Shown here: piece after piece, positions 1 to 64,000 of the stretch | Position numbering within the stretch: position 1 is the first letter of the stretch | Layout: the number at the start of each line of letters is the position of its first letter | NCBI RefSeq assembly: GCF_004365705.1 | Contig: NZ_SOBN01000001.1 | Coordinates: forward strand, 4,884,001 to 4,948,000 | Direction of reading: 5' to 3' | From: Streptomyces sp. 846.5 | GTDB taxonomy: Bacteria; Actinomycetota; Actinomycetes; Streptomycetales; Streptomycetaceae | Length of the DNA: 64,000 nucleotides | Made by a program: the position numbers and the translations under genes | The notes under the pieces: model-generated | Databases searched by the model: none | Seen by the model: the letters and a program-made list of their open reading frames with translations, nothing else | What the model was told of the DNA's origin: nothing

Positions 1-1313
1 TTCCGCGGCCGGCCCCGGTAGCCGCCGGTGACCCGCTCGGGCACGCGGCGCCGGTAGACCGTCGGTACGAAGCCCGCCAGCAGGTGCTCCTCCAGCGAGT
101 GCTCGGCCGGGAACCGGGTGGCGTCCAGCAGTTCCGCCGGATTCTCGCCGGGCGTCTCGCTGTACATCGTTCGAGCCAGGACGATCATCAGCGGGGTGCT
201 GAGAACCCGGGCGAGGGTCACGCTCGCCGGGGTCTCCTCGGCCCGGAGCTCCTTCAGGACGAAGTCCCATACTCCTTCGTCGCCGGTCCTGTCGGCGTCG
301 CCGTGGGTGACCGGTCGAGCGGTTCGGGGCAGGTAGTCCGCGAGGTCGTCGAGGGTGAGGTCGATGAGTTCGATGCCGGCGGCCCAGACCAGCGGCGCGC
401 GTGCCGCCTGGACCGCCTCGGCGAACTCGGTGCGTCGGCTGGTCATCACAAGCGGGAGCGAGGTTGCGTTGAGCACTTCCAGCGCCTCGTGCCGCAGGCC
501 CTCCGCGATCTCGTCGAACCCGTCCAGGACGGGCAGCACGAGGTCGGCGTCGACCAGTTCTGCGGCCAGGGTCGACCCGCTGGGGGCCCTGCGGTCCAGA
601 TGCGGATGGTCCCGCAGCAGCCGGTCCACCAGCCAGTCCCGCAGCGCGGTGGTCGTCGGGTCCCAGGACCCGACGCTGAAGATCACCGGCACCCGGTCGG
701 GCAGGGCCGGGGACTTGAGCAGGTCCAGGACGAACCTGATGGTCAGAATCGACTTGCCCGAGCCGGCCCGGCCGAGAATCAGCAGCCGCCCGGACCCGAT
801 GCGCCGGTAGACCTCGGCCACACTCCGCAGGTCACCGCTCAGGTCCAGGCCGCGCGCCGTGGCTCCGGGGGCAAGGCGCTCGATGTTCTCCGCATGGTCG
901 GTCAGGAACGCGGGGGCCGGCCGCCAGCGCACCGGGAGCGGAAACGGGTCGTGGACCCTGCGCTGTTCCTCCTCGCGCTGCCAGCGGCGCCTGACCTCCC
1001 TGGCCAACTCCTCGGCGGCGTCGGCAAACGGACCGGGTACCGGCGACGGTTCGGGAACCGGTTCAGGGACTTCGTCAGGCAGAACTGTCTGCGTCTTCGC
1101 CAGCGCGGCTGTCAGTCGTCGGCGGTCGTCGGCCCCGAGCCCCAGGGCATCCGCGAGCAGGTTCACCGTCCCGAGCCGGTGATCGGTGGACTTGCCGGTC
1201 TCCAGCCGGCGGATGGTGCGCACACTCACTCCGGACCGCTCCGCCAACTGCTCCTGCGTAAGCCCTGACTGCGTCCGCAGGCGGCGCAACAGAGGGCCGA
1301 GCTCATCCGTCAC
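1..1313 (-). CDS. XRE-type HTH / NACHT NTPase, C-terminus cut by the window edge
   Basis: The reading frame is open to the left edge, so only the first 437 residues are visible. The GTG start at 1313 has a GAGAGG ribosome site 7 nt upstream, and the only upstream in-frame ATG is followed at once by a stop. Residues 5-60 form an XRE-type helix-turn-helix (QSGLTQEQLAERSGVS...RRLETG). A charged Pro/Glu-rich linker follows. A NACHT-type P-loop NTPase comes next, with Walker A GRAGSGKS near residue 190 and a Walker B-like LPVLDGFDEI near 260, followed by a sensor-like TSRR. NACHT proteins are STAND-class switches, and several bacterial ones act in anti-phage defence. HTH-NACHT proteins are common in Streptomyces with mostly unknown roles. 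The missing C-terminal sensor region would decide the function. Family assignment is firm; the defence role is inference. Confidence 0.85.
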   Translation of the reverse strand, partial: MTDELGPLLRRLRTQSGLTQEQLAERSGVSVRTIRRLETGKSTDHRLGTVNLLADALGLGADDRRRLTAALAKTQTVLPDEVPEPVPEPSPVPGPFADAAEELAREVRRRWQREEEQRRVHDPFPLPVRWRPAPAFLTDHAENIERLAPGATARGLDLSGDLRSVAEVYRRIGSGRLLILGRAGSGKSILTIRFVLDLLKSPALPDRVPVIFSVGSWDPTTTALRDWLVDRLLRDHPHLDRRAPSGSTLAAELVDADLVLPVLDGFDEIAEGLRHEALEVLNATSLPLVMTSRRTEFAEAVQAARAPLVWAAGIELIDLTLDDLADYLPRTARPVTHGDADRTGDEGVWDFVLKELRAEETPASVTLARVLSTPLMIVLARTMYSETPGENPAELLDATRFPAEHSLEEHLLAGFVPTVYRRRVPERVTGGYRGRPR

Positions 1314-1448
1314 GTCGGCACCTCTCAGGTCATGAGCATGACGGCCAGAGCCTACCCTGACGACCGGTCACATATGGCCGGTGCCCTGGCCTGTCCGTCG
1401 AACAGCAGCAACACCAGCATCGGTGCCGTCCGGTTGCGAGGAGGAAAT

Positions 1449-1682
1449 GTGGCTTACCGCTACTGGTGTGGCGAATGCGGTTTCAGGACGGCGTGGCTGA
1501 GCGAGTCCCAGGGCCAGGAGAGACAGATCGAGCACTATGCCAAGCGGCACCCCGGAATCGACCCCGGCGGCCATGTGGAGGTCAACCGAAGGAAACCGGG
1601 CGCGGCTCGCGGATGCGCCAAGGCGCTGGGACTCGTGGTCCTGCTGCTGATCCTCGCGGCATCCTGCCGCGGCCAGTGGTGA
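1449..1682 (+). CDS. Small zinc-finger protein with C-terminal membrane segment
   Basis: This gives 77 residues from a GTG at 1449, chosen because GAGGAGG lies 4-5 nt upstream and because the protein then begins directly with the ordered part. A longer frame from 1332 would add 39 residues of low-complexity sequence without a better ribosome site. Residues 7-10 are CGEC, followed about 17 residues later by H-x4-H, a C2H2-like zinc-binding pattern. The last 20 residues are hydrophobic (ALGLVVLLLILAA) and end in CRGQW, which suggests a tail anchor. It is divergent from the XRE-NACHT gene at 1313. I recall similar small proteins in Streptomyces but know no function. Its stop codon lies inside a 12-bp tandem repeat. 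Confidence 0.7.
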   Translation: MAYRYWCGECGFRTAWLSESQGQERQIEHYAKRHPGIDPGGHVEVNRRKPGAARGCAKALGLVVLLLILAASCRGQW

Positions 1683-1711
1683 ACCCGGTGGTGAACCCGG
1701 TGGTGAACGCG
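1676..1711. repeat. 12-bp tandem repeat, three copies
   Basis: The unit GTGGTGAACCCG occurs twice exactly and a third time with one change. It spans the stop codon of the small zinc-finger gene and ends just before the 3' end of the opposing DUF3048 gene. No function is evident. Confidence 0.6.
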
Positions 1712-1725
1712 GCCCCTGGCTCGGG

Positions 1726-2763
1726 TCAGCCCGCCAGCACGATCCAGGTCCGTCCGATGGCCAGGTCCATCGGCGTGCCGTTGACGGTGTACTGGGTGGG
1801 CGAGGTGTCGGTGGGCTTGGACCACTGGCCGTGCCAGACCCTGCCGTCGCGGTAGAAGTCGGCCGTGCCCTGGCCGGTGGTCTGCGAGAAGACCTCGTTG
1901 TCCGGGTGGCCGGCGTTGAAGTCGGTGTACTTGCCGGGGGCGACCTGGACGTGCTGGACGATCACGTTGGTGGTGCTGAGCCGTCCCTGGTCCGTCGTCG
2001 TCCCGGCCCGGCCGTCGACCGAGACCAGCCAGCTCGTGCCCGACGCGGTGAAGGCGAAGGACGCGGCGGGCATCCGCACCGTGACGGTGGCGGCGGCCTG
2101 GCCGCCGGCCGGTGCGGGGCCGAAGCGGAAGCCGACGTCCTGGGCCTGGGCCAGACCCGGGAAGGCGGCGAAGACCTCGGAGGGGCGGATGTAGGTCGGG
2201 TCACTGCCGCTGTTGCTGAACAGCTGCGGGTCGGCGGTCGCGGTGATGTTCTGCAGGTTGGCCGCCGCGAGGTCGGGCAGCAGGCCGGATATCGCGCCGG
2301 AGTAGGCGAGCCCGACCCGACCGTAGGGGGCGAGCAGCGGGATGTCGGTCTGCCGGGCGCTGCGCACCGGGCCGACCCGCGGTGGCGTGTGCCGGCTGTC
2401 GAAGACGGCCAGGTAGCGGCTGAGGCCGCCCTCGACGCGGATCACGTAGACCAGGTCGGCCGAGTTCAGGCCGGCCTGCCGGCCTTGCGCGGAACCGACG
2501 TTGTCGACTTTCACGGCGAGGACGTGCCCTGCGGTCCCCTCGCCGGTCAGTGGGTTGCCGACCGGCGAGGCGGATGACGTGGACGGCTGAGGAGCCGCGC
2601 CGCCACCCCCCGGCGTGACGCCGAACCAGATCCCGGCACCGACCACGGCCAGGCCCGCGAGGGCGGCGCCGGTCCGGGCAGCGCGTCGGCGCGTGCGGGC
2701 ACGGTGAGCGCCGGGGCCGCTGGGACTGCTGCCCGCCTGCGGGGCGGTTCCGTCGTCCGTCAT
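1726..2763 (-). CDS. DUF3048 domain protein (YerB-like), membrane-anchored, extracytoplasmic
   Basis: The protein is 345 residues. The N-terminus has a basic stretch (RARTRRRAART) followed by one hydrophobic segment (GAALAGLAVVGAGIWFGV), consistent with a signal anchor, and then a Ser/Pro/Gly linker. The core has the DUF3048 hallmarks: AVKVDNVGSAQ...GLNSADLVYVIRVEGGLSRYLAVF and VGPVRSAR..D. The C-terminal half (FYRDGRVWHGQWSK) corresponds to the second part of the family. YerB-like proteins are exported; their activity is not settled. The start ATG at 2763 sits before a long AT-richer intergenic region, so the gene is probably monocistronic. It converges with the small zinc-finger gene. Confidence 0.85.
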   Translation of the reverse strand: MTDDGTAPQAGSSPSGPGAHRARTRRRAARTGAALAGLAVVGAGIWFGVTPGGGGAAPQPSTSSASPVGNPLTGEGTAGHVLAVKVDNVGSAQGRQAGLNSADLVYVIRVEGGLSRYLAVFDSRHTPPRVGPVRSARQTDIPLLAPYGRVGLAYSGAISGLLPDLAAANLQNITATADPQLFSNSGSDPTYIRPSEVFAAFPGLAQAQDVGFRFGPAPAGGQAAATVTVRMPAASFAFTASGTSWLVSVDGRAGTTTDQGRLSTTNVIVQHVQVAPGKYTDFNAGHPDNEVFSQTTGQGTADFYRDGRVWHGQWSKPTDTSPTQYTVNGTPMDLAIGRTWIVLAG

Positions 2764-3080
2764 CTGCGCTCACCACCCGGGGCTCGCGGGTTTCGCTCCA
2801 CTCCACCATGCCTCGTACCGGCCGGGTGCGACAGCCCGCAGCTGCCGGGCCGATTTCCCTGGCAACCGACCCAGTAAATTACGGGTGAGGTCGGTAATAA
2901 ATTATAGGTAAGCGGGCGATCGGTTCCGCAGACGGTCTGAGATCTGTCCTCACGCGCAATTCATTGAGGTCTCAGCAGAATTGGCGATTTTCGGGTCCGG
3001 CACCCCGTAGTGTTTTCCATGTCGAGAGCGAACAGCGCAAACGGCAGAGGGAATTCACCCGCAGCGAAGAAGGAGCACCC
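2764..3080. other. 317-bp intergenic region, probably divergent promoters
   Basis: This stretch lies between the divergent DUF3048 gene and the small peptide gene. It holds an unusually AT-rich patch for this genome (about 2870-2910), including the short palindrome GTAAATTAC at 2874-2882 and, a little further on, AATAAATTATAGG. I see no open reading frame with a plausible ribosome site. The AT-rich patch is the likely promoter or regulator-binding zone for one or both flanking genes, but I cannot assign exact -35 and -10 boxes. Confidence 0.4.
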
Positions 3081-3224
3081 ATGAGCTTCCACAAGATCGC
3101 CCCGATCGGCCAGAACCGCAAGCCGGCCCCCGCTCCCAAGGCCGCCGCCAGGCCCCTGGCCAAGCCTGCGGCGCGGAAGCCCGCCGCGCCGCGGCCGCGC
3201 CCGGTGGGTGGTCAGGGCCGCTAG
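3081..3224 (+). CDS. Small cationic Pro/Ala/Lys-rich peptide (47 aa)
   Basis: The ATG at 3081 has a clear AAGGAG ribosome site 5 nt upstream. The peptide begins MSFHKIAPIGQNRKPAPAP and continues as a repetitive mix of Pro, Ala, Lys and Arg (about 10 Pro, many basic residues, no acidic residue), ending in VGGQGR. A hairpin terminator follows at once, and then an ABC exporter gene on the same strand. The peptide has no signal sequence, Cys, or recognisable leader. It could be a nucleic-acid-binding basic peptide or an exported cationic peptide; composition alone cannot tell. The strong ribosome site is the main reason for calling it a gene. Confidence 0.55.
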   Translation: MSFHKIAPIGQNRKPAPAPKAAARPLAKPAARKPAAPRPRPVGGQGR

Positions 3225-3237
3225 CAGTCCGCTGCGA

Positions 3238-3270
3238 GGCGGGGCCCCGGAACTGCTCCGGGTCCCCGCC
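3238..3270 (+). terminator. Hairpin terminator or attenuator between small peptide and ABC gene
   Basis: GGCGGGGCCCCGGA pairs with TCCGGGTCCCCGCC (one bulged base) around a five-base loop. There is no clear T-tract, so it may only partly terminate and could set the ratio of small-peptide to ABC-transporter transcript. Confidence 0.6.
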
Positions 3271-3307
3271 TCGGCCGTGTTCCGCCGGGAAATGAAGGGG
3301 AGTTGAC

Positions 3308-5065
3308 ATGGGGGACGTCAGGGAGGCGTTCGCGCGCTTCTGGCCGCTGACGCGGGGTGACCGCAGATGGCTTGCGCTGATCGTCGGCTGCGTGGTCGTG
3401 GCCGCGCTCACCGAGACGGCGTCGATCCTGCTCTTCGCACGGATCACCGACCATGCGCTGAAGGCCGGTTCGCTCGCCGCGTTCTGGGGACCGGCCGGGG
3501 CCTGGCTGGGCGCCGCTGTGCTGGGCGCGTTCATCGGTTATCTCGGCAACTCGCTGGCGGTGTGGACCGCCGAGAGATTCGTCCTGCGACTGCGTGCGGA
3601 GGCCTTTCGGCACGTCCAGGAGCTTCCTCCGGATTTCTTCCAGCGGCACCGCCAGGGGGATCTGGTCGAACGCCTCACCGGCGATGTCGAGGCTATGGAA
3701 CAGATGGTGGTTTCCGGCGTCGTCGGAACGGTCGGTGCGGCCTTCTCCGTGGTCTTCTACGCGGCCGCCGCCCTCTGGATCCGCTGGGACCTGACCCTGG
3801 TCACCTTCGTCCTCGCCCCGCTCTTCCTGCTCGCCGCCCGGCGTTTCTCCGGCCGGATCAGGAAGGCGTCCCAGGAGGAGCGCGCCGCGGACGGCGCGAT
3901 CACAGCGGTCGTGCAGGAGTCGCTCGGCAACATGGTGCTGACCCAGGCCTACAACCGCCGTGGCGCGGAGGAGCAGCGGCTGGACCGGGAGGCCCGCGCC
4001 TGGATGCGCGCGTCCGTGCGCGGAGCGCGGGCCGGCGAGATGTACGCGCAGGTCGTCGAGGTCATCGAGACCCTGTGCGTGCTGACGGTGATCGGCCTGG
4101 GCGCCTGGGAGATCTCCCGAGGACGGATGTCCCTGGGCCAACTGCTGGCCTTCGCCGCCTTCCTGGGCTACCTCTACCCGCCGATCCGCAACCTGGGCCA
4201 GCTGGGGCTGAGCCTGACCGCCGCCACCGCCGGCGCGCAGCGCCTCCAGGAGATCCTGGACGAAGAACCCGCGGTCGCCGACCCCGCCGACCCGGTCCCG
4301 GCCTGGCCGGTCCACGGCCGGGTCAGCTTCCACGGCGCGTCCTACCGCTACCCGGATGCCGCCCAGGACTCCCTGCACGACGTCACCTTCACGGCGAGCC
4401 CGGGCGAACTGGTCGTGGTCACCGGCACCAGCGGCGCCGGGAAGTCGACCCTGTCGAAGCTGCTGACGCGCTTCTACGACCCCACCGCGGGCGTGATCCG
4501 CCTGGACGGCGTCCCCCTGGGCGACCTGCCGCTGGAGTTCCTGCGGGAGGACGTCGCGCTGCTGCCCCAGCAGACTCTCATCGTGCACGGCACCATCCGC
4601 GAGAACATCGAGTGCGGCCGGCCGGGCGCCACCGACGAGCAGATCATGCAGGCCGCACGCGACGCCGCCGCGCACGAGTTCATCAGCGCGCTGCCCGAGG
4701 GCTACGCGACGCGGATCGCCCCCGGCACAGCGGCACTCTCCGGAGGCCAGCTGCAGCGGATCGCCATCGCCCGCGCGATGCTGCGCGCCGCCCCGGTCAT
4801 GATCCTGGACGAGCCCACGGCCGGACTCGACTCCGTCGCGGCACGTCAGGTGGTGCAGCCGCTGCGGCGACTGATGGCGGGGCGCACGACCATCGTGATC
4901 ACGCACGACCTCTCGCTGGCGCCCGACGCGGACCGGGTCCTGGTCCTGGACGGCGGACGCCTGGTGGAGGCCGGCACCCATGACGCACTGGTGGCCCTGG
5001 GCGGAGCGTACGCGGCACTCGCGACGCCGGGAGCGGCGCGCAGCGCGGTGCCGGCGCCGGTCTGA
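3308..5065 (+). CDS. ABC transporter, fused permease and ATPase (exporter type)
   Basis: The 585-residue half-transporter works as a dimer. Residues 1-300 form an ABC exporter transmembrane domain with about six hydrophobic segments (first LALIVGCVVVAALTETA). Residues 330-575 are the ATPase: Walker A GTSGAGKS near 374, Q-loop LPQQT, signature LSGGQLQR near 477, Walker B VMILDEPT and H-loop ITHD. It has no C39 peptidase domain. The ATG at 3308 follows GGGGAG. It resembles lipid/multidrug/peptide exporters of the MsbA/LmrA type; the substrate is unknown. The upstream 47-residue basic peptide on the same strand is a candidate substrate or regulator, which is inference from position only. Confidence 0.9.
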   Translation: MGDVREAFARFWPLTRGDRRWLALIVGCVVVAALTETASILLFARITDHALKAGSLAAFWGPAGAWLGAAVLGAFIGYLGNSLAVWTAERFVLRLRAEAFRHVQELPPDFFQRHRQGDLVERLTGDVEAMEQMVVSGVVGTVGAAFSVVFYAAAALWIRWDLTLVTFVLAPLFLLAARRFSGRIRKASQEERAADGAITAVVQESLGNMVLTQAYNRRGAEEQRLDREARAWMRASVRGARAGEMYAQVVEVIETLCVLTVIGLGAWEISRGRMSLGQLLAFAAFLGYLYPPIRNLGQLGLSLTAATAGAQRLQEILDEEPAVADPADPVPAWPVHGRVSFHGASYRYPDAAQDSLHDVTFTASPGELVVVTGTSGAGKSTLSKLLTRFYDPTAGVIRLDGVPLGDLPLEFLREDVALLPQQTLIVHGTIRENIECGRPGATDEQIMQAARDAAAHEFISALPEGYATRIAPGTAALSGGQLQRIAIARAMLRAAPVMILDEPTAGLDSVAARQVVQPLRRLMAGRTTIVITHDLSLAPDADRVLVLDGGRLVEAGTHDALVALGGAYAALATPGAARSAVPAPV

Positions 5066-5165
5066 CGCGCGGCCCAGCCCGCCGACCGACTACGACGGGG
5101 CCGACAGCGGAGCGGGCGCCCGCGCCACCCGACAGCCACGCGCTGAGGCCAGGCCGGCGCTGGCG

Positions 5166-5612
5166 TCAGGCCGGTTCGGTGGCGTACGGGGCCATCGCCT
5201 CGATGGTTGCCTCGGGGGTGAACGGACGGCCGCCGGCGACCATGTCCCGGAGATCCCGGAAGTAGTTGACGTACAGGTCCGGGGTGAAGGTGTTGAGCAT
5301 GACCGTGGGCTCGTCGGTCGGGTTGGCGAAGGTGTGCGGCGCTCCGGGCGGGACCATGACCAGCGTTCCGGCGGGTGCGTCGTAGCTGGTCTCGCCGACG
5401 GTGAAGCGCGCCGTGCCGGACACCACGTAGAAGCCCTCGTCGTGCCGGGCGTGGCGGTGCTGCGGCGGTCCGTCGGTGTGCGGCGCGACGGTGATCTCGG
5501 CCATCCCGAGCCGGTGTCCGGTGGTCGAGCCGTCCTCCATGATCCGGATGCGGGTCGGGCCGAGCTGGATCGACTCGCCGTCGTCCGGGCCCACTACCGA
5601 TACGTCTGTCAT
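5166..5612 (-). CDS. Single-domain cupin protein
   Basis: This is a 148-residue protein starting at the ATG at 5612, preceded by GGAGG at a good distance; the frame extends upstream to 5678 but without a ribosome site. Cupin motif 1 is HRHARHDEGFYVVSG (His52, His54, Glu59) and motif 2 is PPGAPHTFAN (His93), so three or four metal ligands are present. Single-domain cupins range from dioxygenases and isomerases to sugar-binding proteins, and the sequence does not say which. It stands alone, convergent with the ABC transporter gene. Confidence 0.85.
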   Translation of the reverse strand: MTDVSVVGPDDGESIQLGPTRIRIMEDGSTTGHRLGMAEITVAPHTDGPPQHRHARHDEGFYVVSGTARFTVGETSYDAPAGTLVMVPPGAPHTFANPTDEPTVMLNTFTPDLYVNYFRDLRDMVAGGRPFTPEATIEAMAPYATEPA

Positions 5613-5852
5613 GTGATCCTCCAGCTGGGATAGCCTGCCTTCATTATGATAGCTGACTCTCGTCATTGGTGTGAACACTCCTGCGGATTTTTGATCGGTG
5701 CATGCAGGCGGAGACGGGCGGAGGCGGCCCCCGCTTTGATAACAACCTGGACCCGAGTGATGCCAGTGAATGTGTGTGCGTGGTAAGAACAGCGTGCCTA
5801 ATTAGTAACGCGCCTGCGTGAGTGCCGGACGCGCCTGGGGGAGGGGTCCGGC

Positions 5853-8800
5853 TTGCCCGGTCAGTTCATATCCGCGCTTGTTGGTCGCTACCGGACCGGA
5901 GCGCGGCGCCGCCGTCCGGGGATCGGGTCGGTGGTCTCCTCCGTGGTCGCCGCGGCCCTGGTCGGCGCGCTGACCGTGGCCGTCGCACCGCCCGCGCGGG
6001 CCGACCAGAGCACCCAGGGCGTCGACAACCTGCGGACCAACTGGGACAAGACCGAGACCGCGCTCTCGCCGGCCGTGGTGCAGTCCTCCGCGTTCGGAAA
6101 GCTCTTCGCCACCCAGCTGGACGGGCAGGTCTACGCCCAGCCGCTGGTGATCGGCAGCCAGGTGCTCGCGGTCACCGAGAACAACACCCTCTACGGCCTC
6201 AACTCCAGCACCGGCGCGATCAGTTGGAGCAAGAACTACGGCGCCGCCTGGCCCGCCTCGGCGATCGGCTGCAGCGATCTGACGCCCAGCGTCGGCGCGA
6301 CCGCGACGCCCGTCTACGACGCCGCGAGCAACACCCTGTACTTCACCACCAAGGTCGACGACGGCACCAGCACCCATCTCCACCCGCAGTGGCTGATGCA
6401 CGCCGTGGACCCGGGCTCCGGCGCCGAGCGCAGCGGCTGGCCGGTCACCATCGCCGGCAGCCCAAGCAACGATCCCAGCGCCACCTTCAACGCCTTCTAC
6501 GAGCAGCAGCGCCCCGGGCTGCTGCTGCTCGGCGGCGTCGTCTACGCGGGCTTCGGCGCGCACTGCGACGTGAAGCCGTACCGCGGCTACGTCGTCGGCG
6601 TGAGCACCACCACCCACAGCATCACCGCGATGTGGACCACCGAGACCGGCACCGGCGCCAGCGGCGCCGGCATCTGGCAGTCCGGCGGCGGCCTGGTGTC
6701 CGACGGCTCCGGACGGATCTTCTTCAGCACCGGGAACGGCATCAGCCCGCCCCCGGCACCGGCACGAACGGGACCGGCTACCTCGCCGAGTCCGTGGTGC
6801 GGCTCCAGGTCGGCGCCAACGGGGCGCTGAGCACGGGCGACTACTTCAGCCCGAGCAACGCCGCCACCCTGGACCTGAACGACCAGGACGTGTCCTCCGG
6901 CGCGCCGATGGCCCTGCCCGACGGCTTCGGCACCACCTCGCACCCGCACCTGCTGGTGCAGCAGGGCAAGGACGGCCGGGTGTTCCTGCTGGACCGGGAC
7001 AACCTCGGCGGCATGGGCCAGGGCTCCGGCGGCGGCAACGCCGTGGTCGGCGTGACCGGTCCCTACCAGGGACAGTGGGGCCACCCCGCGTTCTGGGGCG
7101 GCGACGGCGGCTACGTCTACCTGATCGGCAACAACGGCCCGCTGCGCGCGCTCAAGTACGGCGTCAACGGGGCCGGCAACCCCGCGCTGACCCTCACCGG
7201 GCAGAGCCAGGACGTGTTCGGCTACACCAGCGGATCCCCGGTGGTCACCTCCAACGGCACCGACTCCTCCAGCGCCCTGGTCTGGATGGTCTCCGCGACC
7301 GCGGCCTCCGGGGCGGGCGGCACCCTGCGCGCCTACAGCCCGACCCCCGACAGCAACGGCCTGCTGCCGCTGCTCTGGTCCGCGCCGGTCGGCACCGCCG
7401 CCAAGTTCAGCACCCCCACCGTCAGCGGCGGCAAGGTGTACGTCGGCACCAGGGACGGCCTGCTCTACGGCTTCGGCAGCCCGGCCCGCACCGCGGTCAC
7501 CGCCGCCGCGCTCGACCTGGGACAGGTCGCCGTCGGCAGCACCGGCAGCGGCACCATGACGCTGACGGCCACTCAGGGCGTCACCGTGACCGGCCTGACC
7601 GCGTCCGCCTCGTTCTCCGCCACCGCGCCGACGCTGCCGCAGACGCTGGCCACCGGCGCCACGCTGGACGTGCCGATCAGCTTCTCGCCGACCACCACCG
7701 GCGGCGTCAACGGAACACTGACGGTCGCGCTCTCGGACGGCGAGAAACTGGTCTTCGCCCTGCACGGGGTGGGCACCAAACCCGGGCTGGGCGCGGCGCC
7801 GACCGCGCTGGCCTTCGGGACCGTGCCCACCGGCACCACCTCGACCGTGAACCTGCAGATCACCAACACCGGGACCGATCCGGAGACGCTCGGCACGATC
7901 ACCGCGCCGTCCGCCCCCTTCACCGCCTCCGGCCTGCCGGCCGCGGGCACCGTGGTGGCCCCCGGCAACTCCTTCGTCGCCTCGGTGACCTACACCCCGG
8001 TCGGGTCCCAGGCCGACAGCTCCGCCCTGACGATCGCCAGCAGCAGCGGCGGCGCCAACCACTCGCTCAGCGTCCCGATCACTGGTACCGCCATCGTCGG
8101 CCAGGGCCACCTGGCCTTCTCGGCGGCCTCGGTGGACTTCGGCTCGGTGGCGGTGGGCAGCTCCAAGTCGCTCTCCTTCTCCATCACCAACACCGGCAAC
8201 ATCCCGGTGACCGTCACCAAGGCCAAGGCTCCGGACGGCGACTTCACCAGCCCGACGCCGCTGTCCGAGGGCCTGATCATCGGCCCGAACCAGACCGCGG
8301 TGCAGAAGGTCACGCTCACCCCGACCACGGCCGGGACGCTGACCGGCGCCTACGAGGTCACCGGGGACGGCGTCAACGCCGACGGAACCCCGCAGGGCGC
8401 GATGTACGAGCAGTTCACCGCCACCGGCACCGGTACGGCCATCTCCACCTCGGCGCAGACCGGTCCCTGGAAGGCGAACGGCACGGCAGTACTGCCCGGC
8501 GACGGCAGCATCCAGCTCAACCCGGCGACCGCCGGCTCGGCCGGCACGGCCGTCTTCACCAAGCCGCTGCTCACCGACGGGCTGCGCGCCACCTTCACCG
8601 CGAAGCTTGGCCCCGGCACCGGCGGCGACGGGATGACCCTGTCCCTGCTCGACCCGGCCGCCACCACCACCAGCGCACTGGGCGCGACCGCCGCCGGCCT
8701 CGGCATCGGCGGGCAGCCGGGCGTGGTGGTCGCGCTCAGCACCGGCTACAACACCAAGATCGGCTCGTCGAACTTCGTCGGCGTCGGATACAGCACCGCG

Positions 8801-10153
8801 GGCTCGACGGCGATCTCCTACCTGGCCACCGCCAAGCTCAGCACCTCGCTGCGGCAGGGCACCCACCAGGTCGACGTGAGCGTGACCGGCGGCCATGTCT
8901 ATGTGTCGGTGGACGGGGTGCAGGTGATCGACGCGACCCCGACGCTCACCTCCTCCGCGCTGCTCGCCTTCTCCGGCGCCACCGGCGGCCAGGTCGACGC
9001 CCATGCGGTGAACGCACTGGTCGTCAGCGCCACCGCGGCTGCGACCAGCCGGCTCGTCCCGATCACTCCGACCCGGTTCCTGGACACCCGTGCGGGTACG
9101 GGTGCGGCCAAGGCGCGGGTGGGGGCCGGCGGGGTGGTGCGGTTGCAGGTGGCCGGGGTGAACGGGGTTCCGGCGACCGGCGTCAGCGCGGTGGTGATGA
9201 ACGTGACCGCGGTCAACCCCACGGCGGGCAGCTATGTGACGGCGTATCCGGACGGGCAGTCGCTGCCGGTGGTCTCCAACCTGAACTTCGGCGCCGGCCA
9301 GACCATCGCCAACCTGGTGGTGGTGCCGGTGACCAACGGGATCGTGGACCTCTACAACAGCGCCGGCCAGGTGGACCTGGTCGCCGACGTCACCGGGTAC
9401 TACACGGCGGCAGGCGGCGGCTCGGCGCTGACCGCGATCACTCCGACCCGGTTCCTGGACACCCGTGCGGGTACGGGTGCGGCCAAGGCTCGGGTGGGCG
9501 CCGGCGGGGTGGTGCGGTTGCAGGTGGCCGGGGTGAACGGGGTTCCGGCGACCGGGGTGACCGCGGTGGTGATGAACGTGACCGCGGTCAACCCCACGGC
9601 GGGCAGCTATGTGACGGTGTACCCGGACGGGCAGTCGCTGCCGACGGCCTCCAACCTGAACTTCAGCGCCGGCCGGACCATCGCCAACCAGGTGCTGGTC
9701 CCGGTGGTGAACGGGGTGGTGGACCTGTACAACAGCGCCGGCCAGGTGGATCTGCTCGCCGACGTCAGCGGGTACTTCTCCGCCACCGGCGCGCTGTTCG
9801 CGACGGCCGGTCCGGTACGGATCATGGACACCCGGAGCGGCCTCGGCGTCACGTCCGGCGCCGTCGGACCGGGCGGCACGGTGACCCTGCAGGTGACCGG
9901 CGCCAACGGGGTGCCGGCCACCGGGGTCACCGCGGTGGTGCTCAATGTGACCGCGGTCGCCCCCACCGCCGGCAGCTTCCTGACGGTGTATCCGCACGGG
10001 CAGTCGCTGCCGGTGGTCTCCAACCTGAACTTCGCCGCCGGCCAGACCATCGCAAACCAGGTGGTGGTCCCGGTGGTGGACGGGAAGGTGGTCTTCTACA
10101 ACGGCGCCGGCAGCGTCCAGGTCATCGCCGACCTGAACGGCTACTTCAGCTGA
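5853..10153 (+). pseudogene. Large secreted protein: PQQ-like propeller, Ig-like domains, lectin-like domain, three C-terminal repeats; one-base frameshift
   Basis: The protein starts at TTG 5853 (GGGGAGGGG upstream) with a signal peptide that probably ends at ARA-D near residue 50. The frame breaks in the C-run at 6750-6754; adding one C restores a continuous 1433-residue protein, and the sequence on both sides of the break is plainly one propeller domain. Domains after repair: PQQ/quinoprotein-like beta-propeller (about 55-550), three Ig-like ASH/SPD-2-type domains (about 550-870, phrases such as LAFGTVPTGTTSTVNLQITNTG), a legume-lectin-like domain (about 870-1065), then three copies of a ~120-residue module (PTRFLDTRAGTGAAK...). 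Expected to be exported and cell-surface bound. Whether the frameshift is real or a sequencing error in a homopolymer cannot be told here. If real, only a 325-residue fragment is made. Confidence 0.85.
9055..10153 (+). repeat. Three tandem copies of a ~120-residue surface module (nucleotide-level repeat)
   Basis: Each copy runs from PTRFLDTR-type sequence through GVNGVPATGV, AVVMNVTAV, YPDGQSLP, SNLNF and AGQTIAN to a final DVTGYY or similar. Copies 1 and 2 are nearly identical at the DNA level over long stretches (9061-9240 against 9441-9620), pointing to recent duplication or gene conversion; copy 3 is more diverged. The same module ends the proteins at 30316-33588 and 62382-64000. Confidence 0.85.
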
Positions 10154-10163
10154 CCGCCGCCGT

Positions 10164-10198
10164 CATGGCAGCCGGTCCCGATAGGGTCGGCTGCCATG
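10164..10198. promoter_or_regulatory. Perfect 10-bp inverted repeat covering the DinB start codon
   Basis: CATGGCAGCC (10164-10173) pairs exactly with GGCTGCCATG (10189-10198), and the loop can extend the stem through CCC/GGG. The second arm contains the ATG of the DinB gene. In RNA this would bury the start codon, unless transcription begins inside it. It also lies 11 bp after the stop of the large secreted protein, so it could simply be that gene's terminator. Confidence 0.6.
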
Positions 10199-10738
10199 AC
10201 GATCGACATCGACGAGCACGGACGCCCGGAGCCGCCGCCCGCGGCCGACGAGTTCGGCACGGTGATGGGCTTCCTGGAGTACCAGCGGGCGACCCTGGCG
10301 TGGAAGTGCGCCGGGCTGGACGCGGCGGGTCTGGGCACCACGACCGCCGCGTCCACGATGACCCTGGGCGGGATGCTCAAACACCTGGCCTATGTGGAGG
10401 ACCACTGGTTCTCCCGGTCGCTCCACGACCGCGAGCCGGGCGCGCCCTGGGACACGGTGGACTGGAAAGCCGACCCGGACTGGGACTGGCACTCGGCGGC
10501 GGAGGACACCCCGGAGCAGCTGCTCGCGCTCTGGCAGGCGGCCTGCGCCCGCTCCTGCGCCCAGCTTGCGGAGGCCCTGGCGCAGGGCGGCCTGGAGCAG
10601 CCGGCCCGACGCCCCTGGTCCGACGGCCGGGCGCCGAGCCTGCGCTGGATCCTGCTGCACATGATCGAGGAGTACGCGCGCCACAACGGCCACGCCGACC
10701 TGCTGCGCGAGGCGGTGGACGGCGCCACCGGGGAGTGA
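10196..10738 (+). CDS. DinB-family (DUF664-like) putative metal-dependent protein
   Basis: The 180-residue four-helix-bundle type protein has the family histidine in GGMLKHLAYVEDHW (His63) and the C-terminal pair in EEYARHNGHADLLRE, together a likely three-His metal site. In actinobacteria DinB-like proteins include mycothiol-dependent transferases and isomerases, so a thiol-transfer role is plausible but not shown. The ATG at 10196 lies in the right arm of a perfect inverted repeat and has no strong ribosome site. It converges with the response regulator gene downstream. Confidence 0.85.
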   Translation: MTIDIDEHGRPEPPPAADEFGTVMGFLEYQRATLAWKCAGLDAAGLGTTTAASTMTLGGMLKHLAYVEDHWFSRSLHDREPGAPWDTVDWKADPDWDWHSAAEDTPEQLLALWQAACARSCAQLAEALAQGGLEQPARRPWSDGRAPSLRWILLHMIEEYARHNGHADLLREAVDGATGE

Positions 10739-10766
10739 GCGCCGTGGCAATGGGGGTGACGCCGCG

Positions 10767-11462
10767 TCAGTCGAGCTGGTGGCGCCGGGCGTAGGCGACG
10801 GCCGCGGTGCGGTCGCGGGAGCCGGTCTTGAAGAAGATGCGGTTGATGTGCGTCTTGACGGTGTGTCCGCTGAGCACGAGTGCGGCGGCGATCTCGGGGT
10901 TGTTCAGGCCCCGGGCGATCAGGGTGAGGATCTCCGCCTCGCGCTGGGTCAGCCCGTCCGGCAGCTGAAGGTGCGCGGGGCCCGGGTGCGCGGCTGCGGG
11001 TGCGCCGGTGGCCGGCGTGGCGGCGGTCGGCGAGGTGGCGGCGAGCAGGGTGGCCTGGACCCGCGGGTCCATCACGGCCAGCCCGCCGGCCGCGGCGTGC
11101 AGGGCGCGGGCGATGTCGGTGCGGTCGGCGTCCTTGGTGAGGTAGCTGCGCGCCCCGGCCCGCAGCGCGTCCAGGACGGAGCTGTCGTCGGCGTAGGTGG
11201 TGAGCACGACCACCGCGACGGACGGGTGCTCCGCGGTCATCCGGCGGGTGGTCTCGATGCCGTCCAGCACGGGCATCCGCAGATCCAGCAGGATCGCGTC
11301 CGGCCGGTGCTCGGCGACCAGCTCCAGGGCCTGCGCGCCGTCGGCGGCGGCGCCGACGACGGCGATGTCGGGCAGGGCGTCGAGGAGCAGCACCAGGCCT
11401 TCACGGACGCTGGCCTGGTCGTCGGCGACGACGACGCGCAAGGGGGTGGGGGCGCTGGTCAT
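10767..11462 (-). CDS. LuxR/NarL-family response regulator
   Basis: The 231-residue protein has a receiver domain (residues 8-125: ADDQ acidic pocket, phosphoacceptor Asp60 in LLDLRMP, later LTTYADDSS and LTKDA) and a C-terminal LuxR helix-turn-helix (LTQREAEILTLIARGLNNPEIAAALVLSGHTVKTHI). An Ala/Pro-rich linker of about 35 residues joins them. The start is the ATG at 11462, which overlaps the stop of the upstream kinase gene as ATGA. That overlap makes this the cognate regulator of the kinase and implies coupled translation. Targets are unknown. Confidence 0.92.
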   Translation of the reverse strand: MTSAPTPLRVVVADDQASVREGLVLLLDALPDIAVVGAAADGAQALELVAEHRPDAILLDLRMPVLDGIETTRRMTAEHPSVAVVVLTTYADDSSVLDALRAGARSYLTKDADRTDIARALHAAAGGLAVMDPRVQATLLAATSPTAATPATGAPAAAHPGPAHLQLPDGLTQREAEILTLIARGLNNPEIAAALVLSGHTVKTHINRIFFKTGSRDRTAAVAYARRHQLD

Positions 11463-12652
11463 GACACCAGTGTCCCGGGTTCCGGGGCCGGATTCCCGTC
11501 GGGGTGGGGCAGCTGCGCGGTGACCGTCCAGACGTCCCCCTGCGGGCCCGCCGTCAGCGTGCCGTTCAGCAGGCGCAGCCGTTCGCGCATCCCGATGAGT
11601 CCGTACCCGCCGGCGATGCTGCCCGCGTTCGACGCCGGGCGGGGGCCGTGGCCGACCGGGTTGGTGACGGTGACGACGGTGAGCGCGTCGGTGCATCGCA
11701 GGCCCACGGTGACCGGCTGGCCGGGGGCGTGCTTGGCGGCGTTGACCAGGGCCTCCTGGACGATGCGGAGCAGTGCGAGAGTGGCGTCGGCCGGAAGCGG
11801 CCGCGGGGTTCCGTCGATGTCGACGGCGACGGCGGCACCGTGCCGGCGGGCGTGGGTGTCGGCCGCGCGGGCGATCTCCTGGTCGAGCGGGAGCTGGTCG
11901 GTGCGCAGGGCGTGCACCGCGCGCCTGGTCTCGACCAGGCCCTCGGAGGCCATCCGCTGCGCGGCGGCCAGCAGTTCCACCGCCTTGTCGATGTCCTGGC
12001 TGTCCGTCAGGACGGCTCGGGCGACCTGGATCTGGATGCCCAGCGCGCCCAGCGAGTGGGCCAGCACATCGTGGATCTCGCGGGCGATCCGGGCCCGCTC
12101 GTCCAGCACCTCGGTCCGCCGCTGCTGGAGCTGGAGCTGCTCGTACTGCGCCAGCAGCGCGGCGGACTGCTCCGCCTGCACCTGGTAGCCGCGCCGGGTG
12201 CGGCCCAGCAGCAGTCCGACGACCAGCAGCAGCGGGTAGCCGATCGTGGTGCCGATGCCGTCGCCGAGGGCGATCGCGCCGAACGCGACGGTCACGATCC
12301 CGGTCCCGGCCACGATGCAGGCGGGCAGCAGTTCGAGGTCGCTGCCGACGACCAGTGCTCCCACCACCGCGAAGGCCACCATGCCGTCACCGTGGGGCAG
12401 GGTGCAGCCCAGCCCGCCGGCGGCGACGACCATACCGAGCACCGGCCCCAGCAGCCGGATCCGGTGGGGTGCCAGGGAGGGGATCAGATCGAGCAGGCTC
12501 CATCCGACGAGCCCCAGGCAGAGGACCGCGTACACGGCGATCTTCAGCACCCGGACGTGCGGGGCGACCGGGGGAGCGGCGAAGAGCAGCACGCCGACGA
12601 CCACCGCGCCGGTGACCCGCACCAGGAAGGCGGCCCGGCGCATTGCGTTCAC
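11459..12652 (-). CDS. DesK-type sensor histidine kinase
   Basis: The 397-residue membrane kinase starts at GTG 12652, which has AGGAGA upstream; the frame is open further up but without a ribosome site. The N-terminal half holds about five or six hydrophobic segments with short loops, so the sensor is mostly within the membrane. A coiled stretch (EQSAALLAQYEQLQLQQRR) leads into the HisKA_3 box REIHDVLAHSLGAL, and a HATPase domain follows (ALVNAAKHAPG, GYGLIGMRERLRLLNG). It is co-transcribed with the LuxR-type regulator through an ATGA overlap, and the membrane protein gene at 12875 is divergent from it. Confidence 0.92.
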   Translation of the reverse strand: MNAMRRAAFLVRVTGAVVVGVLLFAAPPVAPHVRVLKIAVYAVLCLGLVGWSLLDLIPSLAPHRIRLLGPVLGMVVAAGGLGCTLPHGDGMVAFAVVGALVVGSDLELLPACIVAGTGIVTVAFGAIALGDGIGTTIGYPLLLVVGLLLGRTRRGYQVQAEQSAALLAQYEQLQLQQRRTEVLDERARIAREIHDVLAHSLGALGIQIQVARAVLTDSQDIDKAVELLAAAQRMASEGLVETRRAVHALRTDQLPLDQEIARAADTHARRHGAAVAVDIDGTPRPLPADATLALLRIVQEALVNAAKHAPGQPVTVGLRCTDALTVVTVTNPVGHGPRPASNAGSIAGGYGLIGMRERLRLLNGTLTAGPQGDVWTVTAQLPHPDGNPAPEPGTLVS

Positions 12653-12874
12653 GTTCTCTCCTGGGTCGGCGGGCCGGCAGGTGGACGGCCCGGCATGTCC
12701 CCACGGTAGACACGCCGGCGGTACCACCGCGTCACCGCAGGGGTTGACGCCGATCTGGTACCGCGGGCGGCGGCAAGCTCAGCCCGCGGCTCAACCCGGG
12801 CTCCGATTCGCCGCCGGGCGCCGACGCGGAGAGTGGATCCCGTCACCCCGCAGACCTCATCGAGGGAGCCCGCC

Positions 12875-13414
12875 ATGTTGTCCGAACTCACCCAGGCAAT
12901 GATCGTCAACGGCGCCGTCCTGGTCGCAGTGCTCCACAGCGACCTGGGCAGCGAGCGCAAGATCGGTCCGGTGCGGATCCTGCGTCCCCTGGTTCTCGCG
13001 GGCGCCGTGATCCCGCTGTTCGTCCAGAGCCCGGCCACCCACGGCACCGGGCTGGCCGTGGAGCTGGCCGGGATCGCCGCAGGCCTGCTCGGCGGCCTGG
13101 TCGCGGTCGCGCTGATGGCGGTGCACCGCAGCCGGGATACGGGCCGGCCGGTCAGTCGGGCCGGAACGCCGTACGCCCTGCTGTGGATCGTGGTGATCGG
13201 CGCCCGGGCGGCCTTCTCCTACGGCTCCTCGCACTGGTTCCCGGCCCAGCTGACCAGCTGGTGCATCGCCCACCAGGTCACCGGCGCGGCCATCACCGAC
13301 GCGCTCATCGTGATGGCGGTGGCCATGCTGCTCACCCGCACCATCGGCCTCGGCGCACGGGCGGCCCGGCTGCCTGCCGCCGCCACGGCGTCCGGCGCCC
13401 TGCGCGCGGCCTGA
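12875..13414 (+). CDS. Small integral membrane protein
   Basis: The 179-residue protein starts at the ATG at 12875 (GAGGGAG 7 nt upstream). It has about five hydrophobic segments (for example IVNGAVLVAVLHS, LVLAGAVIPLFV, GIAAGLLGGLVAVALMAVH, YALLWIVVIGARAAF and ITDALIVMAVAMLLT). It weakly resembles DUF1453/CcdC-like membrane proteins, but I would not insist on that. It is divergent from the DesK-type kinase gene and could be a target or accessory of that system. A TTGACG at about 12745 may be a -35 box. Confidence 0.65.
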   Translation: MLSELTQAMIVNGAVLVAVLHSDLGSERKIGPVRILRPLVLAGAVIPLFVQSPATHGTGLAVELAGIAAGLLGGLVAVALMAVHRSRDTGRPVSRAGTPYALLWIVVIGARAAFSYGSSHWFPAQLTSWCIAHQVTGAAITDALIVMAVAMLLTRTIGLGARAARLPAAATASGALRAA

Positions 13415-13453
13415 GGATGCTGAGGCCGCTGGGGACGACATGCGCGCGCAATT

Positions 13454-13520
13454 GATTGACAATGTCAACCATTCAGGTCTACGGTCGATCCATTGCTTGA
13501 ACACATGAACCATCTAGGTC
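13454..13520 (+). promoter_or_regulatory. Operator-like repeats upstream of the DJ-1/ALDH gene
   Basis: Two signals lie in the 128-bp gap. First, TTGACAATGTCAA (13454-13466) is a perfect inverted repeat and overlaps a canonical -35 hexamer TTGACA. Second, AACCATTCAGGTC (from 13465) recurs as AACCATCTAGGTC (from 13508), 11 of 13 bases matching, with starts 43 bp apart (about four helix turns). This pattern suits a MarR- or HxlR-type regulator gripping two sites. No regulator gene lies next to it. Confidence 0.5.
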
Positions 13521-13542
13521 CTCAAGGCTCAGGAGCACCACC

Positions 13543-15540
13543 ATGACCGCCGTCCTCTTCGTCGTCACCGGCGCCACCCACTGGACCCTGGCCGACGGCA
13601 CCCCGCACCCCACCGGGTTCTGGGCGGAGGAACTCGTCGAGCCGCACCGGATCTTCACCGAGGCGGGCTACCGGATCACCGTCGCCACCCCCGACGGGGT
13701 CCCCGCCCCGGTCGACCGGGGCAGTCTGGCGGCCGCGGTCAACGGCGGTCAGGAGCAGGCCGATCGTCTCAGCGCCTACCTCGACTCGATCCGCGACACG
13801 CTGGAGGCCCCGGCCAAGCTGGCCGAAATTGACCCGGACGCCTACGACCTGGTCTTCTACCCGGGCGGCCACGGTCCGATGGAGGACCTCGCGGTGGACC
13901 AGGCCTCCGGCCGGATCCTCACCCGCGCCCTGGACTCCGGCAGGCCGCTGGGCGTGGTCTGCCACGCACCGGCCGCGCTGCTCGCCGCTCGCCGTGAGGA
14001 CGGCAGCTGGCCGTTCGCCGGCTATCGGATGACCGCCTTCACCAATGCCGAGGAGACCGCGGTCGGCCTCGCGGCCAAGGCCAAGTGGCTGCTCCAGGAC
14101 CGGCTCGTCGAGCTCGGCGCCGACTTCGACGAGGCCGCGCCGTTCACTCCGCACACGGTGATCGACCGCAACCTCTACACCGGCCAGAACCCGGGTTCCT
14201 CCGCAGAGCTGGCCCGGACGCTGGTGGACGCCGTCTCGGTCGACCCGGCCACGGTGGTGGCCCGGGTGCGAGCCACCTTCGACAGCGGCCGGACGAAGCC
14301 GCTGGCGTGGCGGCTGGCCCAGCTGGGCGCCCTGCGCGCGCTGCTGGTCGAGCAGGCCGACGCGTTCCTCGCCGCGCTCAACGCCGACCTGGGCAAGAGT
14401 GCGACCGAGGCGCAGCGCAGCGAGGTCGGGTTCGTCGTGAACGAGATCGACCACACGGTGGCGCACCTGGAGGAGTGGCTGCGCCCGAAGCCGGCCGGCG
14501 TCCCCGCCGCCTTCATGCCGGCCGAGGCCCGCGTGGTCCGTGACCCGCTCGGCGTCGTGCTGATCATCGCCCCCTGGAACTACCCGCTGCAGCTGGCCCT
14601 CGCGCCGCTGGTCGGCGCGCTCGCGGCGGGCAACACGGCCGTGGTCAAGCCCAGCGAGATGACCCCGGCGACCTCCGCCGCGATGGCCCGGCTGATTCCG
14701 CGCTACCTCGACCGTGAGGTCGTGACCGTCGTCGAGGGCGCCGTGCCGGAGACCACCGCGCTGCTGGAGCAGCGCTTCGACCACATCTTCTACACCGGCA
14801 ACGGCGCGGTCGGACGGATCGTCATGACCGCCGCCGCCAGGCACCTCACCCCGGTCACCCTGGAACTGGGCGGCAAGAGCCCCGCCGTGGTCGAGCCGGG
14901 CGCCGACCTGGCGGTCACCGCGCAGCGGATCGCCCGCGGCCGGTTCCAGAACGCCGGCCAGACCTGCGTCGCCCCCGACTACGTGCTCGCCATCGGCGCC
15001 ACCGCCACCGCGCTGGAAGCCGAACTGGTCACCGCGGTACGGGCGCTGTACGGGGAGGACCCGGCGGCCAACCCCGAGTACGGACGGATCGTCAACGAGC
15101 GCCACCACGACCGGCTCACCGCGCTGCTGGGCGACGGACGGGTCGTCACCGGCGGCGCCCACGACCGGGCCGGCCGCTACCTGGCGCCGACCGTCCTGGC
15201 CGACGTCTCGCCCGAGGCTCCGGTGATGCAGGCGGAGATCTTCGGCCCGGTGCTGCCGATCGTGAGCGTGCCCGACCTCGACGCGGCGATCGCCTTCATC
15301 AACGAGCGGGACAAGCCGCTCGCCCTGTACGCCTTCACCGCATCGGAGCAGACCAAGCAGCGGCTGGCGGAGGAGACCTCCTCCGGCGGCCTGGTCTTCG
15401 GCCTCACCGTCGCGCACCTGGCCGTGCCCGAGCTGCCCTTCGGCGGCGTGGGCGAGAGCGGGATGGGGCGCTACCACGGCGAGTACTCCATCGACACCTT
15501 CAGCCACCTGAAGGCCGTCCTGGACAAGCCCCTCGACTGA
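13543..15540 (+). CDS. Fusion protein: DJ-1/PfpI-type domain + aldehyde dehydrogenase
   Basis: One uninterrupted 665-residue frame starts at ATG 13543 (CAGGAG upstream). Residues 1-225 are a DJ-1/Hsp31-type domain with the nucleophile elbow GVVCHAPAAL (Cys140) and an acidic residue in FWAEELVEPH; the family includes glyoxalase III-like enzymes acting on methylglyoxal, and chaperones. Residues 235-660 are a class 3-like aldehyde dehydrogenase: PWNYPLQ (Asn), ELGGKSP (Glu) and catalytic Cys475 in AGQTCVAPDY, with FGPVLPI and the C-terminal GMGRYHGEYS. Both active sites look intact. The two normally occur as separate proteins of roughly these sizes. Joint action on reactive aldehydes is inference. 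The upstream operator-like repeats suggest induction. Confidence 0.9.
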   Translation: MTAVLFVVTGATHWTLADGTPHPTGFWAEELVEPHRIFTEAGYRITVATPDGVPAPVDRGSLAAAVNGGQEQADRLSAYLDSIRDTLEAPAKLAEIDPDAYDLVFYPGGHGPMEDLAVDQASGRILTRALDSGRPLGVVCHAPAALLAARREDGSWPFAGYRMTAFTNAEETAVGLAAKAKWLLQDRLVELGADFDEAAPFTPHTVIDRNLYTGQNPGSSAELARTLVDAVSVDPATVVARVRATFDSGRTKPLAWRLAQLGALRALLVEQADAFLAALNADLGKSATEAQRSEVGFVVNEIDHTVAHLEEWLRPKPAGVPAAFMPAEARVVRDPLGVVLIIAPWNYPLQLALAPLVGALAAGNTAVVKPSEMTPATSAAMARLIPRYLDREVVTVVEGAVPETTALLEQRFDHIFYTGNGAVGRIVMTAAARHLTPVTLELGGKSPAVVEPGADLAVTAQRIARGRFQNAGQTCVAPDYVLAIGATATALEAELVTAVRALYGEDPAANPEYGRIVNERHHDRLTALLGDGRVVTGGAHDRAGRYLAPTVLADVSPEAPVMQAEIFGPVLPIVSVPDLDAAIAFINERDKPLALYAFTASEQTKQRLAEETSSGGLVFGLTVAHLAVPELPFGGVGESGMGRYHGEYSIDTFSHLKAVLDKPLD

Positions 15541-15655
15541 CGCTGCGTCACGCCGCAGACGTGAAGCGGAGTCCACGGCGTCCTTCCGTGGATTGCGGGT
15601 AGGCGCGCCCTGCACCGGGTTGACCGTCAATCCGGTACGGACGGTGGTGTTGAAG

Positions 15656-15943
15656 ATGACCAAGGCCAAGGCCAAGGAATCCCTCCAGACCGGCGCGAAG
15701 GCCGCGTCGGCCGCCGGCGGGACGGTCGAGAGCAAGAAGGCGACGAAGGTCGAGAAGGTGGCGAAGCCTGCGAAGGCGACCCCGGCGAAGGCGACCCCCG
15801 TGAAGGCCGCCAAGGCGAGGGTCACCGGTGCGAAGGCCGCATCCGCTGCTTCCAGGACGCTGCATGATCCCAAGGCGACCAAGCAGGAGAAGTCCGCAGC
15901 GGCCAGTGCCCTGTCCAAGGCCCCGGCGCACGCCAAGCCGTGA
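15656..15943 (+). CDS. Lys/Ala-rich histone H1-like small protein
   Basis: The 95-residue protein is almost entirely Lys, Ala, Thr and Ser, with recurring AKATPAKATP and two copies of GAKAASAA. It has no predicted fold or Cys and is strongly basic, like bacterial H1-like/AlgP-type DNA-compacting proteins. The ATG at 15656 is preceded only by a weak GAAG; an in-frame GTG nine to twelve bases upstream is possible. A strong terminator follows directly, supporting a short independent transcript. A DNA-binding role is inference from composition. Confidence 0.6.
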   Translation: MTKAKAKESLQTGAKAASAAGGTVESKKATKVEKVAKPAKATPAKATPVKAAKARVTGAKAASAASRTLHDPKATKQEKSAAASALSKAPAHAKP

Positions 15944-15971
15944 CCTCGGTCCACCAGCGCTGACCACGACT

Positions 15972-16012
15972 CCCCGGACGAGGGAACCAACTCCCCCTCG
16001 TCCGGGGTTTTC
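15972..16012 (+). terminator. Rho-independent terminator
   Basis: CCCCGGACGAGGG (15972-15984) pairs perfectly with CCCTCGTCCGGGG (15995-16007), and TTTTCCTTTCC follows. It ends the Lys/Ala-rich protein transcript. Confidence 0.85.
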
Positions 16013-16202
16013 CTTTCCCGGCTGACGGCTCGGCTTCGCCGTCCCCCAGTGACTTCGGCGCCGTGTTCTGCCGAAGTCCAGGTATCACGCACAGCAAGGG
16101 CTTACCGACCGCCGCTACACTGCGGTGCCCGCACTGAGAGTGATCCAGTACCGCACAACCGCGGTCCTCCCGCGAGAGCCGGGGACCCACAGGGGAATGA
16201 AC

Positions 16203-16940
16203 ATGGAAGAGCCTTCTCCCAAGGCCGTTGTCGTCGTGCCCACGTACAACGAGCGCGAGAACCTGCCCGTCCTGGTCGGGCTGCTCGAAGAGCTGCAGTT
16301 GGCAAACCTGCACATCCTCGTCGTGGACGACAACTCGCCCGACGGCACCGGTGAGGTCGCGGACAAGCTCGCCGCCAACGCCCCGGACCGGATCGGCGTG
16401 CTGCACCGCACCGAGAAGGACGGCCTCGGCCGCGCCTACATCGCGGGTATGACCCGGGCGCTGGACGAGGGCGCGGACATCGTGATCCAGATGGACGCCG
16501 ACCTGTCCCACCCGGCCTCGGTGCTGCCGGTCATGATCGAGACCCTGACCGGCACGGACGCGGCCGTCGTGCTGGGGTCCCGCTACGTCCCCGGCGGTTC
16601 GACCGCCTCGGAGTGGCCCTGGCACCGCAAGGCCCTCTCCGCCTGGGCGAACTTCTACGTCAACACGCTGCTGCGGCTGCACGTCAAGGACGCCACCGCC
16701 GGGTTCAAGGCGTGGAAGGCGGAGACGCTGCGGTCGATCGACCTGCCGTCCATCAACAGCAACGGTTACTCCTTCCAGGTGGAGATGAACTACCGGACCG
16801 TCAAGCGCGGTCTGACGATCCGTGAGGTTCCGATCCGGTTCGAGGAGCGGGTCAAGGGCGCCTCCAAGATGAGCCTCGGCGTGCAGATCGAGTCCGCGCT
16901 CGCCCCGTGGAAGCTGCTCTTCGGCGGCGGCAGGAAGTAA
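16203..16940 (+). CDS. Polyprenol-phosphate mannosyltransferase (dolichyl-phosphate mannose synthase type)
   Basis: The 245-residue GT2-family enzyme transfers mannose from GDP-mannose to polyprenyl phosphate, giving the lipid donor for protein O-mannosylation and cell-envelope glycans. GT-A features are present: VVVPTYNERENLPVLV at the start, VVDDNSPDGTG, MDADLSHP (DXD metal motif), GSRYVPGG and FKAWKAE. It is the short soluble form without C-terminal membrane segments or an acyltransferase domain. Of two in-frame ATGs, that at 16203 is better spaced (7 nt) from AGGGG. TACACT at 16116-16121 may be the -10 box. It converges with the methyltransferase gene 8 bp downstream. Confidence 0.92.
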   Translation: MEEPSPKAVVVVPTYNERENLPVLVGLLEELQLANLHILVVDDNSPDGTGEVADKLAANAPDRIGVLHRTEKDGLGRAYIAGMTRALDEGADIVIQMDADLSHPASVLPVMIETLTGTDAAVVLGSRYVPGGSTASEWPWHRKALSAWANFYVNTLLRLHVKDATAGFKAWKAETLRSIDLPSINSNGYSFQVEMNYRTVKRGLTIREVPIRFEERVKGASKMSLGVQIESALAPWKLLFGGGRK

Positions 16941-16948
16941 CCCGCCGC

Positions 16949-17749
16949 TCAGCCGTCAACCGGACGTCGCAGCGTGATGAGCAGCGGCGTCCGCCGGTCC
17001 ATCAGGGGGCGGACGATGCGCGTCTCGTCCAGCATCGCCTCGGTGGCCGCGTCGCCGACCTCGGCGCGCAGCTCGCCCTGGTGCTGCTCCCACAGGTCGT
17101 AGAGCCGCCCCCAGAACGCGGGCTCCTCAGGGCGCTCCTCGGCCGACTCCCACTCCAGTCCGGCCTCGGCGGCGTGCTCGCGCCAGCCGGGGCGGTCCGG
17201 ACGATGCTGCGGGTGCCCGGGCTGGAGCCGGTTGCCGGTGAACACGAACCGTGCACCGGGCCGCAGGATCCGGCGCAACTCGCGCAGCGCCGCGGTCCGG
17301 TCCGTGGTGAACGGCAGCGCGTCCACGCTCACCGCGCCGTCCGCGCAGGCGTCCGGCAGCCCGGTCTGCTCGAAGGTGCCTGTTCGGAACTCGGCCCGGC
17401 CCTCGGGGACGAAGTCCGCAGCCCGCTCGCCGGCGATCCCCACGGCCACCGGCGAGATGTCCACCCCGATCAGCCGCGCGTTCAGCGCACGGGCCAGCCA
17501 CAGCCCCGTCCCGCCGTTGCCGCAGCCCAGGTCGACCAGGGTCTGCCCGGGCCGCAGCCGCAGCTCGCGCACCATCCCGCCGAGCACGCGCCAGCTGCAG
17601 CTGCTCGCCGGATCGACCTCGGCGGGATACTCCGCCCCGAACGCCTCCGCGTGCAGCCGCGTGGTCAGACTGTCCCTGCCGCGGGCGGCACGGGCGGTGT
17701 GGAAGCGGTCGGTGCGCTCGCGTACGGACTCGTCGGAGCTGCTGGTCAC
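16949..17749 (-). CDS. Class I SAM-dependent methyltransferase
   Basis: The 266-residue protein has motif I LVDLGCGNGGTG near residue 73, the acidic motif II LIGVDISPVAV, and the post-motif region GAVSVDALPFT, followed by LRRILRPGARFVFTG. The N-terminal ~60 residues carry a charged helix. It belongs to the broad methyltransferase_25/11 group; the acceptor substrate cannot be read from the sequence. It lies downstream of the amylase gene on the same strand with a 51-bp gap and may be transcribed with it or alone. Confidence 0.85.
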   Translation of the reverse strand: MTSSSDESVRERTDRFHTARAARGRDSLTTRLHAEAFGAEYPAEVDPASSCSWRVLGGMVRELRLRPGQTLVDLGCGNGGTGLWLARALNARLIGVDISPVAVGIAGERAADFVPEGRAEFRTGTFEQTGLPDACADGAVSVDALPFTTDRTAALRELRRILRPGARFVFTGNRLQPGHPQHRPDRPGWREHAAEAGLEWESAEERPEEPAFWGRLYDLWEQHQGELRAEVGDAATEAMLDETRIVRPLMDRRTPLLITLRRPVDG

Positions 17750-17800
17750 ATGACCTCCCCGGTCGGAAAGGACCGCAGCCTAGCGCGTTCCTCTGTGCGG

Positions 17801-19570
17801 TTACTTCCAGGTGTCGTTGAGGGTCGCGCTGCCCGAGGCGGGGGTGGTCGTGGTGCGGTTGGCGCCGCTCTCCCAGGTGACGTTTCCGCTGCTGTCCTTC
17901 TTGATGTACTTGTACTCGAAGTAGGTGTTGGCGGGGAGGTGGAGCGTCCCGGTCCAGAGCGGGTAGCTCGCGGAGGAGAGCAGGACCGCGCCGCTGGTGC
18001 TCCAGCTGCCGAGGACGGGGAGGGAGCCGACCACGTAGACGTTGGTGCCGTAGACCGTGGTGGCGTTCTCGCTGAAGTTCTCGCTGACGCTGGTCGCGGC
18101 CGACACCAGGTCGGTGCTGTCGAAGGCGACCGAGTCCTTGGCCGGGACGGTCACGCTGGCGTTGCCGCTGCTGTCCACGGTGACGGTCATCCCGCTGCAG
18201 GCGCCGCTGCTGACCGCGCCGTGGATGATGTCGCAGTAGATGCCCGCGGCCATCCCGGTGGCGAAGGTCCTGGTCTGTGCCGAGCTCTCGTTGTTGACCG
18301 CGATCCAGCCCGCGCTGCCCCGGCTGAAGGCGATCAGGTTGGAGCCGTCGTCGTACCAGTTGGCGACCGACTGGCCGGCCGTGTGGTTGTGCCAGGCCAC
18401 CATGTGGTTCACCCCGGTGACCCGGTCGGTGCACTCCCAGCCGCTGCCGCAGGCAGTGTCGGTGACCATGCCGGTGCTGGCGGCCGGGGGCGAGTCGTCG
18501 GAGTTGGTGAAGTCGAATCCGGCGTACACCTCGGGGGTGCCGTAGCCCCAGGCGAGCTCGAACTCGGTGGCGATGTTGTTCACCGCACCGGACTTGTAGC
18601 TGAGGGTGGATCCGTTGCGCTCGGTGTCGTGGTTCTCCACGAACACCAGCTCGTCGCTGCTGGGCAGCAGGCCCCAACTGGTGCCGAAGGTCTTCAGGTT
18701 GGAGATGCTGCCGTTGAACTGCTGGGTGAGGTCGTCGGCGTAGTCGAAGCCGAGCAGACTGCCGGTGACCTCGAAGGAGGCGGGGGCGAGCTGCCCGGTG
18801 CCGCCGGGGATGACCTCCTGGGCGACATAGGGAGCCGTGCCGTCGACGGTCTTGTTGAGCTTGCTCTCGATCGCGGCGAGATCGGTCTCACCGATGTGCT
18901 TGGCCGCGTCCACCCGGAAGCCCGAGACGCCGTAGCCGAGCAGCTTGTTGAGGTACCCGGCGATCTCGGTGCGGACGTAGTCCGACTCGGTGCGCAGGTC
19001 GGAGAGGCTCGACAACTCGCAGTGGGTGACCTCGGTGTAGTTGTCCCAGTTGTGGATCTGGTCGTCGGACTGGGGGCAGTCGCCGGGGTAGTAGTGGAAG
19101 TCGGCGCTGGAGTAGAGCCCGGGGTAGCTGTACTTGGAGTATCCGGTCACCCCGCCGTAGGACGAACTGCCCTGCCCGGTCATGTGGTTGATGACGGTGT
19201 CGACGTAGACCTTCACCCCGGCCGCGCGGCAGGCGGAGACCATGGCGGCGAACTGCGCCTCGCTGCCCATCCGGCTGGTGAGGTTGTAGTCCACCGGCTG
19301 GTAGATCTCCCACCAGGGGTGGCCGGAGACGGTGGTGGAGTCCTCCGGCGGAGCGACCTGGACGCCGCCGTAGCCGGAGGGGCCGAGCACCGTGGTGCAC
19401 TCGTTGGCGACGGAGTTCCAGTTCCACATGAAGAGATTGGCGATCACGTCGCCGCTGTTCAGGGCCGCGTGCGCGGTCCCGGCGCCGGCAGCCAGGGTGA
19501 GCGGGACGATGCCTGCGGTGAGCAGGGCTCCTGAGGCGAGCATGGCGCGAAGGCGCGTGCGCGTACGCAT
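17801..19570 (-). CDS. Secreted alpha-amylase (GH13) with C-terminal starch-binding CBM20
   Basis: The 589-residue extracellular enzyme hydrolyses internal alpha-1,4 bonds of starch. The ATG at 19570 follows GGAG and opens a signal peptide (RTRTRLRAMLASGALL...) that probably ends at AHA-A near residue 35. Catalytic residues by position: Asp221 (GFRVDAAKH), Glu252 (YVAQEVI) and Asp315 (VENHDTERN), with VDTVINHM as the first conserved region. The last ~97 residues (NVYVVGSLPVLGSWSTSGA...YFEYKYIKKD) are a CBM20 starch-binding domain. Upstream CTTGC repeats may bind a MalR-type repressor. Upstream in-frame codons to 19633 lack a signal-peptide context. Confidence 0.95.
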   Translation of the reverse strand: MRTRTRLRAMLASGALLTAGIVPLTLAAGAGTAHAALNSGDVIANLFMWNWNSVANECTTVLGPSGYGGVQVAPPEDSTTVSGHPWWEIYQPVDYNLTSRMGSEAQFAAMVSACRAAGVKVYVDTVINHMTGQGSSSYGGVTGYSKYSYPGLYSSADFHYYPGDCPQSDDQIHNWDNYTEVTHCELSSLSDLRTESDYVRTEIAGYLNKLLGYGVSGFRVDAAKHIGETDLAAIESKLNKTVDGTAPYVAQEVIPGGTGQLAPASFEVTGSLLGFDYADDLTQQFNGSISNLKTFGTSWGLLPSSDELVFVENHDTERNGSTLSYKSGAVNNIATEFELAWGYGTPEVYAGFDFTNSDDSPPAASTGMVTDTACGSGWECTDRVTGVNHMVAWHNHTAGQSVANWYDDGSNLIAFSRGSAGWIAVNNESSAQTRTFATGMAAGIYCDIIHGAVSSGACSGMTVTVDSSGNASVTVPAKDSVAFDSTDLVSAATSVSENFSENATTVYGTNVYVVGSLPVLGSWSTSGAVLLSSASYPLWTGTLHLPANTYFEYKYIKKDSSGNVTWESGANRTTTTPASGSATLNDTWK

Positions 19571-19691
19571 GGTGGCTCCGGGTGGGGTGGAGGTCGCACG
19601 GGCTGAGGGTGGGGTCGCCCGGTGCTTCGCCACGACGATGCTCGCGGTGACGGAGGTGCGTCAAGGGGCGCGTAGAAAATTCTTTCTGATT

Positions 19692-19718
19692 CTTGCGGAA
19701 GGCTGGGATGGACCTTGC
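19692..19718. promoter_or_regulatory. Spaced CTTGC repeats between amylase and phzF-like genes
   Basis: CTTGC occurs at 19692-19696 and 19714-19718, start to start 22 bp (two helix turns), as GCAAG in the amylase direction. Streptomyces amylase and maltose genes are commonly controlled by direct repeats containing GCAAG-type cores bound by MalR, so this is a reasonable operator candidate. It is a short motif, and chance occurrence cannot be excluded. Confidence 0.35.
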
Positions 19719-19765
19719 AGGTACAGTGCCGGAACAATGGGGCTGCCGCCCGAGTTCGTCCGGTC

Positions 19766-20647
19766 ATGGACATCCTTCGCTATGCGGCCTTCACCACCGA
19801 CCCCGAGGGCGGCAACCCCGCCGGGGTCGTGCTCGACGCGATCGGTCTGGACGACGCGGGCATGCTCGCGGTGGCCGCCGAGGTCGGCTACTCGGAGACG
19901 GCGTTTCTGACGAGGGGGAGGAGCGGGGCTGGGGATGCGGGGGAGCGCGACTACGACGTCCGCTACTTCAGCCCCAAGGCGGAGGTGCCCTTCTGCGGCC
20001 ATGCCACCATCGCCACCGCGGTCGCCCTGGCCGAGCGCATCGGCGCCGGGGACCTGCTCTTCCGCACCCGGGCCGGCGAGGTGCCCGTCGCCGTTGAGGC
20101 CGGGCCGAACGGAGCCCTGCGGGCGACCCTGACCAGCGTCGATCCCCGAGTGGACGCGGTGTCGGAGGCGGACGTGGCCGAGGCGCTGCGGTTGCTCCGC
20201 TGGAGCGCCGACGACCTCGACCCGGCCCTGCCGCCCCGGATCGCCTACGCGGGCGCCCAGCACCTCGTCCTGGCCGCCGCCACCCGCGAGCGCCTCGCGG
20301 ACCTGGACTACGACTTCGAGGGGCTTGCGGCCTTTATGGCGGCCCGCGAGCTGACCACATTGCAGCTGGTGTGGCGCGAGGACGCCTCCACCTTCCACGT
20401 CCGCGACCCGTTCCCGATCGGCGGGGTCGTCGAGGACCCGGCGACCGGCGCCGCGGCGGCGGCCTTCGGCGCGTACCTGCGGGAGCTGGGGTTGGTGGTC
20501 GGGGGAGGCGGGACGGTGCTGACGCTGCATCAGGGGGAGGATCTGGGCCGGCCCGGGGTGCTGCGGGTGGAGCTGCGGGAGGGGGACAGCAGGGTGCGGG
20601 TGTCGGGTACGGCGGTGGCGATCACCGAGCAGGGCTGCGGACCGTAG
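19766..20647 (+). CDS. PhzF-family isomerase/epimerase-like protein
   Basis: The 293-residue protein matches PhzF: N-terminal FTTDPEGGNPAGVV, the conserved catalytic Glu44 in YSETAFL, RYFSPKAEVPFCGHATIA, and the C-terminal half with PFPIGGVVEDPATGAAAAAFGAYL. PhzF catalyses a proton shift in phenazine synthesis, but most genomic homologues lie outside phenazine clusters, as here, and their substrates are unknown. The ATG at 19766 was chosen because the conserved family start (MDILRYAAF) begins there. TACAGT at 19723-19728 could be a -10 box giving a short leader. The gene is divergent from the amylase gene. Confidence 0.88.
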   Translation: MDILRYAAFTTDPEGGNPAGVVLDAIGLDDAGMLAVAAEVGYSETAFLTRGRSGAGDAGERDYDVRYFSPKAEVPFCGHATIATAVALAERIGAGDLLFRTRAGEVPVAVEAGPNGALRATLTSVDPRVDAVSEADVAEALRLLRWSADDLDPALPPRIAYAGAQHLVLAAATRERLADLDYDFEGLAAFMAARELTTLQLVWREDASTFHVRDPFPIGGVVEDPATGAAAAAFGAYLRELGLVVGGGGTVLTLHQGEDLGRPGVLRVELREGDSRVRVSGTAVAITEQGCGP

Positions 20648-20652
20648 TGGGC

Positions 20653-20735
20653 TGGTCGCGCAGTTCCCCGCGCCCCGAGGAGACTGCAACTGGCTCAGTT
20701 GCACATGCTCAGGGGCGCGGGGAACTGCGCGACCA
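20653..20735. repeat. Large inverted repeat with 24-bp perfect arms and a nested hairpin
   Basis: The arms at 20653-20676 and 20712-20735 are exact inverse copies (beginning TGGTCGCGCAGTTCCCC). The loop holds a second perfect hairpin, GCAACTG/CAGTTGC, at 20686-20702. I recognise the outer arm as a sequence found again and again in Streptomyces intergenic regions, usually after genes. It probably terminates the PhzF transcript and may act as a dispersed REP-like element. Confidence 0.85.
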
Positions 20736-20771
20736 ACCAGGCAGAACCTGCAGCCGAGCTACGATCCCCAG

Positions 20772-21830
20772 GTGCTCCTCACCCGTCCCGCCGTAGCCGT
20801 TGAAGCGCCCCCGCGCACCGCGCGTGACCCCTTCTTCGACAACGCCAAACTTCTCGTGATCGTCCTGGTCGTGCTGGGCCATGCCTGGGAGCCATTGGTC
20901 GGCCAGCCCGGCGAACGGCCGCTGCGCGCGGCCTACCTGCTGGTCTATGCGTTCCACATGCCGGTCTTCGTGCTGGTGTCCGGCTGGTTCTCGCAGAGCT
21001 TCCGGGGCGAGCCGCGCCAGCTCCGGCGGCTGCTCGCCGGCGTCCTCGCGCCGTTCCTGCTGTGGAACACGCTGCTGACGCTGTGGGTGCAGTGGCTGGC
21101 CGGAACGCACTTCGCGCTGGCACCGCTGACCCCGACCTGGGTGCTGTGGTTCCTGATGTCGCTGTTCCTCTGGCGGATCACCGCCCCGCTGTGGCGGCTG
21201 GTCCGCCGGCCGGTGCCGGTGGCGATCGCGGTGTTCCTGCTCAGCGGCGCCTTCACCTTCGGACCGATGCTGGCGCCGGCCAGGACGCTGGAGTTCCTGC
21301 CGTACTTCGTGATCGGCCTCTGCCTGCGCCGCGAGCACCTGGACCGCCTGCTCGCGCATCGCCACGTCCGGCTCTACGCCCTGGCGACCTTCGCCGCCGC
21401 AGCGGTCCTCGCCTATGCGGCGGCCCCGAGCACCGACGTCAACTGGCTCTACCGCAGCGGCTCCAGCGGCTCGCTCCATGTCTCGTATGCGCGCTGGCTG
21501 GCTGAGTCCTCGGTGCTGTTCCTGCTTGGGCTGCTGCTCACGGCGGCCTTCCTGGCGCTGGTGCCGCGCCGTTCGATGTGGTTCACCGCGCTCGGCGCCG
21601 GGACCATGTACGCCTTCCTGCTGCATGCGTTCGTGCAGCGGACGCTGCTGCTGGAGGGCGCGTACCACTGGTCGCTGCTGCGCCAGCCCGGCGGCTGGCT
21701 GCTCCTGTCCGCCGGCGCGGTGGCGCTGGCGCTGGCGCTCTGCACCACCCCGGTGCGGCGGGTGTTCCGGCCGCTGGTGGAGCCCCGGCTGCGCCGGCTG
21801 CTCCGCGAGGAGACCGGGCTCGACGGATGA
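20772..21830 (+). CDS. Acyltransferase-3 family membrane protein
   Basis: The 352-residue protein has about ten transmembrane segments and starts at GTG 20772. N-terminal signature: RDPFFDNAKLLVIVLVVLGHAWEPL, where the His of LGHAWEP corresponds to the family's active histidine; AFHMPVFVLVSGWF follows, and later FLPYFVIGLCL. Acyltransferase-3 enzymes (OafA type) move acetyl or other acyl groups onto sugars, antibiotics or cell-wall polymers at the membrane. There is no SGNH domain. The substrate is unknown and no glycan cluster surrounds it. Confidence 0.85.
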   Translation: MLLTRPAVAVEAPPRTARDPFFDNAKLLVIVLVVLGHAWEPLVGQPGERPLRAAYLLVYAFHMPVFVLVSGWFSQSFRGEPRQLRRLLAGVLAPFLLWNTLLTLWVQWLAGTHFALAPLTPTWVLWFLMSLFLWRITAPLWRLVRRPVPVAIAVFLLSGAFTFGPMLAPARTLEFLPYFVIGLCLRREHLDRLLAHRHVRLYALATFAAAAVLAYAAAPSTDVNWLYRSGSSGSLHVSYARWLAESSVLFLLGLLLTAAFLALVPRRSMWFTALGAGTMYAFLLHAFVQRTLLLEGAYHWSLLRQPGGWLLLSAGAVALALALCTTPVRRVFRPLVEPRLRRLLREETGLDG

Positions 21831-21857
21831 ATCTGTCTCCGATCCGGGGACAGATTC
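21829..21857. terminator. Hairpin between convergent acyltransferase and siderophore ATPase genes
   Basis: GAATCTGTCTCC (21829-21840) pairs with GGGGACAGATTC (21846-21857) with one mismatch and a 5-base loop. It overlaps the stop codon of the acyltransferase gene and lies just before the stop of the opposing ATPase gene, so it can serve both. Confidence 0.65.
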
Positions 21858-21864
21858 CGATCCG

Positions 21865-22677
21865 CTAGGCCTTGAGCGTGGCCCTGCCGACGGAACGCAC
21901 TCGCGCCAGCGGTACGACCAGCGGCGTCCCGCTCTCCGGGTCCTCGATCACCCGGCAGCGCAGCCCGAACACCTGCTGCACCAGCTCCGCCGTCACGATC
22001 TCCGAGGGGTCGCCCTCGGCGACCACCGCCCCGTCCCGCATCGCGATCAGATGGGTGGCATAGCGCGCCGCCTGGTTGAGGTCGTGGAGCACGGCTACCA
22101 GCGTCCGCCCCTGTGTCTCGTGCAACTCGGCGCAGAGGTTCAGTAGTTCGACCTGGTGGGCGACGTCGAGATAGGTCGTCGGTTCGTCGAGCAGCAGCAG
22201 CGGGGTCTCCTGGGCCAGGCACATCGCCAGCCACACCCGCTGCCGCTGGCCGCCCGACAACTCGTCGACGCAGCGATCGGCCAGCTCAGTCACCCCGGTC
22301 GCGGCCATCGACTCGCCGACCACCTGCTCGTCCCGCGACGACCACTGCCGGAACAGCCCCTGGTAGGGGTAGCGGCCCCGAGCGACCAGGTCGGCGACGG
22401 TGATGCCGTCCGGCGCCGTCGAGCCCTGCGGCAGCAGCCCCAGCTGTTGGGCGACCTTGCGGGCCGGCAGCGAGGTGATGTCCCGTCCGTCCAGGTGGAC
22501 GGCGCCCCGGGCCGGTCGCAGCACCCGCCCGAGGGCGCGCAGCAGGGTCGACTTGCCGCAGGCATTGGGGCCGATGATCGCGGTGAACGAGCCGTCAGGG
22601 ATCGCCACGTCCAGATGCTCGGCGACCGGAAAGCCCTGGTACGCGAGGGTGACGTCATGGGCGGCGAGGCGGGACAC
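21865..22677 (-). CDS. Iron-siderophore ABC transporter ATP-binding protein
   Basis: The 270-residue FecE/FhuC-type ATPase has Walker A GPNACGKST near residue 37, LLPQGS, a Tyr-containing ARGRYPYQGLF typical of the siderophore/B12 subfamily, signature LSGGQRQR, Walker B LLLLDEPTTYLD and VLHDLNQAARYA. It would energise uptake of ferric siderophores with permease and binding-protein partners, which are not encoded here. The gene is divergent from a siderophore-interacting flavoprotein gene and shares a 95-bp promoter region containing an iron box, so repression by iron-loaded DmdR/IdeR is expected. Confidence 0.92.
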   Translation of the reverse strand: MSRLAAHDVTLAYQGFPVAEHLDVAIPDGSFTAIIGPNACGKSTLLRALGRVLRPARGAVHLDGRDITSLPARKVAQQLGLLPQGSTAPDGITVADLVARGRYPYQGLFRQWSSRDEQVVGESMAATGVTELADRCVDELSGGQRQRVWLAMCLAQETPLLLLDEPTTYLDVAHQVELLNLCAELHETQGRTLVAVLHDLNQAARYATHLIAMRDGAVVAEGDPSEIVTAELVQQVFGLRCRVIEDPESGTPLVVPLARVRSVGRATLKA

Positions 22678-22716
22678 GTAGGGCTCCTCGGTGGCGGTAC
22701 TCGACCTGTGCCATAG

Positions 22717-22735
22717 TAAGGGAAGCCTAACCTAA
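22717..22735. promoter_or_regulatory. Iron box (DmdR/IdeR-type operator), divergent promoters
   Basis: TAAGGGAAGCCTAACCTAA matches the 19-bp actinobacterial iron box consensus TTAGGTTAGSCTAACCTAA at 16 of 19 positions; one half-site is perfect and the other degenerate. It lies between the siderophore ATPase and the siderophore-interacting protein genes, placing both under iron repression. Confidence 0.85.
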
Positions 22736-22772
22736 TCGAACTTCAGCTATCGATCAGGCCCCTGGAGTCCGC

Positions 22773-23609
22773 ATGCCCGCAACCGCCGCCCCTGCTGTTC
22801 CTGTTGTCGACCCGTTCCGCCTGTTCTCGGTCGAGGTCGTCCGGAAGGAATGGCTCACCCCTGGGATGGTCCGCGTCACCTTCGGCGGCGCTGACCTGGC
22901 GGGATTCGTCAACGGCGGTCGCGACCAGCGCATCAAGCTGCTGCTCGCGCAGGAGGGCCAGACCGAACCGGGGCTGCCGGACGAGGACGTGGAGGGCGGC
23001 TGGTACCGGGGCTGGCAGCGGATGCCGGCGATCTGGCGACCCGTCATACGCACCTACACCGTCCGCGCCCAGCGGTCCGAGGCGGGCGAGATCGACGTCG
23101 ACCTCGCCCTGCACTCCGGCCCCGCCGAAGGCCCGGCCTCCCGCTGGGCCCGCGCCACGAACCCCGGCGACCGCATCGCCGTCTACGGCCCCACGATCCC
23201 GGACGCCGGCGGCGTCGAGTTCCACCTCCCGCCGGATGCCGACGAGGTACTGATCGCCGGCGATGAGGCCGCGCTCCCGGCTATCGCCGCCATCCTGGAG
23301 ACCCTCCCCGCCGACCTCCCGACCAGGGTCTTCATCCGCATCACCGACCCGACCCACCGCCAGTCCCTCCCCACAGCGGCCTCGGCCCGGATCCACTGGC
23401 TGGACGGTGGTGCTGAACTGGCCGAGGCGGTCGGAGCGGACGACGAGGGGAGGGCTGACACTCCGTCGGCTCCCTACGCCTGGATCGCCTGTGAGGCCTC
23501 CGGGGTCCGCGTTCTACGCCGCTACCTCGTCAACGACCGCGCCTACCCGCGCAAAGCGGTGACGTTCATGGGCTACTGGCGGAAGGGGCGGGCGGAGGTG
23601 AACGACTAA
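22773..23609 (+). CDS. Siderophore-interacting protein (ViuB-like FAD reductase)
   Basis: The 278-residue cytoplasmic flavoprotein would reduce imported ferric siderophores to free iron. N-terminal FAD-binding barrel: PFRLFSVEVVRKEWLTPGMVRVTFGG, with the FAD motif RTYTVRAQ near residue 93. The C-terminal reductase part has LIAGDEAALPAIAAIL and the family ending VTFMGYWRKGRAE. GGAG lies about 6 nt before ATG 22773. It shares the iron box with the divergent siderophore ATPase gene, so the two probably serve the same uptake route. A perfect hairpin follows the stop. Confidence 0.93.
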   Translation: MPATAAPAVPVVDPFRLFSVEVVRKEWLTPGMVRVTFGGADLAGFVNGGRDQRIKLLLAQEGQTEPGLPDEDVEGGWYRGWQRMPAIWRPVIRTYTVRAQRSEAGEIDVDLALHSGPAEGPASRWARATNPGDRIAVYGPTIPDAGGVEFHLPPDADEVLIAGDEAALPAIAAILETLPADLPTRVFIRITDPTHRQSLPTAASARIHWLDGGAELAEAVGADDEGRADTPSAPYAWIACEASGVRVLRRYLVNDRAYPRKAVTFMGYWRKGRAEVND

Positions 23610-23610
23610 G

Positions 23611-23634
23611 GGGGAGGCGGCGCTCCGCCTCCCC
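23611..23634. terminator. Bidirectional hairpin terminator
   Basis: GGGGAGGCGG and CCGCCTCCCC pair perfectly around CGCT. The element lies between the convergent siderophore-interacting protein and glycosyltransferase genes. Confidence 0.8.
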
Positions 23635-23648
23635 AACACGACACTGCG

Positions 23649-25745
23649 TCAGCCCGTGGTCGTCGTCTTCGCCTTCGTCAGGTCGTAGACCGTCACCCCG
23701 TCCACCGTGCTGGACGTGTAGTTGGCTGCGACCCAGGTGGAGATCTGGCTGGTGTCGGAACTGCCGCTGCTGCCGTTGGCGCCGGTGCCGCCGGCGATGA
23801 AGTAGTGGATCCGGCCGGAGCGGACGTACTGCTCGAACTGGCTGAGGCTCGGGGCGGCGTCGGTGCCGTTGAAGCCGCCGAGGGCCATCACCGGGTCACC
23901 GGTGGCGAGTTGGTAGCCGGCGGCGTTCTGGGAGCCGATTGCTGCGGCGGCCCAGGTGTACTTGCCGGCGTCGGTCTTCAGCAGGGCGGTGATCGCCGTA
24001 CCGGGGTTGGAGCCGTTGAGCAGCGTTCCGACGCCGCCGCCACCGCCTGCCCCGCCGCCGAACCCGCCGCCACCAGCGCCGCCGCCCCCGCCGCGTGTTG
24101 TGGTGCCGCCCGGGGCGGTACCGCCGCCGGGGAAGCCCCCGGTGCCGCCGCCGGCCTGCGGTGCGCCCTGGCCGCCGCCGGTGGTGGTGCCGCCCTGGCC
24201 CCCGCCCGGGAACCCGCCGCCGGCACGTCCGCCGCCGAAGCCGCCACCGCCGCCGCCTCCGAATCCGCCGCCCATCACGGTCGGTCCCGCGCTGGGCAGG
24301 GATCCGGTGTGCGCCGTGCCCACCGTCTGCAGGGTGTAGGCCGCCGGTCCGGCCAGGGCCGCGACCAGGCCCAGCGCGGCCAGCGGGCGGGCGAAGCCGT
24401 TCGGGAGGTGGCCTGCGACGACCAGGCCCAGCGCCGCCAGCATCCCGCCGATCAGCACCGCGTAGCGCAGCCACGGGTACCAGTCGGAGCTGTGCTCCAG
24501 CAGGGTGTACGACCACACGGCCGTCACCCCGGTGACCACGGCCAGTGCCACGGAGGCGAACCAGCTCTGCCGGTGCTCCCAGAGCAGCGCTGCGCCCATG
24601 CCGACCAGGATCGCGATGTACGGAGCCAGCGCGACGTTGTAGTACGGGTGGAAGATGCCCTTCATCAGACTGAACGTCAGGAAGGTGGTGACCAGGGCGA
24701 GTCCCCACAGCACGAAGGCAGCGCGGCGGCTGTCCACGCGGGGGAGTCGCCAGGTCAGCCACAGTCCGGCGACCAGCAGCAGCAGCGCCGCCGGGAGCAG
24801 CCAGGCGATCTGACCGCCCATGTCCGAGCTGAACAGCCGGGTGAGCCCGGTGCTGCCCCACATGCCCGTGCCGCCTGCGGCACCGCCGCCCCCGCCCACG
24901 CTGCCGGTCTCGGAGCCGTCCAGACGCCCGAACCCGTTGTAGCCGAAGGTCAGTTCAAGGAAGCTGTTGTGCTGGCTGCCGCCGATGTACGGCCGGTACG
25001 CGGCCGGGGTCAGCTCGACGACGGCAACCCACCAGCCGCCGCTGACGACCATGACGACCAGGGCCACCAGCACCTGCCTGATCCTGCGCCACATCCCGGT
25101 CGGTGCGAACGCCAGGTACGTGATGCCGAGCGCGGGGAGGATCAGGAACGCCTGCAGCGTCTTGGTGAGGAACGCCAGGCCCACGCACACGCCCGCCAGC
25201 ACCAGCCAGCGGGTCTGGGCCTTCTCCTGCGCACGCAGCACGGCGTATCCGGCGAGGGTGAGCAGCAGGGCGAGCAGCGCGTCGGGGTTGTTGAAGCGGA
25301 ACATCAGCGCGGCGACGGGGGTGAGGGCCAGCGCCGCGCCCGCGATCAGTCCGGCCTGGGCCGAGAACCGACGGCGTACCGCCGCGTACACGACGGCGAC
25401 CGTGGCGACGCCCTCCAGGGCCTGGGGAGCCAGGATCGACCAGGAGTTGACGCCGAAGATCCGGGCCGAGATGTCCATGACCCACAGCGACGCGGGGGGC
25501 TTGTCCACGGTGATGAAGTTCGCCGCGTCGGAGGAGCCGTAGAACATGGCCTCCCAGCTCTTGCTGCCGGCCTGTACGGCCGCCGAGTAGAACTGGTTGG
25601 CCCAGCCGGAAGCGCTGAGATCCCACAGATAGAGAACGGCGGTGACCAGGAGCAGACCGATGAAGGCGGGGCGGACCCAGTGCGGGTCCCCGGCGGGGGA
25701 CTGCTGATCCAGCTCGACGGGCTGGGCGGCGATGGTGGACGACAT
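23649..25745 (-). CDS. GT39-family membrane glycosyltransferase with a large Gly-rich loop
   Basis: The 698-residue protein has about a dozen transmembrane segments. Residues 20-470 resemble ArnT/PMT-type lipid-linked sugar transferases: the first outer loop carries FITVDKPPASLWVMDI (the DKPP motif typical of the group), followed by FRFNNPDALLALLLTLAGY. A Gly-rich region of about 100 residues (roughly 490-590, with short repeats such as GGGFGGG and GGGQGG) precedes a soluble C-terminal domain (SQFEQYVRSGRIHYFIAGG). It probably moves a sugar from a polyprenyl-phosphate donor on the outer face of the membrane; the mannose synthase at 16.2 kb could supply such a donor. GGAGAGA lies before ATG 25745. 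It is downstream of an OmpR-type kinase/regulator pair. Confidence 0.88.
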   Translation of the reverse strand: MSSTIAAQPVELDQQSPAGDPHWVRPAFIGLLLVTAVLYLWDLSASGWANQFYSAAVQAGSKSWEAMFYGSSDAANFITVDKPPASLWVMDISARIFGVNSWSILAPQALEGVATVAVVYAAVRRRFSAQAGLIAGAALALTPVAALMFRFNNPDALLALLLTLAGYAVLRAQEKAQTRWLVLAGVCVGLAFLTKTLQAFLILPALGITYLAFAPTGMWRRIRQVLVALVVMVVSGGWWVAVVELTPAAYRPYIGGSQHNSFLELTFGYNGFGRLDGSETGSVGGGGGAAGGTGMWGSTGLTRLFSSDMGGQIAWLLPAALLLLVAGLWLTWRLPRVDSRRAAFVLWGLALVTTFLTFSLMKGIFHPYYNVALAPYIAILVGMGAALLWEHRQSWFASVALAVVTGVTAVWSYTLLEHSSDWYPWLRYAVLIGGMLAALGLVVAGHLPNGFARPLAALGLVAALAGPAAYTLQTVGTAHTGSLPSAGPTVMGGGFGGGGGGGFGGGRAGGGFPGGGQGGTTTGGGQGAPQAGGGTGGFPGGGTAPGGTTTRGGGGGAGGGGFGGGAGGGGGVGTLLNGSNPGTAITALLKTDAGKYTWAAAAIGSQNAAGYQLATGDPVMALGGFNGTDAAPSLSQFEQYVRSGRIHYFIAGGTGANGSSGSSDTSQISTWVAANYTSSTVDGVTVYDLTKAKTTTTG

Positions 25746-25803
25746 AGCACCAATCTCTCCGAGAGCCCTGTTGTCGCCGTGTGCCGATGCTGTGAACGGT
25801 CTG

Positions 25804-27354
25804 TCAGTTGGCGAGGTAATTCAGAAACCTGGCCCGTTCGAAGGAGAGCGGCAGCCGGACCGTGAACACGGTGCACCCCGGCGAGCTGCGGACGCTGACC
25901 TGGCCGCCGTGCGAGGCGGTGACGGCCGCGACGATGGCCAGGCCGAGGCCGGTGCTGCCGGCCGCACGGGAGCGGGAGCTGTCGCCGCGGGCGAAGCGCT
26001 CGAACACGGAGGGCAGCAGCGCGGGCGGGATGCCCGGGCCGTCGTCGATGATCCGCAGCTCGCAGCCGGCGCCGTCGGGGGCGAGCAGCACGGCGGCGGT
26101 GACCCTGGTCCCGGCCGGGGTGTGCTTGCCCGCGTTGGCGAGGAGATTGACCAGCACCTGGTGCAGCCGGTGTCCGTCGCCGTCCACCATCACCGGGTCG
26201 TCCGGGAGTTGGACCTGCCAGTTGTGGTCGGGGCTGGCCGCGTGGGCGTCCCGGACGGCATCCATGACCAGCGGCGAGAGGTCCAGCGGCTCGCGCTCCA
26301 GCGGGCGTCCGGCGTCCAGGCGGGCCAGCAGGAGCAGGTCCTCGACGAGGCGGGTCATCCGTGCGGCCTCGGACTCGATCCGGCTCAGCGCGTAGGCCGT
26401 GTCCTGCGGCACGGCTTCGCGTCCGCGCCGGGTGAGTTCGGCGTAGCCGGCGATGGACGCCAGGGGCGTCCGCAGCTCGTGACTGGCGTCGGCGACGAAC
26501 TGGCGGACTCGGGTCTCGCTCGCGTGGCGGGCGGACAGGGCATTGGAGACGTGGTCGATAAGTCGGTTCAGCGCGTCACCGACCTGCCCGGCCTCGGTCC
26601 GAGTGTCGGTGTCTGCTTCCGATACTCGAACCAACTCGCCCACCTCGCCCCGGTCCAACTGCAATCGGGAGATCCGTACAGCCGTCGCGGCCACTCGATC
26701 GAGCGGTCGCAAGGACAGCCTCATCAGCGCGAACGAAGCAAAGCCGGTCAGCACCAGACCGGCGACGGCGACCACGGCCTCAATGGCGATGAGCTCGCTC
26801 ACCGTGGACTCGCTGACGTTGAGCGAGACGCCGACGAAGATCGTCGTGCCGGCGGCGTTCGTGGTTGAGCTGACCAGGTAGTCGCCGTAGTCGGGGACTG
26901 AAATATGGAGATACCGGACGTTGCCGCCGACGTTGGCGAAAACTGCCGCCTCGGTCTTGGTCAGGCTGTCGGTGTTGCGGCCGACGGCTCCGGTTCCTAT
27001 GCCCGAGTTGTAGTTGGCCGTGATGACGCCCTTTTTGTCGACGGTCCCGCCGATGGCCTGATCGGGGAGTGTCCTGACAAATATGCCCAGGTCAGGGATG
27101 CCGCCGGGTTGACTGGCAGTGGCTGGTGGCGTCTCACCCTGGAAGCCGGGGCCGTTCCCCTGCCCGCCGCCCCAGGCGCGGTTGATCGCCTGGTCCAGCT
27201 TGGTGCGGGCGGCGGTGTCGAGGTTCTTCTGCAGCAGGAACGTGGTCGACAGCGCCATGGCTCCGCTGACCACCGCCAGCATCAGCGTGGTCGTCACCAG
27301 CAGCCGGGTCCGCAAGGACCATGTGGACCAGCTTCGGACCCGGCTCCGCTTCAT
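25804..27354 (-). CDS. OmpR-type sensor histidine kinase
   Basis: The 516-residue kinase has a first membrane segment near residues 18-40 (LLVTTTLMLAVVSGAMALS), an outer sensor region of about 140 residues, a second segment near 190-215, and a HAMP linker (LRPLDRVAATAVRIS). The HisKA domain has VADASHELRTPLASIAGY, and the HATPase domain has LVNLLANAGKHTPAG, DDGPGIP, FERFARGD and STGLGLAIV. The ATG at 27354 overlaps the regulator stop (ATGA), so the regulator is translated first. The GT39 gene follows 58 bp downstream on the same strand and is the likeliest target or operon partner. Confidence 0.93.
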   Translation of the reverse strand: MKRSRVRSWSTWSLRTRLLVTTTLMLAVVSGAMALSTTFLLQKNLDTAARTKLDQAINRAWGGGQGNGPGFQGETPPATASQPGGIPDLGIFVRTLPDQAIGGTVDKKGVITANYNSGIGTGAVGRNTDSLTKTEAAVFANVGGNVRYLHISVPDYGDYLVSSTTNAAGTTIFVGVSLNVSESTVSELIAIEAVVAVAGLVLTGFASFALMRLSLRPLDRVAATAVRISRLQLDRGEVGELVRVSEADTDTRTEAGQVGDALNRLIDHVSNALSARHASETRVRQFVADASHELRTPLASIAGYAELTRRGREAVPQDTAYALSRIESEAARMTRLVEDLLLLARLDAGRPLEREPLDLSPLVMDAVRDAHAASPDHNWQVQLPDDPVMVDGDGHRLHQVLVNLLANAGKHTPAGTRVTAAVLLAPDGAGCELRIIDDGPGIPPALLPSVFERFARGDSSRSRAAGSTGLGLAIVAAVTASHGGQVSVRSSPGCTVFTVRLPLSFERARFLNYLAN

Positions 27355-28115
27355 CGGACCGGTGCCCCCGCGTCGGCCGGCTTCAGCACGTACCCCGCGC
27401 CGCGCATGGTGTGGATCATCGGCGAGCGTCCCGCGTCTATCTTGCGGCGCAGGTAGGAGATGTAGAGCTCGACGACGTTGCCCTGCCCGCCGAAGTCGTA
27501 GGACCAGACCCGGTCCAGGATCTGGGGCTTGCTGAGCACCCGGCGCGGGTTGCGCATCAGGAAGCGCAGCAGTTCGAACTCGGTGGCGGTGAGCCTGATC
27601 GCGTCGTCGCCGCGGTAGACCTCGCGGCTGTCCTCGTCCAGGGTGAGGTCGCCGACGACCAGCACCGACTCGGCCCGCGCCGCGGCCGCGCCGCTCCTGC
27701 GGAGCAGTCCGCGCAGGCGGGCCACGACCTCCTCAAGACTGAAGGGCTTGGTGACGTAGTCGTCGCCACCCGCGGTGAGGCCGGCGATGCGGTCCTCGAC
27801 CGAGTCCTTGGCGGTCAGGAACAGCACCGGCACGTCGTGCTGGTCGGCACGCAGGCGGCGCATCACCTCAAGGCCGCTCAGGTCGGGCAGCATCACGTCG
27901 AGCACCACGGCGTCCGGACGGAACTCGCGGGCTGCACGCAGAGCTTCGGCGCCGTCACCGGCGGTGGCCGTCTGCCAGCCCTCGTAGCGCAGGGCCATGG
28001 ACAACAGATCGGCAAGCGGGGCCTCGTCGTCGACGACGAGGACTCGGACGGGACTTCCATCGGGTCGACGAAGGTCGGTGGAGGCCGCTTCGGGGCTAGG
28101 GGGCATCGTCGTCAT
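27351..28115 (-). CDS. OmpR/PhoB-family response regulator
   Basis: This gives 254 residues from ATG 28115; an in-frame extension to 28208 has no ribosome site and no conserved sequence. Receiver: VRVLVVDDEAPLADLL, phosphoacceptor Asp73 in VLDVMLPDLSG, LTAKDSVEDR and VTKPFSLEE. The winged-helix effector domain has LTATEFELLRFLMRNPRRVLSKPQIL and VVELYISYLRRKID...IHTMRGAGYVL. It is paired with the kinase downstream by an ATGA overlap. The gene order regulator-kinase-glycosyltransferase suggests envelope-stress or envelope-glycan control, by inference. Confidence 0.94.
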   Translation of the reverse strand: MTTMPPSPEAASTDLRRPDGSPVRVLVVDDEAPLADLLSMALRYEGWQTATAGDGAEALRAAREFRPDAVVLDVMLPDLSGLEVMRRLRADQHDVPVLFLTAKDSVEDRIAGLTAGGDDYVTKPFSLEEVVARLRGLLRRSGAAAARAESVLVVGDLTLDEDSREVYRGDDAIRLTATEFELLRFLMRNPRRVLSKPQILDRVWSYDFGGQGNVVELYISYLRRKIDAGRSPMIHTMRGAGYVLKPADAGAPVR

Positions 28116-28250
28116 GGCGAGAAGGCTGCATGCCCTGAATGAGAAATCCATGAGGTCAACCTGTGGCAAGCCTGTGCTTTGCCTGCCGGTTCCGTCACAG
28201 GAACCCATTAATCCGTTTGACCAGGTGTTTTGCCGCGCGAGAGGGCGAGG

Positions 28251-29036
28251 CTAGAGAAGCCCCAGATCCCCCAGCTCCTTGTGCAGGTCGCTGCGGCTGC
28301 CTTCGAGCGCCGGGTTCGACCCCTGCGTCGGCACGATCGTCTTACCTGAACCCGAACCTGTGCCCAGGCCCGAACCAGTGCCCGAGCCGGGGCCCACACC
28401 GGTGCCGGAATCCGCGCCGGCGGTGATCCGGGGCCGCCGGTCCCGCAGGGCCCAGGCTCCGACCACGCCGCCGACCAGACCGCCCAGGTGTGCCAGCCAG
28501 CTCACTCCGGGGGTGCCGGGCAGTGCGATCGTCACAAGATAGGCGAAGGATGCGGCCATGACCACCCCGATGAGGGTGTCGATCAGCCGCCGGTCGAAGA
28601 TCCCGCGCAGCACCACATAGCCGAAGTAGCCGAAGATCAGCCCGCTGGCGCCGACGCTGCCGGTGTTGGTGTCCTGGAAGATCCAGACGGCGAGGCCGCT
28701 GGTGAGCGCGACCAGCAGGGTCAGCCAGAGGAAGCGCACCACGCCGCGGTAGGCGGCGAGGAAGCCGAAGACGAACAGCGGACCCGAGTTGCCCTCGATG
28801 TGCTGCCAACTGAAGTGCAGGAACGGCGCGGTGAAGATCTCGCCCAGCCGGTCCGGCCGCTGCGGGATCACCTCGAACTCCCGGTCCAGCTGGTAGTTCC
28901 CGGTCCAGTTGACGATCTGCAGCGCCCAGATCAGGACCATGAAGCCAAACATCACGAAGAAGGCCTTGCGCGCCTCCGCGATCATCTCCTCGGCGGTCTG
29001 CGGCCCCGCCGACGTCCATCCCTGCAACCCGCGCAT
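28251..29036 (-). CDS. Rhomboid-family intramembrane serine protease
   Basis: The 261-residue protein has six or seven membrane segments. The catalytic dyad is present: Ser131 in GSVGASGLIFG and His183 in WLAHLGGLVGG, with Asn83 in HFSWQHIEGN at the oxyanion position. It should therefore be active, cutting substrates within or next to their membrane helix. The cytoplasmic C-terminal tail after residue 200 is a Gly/Ser/Thr repeat (SGTGVGPGSGTGSG) ending in a charged helix (DLHKELGDLGLL). It lies 135 bp upstream of the OmpR-type regulator gene on the same strand. Confidence 0.9.
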   Translation of the reverse strand: MRGLQGWTSAGPQTAEEMIAEARKAFFVMFGFMVLIWALQIVNWTGNYQLDREFEVIPQRPDRLGEIFTAPFLHFSWQHIEGNSGPLFVFGFLAAYRGVVRFLWLTLLVALTSGLAVWIFQDTNTGSVGASGLIFGYFGYVVLRGIFDRRLIDTLIGVVMAASFAYLVTIALPGTPGVSWLAHLGGLVGGVVGAWALRDRRPRITAGADSGTGVGPGSGTGSGLGTGSGSGKTIVPTQGSNPALEGSRSDLHKELGDLGLL

Positions 29037-29141
29037 CTGCGCACCCCCTCACAGGCAACTCTACGGTGCCGGATGGATGCAGAGGGAGGTGCGGCGCGAA
29101 GCGCCTCGGGTAGGGGTGGTGGTCGGGCGACGGGCGGGCAG

Positions 29142-30092
29142 TCAGAGGGCCCGGATGCCCCAGTGGTGGGCGATCCGGTCGCCCGGCTCCAGGCGGATCA
29201 CGTCCTCGCCGGTGGCGAAGGCGTTCGGCGGGCAGCTCATCGGCTCGACCGCGATGCCCGCGCGCCGGTACGGACCGGTGAGTCCGTCGCCGGAGTACAC
29301 CTGCAGCCAGCCGATCTCCTCGCCGACCCAGAGCTCCACCCCTCGGCCGCCGTCCCCGCTGGTCAGCCGGACTGTGGCGCGTCCGTCCCGGTCGCGGTGC
29401 AGTCCGGTGAAGGCGGTGTCCAGCGGGGTGGCGCCGATCGCCCTGGCCTTGCGGAAGTCGTAGTCCGTCCCCTCGACGGACTCGCGGCCGGTCGGGATCA
29501 GCCGCTCGTCGACCGGGATCCAGGTGTCGGCCGGCAGTTCCAGCACGGCCTCGTCCAGGGTGCCGGGACCCCGGCCCAGGGTCAGGTAGGGGTGCGCGCC
29601 GATGCCGTACGGGGCGGCGGTCGGCCCGACGTTGCGGGCGGCGACCTCGACGCTCAGGCCGTCCTCGCCCAGGGTGTAACTGGCCGTCAGTTCGAGGATG
29701 TGCGGGTAGCCGTGCATCGGGTACAGCCGCAGCCCGAAGCGGACCGAGGCGGTGTCCTCGGCCATCACCCGCCAGGGCAGCCAGCGGACGAAGCCGTGGC
29801 TGGCGTTGTGCGTGGCCGGCTCGCTGATGTCGAGCTGCTGCTCCCGGCCGTCGAACGCGTACTTCCCGTCCCTCACCCGGTTGGGCCACGGCACCAGCAA
29901 CTGCCCCGCGCCGCCGGGCGGCATCTGCTCGGACCGGTACTTCACGATCAGCGGACGTCCCCGGTGGCTGAGTCCCCTCAAACCCGCACCCACGACGGTG
30001 AGTACCGCGCGGTAGTCGCCGTACTCGATCACCTGCTGGGGACCGGTCGGGGAGAGGGGTTCGGAGTGCTCGCTGCGGGTCTTCTCAGCCAT
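29142..30092 (-). CDS. Aldose 1-epimerase (mutarotase) family protein
   Basis: The 316-residue galactose-mutarotase-fold enzyme starts at ATG 30092; upstream in-frame codons look non-coding. Key residues: His in NASHGFVRWLPW, His in YGIGAHPYL, Asp in PLDTAFTGL and the catalytic Glu in AGIAVEPMSCPPNAF. These match the actinobacterial aldose epimerase subfamily, which interconverts alpha and beta anomers of free sugars. It is upstream of the rhomboid gene with a 105-bp gap, without a clear functional link. Confidence 0.92.
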   Translation of the reverse strand: MAEKTRSEHSEPLSPTGPQQVIEYGDYRAVLTVVGAGLRGLSHRGRPLIVKYRSEQMPPGGAGQLLVPWPNRVRDGKYAFDGREQQLDISEPATHNASHGFVRWLPWRVMAEDTASVRFGLRLYPMHGYPHILELTASYTLGEDGLSVEVAARNVGPTAAPYGIGAHPYLTLGRGPGTLDEAVLELPADTWIPVDERLIPTGRESVEGTDYDFRKARAIGATPLDTAFTGLHRDRDGRATVRLTSGDGGRGVELWVGEEIGWLQVYSGDGLTGPYRRAGIAVEPMSCPPNAFATGEDVIRLEPGDRIAHHWGIRAL

Positions 30093-30315
30093 GCACACAT
30101 CGTTGCACGAACAGCCCCGGAACAGAGGCCCCAATGGTCTTGGACAGCCCCATGACTGCTAACCTCAACCATCATTTGTCATGTGTTCGATCGCCGGGGG
30201 ATTTGACTTCAGCCGGACGCGGCAGCACGCGCGGACGTGACGAGACACGCGCATTGGGGGCAGACCGCCATGTCGTTACTGCCCCGCTACTCGGATTCAG
30301 GGCAGGGGCACTGCG

Positions 30316-33300
30316 GTGGCAGCAAGGCACAGTCGGAAGAAATCTCGCATAGGCGCCGGAGTCGGCGTCGCACTGGCGACAGCAGCACTGGTGGTCGGAG
30401 CGGTCGCGGAAGCGGCGCCCACGAAGTCCACCTCCGGGGCGGGGGCCGACGCGTCGTCGGTGGCCCTGGCAACCTCGGCCAAGAGCACCTTGCAGGACGA
30501 CTTCGCAGCTGCGGCTGCTGAGTTCAACGTCCCGGAGAGCGTCCTTCTGGCGGTGTCCTACCAGGAGACCCAGTGGGAGTCGCACCAGGGCAAGCCGAGC
30601 ACCACGGGCAACTACAACGTCATGGGGCTGACCCAGGTCGCCCAGTCCACGGCAGCACCGCTGACGGTCGCCCAGGTGGCGGCCGAGAACAACGAGGCCG
30701 GCGACGGCAGCAAGCCGCGCACCCCGGACGCCGCGCTGATGGCGCTGGTGAACGACCGGTCCTCGACCCAGTCCCCGGCGCTGCACACACTGGACGCGGC
30801 CGCCGGGCTGATCAATCAGCCCGCCTCGGCGCTGCGCAGTGACAGCAAGCAGAACATCCGCGGCGCAGCGGCCCTGCTGGACTCCTACCAGCAGAAGCTG
30901 CACCACACGGTGTCCCCCGACCCGGCCGAGTGGTTCGGCGCGGTCGCGGCCTACTCCCAGGCCTCGGACCAGAAGGCCGCCACCGGCTTCGCCGACCAGG
31001 TCTTCCTGACCCTGCACAGCGGTGCCTCCCGCACCACCACCGACAACCAGACGGTGTCGCTGGCCGCCAGCCCGGCCGTCACCGTGCCCAGCACGGCGGC
31101 CGCGACCCAGGCCGTCAGCGGGCTCAGCCTGCGGGCGACGGCCGTCGGCAGCACCGCGTCCGCCACGACCGAGTGCCCGACGACGGTGACCTGCACCTTC
31201 GCGCCGGCTGCCATCCCCAACTACTACCCGGGCAACCGTCCCACCGACGGCAACGGCATCACCACAGTCGTGCTGCACACGACCGAGGGATCATCCGCTG
31301 CCGACGCGATCACCGAGTTCCAGAACGCGTCGTTCGGTAACAGCGCGCACTACATCGTGGACGCCAACGGTGCGGTCACCCAACTGGTGCCCCTGAAGGA
31401 CCCCGCCGCCCACGCCGGCAACAAGTCGGTCAACCTGCACTCGGTCGGCATCGAGAACGTCGGCTTCGCCGCGGGCAGCACCTCCGCCAACAACACGGCC
31501 GGCACCTGGCTGACTTCGGCGCAGTACGCGGCCGACGCGGCCCTGGTGAAGTACATCGCGGAGAAGTACGGCATCCCGCTGGACCGGGACCACATCCTCG
31601 GCCACGACGACGTGCCGTACCCACTCTCCACCCCCTCCAGCTTCGTGACCAACCAGCACTGGGACCCGGGGCCCTACTACGACTGGAGCACCCTCTTCAG
31701 CCTGCTGGGCGCCACCCCGGCCGGCAGCGGCAACCTGGTCGAGGGGGGCACGGTCACCATCGCGCCGGCCTTCAGCTCGGCCAACCAGCCGGCCATGCTC
31801 GGCTGCGATGTGAAGCCGGGCGCCACCGCCGACAGCACCGACCCCTGCCCGGCCGCCAACGCCAACTTCGTCTACCTCTACAAGGACGCCTCCACCGATT
31901 CCGGCCTGATCACCGACAGCGTCCTGTCCGGCGCCGGCATGGACAGCGGCAGCAGCCAGATCGCCGACGTCAGCGACAAGGCCGTCTACGGTCAGAGCTT
32001 CGTCGTCGCCGGCATCAACGGTGACTGGACCGCGATCTGGTACGGCGGACAGAAGGCCTGGTTCTACAACCCCGCGGGGATCAACACGGTCGCCAACACC
32101 CACCCGGGCCAGCTGATAGTCCAGCCCAGCGGCAGCACGCCGGTCGCGGTGTACGGGCGCTTCTACCCCGAGGCCTCCGACTACCCGCCCTCGCTCGCGA
32201 CCTTCGCCACCTCGGGCTACCAGCCGGTCGCGCCGCTGGCGTACACCCTCCCGGTAGGGCAGGCCTACACCGCGGACGCCGCTGTGAGCGCCGACTACTA
32301 CTACACCAGCAGTAACACCAACACCACCGGCAGCTGCGCCTCGCCGTCGGTGTGCATCGAGGTCATCTCCCCGACCACCAAGTACTACCCGATCCGCTAC
32401 AACCACCGGATCGCCTATGTGAAGGCCTCCGACGTCCAGGTGCTCACCGCGACCGCGCCGCCCAAGGGCAGCTACGTCCCGACCGGTCCGACCCGGGCCA
32501 TGGACACCAGGACCACCATCGGCGGGGCGCAGGCGCCGGTCGTGGCCGGCACCCCGCGGGTGCTGCAGATCGCGGGGGCGAACGGGATCCCGGCCAGCGG
32601 GGTGACCGCGGTGGTCATGAACGTCACGGCGGTCAGGCCGACCGCCAACACGGTCGTCACGGTCTATCCGGACGGTCTGAGGCAGCCGGCCACATCGAAC
32701 CTGAACGTCCCCAAGGGCGCGGTGATGCCCAACCTGGCGGTCGTCCCGGTGGTGAACGGGAAGGTCGACTTCGCGGTCACCGCCGGCTCCGTCGACCTGC
32801 TGGCCGACGTCACCGGCTACTACTCGACGACCGCCACCGGCGGCTCCACCTTCACCAGCGCCGGTCCGGTCCGGGCGATGGACACCCGTGACGGCACCGG
32901 TGGGGTCGCGAAGGTGCGAGTGGCCGCCGCCGGGACGGTGAAGCTGAAGGTCGCCGGGGTGAACGGGATCCCGGCGACCGGGGTGACCGCGGTGGTCATG
33001 AACGTGACGGCGGTCAACCCGAGCACGGCCGGGGTGGTGACCGTCTATCCGGACGGCATCACCCGGCCGACGGTCTCCAACCTGAACTTCACGGCCGGGC
33101 AGACCGTCCCCAACCTGGTGGTGGTCCCGGTGAAGAACGGGATGGTGGACTTCTACAACTACGTCGGCACCGTCGACCTCATCGCCGACATCACCGGCTA
33201 CTTCACCCAGGGGTCCGGCTCCTCGTACGTCACCGCCGGTCCGGTCCGGGCGATGGACACCCGTAACGGTACGGGCGGCGTCGCGGCGGCGCGGGTGGCG

Positions 33301-33588
33301 GCCGGCGGCACGCTGAAGCTGAAGGTCGCCGGGGTGAACGGGATTCCGTCGACCGGGGTGACCGCGGTGGTCATGAACGTGACGGCGGTCAACCCGAGCA
33401 CGGCCGGGGTGGTGACCGTCTATCCGGACGGCATCACCATGCCGCTCGCCTCGAACCTGAACTTCAGGGCGGGGCAGACCATCCCGAACCTGGTCGTCGT
33501 CCCGGTGAAGAACGGTGTGGTGGACTTCTACAACTACAACGGCACCGTCGACCTGATCGCCGACGTCACCGGCTACTTCACCCAGTAG
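30316..33588 (+). CDS. Secreted N-acetylmuramoyl-L-alanine amidase (amidase_2) with three C-terminal surface modules
   Basis: The 1090-residue exported protein starts at GTG 30316 (AGGGG 8 nt upstream), with signal peptide RHSRKKSRIG...ALVVGAVAEA. Residues 60-230 look like a lysozyme/transglycosylase-type helical domain (FNVPESVLLAVSYQETQWE). Residues 310-470 are an amidase_2 domain: VVLHTTEGSS (zinc His), HYIVDANGAV, VGIENVG, ILGHDDVP and HWDPGPYYDW (zinc His and Asp). Residues 480-715 form a beta-rich region of possible SH3-like repeats, and residues 718-1090 are three tandem ~120-residue modules. It would cleave the amide link between muramic acid and peptide stems in the wall. The terminal modules are shared with two other proteins in this window. 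Confidence 0.9.
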   Translation: MAARHSRKKSRIGAGVGVALATAALVVGAVAEAAPTKSTSGAGADASSVALATSAKSTLQDDFAAAAAEFNVPESVLLAVSYQETQWESHQGKPSTTGNYNVMGLTQVAQSTAAPLTVAQVAAENNEAGDGSKPRTPDAALMALVNDRSSTQSPALHTLDAAAGLINQPASALRSDSKQNIRGAAALLDSYQQKLHHTVSPDPAEWFGAVAAYSQASDQKAATGFADQVFLTLHSGASRTTTDNQTVSLAASPAVTVPSTAAATQAVSGLSLRATAVGSTASATTECPTTVTCTFAPAAIPNYYPGNRPTDGNGITTVVLHTTEGSSAADAITEFQNASFGNSAHYIVDANGAVTQLVPLKDPAAHAGNKSVNLHSVGIENVGFAAGSTSANNTAGTWLTSAQYAADAALVKYIAEKYGIPLDRDHILGHDDVPYPLSTPSSFVTNQHWDPGPYYDWSTLFSLLGATPAGSGNLVEGGTVTIAPAFSSANQPAMLGCDVKPGATADSTDPCPAANANFVYLYKDASTDSGLITDSVLSGAGMDSGSSQIADVSDKAVYGQSFVVAGINGDWTAIWYGGQKAWFYNPAGINTVANTHPGQLIVQPSGSTPVAVYGRFYPEASDYPPSLATFATSGYQPVAPLAYTLPVGQAYTADAAVSADYYYTSSNTNTTGSCASPSVCIEVISPTTKYYPIRYNHRIAYVKASDVQVLTATAPPKGSYVPTGPTRAMDTRTTIGGAQAPVVAGTPRVLQIAGANGIPASGVTAVVMNVTAVRPTANTVVTVYPDGLRQPATSNLNVPKGAVMPNLAVVPVVNGKVDFAVTAGSVDLLADVTGYYSTTATGGSTFTSAGPVRAMDTRDGTGGVAKVRVAAAGTVKLKVAGVNGIPATGVTAVVMNVTAVNPSTAGVVTVYPDGITRPTVSNLNFTAGQTVPNLVVVPVKNGMVDFYNYVGTVDLIADITGYFTQGSGSSYVTAGPVRAMDTRNGTGGVAAARVAAGGTLKLKVAGVNGIPSTGVTAVVMNVTAVNPSTAGVVTVYPDGITMPLASNLNFRAGQTIPNLVVVPVKNGVVDFYNYNGTVDLIADVTGYFTQ
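32470..33588 (+). repeat. Three tandem copies of the ~120-residue surface module
   Basis: Copies begin at the phrases TRAMDTR, VRAMDTRDGTGG and VRAMDTRNGTGG and end at DVTGYY, DITGYF and DVTGYF. Copies 2 and 3 share long identical DNA runs (compare 32941-33060 with 33313-33432). They are homologous to the C-terminal repeats of the proteins at 5853-10153 and 62382-64000. Confidence 0.85.
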
Positions 33589-33609
33589 CCGACGGCCGGT
33601 CCGGTACCA

Positions 33610-33647
33610 CCGCTGCCCCCGCGACCACCCGGTCGCGGGGGCAGCGG
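33610..33647 (+). terminator. Strong hairpin terminator after the amidase gene
   Basis: A 17-bp perfect stem (CCGCTGCCCCCGCGACC at 33610-33626 with its exact inverse at 33631-33647) closes on the loop ACCC. No T-tract follows, as is common in streptomycetes. Confidence 0.85.
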
Positions 33648-33814
33648 CATGAGTGCTCCCAGCTGACCTATCGACCGTTCTGCCGTCGGCCGGACGGGCC
33701 GTCGGATACGGCTCACATCACAGTCGGCCTCCCTGGACAGAACACCCTACTGGCGATTAACTTAACGTTCGTTCGACCAGTCAGGACGTGAAGGCTCAGG
33801 AGAGGAGCGCCATT

Positions 33815-34972
33815 GTGCGCCGCACCGTATTCACCGAGGACCACGAGGCGTTCCGGGAGACCATCCGCGACTTCATCACCAAGGAGGTCGTGCCGGTCTA
33901 CCCCGAGTGGGAGCAGGCCGGTCGCGCTCCCAAGGACTTCTACCTGACCCTCGGCGAGCTGGGCGTCTTCGGCATCGAGGTGCCCGAGGAGTTCGGCGGC
34001 GCCGGCATCCACGGCTTCAAGTACCAGGCGATCGTCACTGAGGAGTGCGCCCGCGCCGGCGTCAGCTTCGGCGGCTCCGGGGTGCACACCGGCCTGTGTC
34101 TCCCGTACCTGATGGAGTACGGCAGCGACGAGCAGAAGAAGCGCTGGCTGCCGAAGTTCGTCTCCGGCGAGATGATGACCGCCATCGCCATGACCGAGCC
34201 GGGCACCGGCTCCGACCTGGCCGGGATGGCCACCAACGCCAAGCTCTCCGAGGACGGCAAGCACTACGTCCTCAACGGCGCCAAGACCTTCATCACCGGC
34301 GGCGTCCAGGCCGACCTGATGCTGGTGGTCGCCCGTACCTCCCCGGCCACCCCGGAGAACCGCCGCACCGGCCTCTCCATCCTCTGCGTCGACACCACCA
34401 GCGAGGGCTACACCGTCGGCCGCAAGCTGGACAAGATCGGCCTGCGCACCTCCGACACCGCCGAGCTCTCCTTCGTCGACGTCAAGGTGCCGGTCGAGAA
34501 CCTGCTGGGCGAGGAGGGCAAGGGCTTCTTCTACCTGGCCCACAACCTGGTCCAGGAGCGCCTGGCCATCGCGGTCGGCGCCTACGCCGCCGCCCGCGCC
34601 GCGGTGGACCTGGCCGTCTCCTACACCAAGGACCGCAAGGTCTTCGGCCAGTCGGTGTCCGAGTTCCAGAACACCAAGTTCGAGATCGCCGCCTGCGAGG
34701 CCGAGGTCGACGCGGCCCAGGCCGTCGTGGACCGTGCCCTGGAGCAGTTCGAGACCGGCGACCTGACCGCCTCGGACGTGGCCAAGGCCAAGCTGTTCAC
34801 CACCGAGGTCTGCTCCCGGGTGGTCGACCGCTGCCTGCAGCTGCACGGCGGCTACGGCTACATCCTGGAGTACCCGATCGCCCGCCTCTACGCGGACAAC
34901 CGGGTCTTCCGCATCTACGGCGGCACCAGCGAGGTCATGAAGCTCGTGATCGCCAAGTCGCTCGGCCTGTAG
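33815..34972 (+). CDS. Acyl-CoA dehydrogenase
   Basis: The 385-residue flavoenzyme introduces a trans double bond into acyl-CoA and passes electrons to ETF. The GTG at 33815 was chosen for the AGGAG 7 nt upstream; another GTG nine codons earlier is possible. FAD-site phrases AIAMTEPGTGSDLAGM and NGAKTFITGG are present. At the usual C-terminal base position the sequence is YGGTSEV, not YEGT, so the catalytic base is more likely Glu248 in LVQERLAIAVG, as in isovaleryl- and long-chain-type enzymes. That hints at branched or long acyl substrates. The upstream CTTAACGTTCGTTCG could bind a TetR regulator, but this is weak. Confidence 0.93.
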   Translation: MRRTVFTEDHEAFRETIRDFITKEVVPVYPEWEQAGRAPKDFYLTLGELGVFGIEVPEEFGGAGIHGFKYQAIVTEECARAGVSFGGSGVHTGLCLPYLMEYGSDEQKKRWLPKFVSGEMMTAIAMTEPGTGSDLAGMATNAKLSEDGKHYVLNGAKTFITGGVQADLMLVVARTSPATPENRRTGLSILCVDTTSEGYTVGRKLDKIGLRTSDTAELSFVDVKVPVENLLGEEGKGFFYLAHNLVQERLAIAVGAYAAARAAVDLAVSYTKDRKVFGQSVSEFQNTKFEIAACEAEVDAAQAVVDRALEQFETGDLTASDVAKAKLFTTEVCSRVVDRCLQLHGGYGYILEYPIARLYADNRVFRIYGGTSEVMKLVIAKSLGL

Positions 34973-35190
34973 GGCTACAGCCTGTAGGACCACAGTCTGT
35001 CGGGCCACAGCCTGCAGCGCCGGCGCACCCCCACCCCCGGTGCGGGCGGATTCACTCCGTCCGTACCGGGGTTTTCTGCGTGCGACGGGGCGGCGCGCCT
35101 CCCGTTCCCTTGTGGAACAAAAGGGACAATAGGTGTAAATCTCCCAAGGTAGCCCTGCTCGACGGGCAGCCCGACAGGAAGGTCGCACCC

Positions 35191-36306
35191 ATGGAGAGCG
35201 CAGGCTCCGGCACCTCCCGCTCGCTTCCGCTCCGCAGGCCGTGCCTGGTGCTCGCGGTCGGTCTGGTGCTCGCCGCCGCGGCCGGATGCAGCAGCGGCTC
35301 GTCGTCGAACGCCGCCAACGGCTGGAACAGCGGCGGCTCCTCCAGTGCGTCCGCCGCCGCGTCCGGCGCCGGCAACGATCTGCAGACGGACTATCAGAAC
35401 ACCGTCAAGGCGGTGCTCCCCTCCGTCGTCCAGATCACCGCGGGTGAGAGCCTGGGCTCGGGCATCGTCTACGACAGCAAGGGCGACGTCGTCACCAACG
35501 CCCATGTCATCGGCACCGGGCACAGCTTCAAGGTCACCCTCGCCGACAGCTCCACCACCCTGGACGCGACGCTGGTCTACTCCTACCCGACCAGCGACCT
35601 GGCCGTGATCAAGCTGACCAACCCGCCCTCCGACATCAGGCCGGCCGTCTTCGCGGACAGCAGCAAGGTCGCGGTCGGTCAGATCGTGCTGGCCATGGGC
35701 AACCCGCTCGGGCTGGAGAGCAGCGTCACCCAGGGCATCGTGTCGGCCGTCGGGCGCACGGTGTCGGAGCCCAGCACCGCGGAGTCGCCGGGCGTGACGA
35801 TCCCCAACATGGTGCAGACCTCGGCGGCGATCAACCCCGGGAACAGCGGCGGAGCGCTGGTGAACCTGGCCGACCAGATCGTCGGCATCAACACCCTGGC
35901 CGCGACCTCGGCCAGCGGCAGCGGCGCCCAGGCGCCGGGGATCGGCTTCGCCATCCCGGCGTCCGCGGTGGTCAGCCTGGCGGACCAGATGATCAAGGAC
36001 GGCAAGGTCACCAACTCGGGCCGTGCCGCGCTGGGCATCACCTCGCGCACCGTCCTGACCAGCGGCGGCGACACCGAGACCGGCGCCGGGGTGGTCTCGG
36101 TGACCAGCGGCGGCCCGGCCGACAAGGCGGGCATCCAGGCCGGGGACGTGATCACCAAGGTGGGCGGGACCGCCATCGCGAGCTCCAACGAGCTGAGCGA
36201 GGTGCTGGCCGACCTGCAGCCGGGCCAGCAGGTCGAGGTCACCTATCTGCGCAGCGGCCAGACGAAGACCGCCAACGTCACGCTGGGCACGCTCGCCGCC
36301 TCCTGA
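35191..36306 (+). CDS. HtrA/DegP-like serine protease lipoprotein with PDZ domain
   Basis: The 371-residue protein has AGGAAGG before ATG 35191. The signal sequence ends in a lipobox AAAAGC (Cys33), followed by a Ser/Gly/Asn-rich linker, so it is a lipoprotein at the outer membrane face. Trypsin-like domain residues 70-260 have the full triad His105 (TNAHVIG), Asp136 (TSDLAVI) and Ser219 (INPGNSGGALV). Residues 275-365 are a PDZ domain (GGPADKAGIQAGDVITKVGG). These proteases degrade or refold damaged exported proteins. It stands alone between the acyl-CoA dehydrogenase and the catabolic cluster, with its own leader and terminator. Confidence 0.93.
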   Translation: MESAGSGTSRSLPLRRPCLVLAVGLVLAAAAGCSSGSSSNAANGWNSGGSSSASAAASGAGNDLQTDYQNTVKAVLPSVVQITAGESLGSGIVYDSKGDVVTNAHVIGTGHSFKVTLADSSTTLDATLVYSYPTSDLAVIKLTNPPSDIRPAVFADSSKVAVGQIVLAMGNPLGLESSVTQGIVSAVGRTVSEPSTAESPGVTIPNMVQTSAAINPGNSGGALVNLADQIVGINTLAATSASGSGAQAPGIGFAIPASAVVSLADQMIKDGKVTNSGRAALGITSRTVLTSGGDTETGAGVVSVTSGGPADKAGIQAGDVITKVGGTAIASSNELSEVLADLQPGQQVEVTYLRSGQTKTANVTLGTLAAS

Positions 36307-36316
36307 GTCCCTGAGC

Positions 36317-36404
36317 CTTCCCGCCCCGCCGCCCCGCGTATGCGCTGCCTGTCTGCGCGGGGCGGGGAAGCGTCCCGCTGCACCGCGGTGCGGCGGGGCG
36401 CTTC
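36317..36404 (+). terminator. Two overlapping hairpins after the HtrA-like gene
   Basis: CTTCCCGCCCCGC (36317-36329) pairs with GCGGGGCGGGGAAG (36357-36370) with one bulge. The second arm then starts another stem, GAAGCG...CGCTTC, with an inner CCGC/GCGG. The two structures are mutually exclusive near 36367-36370. Confidence 0.65.
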
Positions 36405-36443
36405 CACGTCCCCGGCCCGGTTCCGATCCCCGCTGCACGACTC

Positions 36444-36458
36444 CTGACGGATCGTCAG
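36444..36458 (+). promoter_or_regulatory. Perfect palindrome CTGACGGATCGTCAG, likely TetR-type operator
   Basis: CTGACG and CGTCAG flank GAT. The site lies 22 bp before the ATG of the amidohydrolase gene, next to a possible -10 TAGCCT at 36467-36472. A near copy lies at 39584-39598 before the second LLM gene of the same group. A shared repressor is the simplest reading; none is encoded within the window next to the sites. Confidence 0.7.
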
Positions 36459-36479
36459 ATCGGCGCTAGCCTGGCCGTC

Positions 36480-37709
36480 ATGGAGAGCTTCCCCTGGATC
36501 ATTTCGGTGGACGACCACACCGTCGAGCCGCCTGACGTCTGGCAGGACCGCCTGCCCGCCAAGTACCGCGAGACCGGTCCCCGCATCGTCCGCGCCCCGC
36601 TCGCCGAGATGACCTTCGTCGGGGGCTGCTTCGCCCCCCGGATGGGGGAGCCCGGCAGCGAGGGCACCATCGCGGACTGGTGGGTCTACGAGGACCTGCG
36701 CCGCCCGCTGACCCGCCTGGACACCGCCGTCGGCTATCCCAGGGAGGAGGTGCGGCTGGAGGCGATCACCTACCAGCAGATGCGTCCGGGATCGTTCTCG
36801 ATACCCGAGCGGCTGGAGGACATGGACGTCAACCACGTCCAGTCGGCGCTCTGCTTCCCGACCTTCCCGCGCTTCTGCGGCCAGACCTTCACCGAGGCCA
36901 AGGACCACGAGCTGGGCCTGCTGTGCATCCGCGCCTACAACGACTGGATGGTCGAGGAGTGGTGCGGGCCCAAGGCGCGGGGCCGGATGATCCCGCTGGG
37001 GATCGTGCCGCTGTGGGACGCCGAACTGGCGGCGGCAGAGGTCCGCCGCAACGCGGCCCGGGGCGTCCGGGCGGTCTGCTTCAGCGAGATACCCCCGCAC
37101 CTGGGGCTGCCCAGCATCCACACCGACGCCTGGGACCCCTTCCTGCGGGCCTGCGAGGAGACCGGCACGGTCATCGCCATGCACATCGGCTCCTCCTCCC
37201 GGATGCCGTCCACCTCGGCGGACGCGCCCCCGGCCGTCGGCTCCACCATCACCTTCGCCAACTGCTGCTTCTCCATGGTGGACTGGCTGATGAGCGGCAA
37301 GTTCGACCGCTTCCCCGGGCTGAACATCATGTACGCCGAGGGGCAGATCGGCTGGATCCCCTACATCCTGGCCCGCGCCGACGTGGTGTGGGAGGAGAAC
37401 GCGGCCTGGGGCGGAGTCGCCGACAAGGTGCTGACCCGTCCCAGCGAGCTGTTCGCCCGGCACATCTACGGCTGCTTCTTCGACGACCCGCACGGCGTCA
37501 GGAACCTGGACGCGATCGGCGCCGCCAACGTCCTCTACGAGACCGACTACCCGCACTCCGACTCGACCTGGCCGAAGAGCCGTGAGGTCGCCGAATCGCA
37601 GATGGGCCATCTGGAGGCGGACGTCGTGGAGCAGTTGGTGCGCGGCAACGCGATCCGGCTGCTGGACCTGACCCCGGAGGGGCTGTGGAAGGGGGCGACC
37701 GGTGTCTGA
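36480..37709 (+). CDS. Amidohydrolase family protein (ACMSD-like TIM barrel)
   Basis: The 409-residue protein starts at ATG 36480 and matches the amidohydrolase_2 group (PF04909). The N-terminal strand is WIISVDDHTVEPPDVW, the first metal position reduced to a DDH variant of HxH. Later motifs are IAMHIGSSS (metal His), LMSGKFDRFPGLNIMYAEGQIGW and the C-terminal YETDYPHSDSTWP with the metal Asp. Relatives decarboxylate or hydrolyse ring- or carboxylate-containing intermediates. The first gene of a set, it overlaps the next gene by 8 nt and has a palindromic operator just upstream. The substrate is unknown. Confidence 0.88.
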   Translation: MESFPWIISVDDHTVEPPDVWQDRLPAKYRETGPRIVRAPLAEMTFVGGCFAPRMGEPGSEGTIADWWVYEDLRRPLTRLDTAVGYPREEVRLEAITYQQMRPGSFSIPERLEDMDVNHVQSALCFPTFPRFCGQTFTEAKDHELGLLCIRAYNDWMVEEWCGPKARGRMIPLGIVPLWDAELAAAEVRRNAARGVRAVCFSEIPPHLGLPSIHTDAWDPFLRACEETGTVIAMHIGSSSRMPSTSADAPPAVGSTITFANCCFSMVDWLMSGKFDRFPGLNIMYAEGQIGWIPYILARADVVWEENAAWGGVADKVLTRPSELFARHIYGCFFDDPHGVRNLDAIGAANVLYETDYPHSDSTWPKSREVAESQMGHLEADVVEQLVRGNAIRLLDLTPEGLWKGATGV

Positions 37710-38634
37710 CGCTCCCTCAATTTCGTACGGGATTCAGCTCCCGGTGCAGTCCCAGAGCACCATCTACTGCGAGCCGTGGGAAACGCAGGCGGGTCCGGCC
37801 GAGCTGGCGCAGGCCGCTCAGGCCGCCGACCGGCTGGGCTTCGACTACGTCGCCGTCTGCGACCACGTCGCCATCCCCGAGCGACTGGCCGGCGCGATGG
37901 GTGCCACCTGGTACGACCCGGTGTCCACGCTGGGCTGGCTGGCCGCGCTCACCACCCGGACCAGGCTGATGTCGCACGTCGCGGTCCTGCCGCTGCGGCA
38001 CCCGCTGCTGTCGGCCAAGCAGTACGCCACCCTGGACCTGCTCAGCGGCGGCCGGCTGGTGCTGGGCGTGGGCGCGGGCCATGTCCCGGAGGAGTTCGAG
38101 GCGCTGGGCGTGGACTTCCACCAGCGTGGCGCGATCCTGGACGAGACCCTGGCCGCGCTGGACGTCGCGCTGCGGGAGGAGTACCCGACGCATCCGGGGC
38201 CGCGCTTCCCGTTCAGCGGACTGGCCGTCAGCCCCCGTCCGGTGCAGCGACCGCGCCCGCCGCTCTGGGTGGGCGGCTCCTCGCCGCGCGCGGTGCGCCG
38301 GGCGGCGCTGCTGGGCGAGGGCTGGCTGTCGCAGGGGGACGCGCCGGCGGCGCTGCCCGCGCAGTTGGAGCTGATCCGCGCGACCAGGGAGCAGGCCGGG
38401 CGCAGCGGTCCGTTCGCGGTCAATGTCATCCCGCCGGCGCTGTTCGTCGGCGAGCCGGACTGGGAGATCGGACGGCGCTCGGTCAGCGGCAAGCCCGAGC
38501 AGCTGGCGGAGACGCTCCGGGCGTATGTCGCCCTGGGCGCCACCCATCTGCAGCTGCGCCCGCGCAGCCGGAGCTCGGCCGAGTACCTGGAGCAGCTGGA
38601 GCGGATCGCGGGCGAGGTCGTTCCGCTGGTCTGA
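37702..38634 (+). CDS. LLM-class (luciferase-like) oxidoreductase, probably F420-dependent
   Basis: The 310-residue TIM-barrel protein has family phrases AAQAADRLGFDYVAVCDHVAIP, ALTTRTRLMSHVAVLPLRHPLLSAKQYATLDLLSGGRLVLGVGAGHVPEEFEALG and RPRPPLWVGGSSPRAVRRAA, typical of the TIGR03619-like F420 subgroup. The GTG at 37702 overlaps the amidohydrolase stop by 8 nt, so translation is coupled. Members use F420 or FMN to reduce or oxidise organic substrates. The cofactor assignment is by subgroup resemblance only. Confidence 0.87.
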   Translation: MSDAPSISYGIQLPVQSQSTIYCEPWETQAGPAELAQAAQAADRLGFDYVAVCDHVAIPERLAGAMGATWYDPVSTLGWLAALTTRTRLMSHVAVLPLRHPLLSAKQYATLDLLSGGRLVLGVGAGHVPEEFEALGVDFHQRGAILDETLAALDVALREEYPTHPGPRFPFSGLAVSPRPVQRPRPPLWVGGSSPRAVRRAALLGEGWLSQGDAPAALPAQLELIRATREQAGRSGPFAVNVIPPALFVGEPDWEIGRRSVSGKPEQLAETLRAYVALGATHLQLRPRSRSSAEYLEQLERIAGEVVPLV

Positions 38635-38706
38635 GGTGGTGCGTCCGCACGTCCTGACAACGTCACGGACAACAACGTCATAGGGGAACGGGAAGAGGAG
38701 CTGTGC

Positions 38707-39531
38707 ATGCCCAGACTTGAAGGCCGTACCGTCCTGATCACCGGAGCCGCCCGGGGGCAGGGTGAGCAGGAGGCCCGGCTGTTCGCCGCCGAGGGGGCCA
38801 GGGTCGTCGTCGCCGATGTGCTGGACGACCTCGGCGAGGCGCTGGTCAAGGAGCTGACCCAGCAGCTCGGCGACGACCGGGTCCGCTACCAGCACCTGGA
38901 CGTCGGCAGCGAGGCCGACTGGGAGGCGGCCGTCCAGGCGACCGTCACCGCGTTCGGCAGGCTCGACGGGCTGGTGAACAACGCCGGCATCCTCCGCTTC
39001 AACGAGCTGGTCAGCACCCCGCTGGAGGAGTACCTCACGGTGGTGCGGGTGAACCAGGTCGGCTGCTTCCTGGGGATGCGGGTGGCGGCGCCGTTGATCG
39101 AGGCCGCCGGCGGCGGCACCATCGTCAACACCGCCTCGTACACGGCCCAGGCCGGGATGGCCCTGCTGACCTCATACGCGGCGACCAAGGGCGCCATCCT
39201 CAGCATGACCAGGGTGGCGGCGATGGAGCTGGCGTCCAAGGGAATCCGGGTGAACGCGATCTGTCCCGGTTCGGTGGACACCCCGATGGCCAATCCGGCC
39301 AACGCCTTCGTGGGCGAGTCCGGCGCGCCGCTGATGAGCGCGGAGGACGGGGCCGCGCTGGCCGCGGCGACGGCCGAACTGTACGCGCGGGTGGTGCCGC
39401 TGGGCCGGATCGGGCGCGCCGACGAGATCGCCAAGCTGGCGCTCTTCCTCACCTCGGAGGACTCCTCCTACATCACCGGGCAGCCGATCATCGCCGACGG
39501 CGGGTGGCTGGCGGGGGTGTCGATCGACTGA
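38707..39531 (+). CDS. Short-chain dehydrogenase/reductase
   Basis: The 274-residue classical SDR has cofactor motif TGAARGQG (residues 12-19), VVADV with an Asp after strand 2 indicating NAD(H) preference, NNAG, and the catalytic SYAATK with Tyr157 and Lys161; Ser lies in NTASYTAQ. It ends in the usual ITGQPIIADGGWLAG. GAGGAG lies 8 nt before ATG 38707. It resembles 3-alpha-hydroxysteroid dehydrogenase-like and mycofactocin-associated SDRs (ARGQG signature), but lacks the insertion of the latter. It lies 72 bp after the LLM gene on the same strand and is probably co-transcribed. Confidence 0.92.
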   Translation: MPRLEGRTVLITGAARGQGEQEARLFAAEGARVVVADVLDDLGEALVKELTQQLGDDRVRYQHLDVGSEADWEAAVQATVTAFGRLDGLVNNAGILRFNELVSTPLEEYLTVVRVNQVGCFLGMRVAAPLIEAAGGGTIVNTASYTAQAGMALLTSYAATKGAILSMTRVAAMELASKGIRVNAICPGSVDTPMANPANAFVGESGAPLMSAEDGAALAAATAELYARVVPLGRIGRADEIAKLALFLTSEDSSYITGQPIIADGGWLAGVSID

Positions 39532-39581
39532 CGGGTCGTCGTGTCTTGACTGCTTCAGCTCCCGCTGGAAGAGTCGGCCAT

Positions 39582-39600
39582 ATCTGATGGACCGTCAGAT
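39582..39600 (+). promoter_or_regulatory. Second copy of the palindromic operator (CTGATGGACCGTCAG core)
   Basis: ATCTGA and TCAGAT are perfect outer arms. Over the 15-bp core it agrees with the site at 36444 except at two positions, giving a common CTGAYGGAYCGTCAG. It lies 23 bp before the second LLM gene's ATG. Confidence 0.7.
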
Positions 39601-39622
39601 TAATGGACAGGACGGTGAACCG

Positions 39623-40750
39623 ATGGAGTTCGGCATCTTCATCCAGGGCTATGTGCCCAGCAGTCGCTCCCTGGCCGACCCGCTGGCCGAGCACCACGCC
39701 CTGATGGAGGAGATGGACTACGTCGTCCAGGCGGACCGGGCCGGCTTCAAGTACGCCTGGCTCACCGAGCACCACTTCCTGGAGGAGTACTCGCACCTGT
39801 CCGCCAATGACGTGGCCATCGGCTACCTCACCCATGCCACCTCGCGGATCCACCTCGGTTCCGGCATCTTCAACCCGCTGGCCAAGGTGAACCACCCGGT
39901 CAAGGTCGCCGAGCGGGTCGCCATGCTGGACCACCTCAGCGGCAACCGCTTCGAGTTCGGCACCGGTCGCGGCGCCGGCAGCCACGAGATCCTCGGCTTC
40001 ATGCCCGAACTCAAGGACATGGACGGCACCAAGGAGATCTGGGAGGAGACCATCGGGGAGTTCCCCAAGATGTGGCTCCAGGACGAGTACCAGGGCTTCC
40101 AGGGCAAGCACTGGTCGCTGCCGCCCCGCAAGGTGCTCCCCAAGCCGTTCGGGCCGGCCCACCCGGCCATGTGGTACGCGGCGGGCAGCCCCTCCTCGTA
40201 CGAGATGGCCGCCCGCAAGGGGCTCGGCGTGCTGGGCTTCAGCGTGCAGAAGGTCTCGGACATGGAGTGGGTGGTCGACTCCTACAAGAACGCGATCCGG
40301 GACGCCGAGCCGATCGGCGCGTTCGTCAACGACAACGTGATGGTGACCTCGACCGCGATCTGCGCCGAGACGGGCAAGGAGGCCCGCCGGATCGCCGTGA
40401 ACGGCGGGCTCAACTACCTCCAGTCGCTGCTGTTCCGCTACCACGACACCTTCCCGAGGATCGAGGGCATCCCGGTCTGGCCGGAGCTGATCCCCGCGTA
40501 CACCGAGGAGCTCATCGACCTGCTGATCGACGAAGAGCTGATGATCTGCGGCGATCCGGACGAAGTGCTCTCGCAGTGCAAGCGCTGGGAGTCGGCCGGC
40601 GCCGACCAGTTGGTGTTCGGCCTGCCGATCGGCATCCCGCCGGAGGCCACCGCGACCACCATCAGGCTGATCGGCGAGCACGTCATCCCGAAGATCGACA
40701 CCGATCCGGTGCACCGCACCACCCGCTTCCGCCGGGCCGCGCGGCCCTGA
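39623..40750 (+). CDS. LLM-class flavin-dependent oxidoreductase (second)
   Basis: This gives 375 residues from ATG 39623, which begins the conserved MEFGIFIQGYVP; an in-frame upstream start would fall inside the operator region. Luciferase-family features: ADRAGFKYAWLTEHHFLEEYSHLSAN, GSGIFNPLAKVNHPVKVAERVAMLDHLSGNRFEFGTGRG and WYAAGSPSSYEMAARKGLGVLGF. It is longer than the other LLM protein of the cluster and resembles the FMN monooxygenase branch (bacterial luciferase/alkanal type). Its own palindrome-bearing promoter starts a second transcription unit in the group. Confidence 0.9.
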   Translation: MEFGIFIQGYVPSSRSLADPLAEHHALMEEMDYVVQADRAGFKYAWLTEHHFLEEYSHLSANDVAIGYLTHATSRIHLGSGIFNPLAKVNHPVKVAERVAMLDHLSGNRFEFGTGRGAGSHEILGFMPELKDMDGTKEIWEETIGEFPKMWLQDEYQGFQGKHWSLPPRKVLPKPFGPAHPAMWYAAGSPSSYEMAARKGLGVLGFSVQKVSDMEWVVDSYKNAIRDAEPIGAFVNDNVMVTSTAICAETGKEARRIAVNGGLNYLQSLLFRYHDTFPRIEGIPVWPELIPAYTEELIDLLIDEELMICGDPDEVLSQCKRWESAGADQLVFGLPIGIPPEATATTIRLIGEHVIPKIDTDPVHRTTRFRRAARP

Positions 40751-40776
40751 CCGCGCGCCGACCGGCGGACCGGACC

Positions 40777-40820
40777 GGGCGGGTACGGGGGAGCGGCGGC
40801 CTGCCACCCCGTACCCGCCC
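40777..40820 (+). terminator. Perfect 14-bp hairpin between LLM and D-aminoacylase-like genes
   Basis: GGGCGGGTACGGGG (40777-40790) pairs exactly with CCCCGTACCCGCCC (40807-40820). It would end or attenuate the LLM transcript before the amidohydrolase gene at 40867. Confidence 0.75.
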
Positions 40821-40866
40821 CGCGCAGTTCCGGCTTCACGTTCCGGCTATCCCTGGAGGGACGACC

Positions 40867-42609
40867 ATGCTCGACCACCTCATCCAAGGCGCCACGCTGG
40901 TGGACGGCACCGGCGCGCCCTCCCGTACCGCCGACGTCGGCATCAGCGGCGGACGGATCGTCAGCATCGGGGCTGCGGGCTCGGCTTCGGCCGAGGCTGC
41001 TGTCTCGGTGGAGGACGCCACCGGGTTGATCCTCACCCCCGGCTTCGTCGACCCGCACACCCACTACGACGCCCAGCTGTTCTGGGACCCCTATGCCACC
41101 CCCTCGCTGGGCCACGGCGTCACCACCGTCGCGGGCGGCAACTGCGGCTTCACCCTCGCCCCGCTCAACCCGGCCCGGCCCGAGGACGCCGACTACACCC
41201 GGCGGATGATGTGCCGGGTCGAAGGCATGTCGCTGGCGGCCCTGGAGGAGGGCGTGCCCTGGGGCTGGTCCTCGTTCGGCGAGTACCTGGCGGCGCTGGA
41301 CGGCCACACCGCCGTCAACGCGGGCTTCATGGTCGGCCACTGCGCGCTGCGGCGCCATGTCATGGGTCCGGACGCGATCGGCGGGCAGCCGACGCCCGAG
41401 CAGCTGGAGGCGATGGTCGAGCTGCTGCGCCGCTCCATGGCCGAGGGCGCCTGGGGCCTGTCGACCACCCAGTCCTCCACCCATTCGGACGGCGACGGCA
41501 AGCCGGTCGCCTCCCGTTACGCCGGACGTGAGGAACTGCTGGCGCTCAGCCGGGCCGTGGGGGAGTTCGAGGGCACCCAGATCGAGGCCATCGTGGCCGG
41601 CTGTCTGGACCAGTTCAGCGACGACGAGATCGCGCTCTTCGTGGACATGTCGGCGGCGGCGGGGCGGCCGCTCAACTGGAACGTCCTCACCATCGACTCC
41701 GCCGTCCCCGAGCGGGTTCCGCGCCAACTGCTGGCCTCGTCCAGGGCCCGGGCCGCGGGGGGCCGGATCATCGCGCTGACCATGCCCATCCTCACGCCGA
41801 TGAACATGAGCCTGGGCACCTTCTGCGCGCTCAACCTGATACCCGGCTGGGGCGAGATCCTCGGCCTGCCGGTCCCCGAGCGGATCGTCCGGCTCGCCGA
41901 CCCCGCCGTCCGGACCGAGATGCTGCGCCGCGCCAACAGCCCGGAGGCGGGGGTGTTCCGGCGGCTGGCCGACTTTGGACGGTATGTCATCGGCGACACC
42001 TACTCGGCCGCCAACGACGGCCTGAGCGGACGGGTGGTCCGCGACATCGCCGCCGAACGCGGCCAGGACCCCTTCGCCACGCTGGTCGAGATCTGCTCCG
42101 CGGACCAGCTGCGCACCGTGCTCTGGCCGATGCCCACCGACAACGACCGGGGCAGCTGGGAGCTGCGCCGCGACACCTGGCAGCACCCGGACGTGATGCT
42201 CGGCGGCTCGGACGCCGGCGCCCACCTGGACCGGATGTGCGGCGCCCCCTACACCACCCGCTTCCTCGGCGACTGCCTGCGGCGGCGCAAGCTGGTCCCG
42301 GTGGAGCAGGCGGTACGGATGCTGACCGCCGACCCGGCCTCGCTGTTCGGGCTGCGGGACCGGGGCACCGTCGCCGTCGGCAACCACGCCGACCTGGTGC
42401 TCTTCGACCCCGAGCGGATCGACGCCGGGCCCGCCACCCTGGTCCACGACCTGCCTGGGGACAGCCCCCGGCTGGACTCGCGGGCGGAGGGCGTGGTGAG
42501 CGTCCGGGTCAACGGGGTGGAGACGGTCCGGGACGACAAGCTGACGGGTGCCGTACCCGGAACGGTGCTCCGCTCCGGACGCGACACCCGTACGGTGGCG
42601 ACCCGTTGA
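40867..42609 (+). CDS. D-aminoacylase-type amidohydrolase
   Basis: The 580-residue metal-dependent hydrolase starts at ATG 40867 (GGAGGG upstream); open frame to 40072 is out-of-frame readthrough of the LLM gene. N-terminal small barrel MLDHLIQGATLVDGTGAPSR, metal motif GFVDPHTHYDAQLFWDP, then GNCGFTLAP and the metal Asp in GGSDAGAHLDRM, with the C-terminal DLVLFDPERI and VSVRVNGVETVRDD. These match N-acyl-D-amino-acid deacylase relatives, although many members of this branch act on other cyclic or acyl amides. It is in the same direction as the palindrome-controlled genes, behind a hairpin. Confidence 0.88.
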   Translation: MLDHLIQGATLVDGTGAPSRTADVGISGGRIVSIGAAGSASAEAAVSVEDATGLILTPGFVDPHTHYDAQLFWDPYATPSLGHGVTTVAGGNCGFTLAPLNPARPEDADYTRRMMCRVEGMSLAALEEGVPWGWSSFGEYLAALDGHTAVNAGFMVGHCALRRHVMGPDAIGGQPTPEQLEAMVELLRRSMAEGAWGLSTTQSSTHSDGDGKPVASRYAGREELLALSRAVGEFEGTQIEAIVAGCLDQFSDDEIALFVDMSAAAGRPLNWNVLTIDSAVPERVPRQLLASSRARAAGGRIIALTMPILTPMNMSLGTFCALNLIPGWGEILGLPVPERIVRLADPAVRTEMLRRANSPEAGVFRRLADFGRYVIGDTYSAANDGLSGRVVRDIAAERGQDPFATLVEICSADQLRTVLWPMPTDNDRGSWELRRDTWQHPDVMLGGSDAGAHLDRMCGAPYTTRFLGDCLRRRKLVPVEQAVRMLTADPASLFGLRDRGTVAVGNHADLVLFDPERIDAGPATLVHDLPGDSPRLDSRAEGVVSVRVNGVETVRDDKLTGAVPGTVLRSGRDTRTVATR

Positions 42610-42647
42610 TGTGCTGATGTGCTGATGTGCTGACGTGCTGACGTGTC
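42608..42647. repeat. 8-bp tandem repeat, five units
   Basis: GATGTGCT occurs three times, followed by GACGTGCT and GACGTGTC. It overlaps the stop codon of the D-aminoacylase-like gene and runs to the 3' end of the opposing sensor gene. It looks like slippage-type repeat growth. Confidence 0.7.
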
Positions 42648-42650
42648 AGT

Positions 42651-43346
42651 TCAGTTGAGCAGCCCGCGCGCCATCGCCCGCTGAGTGTTCGCCAGACCGT
42701 GCACCACCCACGGGGTGATGAACAGCACCAGCAGCCCGGCGGCGCACACCCCGGCGATCTGCGGGACGCTGCTCAGGTACACGGTGTGACCGTTGTTGCT
42801 GTAGAGCTGCAGCCCCGGCTTGTGCGTGTAGTGCGGGAAAACCCACTGCCACAGCGGGTAGCTGCCGTAGCCGATGCCGAACGCCCACAGCGTCACCGTG
42901 AGCGAGAAGGAGAGCACCGCGAACGGCAGCATCAGCACGCTGTAGAGCACCGAGCGCCAGCCCGCGCCGCTCTTCAGCGCCGCCCCGATCCAGGCCATCA
43001 GCCCCGGGCGGGCCGCACGCAGCGGTGCCGGGGGCGGTACGTCCAGCTGCAGCATGACCCGGGTCCGGGCCCGCTCCAGCGCGGCGAAGCCGCGGCAGCC
43101 GACGACCAGCGCGGCCAGGATCGGCATGCCGAGGAAGGTCACCACCAGGCCGACCCCGGCGGCGAACATCGTCACGGCGTAACTGAAGGTCAGGACGGCC
43201 ACCGGGAGGTTGACCACCAGGTGCAGGCTCTCCCGCCAGGTGCGGGCCGAGAACGGCGCGGAGAGGAAGCCGGGTCCGGACTTCTCGCTCCGGTCCCGGA
43301 CCTCAGTACTGTGCTCACGAGCGGTCGTCCCGGCTGTACTGGTCAT
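42651..43346 (-). CDS. Stand-alone membrane sensor-domain protein
   Basis: The 231-residue protein has two pairs of hydrophobic segments, each introduced by a WRE/WRS phrase: WRESLHLVVNLPVAVLTFSY and WRSVLYSVLMLPFAVLSFSL. The same arrangement forms the N-terminus of the histidine kinase at 43510-44748, so this is a free copy of the putative-sensor domain (PF13796-like) without a kinase part. The ATG at 43346 is 10 nt after AGGGAG; an upstream GTG at 43355 is too close to it. It lies downstream of the kinase on the same strand and may modulate it. Confidence 0.8.
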   Translation of the reverse strand: MTSTAGTTAREHSTEVRDRSEKSGPGFLSAPFSARTWRESLHLVVNLPVAVLTFSYAVTMFAAGVGLVVTFLGMPILAALVVGCRGFAALERARTRVMLQLDVPPPAPLRAARPGLMAWIGAALKSGAGWRSVLYSVLMLPFAVLSFSLTVTLWAFGIGYGSYPLWQWVFPHYTHKPGLQLYSNNGHTVYLSSVPQIAGVCAAGLLVLFITPWVVHGLANTQRAMARGLLN

Positions 43347-43448
43347 CCCGTCCACACTCCCTGTTGGCCGTACCCCGCCATGTCCTTGCCGTGTACCCCC
43401 AGACTGCCGGGATGCGAGCCCGACCGCGCTGGTGCTTCTGGCCGTCCT

Positions 43449-43470
43449 GGGGTGGGGTTAACCCCACCCC
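43449..43470. promoter_or_regulatory. Perfect 22-bp palindrome with GGGGTTAACCCC core
   Basis: Arms GGGGTGGGGTT and AACCCCACCCC are exact inverses. It lies 39 bp after the kinase stop and about 100 bp before the sensor-domain gene (minus strand). It could be a terminator for the kinase, an operator for the sensor gene, or both; a related motif precedes the kinase gene. Confidence 0.65.
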
Positions 43471-43509
43471 GGCCGCCCCCGTCGCCGACCTGCGGCCGGA
43501 GCCGGACGG

Positions 43510-44748
43510 TCAGTTGCGGTTCTTGGTCCGCCAGGGCAGCTCCACCGTCACCACGGTCGGGCCGCCGACCGGGCTGTCGACGACGAAGACGCCGTCGACC
43601 GCGCGGATCCGCTCGGCCAGGCCGGCCAGGCCGCCGCCGGGCTCCTCCGTCGCGCCGCCGCTGCCGTCGTCGCGCACCTGCAGCATCAGATGGTCGGCGG
43701 AGCGCCAGGCGTCGACGCTGGCGGTACGGGCTCCGGCGTGCTTGGAGATATTGGTGAGCAGTTCGCTGACCGTGAAGTAGGCGATACCCTCCACCGCCGA
43801 GTCCGGGCGGGACGCGCGGTCGGAGCCGCCCGGCAGGTCCGCGTTGACCCGTACCCCGCCCGGCACCGTGCAGCGGGTCGCGACGGAGGACAGCGCGGCG
43901 TCCAGACCGCGGTCGGTGAGCACGGCCGGGTGGATGCCCCGGGCCAGGTCGCGCAGTTCCTGCAGGACCAGCTTCACCTCGCCGTGGGCGTCGTCGACCA
44001 TTTTCGCGGCGGCCTCCGGATCCTCCGACAGCTTCTCCTTGGCCAGACCGAGGTCCATGGCCAGGGCCACCAGCCGGGCCTGCGCGCCGTCGTGCAGATC
44101 GCGCTCGATGCGGCGCAGGTCGGCGGCGGCGGTGTCGACCACCGTGCCTCGGTCCTGCTCCAGCTCCTTGACCCGCTGGGTCAGGTCGGCCGGGGCGAGC
44201 AGCGAGGCGGCGAGCGCCCGGTCGACGGTGGACAGGCCGCGGGTGATCCACGGCAGCACCGGCCACAGCACGATCACCGCGACCAGGGTGACGGTGAAGG
44301 TGAAGATGCCCCAGGGCAGCTTGATGAACAGGTAGAGCGCGGTCCGCCAGGCGAGGCCGTCCGAGAAGACGTCGAAGAGCCGACGCCATGCGCTGCTACT
44401 GCCGCCGGCGGCCTGGCGGCCCGCGCCGACCGGGAGCGGTTCGGCGATGTCCTCGTCGAGCAGTGAGCGCACCAGGTGGCGCTCCACGGTGCCGTAGCTG
44501 CGGATCGCGAACAGGGACCCGGCGAGCACCCAGAGGCCGATGATGGTGACCATCAGCCCGGCGCCGAGCGAGAGCCCGATGACGGTGAGTACAAAACCCA
44601 CCAGCGACACCGGAAAGTTCACCAGCAGAAAGGCGACCTCGCGCCACATCCTGCGGTCGAACGCCGGGCGTCCGCGCTGCGCCGGCGCCTCCTTCGGAGC
44701 TCTGACGGGATCCCGAAAGGAGTCGGTCCAGGTGTCGTCGTCTCGCAT
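43510..44748 (-). CDS. Sensor histidine kinase with PF13796-like membrane sensor
   Basis: This gives 412 residues from ATG 44748; the frame is open for another 270 codons upstream, but that part is compositionally unlike protein and overlaps the nuo promoter region. Residues 30-205 are the four-segment sensor (WREVAFLLVNFPVSLVGF, WRTALYLFIKLPWGIFTF). The HisKA_3 box is RIERDLHDGAQARLVALAMDLG, and the HATPase domain has SELLTNISKHAGA, RDDGSGG and GGLAGLAERIRAVDG. Kinases of this class normally sit beside a LuxR-type regulator, but none is present here; the downstream gene is a bare sensor-domain protein. The partner is therefore encoded elsewhere or lost. Confidence 0.92.
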   Translation of the reverse strand: MRDDDTWTDSFRDPVRAPKEAPAQRGRPAFDRRMWREVAFLLVNFPVSLVGFVLTVIGLSLGAGLMVTIIGLWVLAGSLFAIRSYGTVERHLVRSLLDEDIAEPLPVGAGRQAAGGSSSAWRRLFDVFSDGLAWRTALYLFIKLPWGIFTFTVTLVAVIVLWPVLPWITRGLSTVDRALAASLLAPADLTQRVKELEQDRGTVVDTAAADLRRIERDLHDGAQARLVALAMDLGLAKEKLSEDPEAAAKMVDDAHGEVKLVLQELRDLARGIHPAVLTDRGLDAALSSVATRCTVPGGVRVNADLPGGSDRASRPDSAVEGIAYFTVSELLTNISKHAGARTASVDAWRSADHLMLQVRDDGSGGATEEPGGGLAGLAERIRAVDGVFVVDSPVGGPTVVTVELPWRTKNRN

Positions 44749-44856
44749 GGGTCCATCCTCGGTCACAGTCGGCCGCCGCAGGGGCGTCTTGCCTACGGTC
44801 CCAGCCTGCAGTCGCGGCGGGCCGATGACGATGGGGCAGGTCGGCATGGTGAAAGG

Positions 44857-44868
44857 GGGGATAACCCC
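44857..44868. promoter_or_regulatory. GGGGATAACCCC motif upstream of the kinase gene
   Basis: It matches the core of the 22-bp palindrome at 43449-43470 except for one base, and lies about 110 bp before the kinase start and 130 bp before nuoA on the other strand. It is a candidate binding site for the missing response regulator, and might also touch nuo expression. Confidence 0.45.
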
Positions 44869-45000
44869 ACCGTCGCCACCTTCCGGCTGAGCGCCGTGCA
44901 CGGACCCCCGGCCTGTGGACCTAGACTCCCGTGCAGTAAGAACGTCATGGATGTGTAAAGACATCGCTGCCGCCTGGCAGGACCGGAGGGCGAACGAAGC

Positions 45001-45405
45001 ATGGAAGCAGTCGCGGCGCCCGTCGCCACCCCTGATCCGGGGTACTTCCACGCCTATGCCGTGGTCGGTCTGCTGGCCGTGATCGGCGTGCTGTTCGTGG
45101 CCTCGGCGTTCGGGGCCAACCAGCTGCTGCGCCCCTACGCGCCGACGCAGGAGAAGCTGCTCGCCTACGAGTGCGGGGTGGACCCGGTGGGGGAGGGCTG
45201 GGCGCAGACCCAGATCCGCTACTACGTCTACGCCTTCCTCTATGTGATCTTCGCGGTGGATGCGATCTACCTGTTCCCCTGGGCCACGGTCTTCGCCTTG
45301 CCCGGATACGGTGCGACCACGCTGATCGAGATGTTCGTCTTCATCGGCTTTCTCGCCGTCGGACTGCTCTACGCCTGGAAGAAGGGCGTCCTGGAATGGA
45401 CGTGA
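45001..45405 (+). CDS. nuoA: NADH-quinone oxidoreductase subunit A
   Basis: The 134-residue membrane subunit of complex I has three transmembrane segments. Conserved parts: [25 protein letters not shown] (with the quinone-channel Cys loop) and [23 protein letters not shown]. It is first of ten genes transcribed together, nuoABCHIJKLMN. Its stop lies 10 nt inside nuoB. The 250-bp region upstream is shared with the divergent sensor kinase gene. Confidence 0.95.
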
Positions 45406-46103
45406 CCCCCGCTCCCCACTCGCACGGGCAGCCCCCGCACGGGCACTCGCACGGGCAGCCCCCGCTGGGCGGCCCGGTTCCGCTGGGCATCCCCGACCCG
45501 GCCGCGCCGGGCGGCGCCGTCGAGCCGCGCCGCCTCGGCCCGCTGGCCCGGCTGGCACCGGACCCGGTGAAGGTGGTTCTCAACTGGGGCCGCCGCTACA
45601 GCCTGTGGTGCTTCAACTTCGGCCTCGCCTGCTGCGCCATCGAGTTCATCGCCGCTTCCATGGCCAAGCACGACTTCATCCGACTGGGCGTCATCCCCTT
45701 CGCGCCCGGCCCGCGCCAGGCCGACCTCATGATCGTCTCCGGCACCGTGACGGACAAGATGGCCCCAGCGATCAAGCGCCTCTACGAGCAGATGCCCGAA
45801 CCCAAGTACGTCATCTCCTTCGGCGCCTGCTCCAACTCCGGCGGCCCCTACTGGGACTCCTACTCCGTCACCAAGGGCGTCGACCAGATCATCCCGGTGG
45901 ACGTGTACGTGCCCGGCTGCCCGCCGCGTCCGGAGGCGCTGCTCCAGGGCATCCTCAAACTGCAGGAGAAGATCGCGCACGAGTCCCTCCCCGACCAGTA
46001 CCCGGTCGCCTCCGTGCCCGCCGCCGCCCTGAAGCGACCCCTGGTGGCCGGCCCCGCCGGGGCCACCAGGCCGGTCGGCTCCGAGGAGGGCTCGGCCCGG
46101 TGA
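45396..46103 (+). CDS. nuoB: NADH-quinone oxidoreductase subunit B
   Basis: The 235-residue peripheral-arm subunit carries the N2 iron-sulfur cluster at the quinone site. Cluster cysteines: the pair in GLACCAIEF, one in FGACSNSGG and one in [11 protein letters not shown]. The first 25 residues form a His/Gly/Pro-rich extension ([14 protein letters not shown]) absent from standard NuoB, which could bind metal. The ATG at 45396 overlaps nuoA by 10 nt. Confidence 0.95.
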
Positions 46104-47077
46104 CCGATCCCACCCCGCCCGCCCTGCCGGACCCCGCTCAGCCGGACGCTGCTCAGCCGGAACCCGGACAGGACGATCCCGGACAGCCCGACCCTGCAGA
46201 GCTCGACCCGGTGCAGGCGACGGCGGCCGCCCTCGGGCCCTGGGCCACCGCCACCGAGGCGTTCGCGCTGCTCACCGTCGACGTCCCGGCCGAGCACTGG
46301 ACCGAGGCGCTGACCGCAGCCCGGGACACCCTCGGTCTGGCCTACTTCGACTGGCTCAGCGCCGTCGACGAGCTGACCGAAGGCTTCTCCGTCGTCGCCC
46401 ACCTCGCCGCCGTCGGCGGCGGACCGGCCGCCCCGCTGCGTCATGTCCTGCTCCGCACCCGCATCCCGCGCGCCGCCGCCGCCCTGCCGACCGCCACCGG
46501 CGTGTTCGCGGGCGCCGACTGGCACGAGCGGGAGACCCACGAGATGTTCGGCATCGACTTCACCGGTCACCCCAACCCGGTCACCCTTCTCCTTCCTGAC
46601 GGTTTCGAGGGCCATCCGCTGCGCAAGGAGTTCGTCCTCGCGGCCCGGGTCGCCAAGGCCTGGCCGGGGGCCAAGGAGCCGGGTGAGAGCGACCACGGCC
46701 ACGGCGAGGGCGCCCCGGCGGCCCGGCGGCGGATGCTGCCGCCGGGTGTGCCCGACCCCAATGAGTGGGGACCGCTCGCAGGAACCCTCCCGCCCGTCGC
46801 CGAGCGTCCGGCCCGCAGTGCCGCCCGGGGTCCCCGCGCGGCAGCCGCCGAACCGGCCGGGGGAGCCGGGGGAGCGGCAGCCGCTCCGGGCGAGCGTCCG
46901 GTCCGCGCCGACCGTCCGCGGCGCAACCGCAGCGTCGGAGACGGCTCCACCAGCCAGGCCCCGCCGGCCGCCCCGACGCCCGATGCGCCGTGGCAGTCGG
47001 TACCGCCGCCGCAGGAGCCCTCAGACGGAACAGCGGGAACAGATGGAACGACCGGAACGACTGGAGACGACGCATGA
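46100..47077 (+). CDS. nuoC: NADH-quinone oxidoreductase subunit C
   Basis: The 325-residue protein has its NuoC core at about residues 45-205: [15 protein letters not shown], the signature [19 protein letters not shown], and [20 protein letters not shown]. It has an Asp/Pro/Gln-rich N-terminal tail and a C-terminal extension of about 110 disordered residues (Pro/Ala/Arg, then Gly/Thr). NuoC is not fused to NuoD, and no nuoD follows. The GTG start at 46100 overlaps the nuoB stop as GTGA. Confidence 0.92.
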
Positions 47078-48036
47078 TCACTGCGCTCGAAGCGCTGCTG
47101 CGCTGCGTCGCCGTCCTGGTCGTGTTCCTGACCTTCCCCCTGGTCATCGGGCAGACCGAGCACAAGGTCATGGCCCATATGCAGGGCCGGTTGGGACCCA
47201 TGTACGCGGGTGGCTTCCACGGCTGGGCCCAGCTCGTCGCCGACGGCGTGAAGTTCGCACAGAAGGAGGACATCGTCCCGGCCGGGGCCGACCGCCGGAT
47301 CTTCCAACTGGCGCCCGCCGTCGCCCTGCTGCCGTACCTCCTGGTTCTCATCGCGATCCCGGTCGGTCCCGGCGGCTTCGTCGGACAGACCCTGGACGCC
47401 GGCCTGTTCTTCGTCCTCGCCGTCATGGGCATCGGGGTGCTCGGTTCGCTGATGGCCGGCTGGGCCTCCGCCAACAAGTTCTCGCTCCTCGGCGGCATCC
47501 GCAGCGCCGCGCAGCTGCTGGCCTATGAGCTGCCGATGCTGCTCGCCGCCGCGTCCGTGGCCATGGCCGCCGGCACCGTGTCGCTCACCGGGATTCTGGG
47601 GGCGTTCCACTGGTGGTGGGTGCCCTGGCAGATCGTCGGCGGCTTCGTCTTCTTCACCGCGGGCCTGGCCGAGCTGCAACGGCCTCCGTTCGACATGCCG
47701 GTGGCCGACTCGGAGATCATCTTCGGCGCCTACACCGAGTACACGGGGCTGCGCTTCGCACTGTTCCTGCTTTCCGAGTACGCCGGCATCCTGGTGCTCT
47801 GCGCGCTCACCACCGTCCTCTTCCTGGGCGGCTGGCACGGTCCGAACGCGGCGGACCTCGGCTGGCTGTGGACCCTGCTGAAGACATTCGCCCTCGCTTT
47901 CGTCGTGATCTGGCTGCGTGTCACCTATCCGCGGCTGCGCGAGGACCAGCTGATGCGCTTCGCCTGGATCGTCCTGATCCCGCTCGCCCTCGCCCAGCTC
48001 GCCGTCACCGGCATCGTCAAGGTGGTGATCTCCTAG
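47074..48036 (+). CDS. nuoH: NADH-quinone oxidoreductase subunit H
   Basis: The 320-residue membrane subunit joins the quinone site to the proton-pumping arm. Conserved phrases: [26 protein letters not shown]-type N-terminus, [43 protein letters not shown] (Glu/Asp cluster of the E-channel) and [19 protein letters not shown]. The ATG at 47074 overlaps the nuoC stop (ATGA). It directly follows nuoC, so nuoDEFG are absent from this operon. Confidence 0.95.
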
Positions 48037-48737
48037 TGCCGCCCCTTCCCTCCGGCTCCCCTGCCTCCTCCGGCCATGCCGACCACTCGCACCAGCGCGG
48101 CTCCGGCGGCTTCCCCGGCCGTGGTCTGGCCAAGGGGCTGGCCGTCACCCTGCGCACGATGACCCGCCGCAGCGTCACCGACCAGTACCCCGAGGCGCAG
48201 CCCGAACTGCCCCCGCGCTCCCGGGGCGTCATCGCGCTGCTTGAGGAGAACTGCACGGTCTGCATGCTCTGCGCCCGTGAGTGCCCCGACTGGTGCATCT
48301 ACATCGACTCCCACAAGGAGACGCTGCCGGCGGCCGAACCCAACGCCCGGGCCCGCACCCGCAATGTCCTGGACCGCTTCGCCATCGACTTCTCGCTCTG
48401 CATGTACTGCGGTATCTGCATCGAGGTCTGTCCTTTCGACGCGCTGTTCTGGTCGCCGGAGTTCGAGTACGCGGAGACGGACATCCTCGAGCTCACCCAT
48501 GAGCGGGAGAAGCTCCGCGAGTGGATGTGGACCGTTCCCGCGCCGCCCGCGCTGGATCCCTCCGCAGAGGAGCCCAAGGAGATCGCCGCCGCCCGCAAGA
48601 CCGCCGACAAACTCGCCGCCGCCGAGACAACCGCGGCCGAGACGGCCGCCGCTGCCCAGGCCGCCGCAGCCGAGGCCGCCGCAGCCGAGGCCGCGTCCGA
48701 CGCGACCCCGCCGCCCGGAGAGGAGCCCGCCCCGTGA
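48036..48737 (+). CDS. nuoI: NADH-quinone oxidoreductase subunit I (two 4Fe-4S clusters)
   Basis: The 233-residue ferredoxin-like subunit has two complete CxxCxxCxxxCP motifs: [12 protein letters not shown] and [12 protein letters not shown], holding clusters N6a and N6b. A 45-residue charged N-terminal region (SHQRGSGG) precedes the core, and a long Ala/Glu coiled tail follows residue 170. The GTG at 48036 overlaps the nuoH stop codon by one base. Confidence 0.95.
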
Positions 48738-49294
48738 CCGCCGTCCTGGCCGCCTCGCTGAGCTCCCAAGGCCACTCCTTTCTGACGCCCACCGGCGTCG
48801 AGGTCGTCTTTGTGCTGGTCGGGCTCGCCGTCCTGGGCGCCGCCGTGCTCACCGTCACCACCAGCCAGTTGGTGCATGCCGCGCTCTGGCTGGTCGTGGC
48901 CCTGGGCGGCCTGGCCATCGAGTACCTGCTGCTCACCGCCGAGTTCATCGCCTGGGTCCAGGTCCTGATCTACCTCGGCTCGGTCGTCGTCCTGGTGCTC
49001 TTCGGACTGATGCTCACCAAGGCCCCCATCGGCCGCTCGCCCGACGCGGACTCGGGCAACCGCTGGGTCGCCCTCGGCGTCGCGGTGGTCGCCGCGGCGA
49101 CCCTGGTCACCCTGGTCGTCGACGCCTTCCGCAGCACCTGGATGGGCCTCTCCGCCGGCGGCGGAAGCACCGGGGCCAACGGCGAGATTCTGTTCCGCTA
49201 CTGGGTGCTGCCGTTCGAGGCGCTGTCCGTGCTGCTGCTCGCCGCCCTGGTCGGGGCCATCGTTCTCTCCCGCCGCCACCGAGAGGAGGGCTGA
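48734..49294 (+). CDS. nuoJ: NADH-quinone oxidoreductase subunit J
   Basis: The 186-residue membrane subunit has five transmembrane segments. Conserved [49 protein letters not shown] includes the helix with the pi-bulge region. GTG 48734 overlaps the nuoI stop as GTGA. Confidence 0.93.
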
Positions 49295-49298
49295 TCCG

Positions 49299-49718
49299 AT
49301 GCACCTCGCCTATCCCGCGGTGCTGGCCGCCCTGCTGTTCTGCGTCGGCCTCTACGGAGTGCTCGCCCGGCGCAACTCCGTGCTGGTGCTGATGTCCGTC
49401 GAGCTCATGCTCAACGCCGTCAACCTCAATCTGGTGGCCTTCGACGTGTGGCTGCGGGACACCCTGCACGCCGGCCAGGCGCTGACCCTGTTCACCATCA
49501 CCATCGCCGCCGCCGAGATCGGCCTCGGCCTGGCCATCGTCCTCCTGGTGTTCCGCACCCAGGGCACCGCCGACATCGACCGCCTCCGCGAGCTCAAGGA
49601 CCGGCCCGCCGATGGTGTCCCCCCGGCCGCCGAAGCCGACTCTGCTGATCCATACCCCGCTGATCCTGACACTGCCTCACTGACGGGCTCCGCCCAGGGG
49701 AAGGCCGGCCCCGTATGA
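49299..49718 (+). CDS. nuoK: NADH-quinone oxidoreductase subunit K
   Basis: The 139-residue antiporter-related (MrpC-like) subunit has three segments; the key Glu lies in [12 protein letters not shown] and a second in [21 protein letters not shown]. About 35 extra residues (Asp/Pro/Ala-rich) extend the usual ~100-residue length. GAGGAGG lies before ATG 49299, and its stop overlaps nuoL as ATGA. Confidence 0.94.
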
Positions 49719-51826
49719 CCCTCACGCTGGCGGTACTCGTCCCGCTGCTCCCCTTCCTCGGCGCCCTCGCCGGACTCGCGGCAGGACGCCGGATGCCCGG
49801 ACTGGTCCGTCCGCTGGCTGTCCTGCCCACCCTCGCCTCGGCCGCCCTGGCCGTCACGGTGGTCTGCGACCTCGGCACCGGCCGTCACCTGGACGCCGCC
49901 ACCCGGCTCACGCCCACCGGCGGCATCCCCATCGACCTGGCTGTGCACCTGGACGGCTTCTCGACCCTGCTCGCCGTCCTCGTCGGCGTCGTCGCCGGCT
50001 GTGTGCAGATCTACTCCACCTCCTATCTGCGCGACGACCCGCGCTACTCCTCGTATGCGGCGCTGGTGTCGCTGTTCACCGCCGCGATGTTCCTGGTGCT
50101 GTACTCCGGCGATCTGATCGTCCTGCTGGTCGGCTGGGAGGTGATGGGCATCTGCTCCTACTTCCTGGTCGGCCACCACTGGGAGCGGGGCGACGCCCGC
50201 TCCGCCTCGATCAAGGCGTTCCTGGTCACCAAGCTCGGTGACATCCCCTTCCTGTTCGGCATCTTCGCCCTCGCCGCCGACGCCGGGACCTTCCGGATCA
50301 GCGGCGTCCTCGGCGCCGCCACGGCCGGACAACTGCACCACCCCACCCTGATCGCGCTGCTGCTGCTCTGCGGCGTCGCCGGGAAGTCCGCCCAGTTCCC
50401 GCTGCACACCTGGCTCCCGGACGCGATGGCGGGCCCCACCCCGGTGTCGGCGCTGATCCATGCGGCGACCATGGTCGCCGCCGGGATCTACCTGGTGGCC
50501 AGACTGCTCCCGGTGTTCCTGCTCTCCTCGGCGGCCCTGGTCGTCCTAGCCGTCATGGCTGCGGTCACCATGGTGGGCTCCGCTCTCTGCGCCCTGGCCC
50601 AGGACGACATCAAGCGGGTGCTCGCCTACTCCACCGTCGGCCAGCTCGGCTACATGGCCGGAGCCCTGGCCACCGGGGACCGCGACGCCGCCGTCTTCCA
50701 CCTGCTCACCCACGGCGCCTTCAAGGCCCTGCTGTTCCTGGCCGCCGGCGTCGTGATCCACGCGGCGCACACCAACTCGCTGACCGCCATGTCCCGCATG
50801 CCCGACCTACGCCGACGGGTGCCCGACGCCTACTGGACCATGACGCTCGGCCTGCTCGCCCTGACCGGCCTTCCTCCCTTCTCCGGCTTCTTCAGCAAGG
50901 AGTCAATCCTCACCGCCGCCGAGCACGCTGCCCATGGCGAGGCCCTCACCGGCGGGCTCGGCCCGGCAGCAGCGGTGCCCACCTCGGTCGGCTGGATCGT
51001 CCTGGTCGCAGGTCTGCTCACCGGCCTGCTCACCGCCATGTACGCCACCCGCCTCTGGCTCGTGGCCTTCCGCTCCCCGGGCGCCGCGCAGGCCGGCAGC
51101 ACGCAGCCCGACATCGCCACTGTTCCGGTGACCGCCGCCGAACCCCATGCGATGCGCTGGCCGCTGTGGCTCCTCGCCGTTCCCGCGGTCGCCCTCGGCC
51201 TCGCCGGACTGCACAGCAACTGGCTCCCCTCCTACCTGGACGGCATCTCGCTCACCCCCTCCGGAAGCACCGCGATCCTCGGTACCTGTGTCGCGCTGGC
51301 GGGAGTCCTGGTCGCCCACACCGCCTGGCGCCGGGCCACCGCCCTGGTCCTGGACGCGGCGACCGCACCCCCGCTTCGCGCTGCCCATGAACTCGACGAG
51401 TCCACCCGCCCCGGGGGCACGGCCGCCGAACCACGCGAGATCACCGCCGACCTCGCCACCATCCCCGGCCGCACCTTCAGCCAGGCCCTCGCGGACGCCG
51501 ACAGTGCTGCCACTGCCGCCTCGACCGGTCACGCGCCGGACCCGGCCCGACTACTGCTCGGGCCCCTGCTGGGCCCCGCAGCCAACGGCTTCGGACTCGA
51601 CCGCCTCTACGCAGCCACCGTCGTCCGCCCCGTCCTCGCGGCCGCGCAACTGGTGCGCTTCCTGGATCGCGATGTCATCGAGACCTATCTCGCCGGGGCC
51701 GCAGGCGCCCCGAGACTGCTCGGGGCGGCCGTCCGCCGAGCCCAGAACGGCAACGCCCAGACCTATCTGAGCGCCCTGCTCGCCGGCGCCGTGGTTCTCG
51801 CCGTCCTGGTGGCGGTGGTCCAGTGA
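49715..51826 (+). CDS. nuoL: NADH-quinone oxidoreductase subunit L
   Basis: The 703-residue proton-pumping antiporter-like subunit has about sixteen transmembrane segments. Typical phrases: [38 protein letters not shown] (pump Glu and Lys), [36 protein letters not shown] and [43 protein letters not shown]. The C-terminal lateral-helix region is longer and more Ala/Thr-rich than usual. Confidence 0.95.
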
Positions 51827-51893
51827 ACAGACCAGCGGCAAGCCGCATGACCCACCGTCAGCCCCCTGCCTGCGCTCCCACGGAGGCCTCCCG

Positions 51894-53483
51894 GTGAACG
51901 CCGTCCTGATCGCCCTGCTCCTGCTGCCGCTCCTCGGCGCAGCGGTCACCCTGGTACCCGGCCTCTTCGGCGAGGACCCGCAGGCCGCCGGAGGCCGTGC
52001 GCTGCGCTTCGGCGCCGTCGTCACCGGCGCGACCCTGCTGGCCGCCGTTGTCCTGGCGGTCGGATTCGACCGCGGACACCCCGGCAGGATGCAGGCCACC
52101 ACCGACCTGTCCTGGATTCCGGCCCTCGGCGTCCGACTCCACCTGGGCATCGACGGCATTTCCCTGCCACTGCTGCTGCTGACCACCCTGCTCACCTTCC
52201 TGTGTGCGATCTACTCCCTGCGCAGGCTGCCCGACGGTCCCGGGACACCCAGCCCGCGCGCCTACACCGGCCTGCTGCTGCTCCTCGAAACGGGCATGCT
52301 CGGCACCTTCGCCGTCCTCGACCTGCTGCTGTTCTTCCTGGCCTTCGAAGTCGTGCTCATCCCCATGTACTTCCTCATCGCCCGCTGGGGCGGGGAGAAC
52401 CGGGGCCCGGCCGCGGCCCGCTTCATCCTCTACACCCTGCTCGGCTCGGCGATCATGCTGCTCGGCTTCCTGCTGCTGGGCCTGCACGCCGGCACCTTCG
52501 ACATGACCGCACTCGCCCAGCGCCACGGTCGGGGCCTCTCGCACACCACGCAGATCCTCGTCGTCCTCGCGGTCGGACTCGGCCTCGCCGTCAAGGCCCC
52601 GATGTGGCCGTTCCACAGCTGGCTCCCCGACGCCCATACAGCTGCTCCCACCACCGGCTCGGTCCTGCTCGCCGGAGTCCTCCTCAAGATGGGGACCTAT
52701 GGCTTTGTCCGGGTGCTGCTGCCCTCCGCCCCGGACGGGATGACCACCCTCGCGCCCTATCTGGCCGCCTTCGCCGTGGTGGGCATCCTCTACGGCTCGC
52801 TCGCCTGCCTGGCCCTGGTCCGTCCCGGTGCCAAGGGCGACCTCAAGCGACTCATCGCCTACTCGTCCGTCGGCCACATGGGCTTCGTCCTGCTCGGCAT
52901 CGCCACCCTCACCCCCACCGGAGTGAACGGCGCCCTGTTCGCCAACATCGCCCACGGTCTGGTCACCGGCCTGCTCTTCTTCCTGGTCGGGGCGCTGAAG
53001 GACCGCTACGGAACCGTCGACCTCGACCGTCTCACCGCCTCCGCCGGCGGTACCGGCGCCGCCCTGTACGGACGAGCCCCGCGCCTCGGCGGACTTCTCG
53101 CCTTCGCCGCCGTCGCCAGCCTCGGCCTGCCCGGACTGGCCGGCTTCTGGGGTGAACTGCTCGCCATGTTCGGCTCCTTCCATCCGGCCGCCGGACTCTC
53201 CCGACCCGCCTACCTGGTCTTCATGGCCCTCGCCGGGCTCGGCACCCTGCTCACCGCCGCCTACCTGCTGAGCGTCGTCCGCCGGGTCTGCATGGGCGAC
53301 CCCGCCGCACCGGCGGACACGTCGACGACCGCCGGGCCCGCACTCCAGCTCCTGGACGTCCAGGCCTACGAGGCCGCCGCCTGGACCCCTCTCGTCGTCC
53401 TCACCCTCGTCGCCGGGCTCTGGCCGGCCGTGCTCCTCGGCCTCAGCAACCCTGCCGTCAAGGCACTCCTCGGAGGCAGCTGA
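51894..53483 (+). CDS. nuoM: NADH-quinone oxidoreductase subunit M
   Basis: The 529-residue antiporter-like subunit starts at GTG 51894 with GGAGG upstream. Conserved features: LAFEVVLIPMYFLIARWGGENR (pump Glu), MWPFHSWLPDAHTAAPTTGSVLLAGVLLKMGTYGFVR and LKRLIAYSSVGHMGFVLLGIATLT. It is separated from nuoL by 67 bp, the only sizeable gap in the operon. Confidence 0.95.
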   Translation: MNAVLIALLLLPLLGAAVTLVPGLFGEDPQAAGGRALRFGAVVTGATLLAAVVLAVGFDRGHPGRMQATTDLSWIPALGVRLHLGIDGISLPLLLLTTLLTFLCAIYSLRRLPDGPGTPSPRAYTGLLLLLETGMLGTFAVLDLLLFFLAFEVVLIPMYFLIARWGGENRGPAAARFILYTLLGSAIMLLGFLLLGLHAGTFDMTALAQRHGRGLSHTTQILVVLAVGLGLAVKAPMWPFHSWLPDAHTAAPTTGSVLLAGVLLKMGTYGFVRVLLPSAPDGMTTLAPYLAAFAVVGILYGSLACLALVRPGAKGDLKRLIAYSSVGHMGFVLLGIATLTPTGVNGALFANIAHGLVTGLLFFLVGALKDRYGTVDLDRLTASAGGTGAALYGRAPRLGGLLAFAAVASLGLPGLAGFWGELLAMFGSFHPAAGLSRPAYLVFMALAGLGTLLTAAYLLSVVRRVCMGDPAAPADTSTTAGPALQLLDVQAYEAAAWTPLVVLTLVAGLWPAVLLGLSNPAVKALLGGS

Positions 53484-53486
53484 GCC

Positions 53487-55022
53487 ATGACCGCTCTCGC
53501 CACACCCATGGCCGGCTCGCTGATCCAGTCGATCGACTGGCAGGCCGTCGCCCCTCCGCTGATCACCGCCGCCGTCGCCCTGGGCGTCCTGGTCGCCGAA
53601 CTCTTCCTCCCGGTACGGCACAAGCCGCTCCTGGGCTGGATCTCCGTGGCAGGACTGGCGCTGGCCCTGCTCTCCCTGGTCCCGCTGCGCGCCGGTACCC
53701 GCGCCACCTTCTGCCTCGGCACCGCCACTGGCACCACCAGCGGCGCCACCGACGGCACCGCCTGCTCCTATGTCGCCGACCACTTCACCCTGGTCCTGCA
53801 GCTGCTGGTGCTCGCGGGTGCGCTGCTCGCCGCGCTGCTCTCGATCCACACCGTGAAGGACGACGTCCTCCCGCCCGGGGAGTACTGGTTCCTGCTGCTC
53901 AGCTCGGCGGCCGGCGCCGCACTGCTCCCGGCCTCACGTGATCTGGCGACCCTGGTGGTCGCCCTCGAAGTCGCCTCGCTGCCCGCGTTCGCCCTGGTCG
54001 GCCTGCGTCGTGACGGCATGGGCGGGGAAGCCGCCCTCAAGTTCTTCCTGTCCTCGGTCACGGCCACCGCCGTCATGCTGCTCGGCGTCAGCTTCGTCTA
54101 CGCCGCGACCGGCAGTCTGCATCTCACCCGTATCGCTGCCGCACTGCCGCATGTCCAGCCCCAGCTGAAGACCCTGGCCCTGGTGGGTGCGGTCCTGACG
54201 CTGGTCGGCTTCGCCTTCAAGACGGCCGCGGTCCCGTTCCACTTCTGGGTCCCCGATACCTACACCGGTGCCCCCGTGGCAGTGGCCGCGTACCTCTCGG
54301 TGGTCAGCAAGGCTGCCGGGCTTTCCGGCCTGGCGCTAGTCGCAGTGGTGGGTTTTCACCCTTACGGACGAACCTGGGGTCTGGCGCTTGCGGTGCTGGC
54401 CGCGCTCACGATGACATTGGGCAACGCGGCCGCACTGCGCCAGCGTTCGGACACTCCGCACAGTGCCGTCCGCCTGCTCGCCTGGTCATCCGTCGCCCAG
54501 GCCGGCTACCTGCTCGTCCCGATCGCCGCAGCGGGCTACGGCAGTGCCGACGCCCGCGACCCGTTGGGCGCGACGGTCGCCTACGCGATGATCTACGGCG
54601 TGGTGAATCTGGGCGCGTTCGCCGTCGTCGCCCTGGTCTCCCGCCGGATCGACGACTACCGGGGCCTGTTCGCCGCACGTCCTGCCGCGGCGATCGCCAT
54701 GGCCTTCTTCCTGCTCAGCCTCGCCGGACTGCCGCCCGGGGTGATCGGCCTCTTCGGCAAGGTGGTGGTGTTCCGCGCCGCCGTCGACTCGGGCCTCGGC
54801 TGGCTCGCCGTGATCATGGCCGTCAATGTGGTCGTCGCGCTCTATTACTACCTCACCTGGACGGCCAAGCTCTTCCAGCCCGCCCTGTCGCCCTCGGTCG
54901 CGACCCTCCGGATCCCGGTGCCGCTGGCCCTCTGCCTCGGGCTCGCGGCAGCGACCGGGGTGGTGCTCTCACTGGCGCCCCAGCTGGTGCTGCAGATCAC
55001 CAGCGGTTCCCTCTTCGGCTGA
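53487..55022 (+). CDS. nuoN: NADH-quinone oxidoreductase subunit N
   Basis: The 511-residue antiporter-like subunit is the last of the operon. Conserved: [73 protein letters not shown] and [20 protein letters not shown] short unusual insert rich in Thr/Gly and two Cys ([18 protein letters not shown]) lies near residue 72-90. ATG 53487 follows nuoM by 3 bp. Confidence 0.95.
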
Positions 55023-55198
55023 CCGGGGCTGCCCGGTCCGGTCGCGCCGGTCGCGCCGGCCGGTCGGTCCGGGTTGCACAGCCCCGCCCAGCAGGGCACA
55101 AGGGAACCAGGGCGTCCTCCCCAGCCGTTGAACCGGACGAACGGACTCAAGGGCAGCAGACAGCAGACGCCCCTCATCGCACGTCCTGGAGGGCACCC

Positions 55199-56068
55199 GT
55201 GCACCGCCGGCACAACGGTCTGAGAACCGCCGTACTCCTGGTCGGCCTCTCCGCGCTGATCGTCCTGATCGGCAGTTTCTGGGGGCGCACTGGGCTGCTG
55301 ATCGCGTTGGTGCTGGCCCTGGGGACCAATGGCTTCGCCTACTGGAACAGTGACAAGCTAGCGCTGCGTGCGATGCGGGCCCGCCCGGTCAGCGAGATCG
55401 AGGCTCCCTGGCTCTACCGGATCGTGCGTGAGCTCTCCACCTCGGCCCGCCAGCCGATGCCCCGCCTCTACATCTCACCGACCGAAGCCCCCAACGCCTT
55501 CGCCACCGGCCGCAATCCGCGAAACGCTGCGGTCTGCTGCACCCAGGGCATCCTGGGCATCCTCGACGAGCGGGAACTGCGCGGCGTCCTCGGCCATGAG
55601 CTCTCCCATGTGTACAACCGGGACATCCTCATCTCCTCGGTGGCCGGGGCCCTGGCCTCGGTGGTGATGTTCACCGTCAACTTCGCCTGGCTCATTCCGA
55701 TGGGCCGCAGCGACGACGACGAGGGCCCGGGGCTGGTCGGCCTGCTGCTGCTGATGATCCTCGGCCCGATCGCGGCCGCCCTGATCCAACTCGCCGTCAG
55801 CCGCTCCAGGGAGTACCAGGCGGACGCCTCCGGCGCCCAGCTGACCGGCGACCCGCTGGCCCTGGCCGATGCCCTGCGGAAACTCGACGCGGGCACCCGC
55901 AGGCTCCCCCTGCCGCCCGAGCCGCAGCTCCAGACGGCCAGTCATATGATGATCGCCAACCCGTTCCGCCCCGGTGAGGCGGGGGCCCGGTTGTTCTCCA
56001 CCCACCCGCCCATGGCGGAGCGCATCGCCCGACTCGAAGAGATGGCCGGACATCGCCGCATCCGCTGA
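55199..56068 (+). CDS. htpX: HtpX-family zinc metalloprotease
   Basis: The 289-residue integral membrane protease of the M48 family has four hydrophobic segments; zinc motif HELSH (His133, Glu134, His137) in [12 protein letters not shown], and the third ligand Glu in [19 protein letters not shown]. HtpX degrades misfolded membrane proteins. GTG 55199 has CTGGAGGG 6-7 nt upstream. It lies 176 bp after nuoN, a neighbourhood I recall from the second nuo operon of Streptomyces; a role in quality control of that membrane complex is inference. Confidence 0.94.
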
Positions 56069-56159
56069 TCACCAATCAGCGTCGCCCTCGAAAGCGTGTC
56101 AGAATTTTTTCGGGCCCCGGATCGACCGGGGGAGCCGTTCGCACGGAAGGCTGCCGCAG

Positions 56160-56561
56160 ATGGATGTGCTCAGGTTCCTGCTCAACGTCGTCTGGCTGGT
56201 TCTCTGCGGGTTCTGGATGGCCATCGGCTATGCCATTGCCGGGATCGTCTGCTGCATCCTCATCATCACCATTCCCTTCGGCATCGCCAGCTTCCGGATC
56301 GCCGGGTATGTCCTCTGGCCGTTCGGCCGTACCACCCGTGAGCGTCCCGACGCGGGTGGGGCGTCCTTCGTCGGCAATGTCATCTGGCTGATCTTCGCCG
56401 GCTGGTGGCTGGCCCTGGGCCATCTGGCCACCAGCATCGCTCTCGCGGTCACCATCGTCGGCATCCCCTTCGCCTGGGCGAACCTCAAGCTCATCCCCAT
56501 CTCACTGATGCCGCTGGGTCGCGAGATCGTCCCCTCGGACCAGCCCTTTGCGGCTCGCTGA
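56160..56561 (+). CDS. YccF-domain membrane protein
   Basis: The 133-residue protein contains two tandem YccF units: FLLNVVWLVLCGFWMAIGYAIAGIVCCILIITIPFGIASFRIAGYVLWPFGR and the similar FVGNVIWLIFAGWWLALGHLATSIALAVTIVGIPFAWANLKLIPISLMPLGR. Each is two membrane helices ending in an IPFG/IPFA turn. The function of the family is unknown. GGAAGG precedes ATG 56160. Confidence 0.9.
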   Translation: MDVLRFLLNVVWLVLCGFWMAIGYAIAGIVCCILIITIPFGIASFRIAGYVLWPFGRTTRERPDAGGASFVGNVIWLIFAGWWLALGHLATSIALAVTIVGIPFAWANLKLIPISLMPLGREIVPSDQPFAAR

Positions 56562-56604
56562 GAGCTCCCCGGCCGGCCCCCGCTCAGCCGTCGGCGGTCC
56601 ACGG

Positions 56605-56649
56605 CCGGGGCCCGGGCCGACGAGGATGTCTCGTCCGCCCGGGCCCCGG
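56605..56649. terminator. Large bidirectional hairpin terminator
   Basis: CCGGGGCCCGGGC (56605-56617) pairs perfectly with GCCCGGGCCCCGG (56637-56649), and inside it GACGAG pairs with CTCGTC. It separates the convergent YccF and ABC ATPase genes. Confidence 0.85.
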
Positions 56650-56673
56650 TCCGCTTCCGTCGCAGATGTCCGG

Positions 56674-57372
56674 TCAGCCGGCCCAGACCTGGGCGTCGGC
56701 GTTCTCGGTGACGGTGACCTTGCCGGCCCGGATGGTGGCAAGGCGCGGCGCGCGCCCGGCGATGGTGGTGTCGTGGGTGACCATCACAAAGGTCAGCCCG
56801 CGCTCCCGCCACAGCCCGTGCAGCAGCTCCATGATCTCGTCACGGGTCTCCTCGTCCAGGTTGCCGGTGGGCTCGTCGGCGAGCAGCACCTTGGGCTCCT
56901 TGACCAGGGCGCGGGCGATGGCCACACGCTGCTGCTGGCCACCGGAGAGCTCGCTCGGCACGTGGTTGCTGCGCTCGCCGAGACCGACCGAGTCCAGCGC
57001 CGCGAAGGCACGCTTACGCCGCTCCTCCTTGCCGATGCCCAGCGGGACCAGCGCGGTCTCCACGTTCTCCTGCGCGCTCAGGGTCGGGATCAGGTTGAAG
57101 CTCTGGAACACGAAGCCGATCAGCTCGGCCCGGACTTTGGTGAGCTTGGCCTCGCCGATCCTGCCCAGGTCGTGTCCGGCGAGTTCGACCGTGCCGTCCG
57201 TGGGGCGGTCCAGGCCGCCCAGCATCTGCAGCAGGGTGGACTTGCCGCCGCCGGTGGGGCCCTGGATGACCAGCTGCCCGCCGTCGGGGATCTCGAGGTC
57301 GATGCCGTCCAGGGCGCGGACCTTCTCCTTGCCCCGGGAGTAGTGCTTGGTGACGCCACTGAGGCGGTACAT
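56674..57372 (-). CDS. MacB/LolD-type ABC transporter ATP-binding protein
   Basis: The 232-residue ATPase has Walker [10 protein letters not shown] near residue 39, Q-loop [18 protein letters not shown], signature LSGGQQQR, Walker [13 protein letters not shown] and H-loop [11 protein letters not shown]. The '[14 protein letters not shown]' and 'PTGNLDEET' phrases place it in the MacB/LolD group that drives FtsX-like permeases by mechanotransmission rather than transport through a channel. It follows its permease gene by 37 bp on the same strand. Confidence 0.93.
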
Positions 57373-57409
57373 GGGTGCTCCTATGAGGATTGCGGGAAGG
57401 GCTTCGGGA

Positions 57410-58888
57410 CTACTCGACGCGGCGCAGGGCGTCGGCCGGGCGCAGCCGGGAGGCGCGCCAGCCGCCGAAGCCGCCGGCCACCAGACCGCCCGCGACCGCG
57501 AGGGCCACCGCGACAGCGATCGCCGAGAGGGTCACCGGCGCCGTCAGGTGCACCTCGATGGCCTTTGCTGCGGCGCTCGCCGCCTGGCCGGGCCCGCCTC
57601 CGCCGCCGGGACCGCCCTGGTTGGAACTGGAGCTGGCAGTGGTGGCACTGAGCGCGGGCGAGAAGGCGGTGATCGCGTATGCGCCGGCCAGGCCCAGGGC
57701 GATGCCGAGGACCCCACCGATCAGACCGTTGACCAGCGCCTCACCCATGACCTGCCCGATCACACGCTTGCTGCGCCAGCCGAGCGCCTTCAGGGTGCCG
57801 AACTCGCGGACCCGCCGGTTGACGGCCGAGGAGGTGAGCAGGCTGGAGATCAGGAATGCTGCGGCGAGCACGGCGAGCGACAGCCACTTGCCCATGCTGG
57901 TGACCAGGTTGGCGGCGGTGGACAGCGAACCGGAGACCGTCGAGGCCAGGTCGGACGCGGTGGTGACGGTGGTGCCGGAGACGTTCTTGGTGATGTTCGC
58001 CTTGACCGCGCTGATCTCCTGGGAGCTGCTGGCCTTCACATAGACCGTGGTGACCTTGTTCTTCAGGTCGGCCAGGGTCTGCGCCTGGGTCAGCGGGATA
58101 TAGATGTTGGCCGCTGAGGTGCCGCTGGAGGCGGTGGCGATGCCGATGACCTTGAACTTGCTGCTGCTGATGGTGACGGTGCTGCCGACCTTCAGCTTCT
58201 TCTGGGTGGCGTAGGAGCTGTCCACGACTGTGACCAGGGCGTTGCTCTGGGCGCTGGTGAAGTTGACGCCCGAGGTGATCTTGAGCGAGCTGAGCGGTCC
58301 CACGGTCAGGTCGGAGGTGTCGGTGCCCATGATGGTGAGGGTGTTCAGGCTGAAGTTGGCCGCACCGCTCGGCGGGGTGCCGCCCTGCTGGCCGCCCTCG
58401 CCGCCGGTGCCGCTCTGCTGACCGCCGCTCTTGGCGGCGCTGGAGCTGGAACTGGAGCTGGAGCTGGAGGTACCGCTCTTCAGGTTGAAGGAGCCGTCGA
58501 ACTTGAAGTCGTTCAGCAGCAGGCTGCCGACCGCGGCCTTCACATTGCTCTGCGAAGCGACCGTGGTGACGGTGGAGCTCGCCATGGTGGCGGTCCCCTG
58601 GTTGACCGAGAGCCGGTCCGCGCTGCTGCTCTTGCTGCCCGAGCCGGACTGCTGGATGCCGAACTTCTGCGCACCGCCACCTGCCCCGGCCGCGGCCGAC
58701 TTGGTCACGGTGATGTCGGTGCCGAGACCGTAGAGCGAGTGAAGCACCGTCGACTGGGCGTTCTTCATCCCCGCCGAGACTGAAGTCACCGTGAGAACCA
58801 GGCCGATACCCAGGGCGAGTCCCATGGAGATGACGAGCGCCGCCTTGCGGCGGCGGCGCAGTTCGCGCCTGAGATAGGTGAAGAACAT
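57410..58888 (-). CDS. FtsX-like/MacB-type ABC permease with Ser-rich periplasmic insert
   Basis: The 492-residue permease has the expected four membrane helices: one N-terminal (ALVISMGLALGIGLVLTVTSVSAGM) and three C-terminal (LAVLAAAFLISSLLTSSAVNRRVREFGTLKALGW, LVNGLIGGVLGIALGLAGAYAI, AVALAVAGGLVAGG). The large outer domain of about 290 residues includes a ten-Ser run and Gly/Gln-rich stretches near residues 140-175. Relatives export peptides or lipids, or regulate wall hydrolases. It is upstream of its ATPase gene. AGGA lies 6 nt before ATG 58888; CCTAGG occurs twice in the leader. Confidence 0.9.
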   Translation of the reverse strand: MFFTYLRRELRRRRKAALVISMGLALGIGLVLTVTSVSAGMKNAQSTVLHSLYGLGTDITVTKSAAAGAGGGAQKFGIQQSGSGSKSSSADRLSVNQGTATMASSTVTTVASQSNVKAAVGSLLLNDFKFDGSFNLKSGTSSSSSSSSSSAAKSGGQQSGTGGEGGQQGGTPPSGAANFSLNTLTIMGTDTSDLTVGPLSSLKITSGVNFTSAQSNALVTVVDSSYATQKKLKVGSTVTISSSKFKVIGIATASSGTSAANIYIPLTQAQTLADLKNKVTTVYVKASSSQEISAVKANITKNVSGTTVTTASDLASTVSGSLSTAANLVTSMGKWLSLAVLAAAFLISSLLTSSAVNRRVREFGTLKALGWRSKRVIGQVMGEALVNGLIGGVLGIALGLAGAYAITAFSPALSATTASSSSNQGGPGGGGGPGQAASAAAKAIEVHLTAPVTLSAIAVAVALAVAGGLVAGGFGGWRASRLRPADALRRVE

Positions 58889-59068
58889 GTGATTCCTAGG
58901 GAAGGAGGGGCTCTTGGTGCGCCTCTGGAACCTAGGGAGCGGGGCTGACAGCTTGATGAGCCGCGAATGAGAGAGGTCTCAAGGGGACCAATGTGAATTT
59001 TATGGATTTGATCGCGTTCCAGTAACGGTCCGCGCGGGCCAGGACCCCATGAACCCGCCGGTCACAAC

Positions 59069-59136
59069 ACGAGCGCGGCTCCTGGCCGGGTCCTCGGTCC
59101 GGGGAGACCGGAGGGACCGTCAGAAGCCGCGCTCGT
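59069..59136 (-). terminator. Hairpin downstream of the YajQ gene
   Basis: ACGAGCGCGGCT (59069-59080) and AGCCGCGCTCGT (59125-59136) are perfect inverse arms around a 44-base loop that itself has GC-rich pairing. It lies 17 bp beyond the YajQ stop on the minus strand. Confidence 0.65.
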
Positions 59137-59152
59137 ATGCGGTGTCATCCCA

Positions 59153-59641
59153 CTAGCGGTAGTTCACGAACTGGACGGCGAAGTCCAGGTCCTTGCCCTT
59201 GACCAGGGCCTGCACGGCCTGGAGGTCGTCCCGGCTCTTCGAGCTGACGCGCAGCTCATCGCCCTGGACCTGGGCCTTCACGCCCTTGGGGCCCTCATCG
59301 CGAATGATCTTGGCGACCTTCTTGGCGTTCTCCTGGGAGATGCCCTCCTCGATGGTGGCGAAGATCTTGTACTCCTTGCCGGAGAGCTGCGGCTCCCCGG
59401 CATCCAGCGCCTTCAGCGAGATGCCCCGCTTGACCAGCTTCGTCTGGAAGACGTCGAGGATCGCGTTCACGCGCTCCTCAGAGTTGGCCCGCATCTCGAT
59501 CTTGTCGCCGGACCACTCGATGGAGGCGCCGACATTCTTGAAGTCGAAACGGGTGGTCAGCTCGCGGGCGGCCTGGTTGAGCGCGTTGTCGACCTCCTGC
59601 CGCTCGACCTTCGAGACGATGTCGAAACTGGAGTCGGCCAT
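59153..59641 (-). CDS. YajQ-family nucleotide/cyclic di-GMP-binding protein
   Basis: The 162-residue cytoplasmic protein of two ferredoxin-like domains is strongly conserved: [63 protein letters not shown] and the C-terminal [12 protein letters not shown]. Some family members bind cyclic di-GMP and act with transcription factors; others were reported as nucleotide- or RNA-binding. ATG 59641 has AGGAGA 6 nt upstream. It is divergent from the tRNA-Tyr gene. Confidence 0.95.
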
Positions 59642-59855
59642 GATCAGTGAGTCTCCTTGACGGTGCTACGACACGGATGGCGCAGTACTCCCTGCGAGTG
59701 GAGCTGCCGATCCAGCCTAGCCACCGCGGACCCCGCCCGTTGTCCTCCCCGGGTACCGGCGGGCCGCCGACCCCCCGGATCAACCGAGTGGCGGAGCACC
59801 CCCCTCGATCAGGTATTGTTTACGACGTCGAGCGGGAGACCGCGAGACGATCCCT

Positions 59856-59940
<85 letters not shown>

Positions 59941-59950
59941 GGGAAATAGG

Positions 59951-59994
59951 ACGGCCCCTCACCTGCGGAAACGCAGATGGGGGGCCGTTTTCAT
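59951..59994 (+). terminator. Rho-independent terminator after tRNA-Tyr
   Basis: ACGGCCCC (59951-59958) pairs with GGGGCCGT (59981-59988), with an inner CTGCG/CGCAG stem closing on GAAA, and TTTT follows. Confidence 0.9.
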
Positions 59995-60174
59995 GGTCGA
60001 ACTCCGGATGCTGTCCCGTGCTAGCTGACGTGGCGTCACCGGGCGGACTTCAAGGCCGCGGATTCGGGGAACCACGGGGCCGTGCACTGGCGTGCTGTCC
60101 GGCAGAGGGGCGTGCGTCAGCGCTTTCCGCCCGGCCACGGCCCGTCGGTACCGTTCCCCGTCCGGGAGGACACG

Positions 60175-61044
60175 ATGAGCAATCCCTGGGGCCTCAGCGG
60201 CCCGCAGTTCCTGGTCGTGTACATCGCCGCACTCGCCGCATCGCTCCTCCTGGTGCTGATCTTCCGTGCCCTGGTGCGCGGCGCGGGCCGGGCCGACAGC
60301 GGGCCCGTGGACGTCTACACGGCGGCGGCCGTCGCGGGCGGCAGCAACCGGGTCGTCGACACGGCCGTCTACGCCCTGGTCAAGGGCGACCACCTGCGCG
60401 CCGCCCGGGACCGGACGGTCACCGTCTGCGGCGGGACGCCGGTGGAGCCCGTGCAGTGCGCGGTGCTGGACTCCTTCGGGCTGCGCAAGAGCGCCAAGTT
60501 GAGGGAGGTGCGTGACTTCGCAGGCCGGACGCGGCAGGTGCAGGAGACGGTCGCGCACGCCGTCGACCGGAGGCTGCGGCTCAGCGACACGCGGCGCAAT
60601 CTGGGTCGGTTGGCGGCGCTGTTCCCGCTGGTCGTGCTGGGCGTGGGCATTGCGAGGGCGGTCAACGGAGCCCAACTGGGCCGGCCCATCGGGCTCCTGG
60701 TGTTCCTGATGGTGCTGACCGTCCCGCTGGTGCTGATCCCGCTGGCCAACCCGCCGACGGTGAGCCGTGCGGGGCGCCGACTGGTCCGGGCGGCGGGGAC
60801 CACGTCCAGCCGCAGCGAGTTCGTCGGCGCCTCGTACACGTCGACCGGCGCGCTGGTGCCGGCGGGCGTGATCGCGGTGGCGGCGCTGGGCGCGGCCGGC
60901 GTGGAGGACCAGGTCATGCGTTCCGCGCTGTTCGGCAGCGTGGCGTCGTCGGGCGGCGACTCGGGGTCGTCCAGCGGCTGCGGGGCGTCGAGCTGTGGCG
61001 GCGGGTCGAGCTGCGGCGGTGGCGGGGGCGGGTGCGGAGGGTGA
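60175..61044 (+). CDS. TIGR04222-like membrane protein with Cys/Gly/Ser-rich C-terminal tail
   Basis: This gives 289 residues from ATG 60175 (GGGAGGA upstream). It has one N-terminal helix ([19 protein letters not shown]), a soluble part ([27 protein letters not shown]), a pair of helices near residues 145-195, and a further hydrophobic stretch ([18 protein letters not shown]). It ends in a low-complexity tail from about residue 253 of Gly, Ser and four Cys (269, 274, 280, 287). I recognise it as the TIGR04222 type, often encoded beside DUF692 proteins in Streptomyces. The gene overlaps the DUF692/MNIO gene as GTGA. MNIO enzymes modify Cys-containing peptides, so the tail is a candidate substrate; that is inference. 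Confidence 0.88.
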
Positions 61045-62000
61045 GCCGCCGGCCTGCGTCGACTCCGTTGCCGGTGCCGCCAGTGCCTCCACGGCTGGGG
61101 TTCGGCATCGGCTGGCGTCCGGAGATCGACCTCACCGTGGAGCGGCTGCACGGAGTCGACTTCGTCGAGGTCGTCGCCGAGAACATCGACCCCCGCCGGC
61201 TGCCCGAGTCCCTTCGGGTGCTCCGTGCGCGCGGCACCACGGTCGTCCCGCACGGCGTCTCGCTGTCCCTCGGCGGCGCGGACCGTCCCGATCCGGTGCG
61301 GCTCGCACGGCTCGCGGAGTGTGCCCGAGTTCTGGAGTCGCCCCTGGTCAGCGAGCACATCGCGTTCACCCGCGCGGGCGGTCTGGACGCGGGCCACCTG
61401 CTGCCGCTGCCCCGCACCCGGGACGCGTTGGACGTCCTTGCCGAGAACGTCCGCATCGCCCAGGACGCGCTGCCGGTGCCGCTGGCGTTGGAGAACATTG
61501 CCCCGCTGTTCAGCTGGCCGGGTGGGGAACTGACCGAGGGCCAGTTCCTCAGCGAGCTGGCCGAGCGAACCGGCGCGCTGCTGCTGGTGGACGTCGCCAA
61601 CCTGCACACCGCCCAGGCCAACCTGGGCACCAACGCGGGGGACGTGCTGGACGCCCTGCCGCTGGAACGACTCGCGTACGTCCATGTCGCGGGCGGCGTG
61701 GAGCGGGACGGCATCTGGCACGACACCCACACCCACCCGGTGGGCGAGCCCGTCCTCGCCCTCCTGGAGGACCTGGCCGCGCGGGTATCGGGTGCGTCCG
61801 GCGTCCCCGGTCTCCCCGGTGTCCTGCTGGAACGCGACGGCGACTACCCGCCGGACGCGGAACTGGCGGGCGAGCTGGCAGCGATCCGGGACGCGGTCCT
61901 GAACAGCACAGTCCTGAACAGCACAGTCCTGAACGGCATAGTCCTGAACGGCACAGTGCGGCGGGGTGCGGGGAAGAGAGCGCGGCATGCCGACCACTGA
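61041..62000 (+). CDS. DUF692 / MNIO-family multinuclear non-haem iron enzyme
   Basis: The 319-residue TIM-barrel protein probably starts at GTG 61041 (overlapping the upstream stop); GTG 61032 is also possible. Family motifs, with likely metal ligands: VVAENID (Glu47), [12 protein letters not shown] (His71), VSEHIAF (His106), LALENIA (Glu151), [10 protein letters not shown] (Asp184, His189), YVHVAGG (His215), WHDTHTHPV (Asp228, His230) and LLERDGDYP (Glu264). All the iron-site positions I know appear intact. Characterised members (MbnB, TglH, ChrH types) oxidatively remodel Cys residues of ribosomal peptides with a partner protein. The last ~30 residues contain a repeated [10 protein letters not shown] pentapeptide. 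It is tightly coupled with both neighbours. Confidence 0.93.
61896..61955 (+). repeat. 15-bp in-frame tandem repeat, four copies
   Basis: The unit GTCCTGAACAGCACA occurs twice exactly and twice with G at position 10 (one also with T at position 14). It encodes [20 protein letters not shown] near the C-terminus of the MNIO protein, a likely slippage hotspot outside the catalytic barrel. Confidence 0.85.
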
Positions 62001-62364
62001 CCGCTCCGACCCCGCCGCAGACCCCCGAGCGGCTCTCGCCGCGGCCCAGGCCGCGCTCCTGTCCGCGCTCGTGGCGGGCGCGGATGCGCCTCCCGGCTTC
62101 GACGCCGACCGTCTCCGGGTCCAGTCGCACGCGCTGCTTGCCAAGCGCACCCGCCAAGCCGCAGCCCACCACGGGTGGCTGACCCAGGCCCTCCCGGCCG
62201 CCGACTACCGCGCCCACTTCACCGCCTACGCCGCTGCCCACCCGTTGCGGGCGGGCAGCGGCGGCAGCCACGCCGACGCGACAGCGTTCGAGGGGTACCT
62301 GCGTGAACGCGGCCTGCTGCCACCAGCGGTGAAACCCCGCTGGTGGCAGCGTCGCAGCCAGTAG
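61987..62364 (+). CDS. Small helical partner protein of the MNIO enzyme (DUF2063-like, divergent)
   Basis: The 125-residue protein starts at ATG 61987, inside the end of the MNIO gene (14-nt overlap), with GGGGAAGAGAG upstream. N-terminal helix [19 protein letters not shown]; then [31 protein letters not shown] and [18 protein letters not shown], which resemble in spacing the N-terminal helical domain of DUF2063/MbnC-type partners; then a basic WWQRR end. MNIO enzymes usually need such a partner to bring the peptide. There is no Cys and no membrane segment. Homology to DUF2063 is a pattern judgement, not a computed match. Confidence 0.75.
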
Positions 62365-62381
62365 GCGCGGAGCCGCGGGGT

Positions 62382-64000
62382 TCAGCCGCCGTAGTAGCCG
62401 AAGACGTCCACGACCACGTCGGCGCCGGCGGCGCTGCCGTTGTGGAAGTCGATCCGCCCGTCGACCACCGGCAGCGTGACCAGGTTGGGGATGGTCTGCC
62501 CCGCCGACCAGTTCAGGTTCGATGAGGTGGGCAGCGGCTTGCCGTCCGGATAGACCGTCAGGTATCCGGGCGCCCCGGTGCGGGTGACGGTGACGTTCAG
62601 CACGACCGCCGTCGCACCGGCCGGCACGGCCGTGCCGGCCAGGTCCAGCGAGCGGGTGCCGCCGCCGGCGATCGGGCTCGCCTGGCGGGTGTCCATCAGC
62701 CGGGTCGGGGCCGTGGTGTGGTAGCTGGAGGTCCCGGTCGCGGAGAAGTAGCCGAACGTGTCGGCGACCAGGTTCACGGTGCCGCCGCTGTGGTTGACCA
62801 GATCGACCCTGCCGTCGGCGCCGACGGGCACCAGCACATGGTTGGCGATGGTCTCCCCGGCAGTCCAGTCCAGGCTGGAGGCGGTGGCAGGGGTGGAACC
62901 GTCCGGGTAGACGCTGGTGTAGCCGCCCGCCGCGGTGTGCGTCGCCGTCACATTGAGGACCACGGCGGTCACCCCGGAGGCCGGCAGTCCGCCTCGGCCC
63001 GCCACTTGGAGGGTGACCTTCCCGTTGGCGGGCACCGGCGTCCGGGTGCTGACCCCGTTCGCCGCACGGGTGTCCAGCAGCCGGGCGGGCCCTGCTGCCG
63101 CGAACGACTGGCCGGTGCTGCCGGAGGTGTAGTAGCCGGAGACGTCCGCGACCACCTGGGTCGTGCCGGTGCTGTGGTTGACCAGGTCCACTTCACCGTC
63201 CGCGCCGACCGGGACGATGACCTGGTTGGCGATGGTCTCGCCCGCCGACCAGTTGAGGTTCGACGAAGCGGGTGCCGCCGAGCCCTCCGGGTAGGCGGTC
63301 AGGACGCCGGCCGCGGTGGGCACGGTGACGGTGATGTTGAGCACCACCGCGCTCACCCCGGAAGCCGGCACTCCGGCGGCCCCCTCGACCAGCAGCGGCA
63401 GCGTGCCGTTGGCCGCAACAGCCCCCTTGGCGACCGTGCCGGTGCCGATCCTGGTGTCCAGCAGGCGCGTGGGCCCGGTCGCGTGGAAGGTGGACGTCTG
63501 CCCCAGCGCCGTCGGTGCCGTGGGCTGCTCGACGACCGAGAACAGGCCGTTGGGAATCAGCGTGTCCGTGCCGGTGGCCAGGACCAGGTGGCGACCGGTG
63601 GTCTTCAGATAGTCGGTGCCGGGGTTGGCGTCGTAGTCGAGCGCCAGGCCGCTGGGGGCCCACTTCGGGCTGTCGTGGTTGACCGAGCCGCTGGTGATCT
63701 GGGTGGCGCTGCCGGACCCGTCGGCGCCCTGGGTGAAGATCTGGTCGAATCCGCCGACGCTGCGCACGAAGGCCAGCGTCGAGCCGTCCGGCGAGATGTC
63801 CGGCTGCCGGCCGTTGCTGATGAGCAGTCCGGCGGTGTGGGTGCCGTGGTCGGTCCAGATGTCCTTGCTGCTGCCGCCGGTGGCGTCGTGCTCGAAGTAC
63901 ACCGTGCCGGTGGTGGCGGCCACGGTGGGGTACCGGTCGGATCCCGCCGTCGGGGTCGCGAACCAGGGCTTCTGGTTGGTCGGCTGGTTTGTCGTGGCCG
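62382..64000 (-). CDS. Secreted PD40-repeat protein with three C-terminal surface modules, N-terminus cut by the window edge
   Basis: The frame is open to the right edge, so the start and any signal peptide are missing; 538 residues are visible. The first ~160 hold TolB/PD40-type propeller strands (QPDISPDGSTLAFVRS, SPKWAPSGLALDYD). Three copies of the ~120-residue module follow, each from TRLLDTR/TRLMDTR to DVSGYY, DTFGYF or DVFGYYGG. They are homologous to the ends of the proteins at 5853-10153 and 30316-33588 but more diverged (NLNWSAGETIAN in place of NLNFAAGQTIAN). It converges with the MNIO partner gene 17 bp away and has no evident link to it. Confidence 0.85.
   Translation of the reverse strand, partial: ATTNQPTNQKPWFATPTAGSDRYPTVAATTGTVYFEHDATGGSSKDIWTDHGTHTAGLLISNGRQPDISPDGSTLAFVRSVGGFDQIFTQGADGSGSATQITSGSVNHDSPKWAPSGLALDYDANPGTDYLKTTGRHLVLATGTDTLIPNGLFSVVEQPTAPTALGQTSTFHATGPTRLLDTRIGTGTVAKGAVAANGTLPLLVEGAAGVPASGVSAVVLNITVTVPTAAGVLTAYPEGSAAPASSNLNWSAGETIANQVIVPVGADGEVDLVNHSTGTTQVVADVSGYYTSGSTGQSFAAAGPARLLDTRAANGVSTRTPVPANGKVTLQVAGRGGLPASGVTAVVLNVTATHTAAGGYTSVYPDGSTPATASSLDWTAGETIANHVLVPVGADGRVDLVNHSGGTVNLVADTFGYFSATGTSSYHTTAPTRLMDTRQASPIAGGGTRSLDLAGTAVPAGATAVVLNVTVTRTGAPGYLTVYPDGKPLPTSSNLNWSAGQTIPNLVTLPVVDGRIDFHNGSAAGADVVVDVFGYYGG

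Follow-up and report, generated by a model that had tools for sequence, protein, structure and literature searches.

A conserved fusion of an Hsp31-type DJ-1/PfpI domain to a predicted class 3 aldehyde dehydrogenase in Streptomycetaceae

A single gene of Streptomyces sp. 846.5 joins a DJ-1/PfpI domain of the Hsp31/glyoxalase III type to an aldehyde dehydrogenase (ALDH) of predicted class 3, and the same join recurs in 22 other distinct sequences from Streptacidiphilus, Kitasatospora, Streptomyces and further members of the family. The gene lies in a stretch of 64,000 nucleotides (the window; NZ_SOBN01000001.1, positions 4,884,001 to 4,948,000) whose relevant features are collected in Table 1. 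We consider it probable that its product is a genuine bifunctional carbonyl-detoxifying enzyme with two halves working in parallel, born from one fusion event and controlled by a MarR-type repressor. The activities, substrates, repressor binding and inducer in this reading are those that we infer, while the architecture, its conservation, the gene-pair relatives, the tree pattern, the promoter repeats and the linkage to MarR can be read from the sequences compared here. Both halves belong to known families, but they stand in a conserved and regulated domain architecture for which we found no description in the open-access literature (most subscription papers lie outside that corpus, and the slashed spelling of DJ-1/PfpI may be missed by such a search). 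In this literature, the impression of the sequence-only reading that the architecture had not been described therefore holds.

Table 1. Features of the fusion gene and its upstream region (positions in the window)
Feature	Position	Strand	Evidence
Operator-like inverted repeat 1, TTGACAATGTCAACCAT, overlapping -35-like TTGACA	13456..13472	+	
-10-like TACGGT, 18 nt after TTGACA	13480..13485	+	consensus match only
Operator-like inverted repeat 2, TTGAACACATGAACCAT, 41 nt after repeat 1 and 46 nt before the start codon	13497..13513	+	
Ribosome-binding-site-like AGGAG before ATG	13531..13535	+	sequence, conserved block
Fusion gene, 665 aa: DJ-1/PfpI (Hsp31/glyoxalase III type) + predicted class 3 aldehyde dehydrogenase	13543..15540	+	ORF, Pfam, fused homologues
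DJ-1 half (residues 1-229)	13543..14229	+	Pfam, alignments, fold match
Glu30 codon, DJ-1 half	13630-13632	+	
Cys140 codon, DJ-1 half	13960-13962	+	
His141 codon, DJ-1 half	13963-13965	+	
Glu170 codon, DJ-1 half	14050-14052	+	
Junction, last DJ-1 helix into first ALDH helix	14230..14244	+	AlphaFold2 model, junction comparison
Predicted ALDH3 half (residues 231-665)	14233..15537	+	Pfam, sequence and fold matches
Asn346 codon, ALDH half	14578-14580	+	
Glu441 codon, ALDH half	14863-14865	+	
Cys475 codon, ALDH half	14965-14967	+	

The reading frame runs from its ATG through 665 codons without an internal stop, and Pfam places DJ-1_PfpI at residues 28-229 (E 4.9e-15) and Aldedh at residues 231-659 (E 4.2e-88) of the protein, both above the curated cut-offs. 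A full-chain AlphaFold2 model (58-row alignment, pLDDT 91.9, pTM 0.85) predicts that the halves are joined almost without a linker, with a DJ-1 helix at residues 217-231, an ALDH helix at 235-247 and about 3 unstructured residues between them. Whole-chain Foldseek found only ALDH folds among its best 50 matches, leaving this one model as the only basis for how the two domains are placed relative to each other. An internal translation start at the junction was considered and rejected because no ATG is conserved there, and the GTG at Val238 or Val239 is common but variable among the 23 fused sequences. The host genome (9.03 Mb in 5 contigs) encodes free paralogues of both halves elsewhere, with 63 and 61% identity for ALDH3 and 54 and 53% for DJ-1.

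Of 14 genomes of the genus, a protein search found the full one-frame fusion in two: that of the window itself and another (G005) whose fused protein is 93% identical to the window's and itself identical to that of Streptacidiphilus jeojiense (NZ_JOEH01000011.1), which has the same junction. This identity points to Streptacidiphilus as the genus concerned. At the level of the family, 19 of 394 genomes carry the fusion in one frame, and a scan of named genomes, in which 80 of 333 relatives were kept and classed by frame analysis (12 fused, 3 with adjacent genes and 65 with the ALDH only), added 4 further named genomes beyond the family set, for a total of 23 distinct fused sequences. A class-wide scan of 394 genomes, some of them from the family, returned only the window's own fusion, at a cut-off of 1e-150 and with 3 candidates scored per genome, settings that diverged fusions elsewhere could escape. 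Across all 23 fused proteins, Glu30, Cys140, His141, Glu170, Glu171, Asn346, Glu441 and Cys475 are invariant, including the two catalytic cysteines that the sequence-only reading had located correctly, and the join has the same length in 20 of them and is longer in 3 (L045, L068 and L069). In one of the latter, from Streptomyces triculaminicus (L069, 4001-6115), the DJ-1 half also contains an insert of repeated HREDA, some 30 residues long and located past the Cys-His elbow. All 8 pairs compared have a dN/dS below 1 for both halves (DJ-1 0.17-0.75, where 0.66 and 0.75 are based on few silent changes; ALDH 0.20-0.62), with 0.17 for DJ-1 and 0.20 for ALDH between the window and S. jeojiense. The long uninterrupted frame, the completeness of both domains and the recurrence of this join in 22 further sequences argue that the fusion is not due to chance, and the natural one-frame fusion proposed from the sequence alone is thus real.

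The view that the DJ-1 half is glyoxalase III-like is borne out by its closest solved relatives, which are 1u9c, SAV0551/HchA and Candida glyoxalase III. Profile matches extend over its whole length to 1u9c, 4p5p, the Candida enzyme (4lru) and HchA/SAV0551, and Foldseek with an AlphaFold2 model of this half alone (pLDDT 96.5) ranks Hsp-type structures first (TM by query 0.81-0.87), with values of 0.84-0.87 to 1u9c, SAV0551 and 4p5p against 0.62-0.65 to the PfpI and SAV1875 types. Glu81, Cys190, His191 and Asp221 of SAV0551 align to Glu30, Cys140, His141 and Glu170, respectively, and Glu30 is also the counterpart of Glu30 of yeast Hsp31. The nucleophile elbow Cys140-His141, Glu30 and, at the acidic cap, Glu170 and Glu171 remain invariant when unfused proteins are included (28 of 28 alignment rows). 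For SAV0551, the variants E81A, C190A and H191A are reported to be almost or entirely devoid of glyoxalase III activity and D221A to be only marginally active (PMC5691139), and yeast Hsp31 is described as having this Glu-Cys-His set too, with a Glu as third member of a protease-like triad (PMC4021431). The half therefore resembles Hsp31/HchA-type glyoxalases III such as SAV0551, yeast Hsp31 and the Candida enzyme in fold, Glu-Cys-His set, acidic cap residue and whole-length match, but these are free proteins, whereas the C-terminal DJ-1 helix of the window protein continues into the ALDH; in addition, the base His78 of SAV0551 aligns to Trp27 of the fusion.

By sequence and predicted fold, the C-terminal half is a class 3 ALDH. 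Human ALDH3A1 is its best sequence match (464 bits, compared with 178 bits for the thirteenth best chain, an SSADH), Foldseek ranks 1-13 are all ALDH3 or ALDH3-like with ALDH3A1 again best (TM to target 0.94), and about 430 residues align at 49-50% identity to ALDH3A1 and FALDH (TM to target 0.91-0.94) with the catalytic Cys, Glu and Asn in common. The NCBIfam equivalog for the benzaldehyde dehydrogenase MdlD scored 398.9 bits, below its curated cut-off of 550. Unlike the window protein, ALDH3A1, FALDH and S. aureus AldH lack an N-terminal DJ-1 domain. Other natural fusions combine an ALDH with a second enzyme on one chain (PutA, AdhE, ALDH1L1 and PaaZ), but there the paired enzymes catalyse successive steps of a single pathway, whereas the DJ-1 partner described here probably removes carbonyls in parallel.

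The same two gene families are also found side by side without being fused. A DJ-1 gene followed by an ALDH3 gene on the same strand is present in 7 distinct family genomes (G006, G187, L071, G023=L131, G034=L138, G043 and G121), and the two are convergent neighbours in 3 more (G053, G056 and G104). Among 3631 matching plasmid records, 14 have a single place matching 80% or more of the fusion query; out of 5 places inspected, 3 are annotated as separate adjacent DJ-1 and ALDH genes (Streptomyces, Pantoea and Variovorax), one in Novosphingobium is without annotation and one in Caballeronia has only the DJ-1 gene annotated. Both kinds of gene are named under the matches on plasmids of Acinetobacter, Rahnella and Citrobacter. 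The two-gene neighbourhoods of Streptomyces sp. WAC00288 (plasmid p2), Variovorax boronicumulans (plasmid) and Pantoea sp. At-9b differ from the window in being unfused, with reversed gene order on the Pantoea plasmid, and the divergent regulator gene is of TetR type beside the WAC00288 pair and of LysR type beside the At-9b pair rather than MarR. Two loci have damaged reading frames: In the G187 pair (L049, 1498-3507), the first ALDH part is out of frame and the in-frame match begins at query residue 78, pointing to a frameshift or sequence error, and a genome of the window's genus with a completeness of 76% (G013; L019, 970-2421) has an ALDH3 homologue split over several frames, likely a pseudogene or the result of poor assembly.

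In a DJ-1 tree of 48 rows, all 23 fused halves form one clade (support 97/80; 96% of bootstrap trees), which is joined in a 24-row fork by the long-branch free DJ-1 of L029, and a clade with 100/99 support holds the fused halves together with 6 of the 7 gene-pair DJ-1 proteins. The seventh (G006) falls on another branch, which suggests that this pair came about separately. In the two ALDH trees, the 23 fused halves are mixed with 22 standalone ALDHs in one 45-row clade (100/98 in one of them), and an AU test rejected the fused halves as one clade (p 8e-69). Around 32 ALDH-only loci, including some duplicate records, we detected no DJ-1 remnants (best tblastn E 0.086). The ALDH tree is compatible with gain as well as with loss of the DJ-1 half, but the single DJ-1 clade favours one origin of the join followed by loss or exchange. 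One fusion with repeated later loss of the DJ-1 half would be the simplest joint reading of both trees; alternatively, ALDH halves may have been exchanged, or the 5' part may have spread by recombination. Since 22 of the 45 clade members consist of the ALDH half alone, the DJ-1 half is evidently dispensable to many species.

In this clade, the fused genes and many of the standalone ones have a promoter in common, with two inverted repeats, TTGA-N5-TCAACCAT, about 41 nt apart, a TTGACA -35 element under the first and TACCGT between them (16 aligned genes, chosen for having the repeats); the window has TACGGT where many relatives have TACCGT. From the second repeat through a GGAG-type ribosome site to the ATG, the distance is 46-48 nt in 7 of 8 aligned fused genes and in three standalone ones (L052, L054 and L050), and the start lies 54-56 nt downstream in the fused L048 and several standalone genes; the value of 46 for L077 reflects a GTG that was picked automatically. 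Allowing at most 1 mismatch, the repeat is found at 16 of 23 fused genes and absent from 7, at 0 of 13 free DJ-1 loci (after removal of 8 duplicate fused loci from a group of 21), at 21 of 85 ALDH-only loci (duplicate records included) and in 0 of 2780 mononucleotide-shuffled controls. It replaced a first operator guess, ACC-N5-GGT, that matched only 5 of the 23 fused genes. Because promoter, ribosome site and start are common to fused and some standalone ALDH genes, the DJ-1 part sits like a 5' cassette and, from these alignments, looks like a removable in-frame one.

The fusion also appears to be under a dedicated regulator. A divergent upstream MarR gene (Pfam MarR) is present at 18 of the 45 clade loci, and all 18 have the operator repeat in the promoter, compared with 12 of the 27 loci without an adjoining MarR gene, one of which (L089) has no upstream sequence (Fisher p 6e-5, a value that ignores kinship and uses a motif derived from the same loci). 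No MarR gene adjoins the fusion copy in the window. In the host genome, the stricter pattern TTGAN5TCAACNAT occurs exactly twice, once in the fusion promoter and once immediately ahead of a MarR gene (C1:5602919-5603326) whose product is 54% identical to the Kitasatospora MarR, and a control pattern did not occur. Across the genus, there are 24 such sites in 11 of 14 genomes: Among 20 that were fetched, 10 immediately precede a homologue of the C1:5602919 gene and 2 are fusion promoters, and two of the four others overlap each other some 110 nt upstream of a standalone ALDH3 gene (G001). The remaining eight fetched sites (L186, L187, L190, L191, L195, L201, L202 and L203) have neither a homologue of this MarR gene nor a fusion beside them. 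We regard this as good evidence that a MarR protein of the C1:5602919 family controls the fusion, through predicted binding and with a putative inducer. A regulator of HxlR type was rejected as a candidate: 9 matches in the genome exceed the cut-off, none of them near the window gene. Standalone ALDH3 genes of Nocardiopsis and some Streptomyces have a divergent TetR-family gene instead of MarR (TetR_C_11; L102, 3233-3859), grouped with genes of 29 loci.

In the mechanism that we propose, Cys140 of the DJ-1 half would attack an alpha-oxoaldehyde (for example, methylglyoxal or glyoxal), a proton would be moved by Glu30 and water would release the hydroxy acid without any cofactor. In the ALDH half, Cys475 would form a thiohemiacetal with an aldehyde, hydride would pass to NAD(P)+ and water assisted by Glu441 would release the acid. 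The halves would act in parallel on overlapping carbonyl stress with no intermediate handed over, and their fusion would fix a 1:1 dose of the two activities from one promoter. The join would have arisen once in Streptomycetaceae from a DJ-1 gene followed by an ALDH3 gene, with the DJ-1 part later lost or swapped several times as an in-frame 5' cassette, and a MarR-type repressor would sit on the paired TTGA-N5-TCAA sites over the promoter, probably to be released under carbonyl or electrophile stress. More tentatively, and with somewhat more doubt than belief, we can picture a complete one-chain carbonyl disposal system: a cofactor-free glyoxalase III and an NAD(P)-linked ALDH3 at a fixed 1:1 dose, served by a dedicated MarR sensor, in which the DJ-1 part is a plug-in cassette repeatedly lost or exchanged while promoter, ribosome site and start codon stayed the same.

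The strongest rival to a useful fusion is a neutral join, in which loss of a stop codon in a DJ-1-ALDH operon left two enzymes that still work independently and gain nothing from sharing a chain. The existence of gene-pair sister lineages, the variable junction length in 3 of 23 proteins and the fact that the DJ-1 half is repeatedly missing from genes with the shared promoter all fit such a history, but the join has been kept in 23 sequences from three named genera with intact active sites and dN/dS below 1 in both halves, and we rate a neutral join as unlikely, though a serious contender. It would concern only the worth of the join and is compatible with activity of both halves. Clearly less probable is that the DJ-1 half is not a detoxifier itself but serves the ALDH half as a chaperone or anti-glycation guard that protects it and its catalytic cysteine from reactive carbonyls. 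Hsp-type DJ-1 proteins are reported to have a triad-independent chaperone activity as well (PMC5691139), and the short linker in a confident model would suit this role; yet a pure chaperone would not need the full set of glyoxalase III residues that all 23 proteins retain, and many relatives have the ALDH3 without any DJ-1 half.

The sequence-only reading had suggested that an aldehyde might be channelled between the halves, so that the DJ-1 half would make or release a substrate that is passed to the ALDH active site. One chain with almost no linker would be well suited to this, but in the mechanism described for glyoxalase III, methylglyoxal is converted to D-lactate, a hydroxy acid without an aldehyde (PMC5691139), and near relatives use the ALDH half alone behind the same promoter, which means that the halves are separable; together with the longer junction in 3 of 23 proteins, these points make channelling very improbable. 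As for an assembly or annotation artefact, in which a stop and a start would have been missed and two ordinary genes read as one, its proposed hallmark does exist: Some close relatives have the genes apart (DJ-1 66-73% identical). These relatives, however, are a sister lineage of a fusion whose identical join recurs in 23 distinct sequences from independent assemblies and is shared by a 93%-identical sister species, so this explanation has practically no chance of being right.

The functions of the DJ-1 superfamily are disputed between chaperone, deglycase and glyoxalase, also for its bacterial members, and the fusion bears on this question: Its conservation, together with the recurring DJ-1/ALDH gene pairs of Actinomycetota and of Pseudomonadota plasmids, provides functional-linkage evidence that the Hsp31-type branch has a carbonyl role. 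Among close relatives, one and the same promoter precedes genes that have the DJ-1 half and genes that lack it, so that the benefit of the fusion can be tested directly; if the cassette reading is true, such relatives would be natural pairs for testing what a domain fusion is worth.

Three further observations concern the surroundings of these genes. Directly 3' of the fusion, a small Lys/Ala-rich ORF (15593-15943, + strand, 116 aa) without Pfam or NCBIfam match possibly encodes a histone H1-like protein. About 2.8 kb upstream of the fusion lies a gene for a mycothiol-S-transferase according to Pfam (MST, DinB-like; 10196-10738, + strand), and in other genomes several ALDH genes, fused or standalone, are immediately followed by genes for mycothiol enzymes of the MDMPI type (L061, 6137-6943; L077, 5351-6151).

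Follow-up and report, generated by a model that had tools for sequence, protein, structure and literature searches.

The Streptomyces sp. 846.5 stretch analyzed here (64,000 nt, hereafter the window) carries a unit of three overlapping genes encoding a TIGR04222 membrane protein, an MNIO (DUF692) enzyme and a small partner protein. The unit and the Cys/Gly/Ser tail that ends the membrane protein are real and conserved. Together, the genes very probably specify an enzyme, its partner and a protein substrate, an idea already in print, and we judge it likely that the product of the unit is a membrane-anchored protein tail carrying a post-translational modification. The features are as follows.

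60175–61044, + strand: TIGR04222-domain membrane protein, candidate substrate and carrier, 289 aa, ATG start (NCBIfam TIGR04222; AF2 model).
60934–61041, + strand: disordered C-terminal tail of this protein, residues 254–289, proposed modification site (sequence; low AF2 confidence).
61041–62000, + strand: MNIO (DUF692/PF05114) enzyme, 319 aa, GTG start overlapping the preceding stop (PF05114; iron ligands).
61987–62364, + strand: small all-helical MNIO partner protein, PME-type 2/DUF2063-like, 125 aa, ATG start (homologue linkage; fusion; AF2).

The three + strand ORFs, called on the sequence, encode 289, 319 and 125 residues. The TIGR04222 and MNIO genes share the 4 nt GTGA (61041–61044), and the MNIO and partner genes share 14 nt (61987–62000). 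The translationally coupled unit of the original prediction is thus found in the sequence as described. The 9.0 Mb genome contains a single MNIO and one clear TIGR04222 protein. A scan for promoter and terminator consensus sequences found nothing. It is extremely improbable that the three genes adjoin by accident and are functionally unrelated: the compact gene packing of actinobacteria would favor such a reading, for which no other support was found, and against it stand conservation over many families, in differing gene orders and always on the same strand (68 of 68 TIGR04222–MNIO clusters), and fusion of the partner to the enzyme in many genomes.

A tRNA-Tyr gene (59856–59940) precedes the unit by about 235 nt, and the DNA alignable with the nearest genus-mates stops just past it (about 59973–59993). 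At the same place, genome G398 (locus L332) has an integrase-like gene, and 60 bp of the tRNA end are repeated about 21 kb onward; in the window's genome, the tRNA end was not found a second time. The unit may perhaps occupy a site used by integrating elements. Downstream, on the – strand, a 513-aa ORF (62382–63923) has one weak PD40 β-propeller match and repeated segments, and no apparent tie to the unit.

In the proposal of Antoine et al. 2025 (PMC12452194), some TIGR04222 proteins, most of them from Actinomycetota, are MNIO substrates via C-terminal Ser/Gly/Cys tails, and the short DUF2063-like partners in these clusters are termed PME-type 2 proteins. The original prediction had known of no description of a modified membrane-anchored tail; that claim does not survive, as exactly such a tail is proposed there. 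In that study, more than one in four TIGR04222 proteins have no Cys near the C-terminus, a third of the genomes with TIGR04222 lack an MNIO, and PME-type 2 partners occur in at least 10% of TIGR04222–MNIO clusters, many clusters having no partner genes. The tails were called periplasmic, and the tail modification itself was left open; we found no report in the literature measuring it. Our analysis shares with theirs the families, the Cys/Ser/Gly tails, the short partner, the mostly actinomycetotal distribution and the tail as MNIO substrate. It differs in that a partner homologue is found beside 79 of 84 sampled MNIOs, often fused, in that topology points to the cytosol rather than the periplasm, and in that the tail is found on other carriers too. 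The published proposal is strengthened here by the association of tail and enzyme, the exchange of carriers, the nearly universal presence of the partner and the argument from topology.

The first protein matches the NCBIfam TIGR04222 model with 98.9 bits (E 3.3e-28; cut-off 43) and is without a Pfam match. Weak Pfam hints on other TIGR04222 members (HTH_20, GPP34, DUF2207_C) were set aside as evidence. Its AF2 model (mean pLDDT 85) has long membrane helixes at residues 9–35, 138–167 and 173–191, and searching the PDB with the model turned up no fold at E 0.001 or better. Cys 269, 274, 280 and 287 of the 289 residues lie in Gly/Ser context, so that the membrane protein ending in a Cys/Gly/Ser tail is seen directly in the sequence. 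The AF2 block means of 43–53 over residues 261–289 are of low confidence and indicate disorder. With four Cys in a Ser/Gly C-terminal tail and a linked MNIO, the protein fits the putative substrate class of Antoine et al. 2025. Of 322 Cys in the sampled tails, 266 have Gly as the next residue, and the preceding residue is mostly Gly or Ser; tails hold 3–10 Cys, with widely varying spacing.

The second protein is an MNIO, scoring 246 bits against PF05114 (E 5e-73; cut-off 25). Its nearest solved relative is TglH (8hci/8hi7; E 3e-24), the iron ligands of which are H71, H107, E151, D184, N187, H216, D229, H231 and E258 (PMC10880893). By alignment, the window enzyme has H71, H106, E151, D184, N187, H215, D228, H230 and E264, and each of the nine is invariant in 84 of 84 actinobacterial MNIO sequences. 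The expectation of a full set of metal ligands thus holds. Two side observations concern other MNIO loci. Three actinobacterial loci (L312, L313, L314) have a distinct, high-scoring MNIO (366–370 bits), flanked upstream by a Cys-rich protein about 200 aa long and downstream by one that is ferritin-like by eye; a full DUF2063 partner was found in L312, the one of the three checked for it. In a genus-mate (G408, L317), the MNIO match is split across two overlapping frames, which may represent a frameshifted or decaying gene.

The third protein had been called DUF2063-like. That it is a small, overlapping neighbor of the MNIO stands; the likeness to DUF2063 is weak on its own, at 13.8 bits against a cut-off of 27.2 (PF09836). 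At 125 aa, it is also shorter than PME-type 1 partners, in which DUF2063 plus RRE span about 250 aa. Its position after the MNIO gene is that of PME-type 2 proteins, which are characterized by the lack of a DUF2063 signature and by a fold related to NGO1945. The DUF2063 links of its family are likewise weak: matches in 9 of 68 members (best E 6e-4), and a profile comparison with E 0.0023 and a probability of only 13%. The AF2 model is all-helical (pLDDT 87.5). No PDB fold matched it at E 0.001 or better, so the search confirmed neither a DUF2063 fold nor any other, and the family profile found chance matches alone among PDB sequences. A homologue adjoins the MNIO in 79 of 84 regions, and in many genomes, notably most Streptomyces, it is fused to the MNIO C-terminus. 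Such natural fusion supports a physical association of enzyme and partner, as judged from gene structure.

Among named MNIO systems, the closest by score are the bufferins (BufA/BufB/BufC), which also combine a Cys-rich substrate with a partner. BufB (NF050167) is the best NCBIfam model for the window enzyme, with 172 bits, under its cut-off of 310. The unit also differs in having no full DUF2063–RRE partner and in its candidate substrate, a multi-helix membrane protein: to judge from Pfam, it holds no bufferin-type precursor with a Sec signal peptide (DUF2282 or Buf_6/12Cys), only the TIGR04222 protein. TglHI (3-thiaglutamate) and MbnBC (methanobactin) share the enzyme family and a two-protein complex, and the TglH ligand set is fully kept. 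In contrast, their precursors are small free peptides, the window partner has no sequence match to TglI or MbnC, and the enzyme likeness is low (TglH 89 bits, MbnB about 24 bits). The MbnB equivalog model gives 35.7 against a cut-off of 325, and no MbnC match was found among the three window proteins. The unit is accordingly not classed as a bufferin or methanobactin system: the enzyme falls below their cut-offs and no precursor matches.

The association of tail and enzyme was examined in about 700 actinobacterial genomes (396 across the phylum and 374 across the class, in overlapping sets, and 14 of the genus), which were searched for both families; 135 TIGR04222 places were fetched with their surroundings. 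A Cys tail was defined by the presence, among the last 60 residues, of at least 3 Cys surrounded by Gly/Ser, and a TIGR04222 gene was taken as linked when an MNIO lay within 9 kb. Cys tails are found on 56 of 78 linked and 10 of 57 unlinked proteins (Fisher P 4e-10, related sequences counted). When a tail-less Streptomyces paralogue type is left out, the counts are 54 of 56 and 10 of 48 (P 1e-16, related sequences again counted). Eight of the 10 unlinked Cys-tail proteins come from genomes with an MNIO elsewhere; of the other two, G462 lies at a contig edge and G527 does not have a Gly/Ser tail. Per genome, a Cys tail occurs in 60 of 78 with an MNIO and in 2 of 31 without (G462 and G527 again). 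Six MNIO-free genus-mates of the window have a TIGR04222 paralogue lacking the Cys tail.

Composition matching leads to the same result. Where at least 60% of the last 30 residues are Gly, Ser or Cys, at least 3 Cys are present in all 55 linked tails and in 2 of 8 from MNIO-free genomes (the same two), the Gly/Ser tails of MNIO-free genomes being mostly without Cys. Poor conservation of the tail Cys beside DUF692 would have counted against the original prediction; instead, Cys are kept beside the enzyme and largely absent without it. This pattern strongly supports the Cys/Gly/Ser tail of the membrane protein as the probable target of the linked MNIO. A finer covariation with the enzyme, in Cys number and spacing, had been offered earlier as a check and was not borne out beyond common ancestry. 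Both correlate weakly with enzyme distance in Mantel tests, and the signal, which disappears once carrier distance is removed, is accounted for by the common descent of carrier and enzyme. Phylogenetically independent pairs on the TIGR04222 tree (four supported pairs, with a mean of 1.7 same and 0 opposite) were too few to reach significance. The gene order of the window and CGG-repeat-rich tails recur in Streptomyces sp. DvalAA-14, Streptomyces sp. NRRL F-5123, Actinacidiphila epipremni and Nonomuraea spiralis.

Tail-less MNIO loci also occur. On a tree of 82 MNIO sequences, presence and absence of the tail require only 4 changes. There is no nearby Cys tail at 21 of the 82 loci, all of which retain every ligand, and 17 of the 21 form one Streptomyces clade (support 98), apparently reflecting one loss; a changed substrate is possible in this clade. 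When the tail-less Streptomyces genomes were searched in full for TIGR04222 proteins, only G678 had an unlinked one with a Cys tail. Because tail-less loci keep intact enzymes, some MNIO members, to judge from their sequences, act on another or an unlinked target. In some of these Streptomyces loci, among them L087 and L083, the gene between the MNIO–partner fusion and a tail-less TIGR04222 gene encodes a DUF4142 protein that has a single hydrophobic stretch, near its N-terminus.

The intact tail-less enzymes, along with the loose Cys spacing, also speak for a different reading of the whole association, namely, that the Cys of the tail stay unmodified and serve in metal or redox binding, that the MNIO target is encoded elsewhere, and that the linkage reflects a shared stress role. 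We regard this as decidedly unlikely, given the composition-matched counts, the single MNIO of the window genome, the lack of another substrate candidate in the operon and the finding that unrelated carriers have the tail only beside MNIOs.

These carriers were found at MNIO loci without a recognized TIGR04222 gene, eight of which still have a Cys/Gly-tail protein beside the enzyme. Six are single-helix anchors (L151, L154, L155, L213, L214, L215); that of L155, of 90 aa, reads MIGMIEILIVIAVLAGGVAAVRLLRAAVYGRRSPRGRW, followed by a Cys/Gly/His tail. The other two (L153, L212), each about 450 aa long, show no evident membrane helixes and count as soluble carriers. In addition, a free Cys peptide of 65 aa is encoded in L096, with two TIGR04222 genes on one side and the MNIO on the other. 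Four carrier representatives scanned against Pfam and NCBIfam gave no match. Some carriers may fall within the small "adjamnio" groups of Antoine et al. 2025. The fetched regions contain 3945 other ORFs of 150 aa or longer; six of these have such a tail, all six beside an MNIO, which is more than chance would give, and no further tail was found. Unrelated carriers that share a tail only where one enzyme family is encoded next to them show the pattern expected of a substrate segment. We infer from these carrier swaps, in which the carrier start sites are predicted, that the tail is such a segment. The earlier remark that no separate precursor is seen is right for the window, the operon of which holds no other candidate, but does not extend to related loci, where free and single-helix precursors bear the same tail.

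The tail's side of the membrane is a matter of prediction in both the published reading and ours. Under the positive-inside rule, 54 of 56 Cys-tail proteins are voted N-out, with 2 ties. N-out orientation with three membrane passes places the tail in the cytosol, where the enzyme is expected, and the Arg cluster of the single-helix anchors likewise lies on the tail side. Modeling and residue charge thus suggest that the tail faces the cytosol, contrary to the published periplasmic reading. For the tail to be outside, a fourth membrane pass would be needed, and the fairly hydrophobic segment 224–243 of the window protein could provide it; AF2 models this fourth stretch as a 13-residue helix, and we think such a pass improbable. 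We similarly hold it unlikely that, as Antoine et al. 2025 propose, the tail is an MNIO substrate located outside the membrane as a bufferin-like copper buffer. That proposal draws on the topology of Antoine et al. 2025, on bufferins being Sec-exported copper binders (PMC12452194) and on the hydrophobicity of 224–243. It is opposed by the positive-inside vote, by the short modeled helix and by the single-helix, soluble and free versions, in which no signal peptide is recognizable by eye.

Returning to a cytosolic tail, we infer the modification itself, its chemistry, its location and any metal binding, and propose the following. The three proteins would be translated together. The small third protein would bind the MNIO enzyme, as the natural fusions suggest, and help present the substrate, as in other MNIO systems. 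The cytosolic enzyme–partner complex would then oxidize some or all Cys of the disordered TIGR04222 tail, with a chemistry that, by analogy, could be bufferin-type thiooxazole or oxazolone-thioamide formation. The tail would stay on the membrane protein, probably displayed at the cytosolic face, and its modified Cys could bind a soft metal, e.g., Cu(I), or serve a redox role.

On the individual steps, a thiooxazole-type modification and soft-metal binding by the tail are the likeliest guesses, though we give each of them less than an even chance. No conserved metal, export or protease gene was found among the neighbors of the unit; the conserved neighbors are synteny-type housekeeping genes (by eye, UPP synthase-like, phenylalanyl-tRNA synthetase-like and arg genes). 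Copper capture, as first suggested, is therefore a mere guess, without direct support in the gene neighborhood.

Taken more broadly, we put at only a little below an even chance the view that a modular Cys/Gly/Ser tail, found on no fewer than four unrelated kinds of carrier, serves as the modification target of a dedicated actinobacterial MNIO–partner pair, the commonest forms being immobilized on the cytosolic face of the membrane. The system would then be a protein-borne, non-released relative of the RiPP metallophores. The small size of the natural single-helix and free-peptide tails puts them within reach of direct mass spectrometry, and the natural enzyme–partner fusions simplify expression. 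If the tail is modified, MNIO enzymes would act on full-length membrane proteins, not just on small peptides, and the product would stay in the producing cell.
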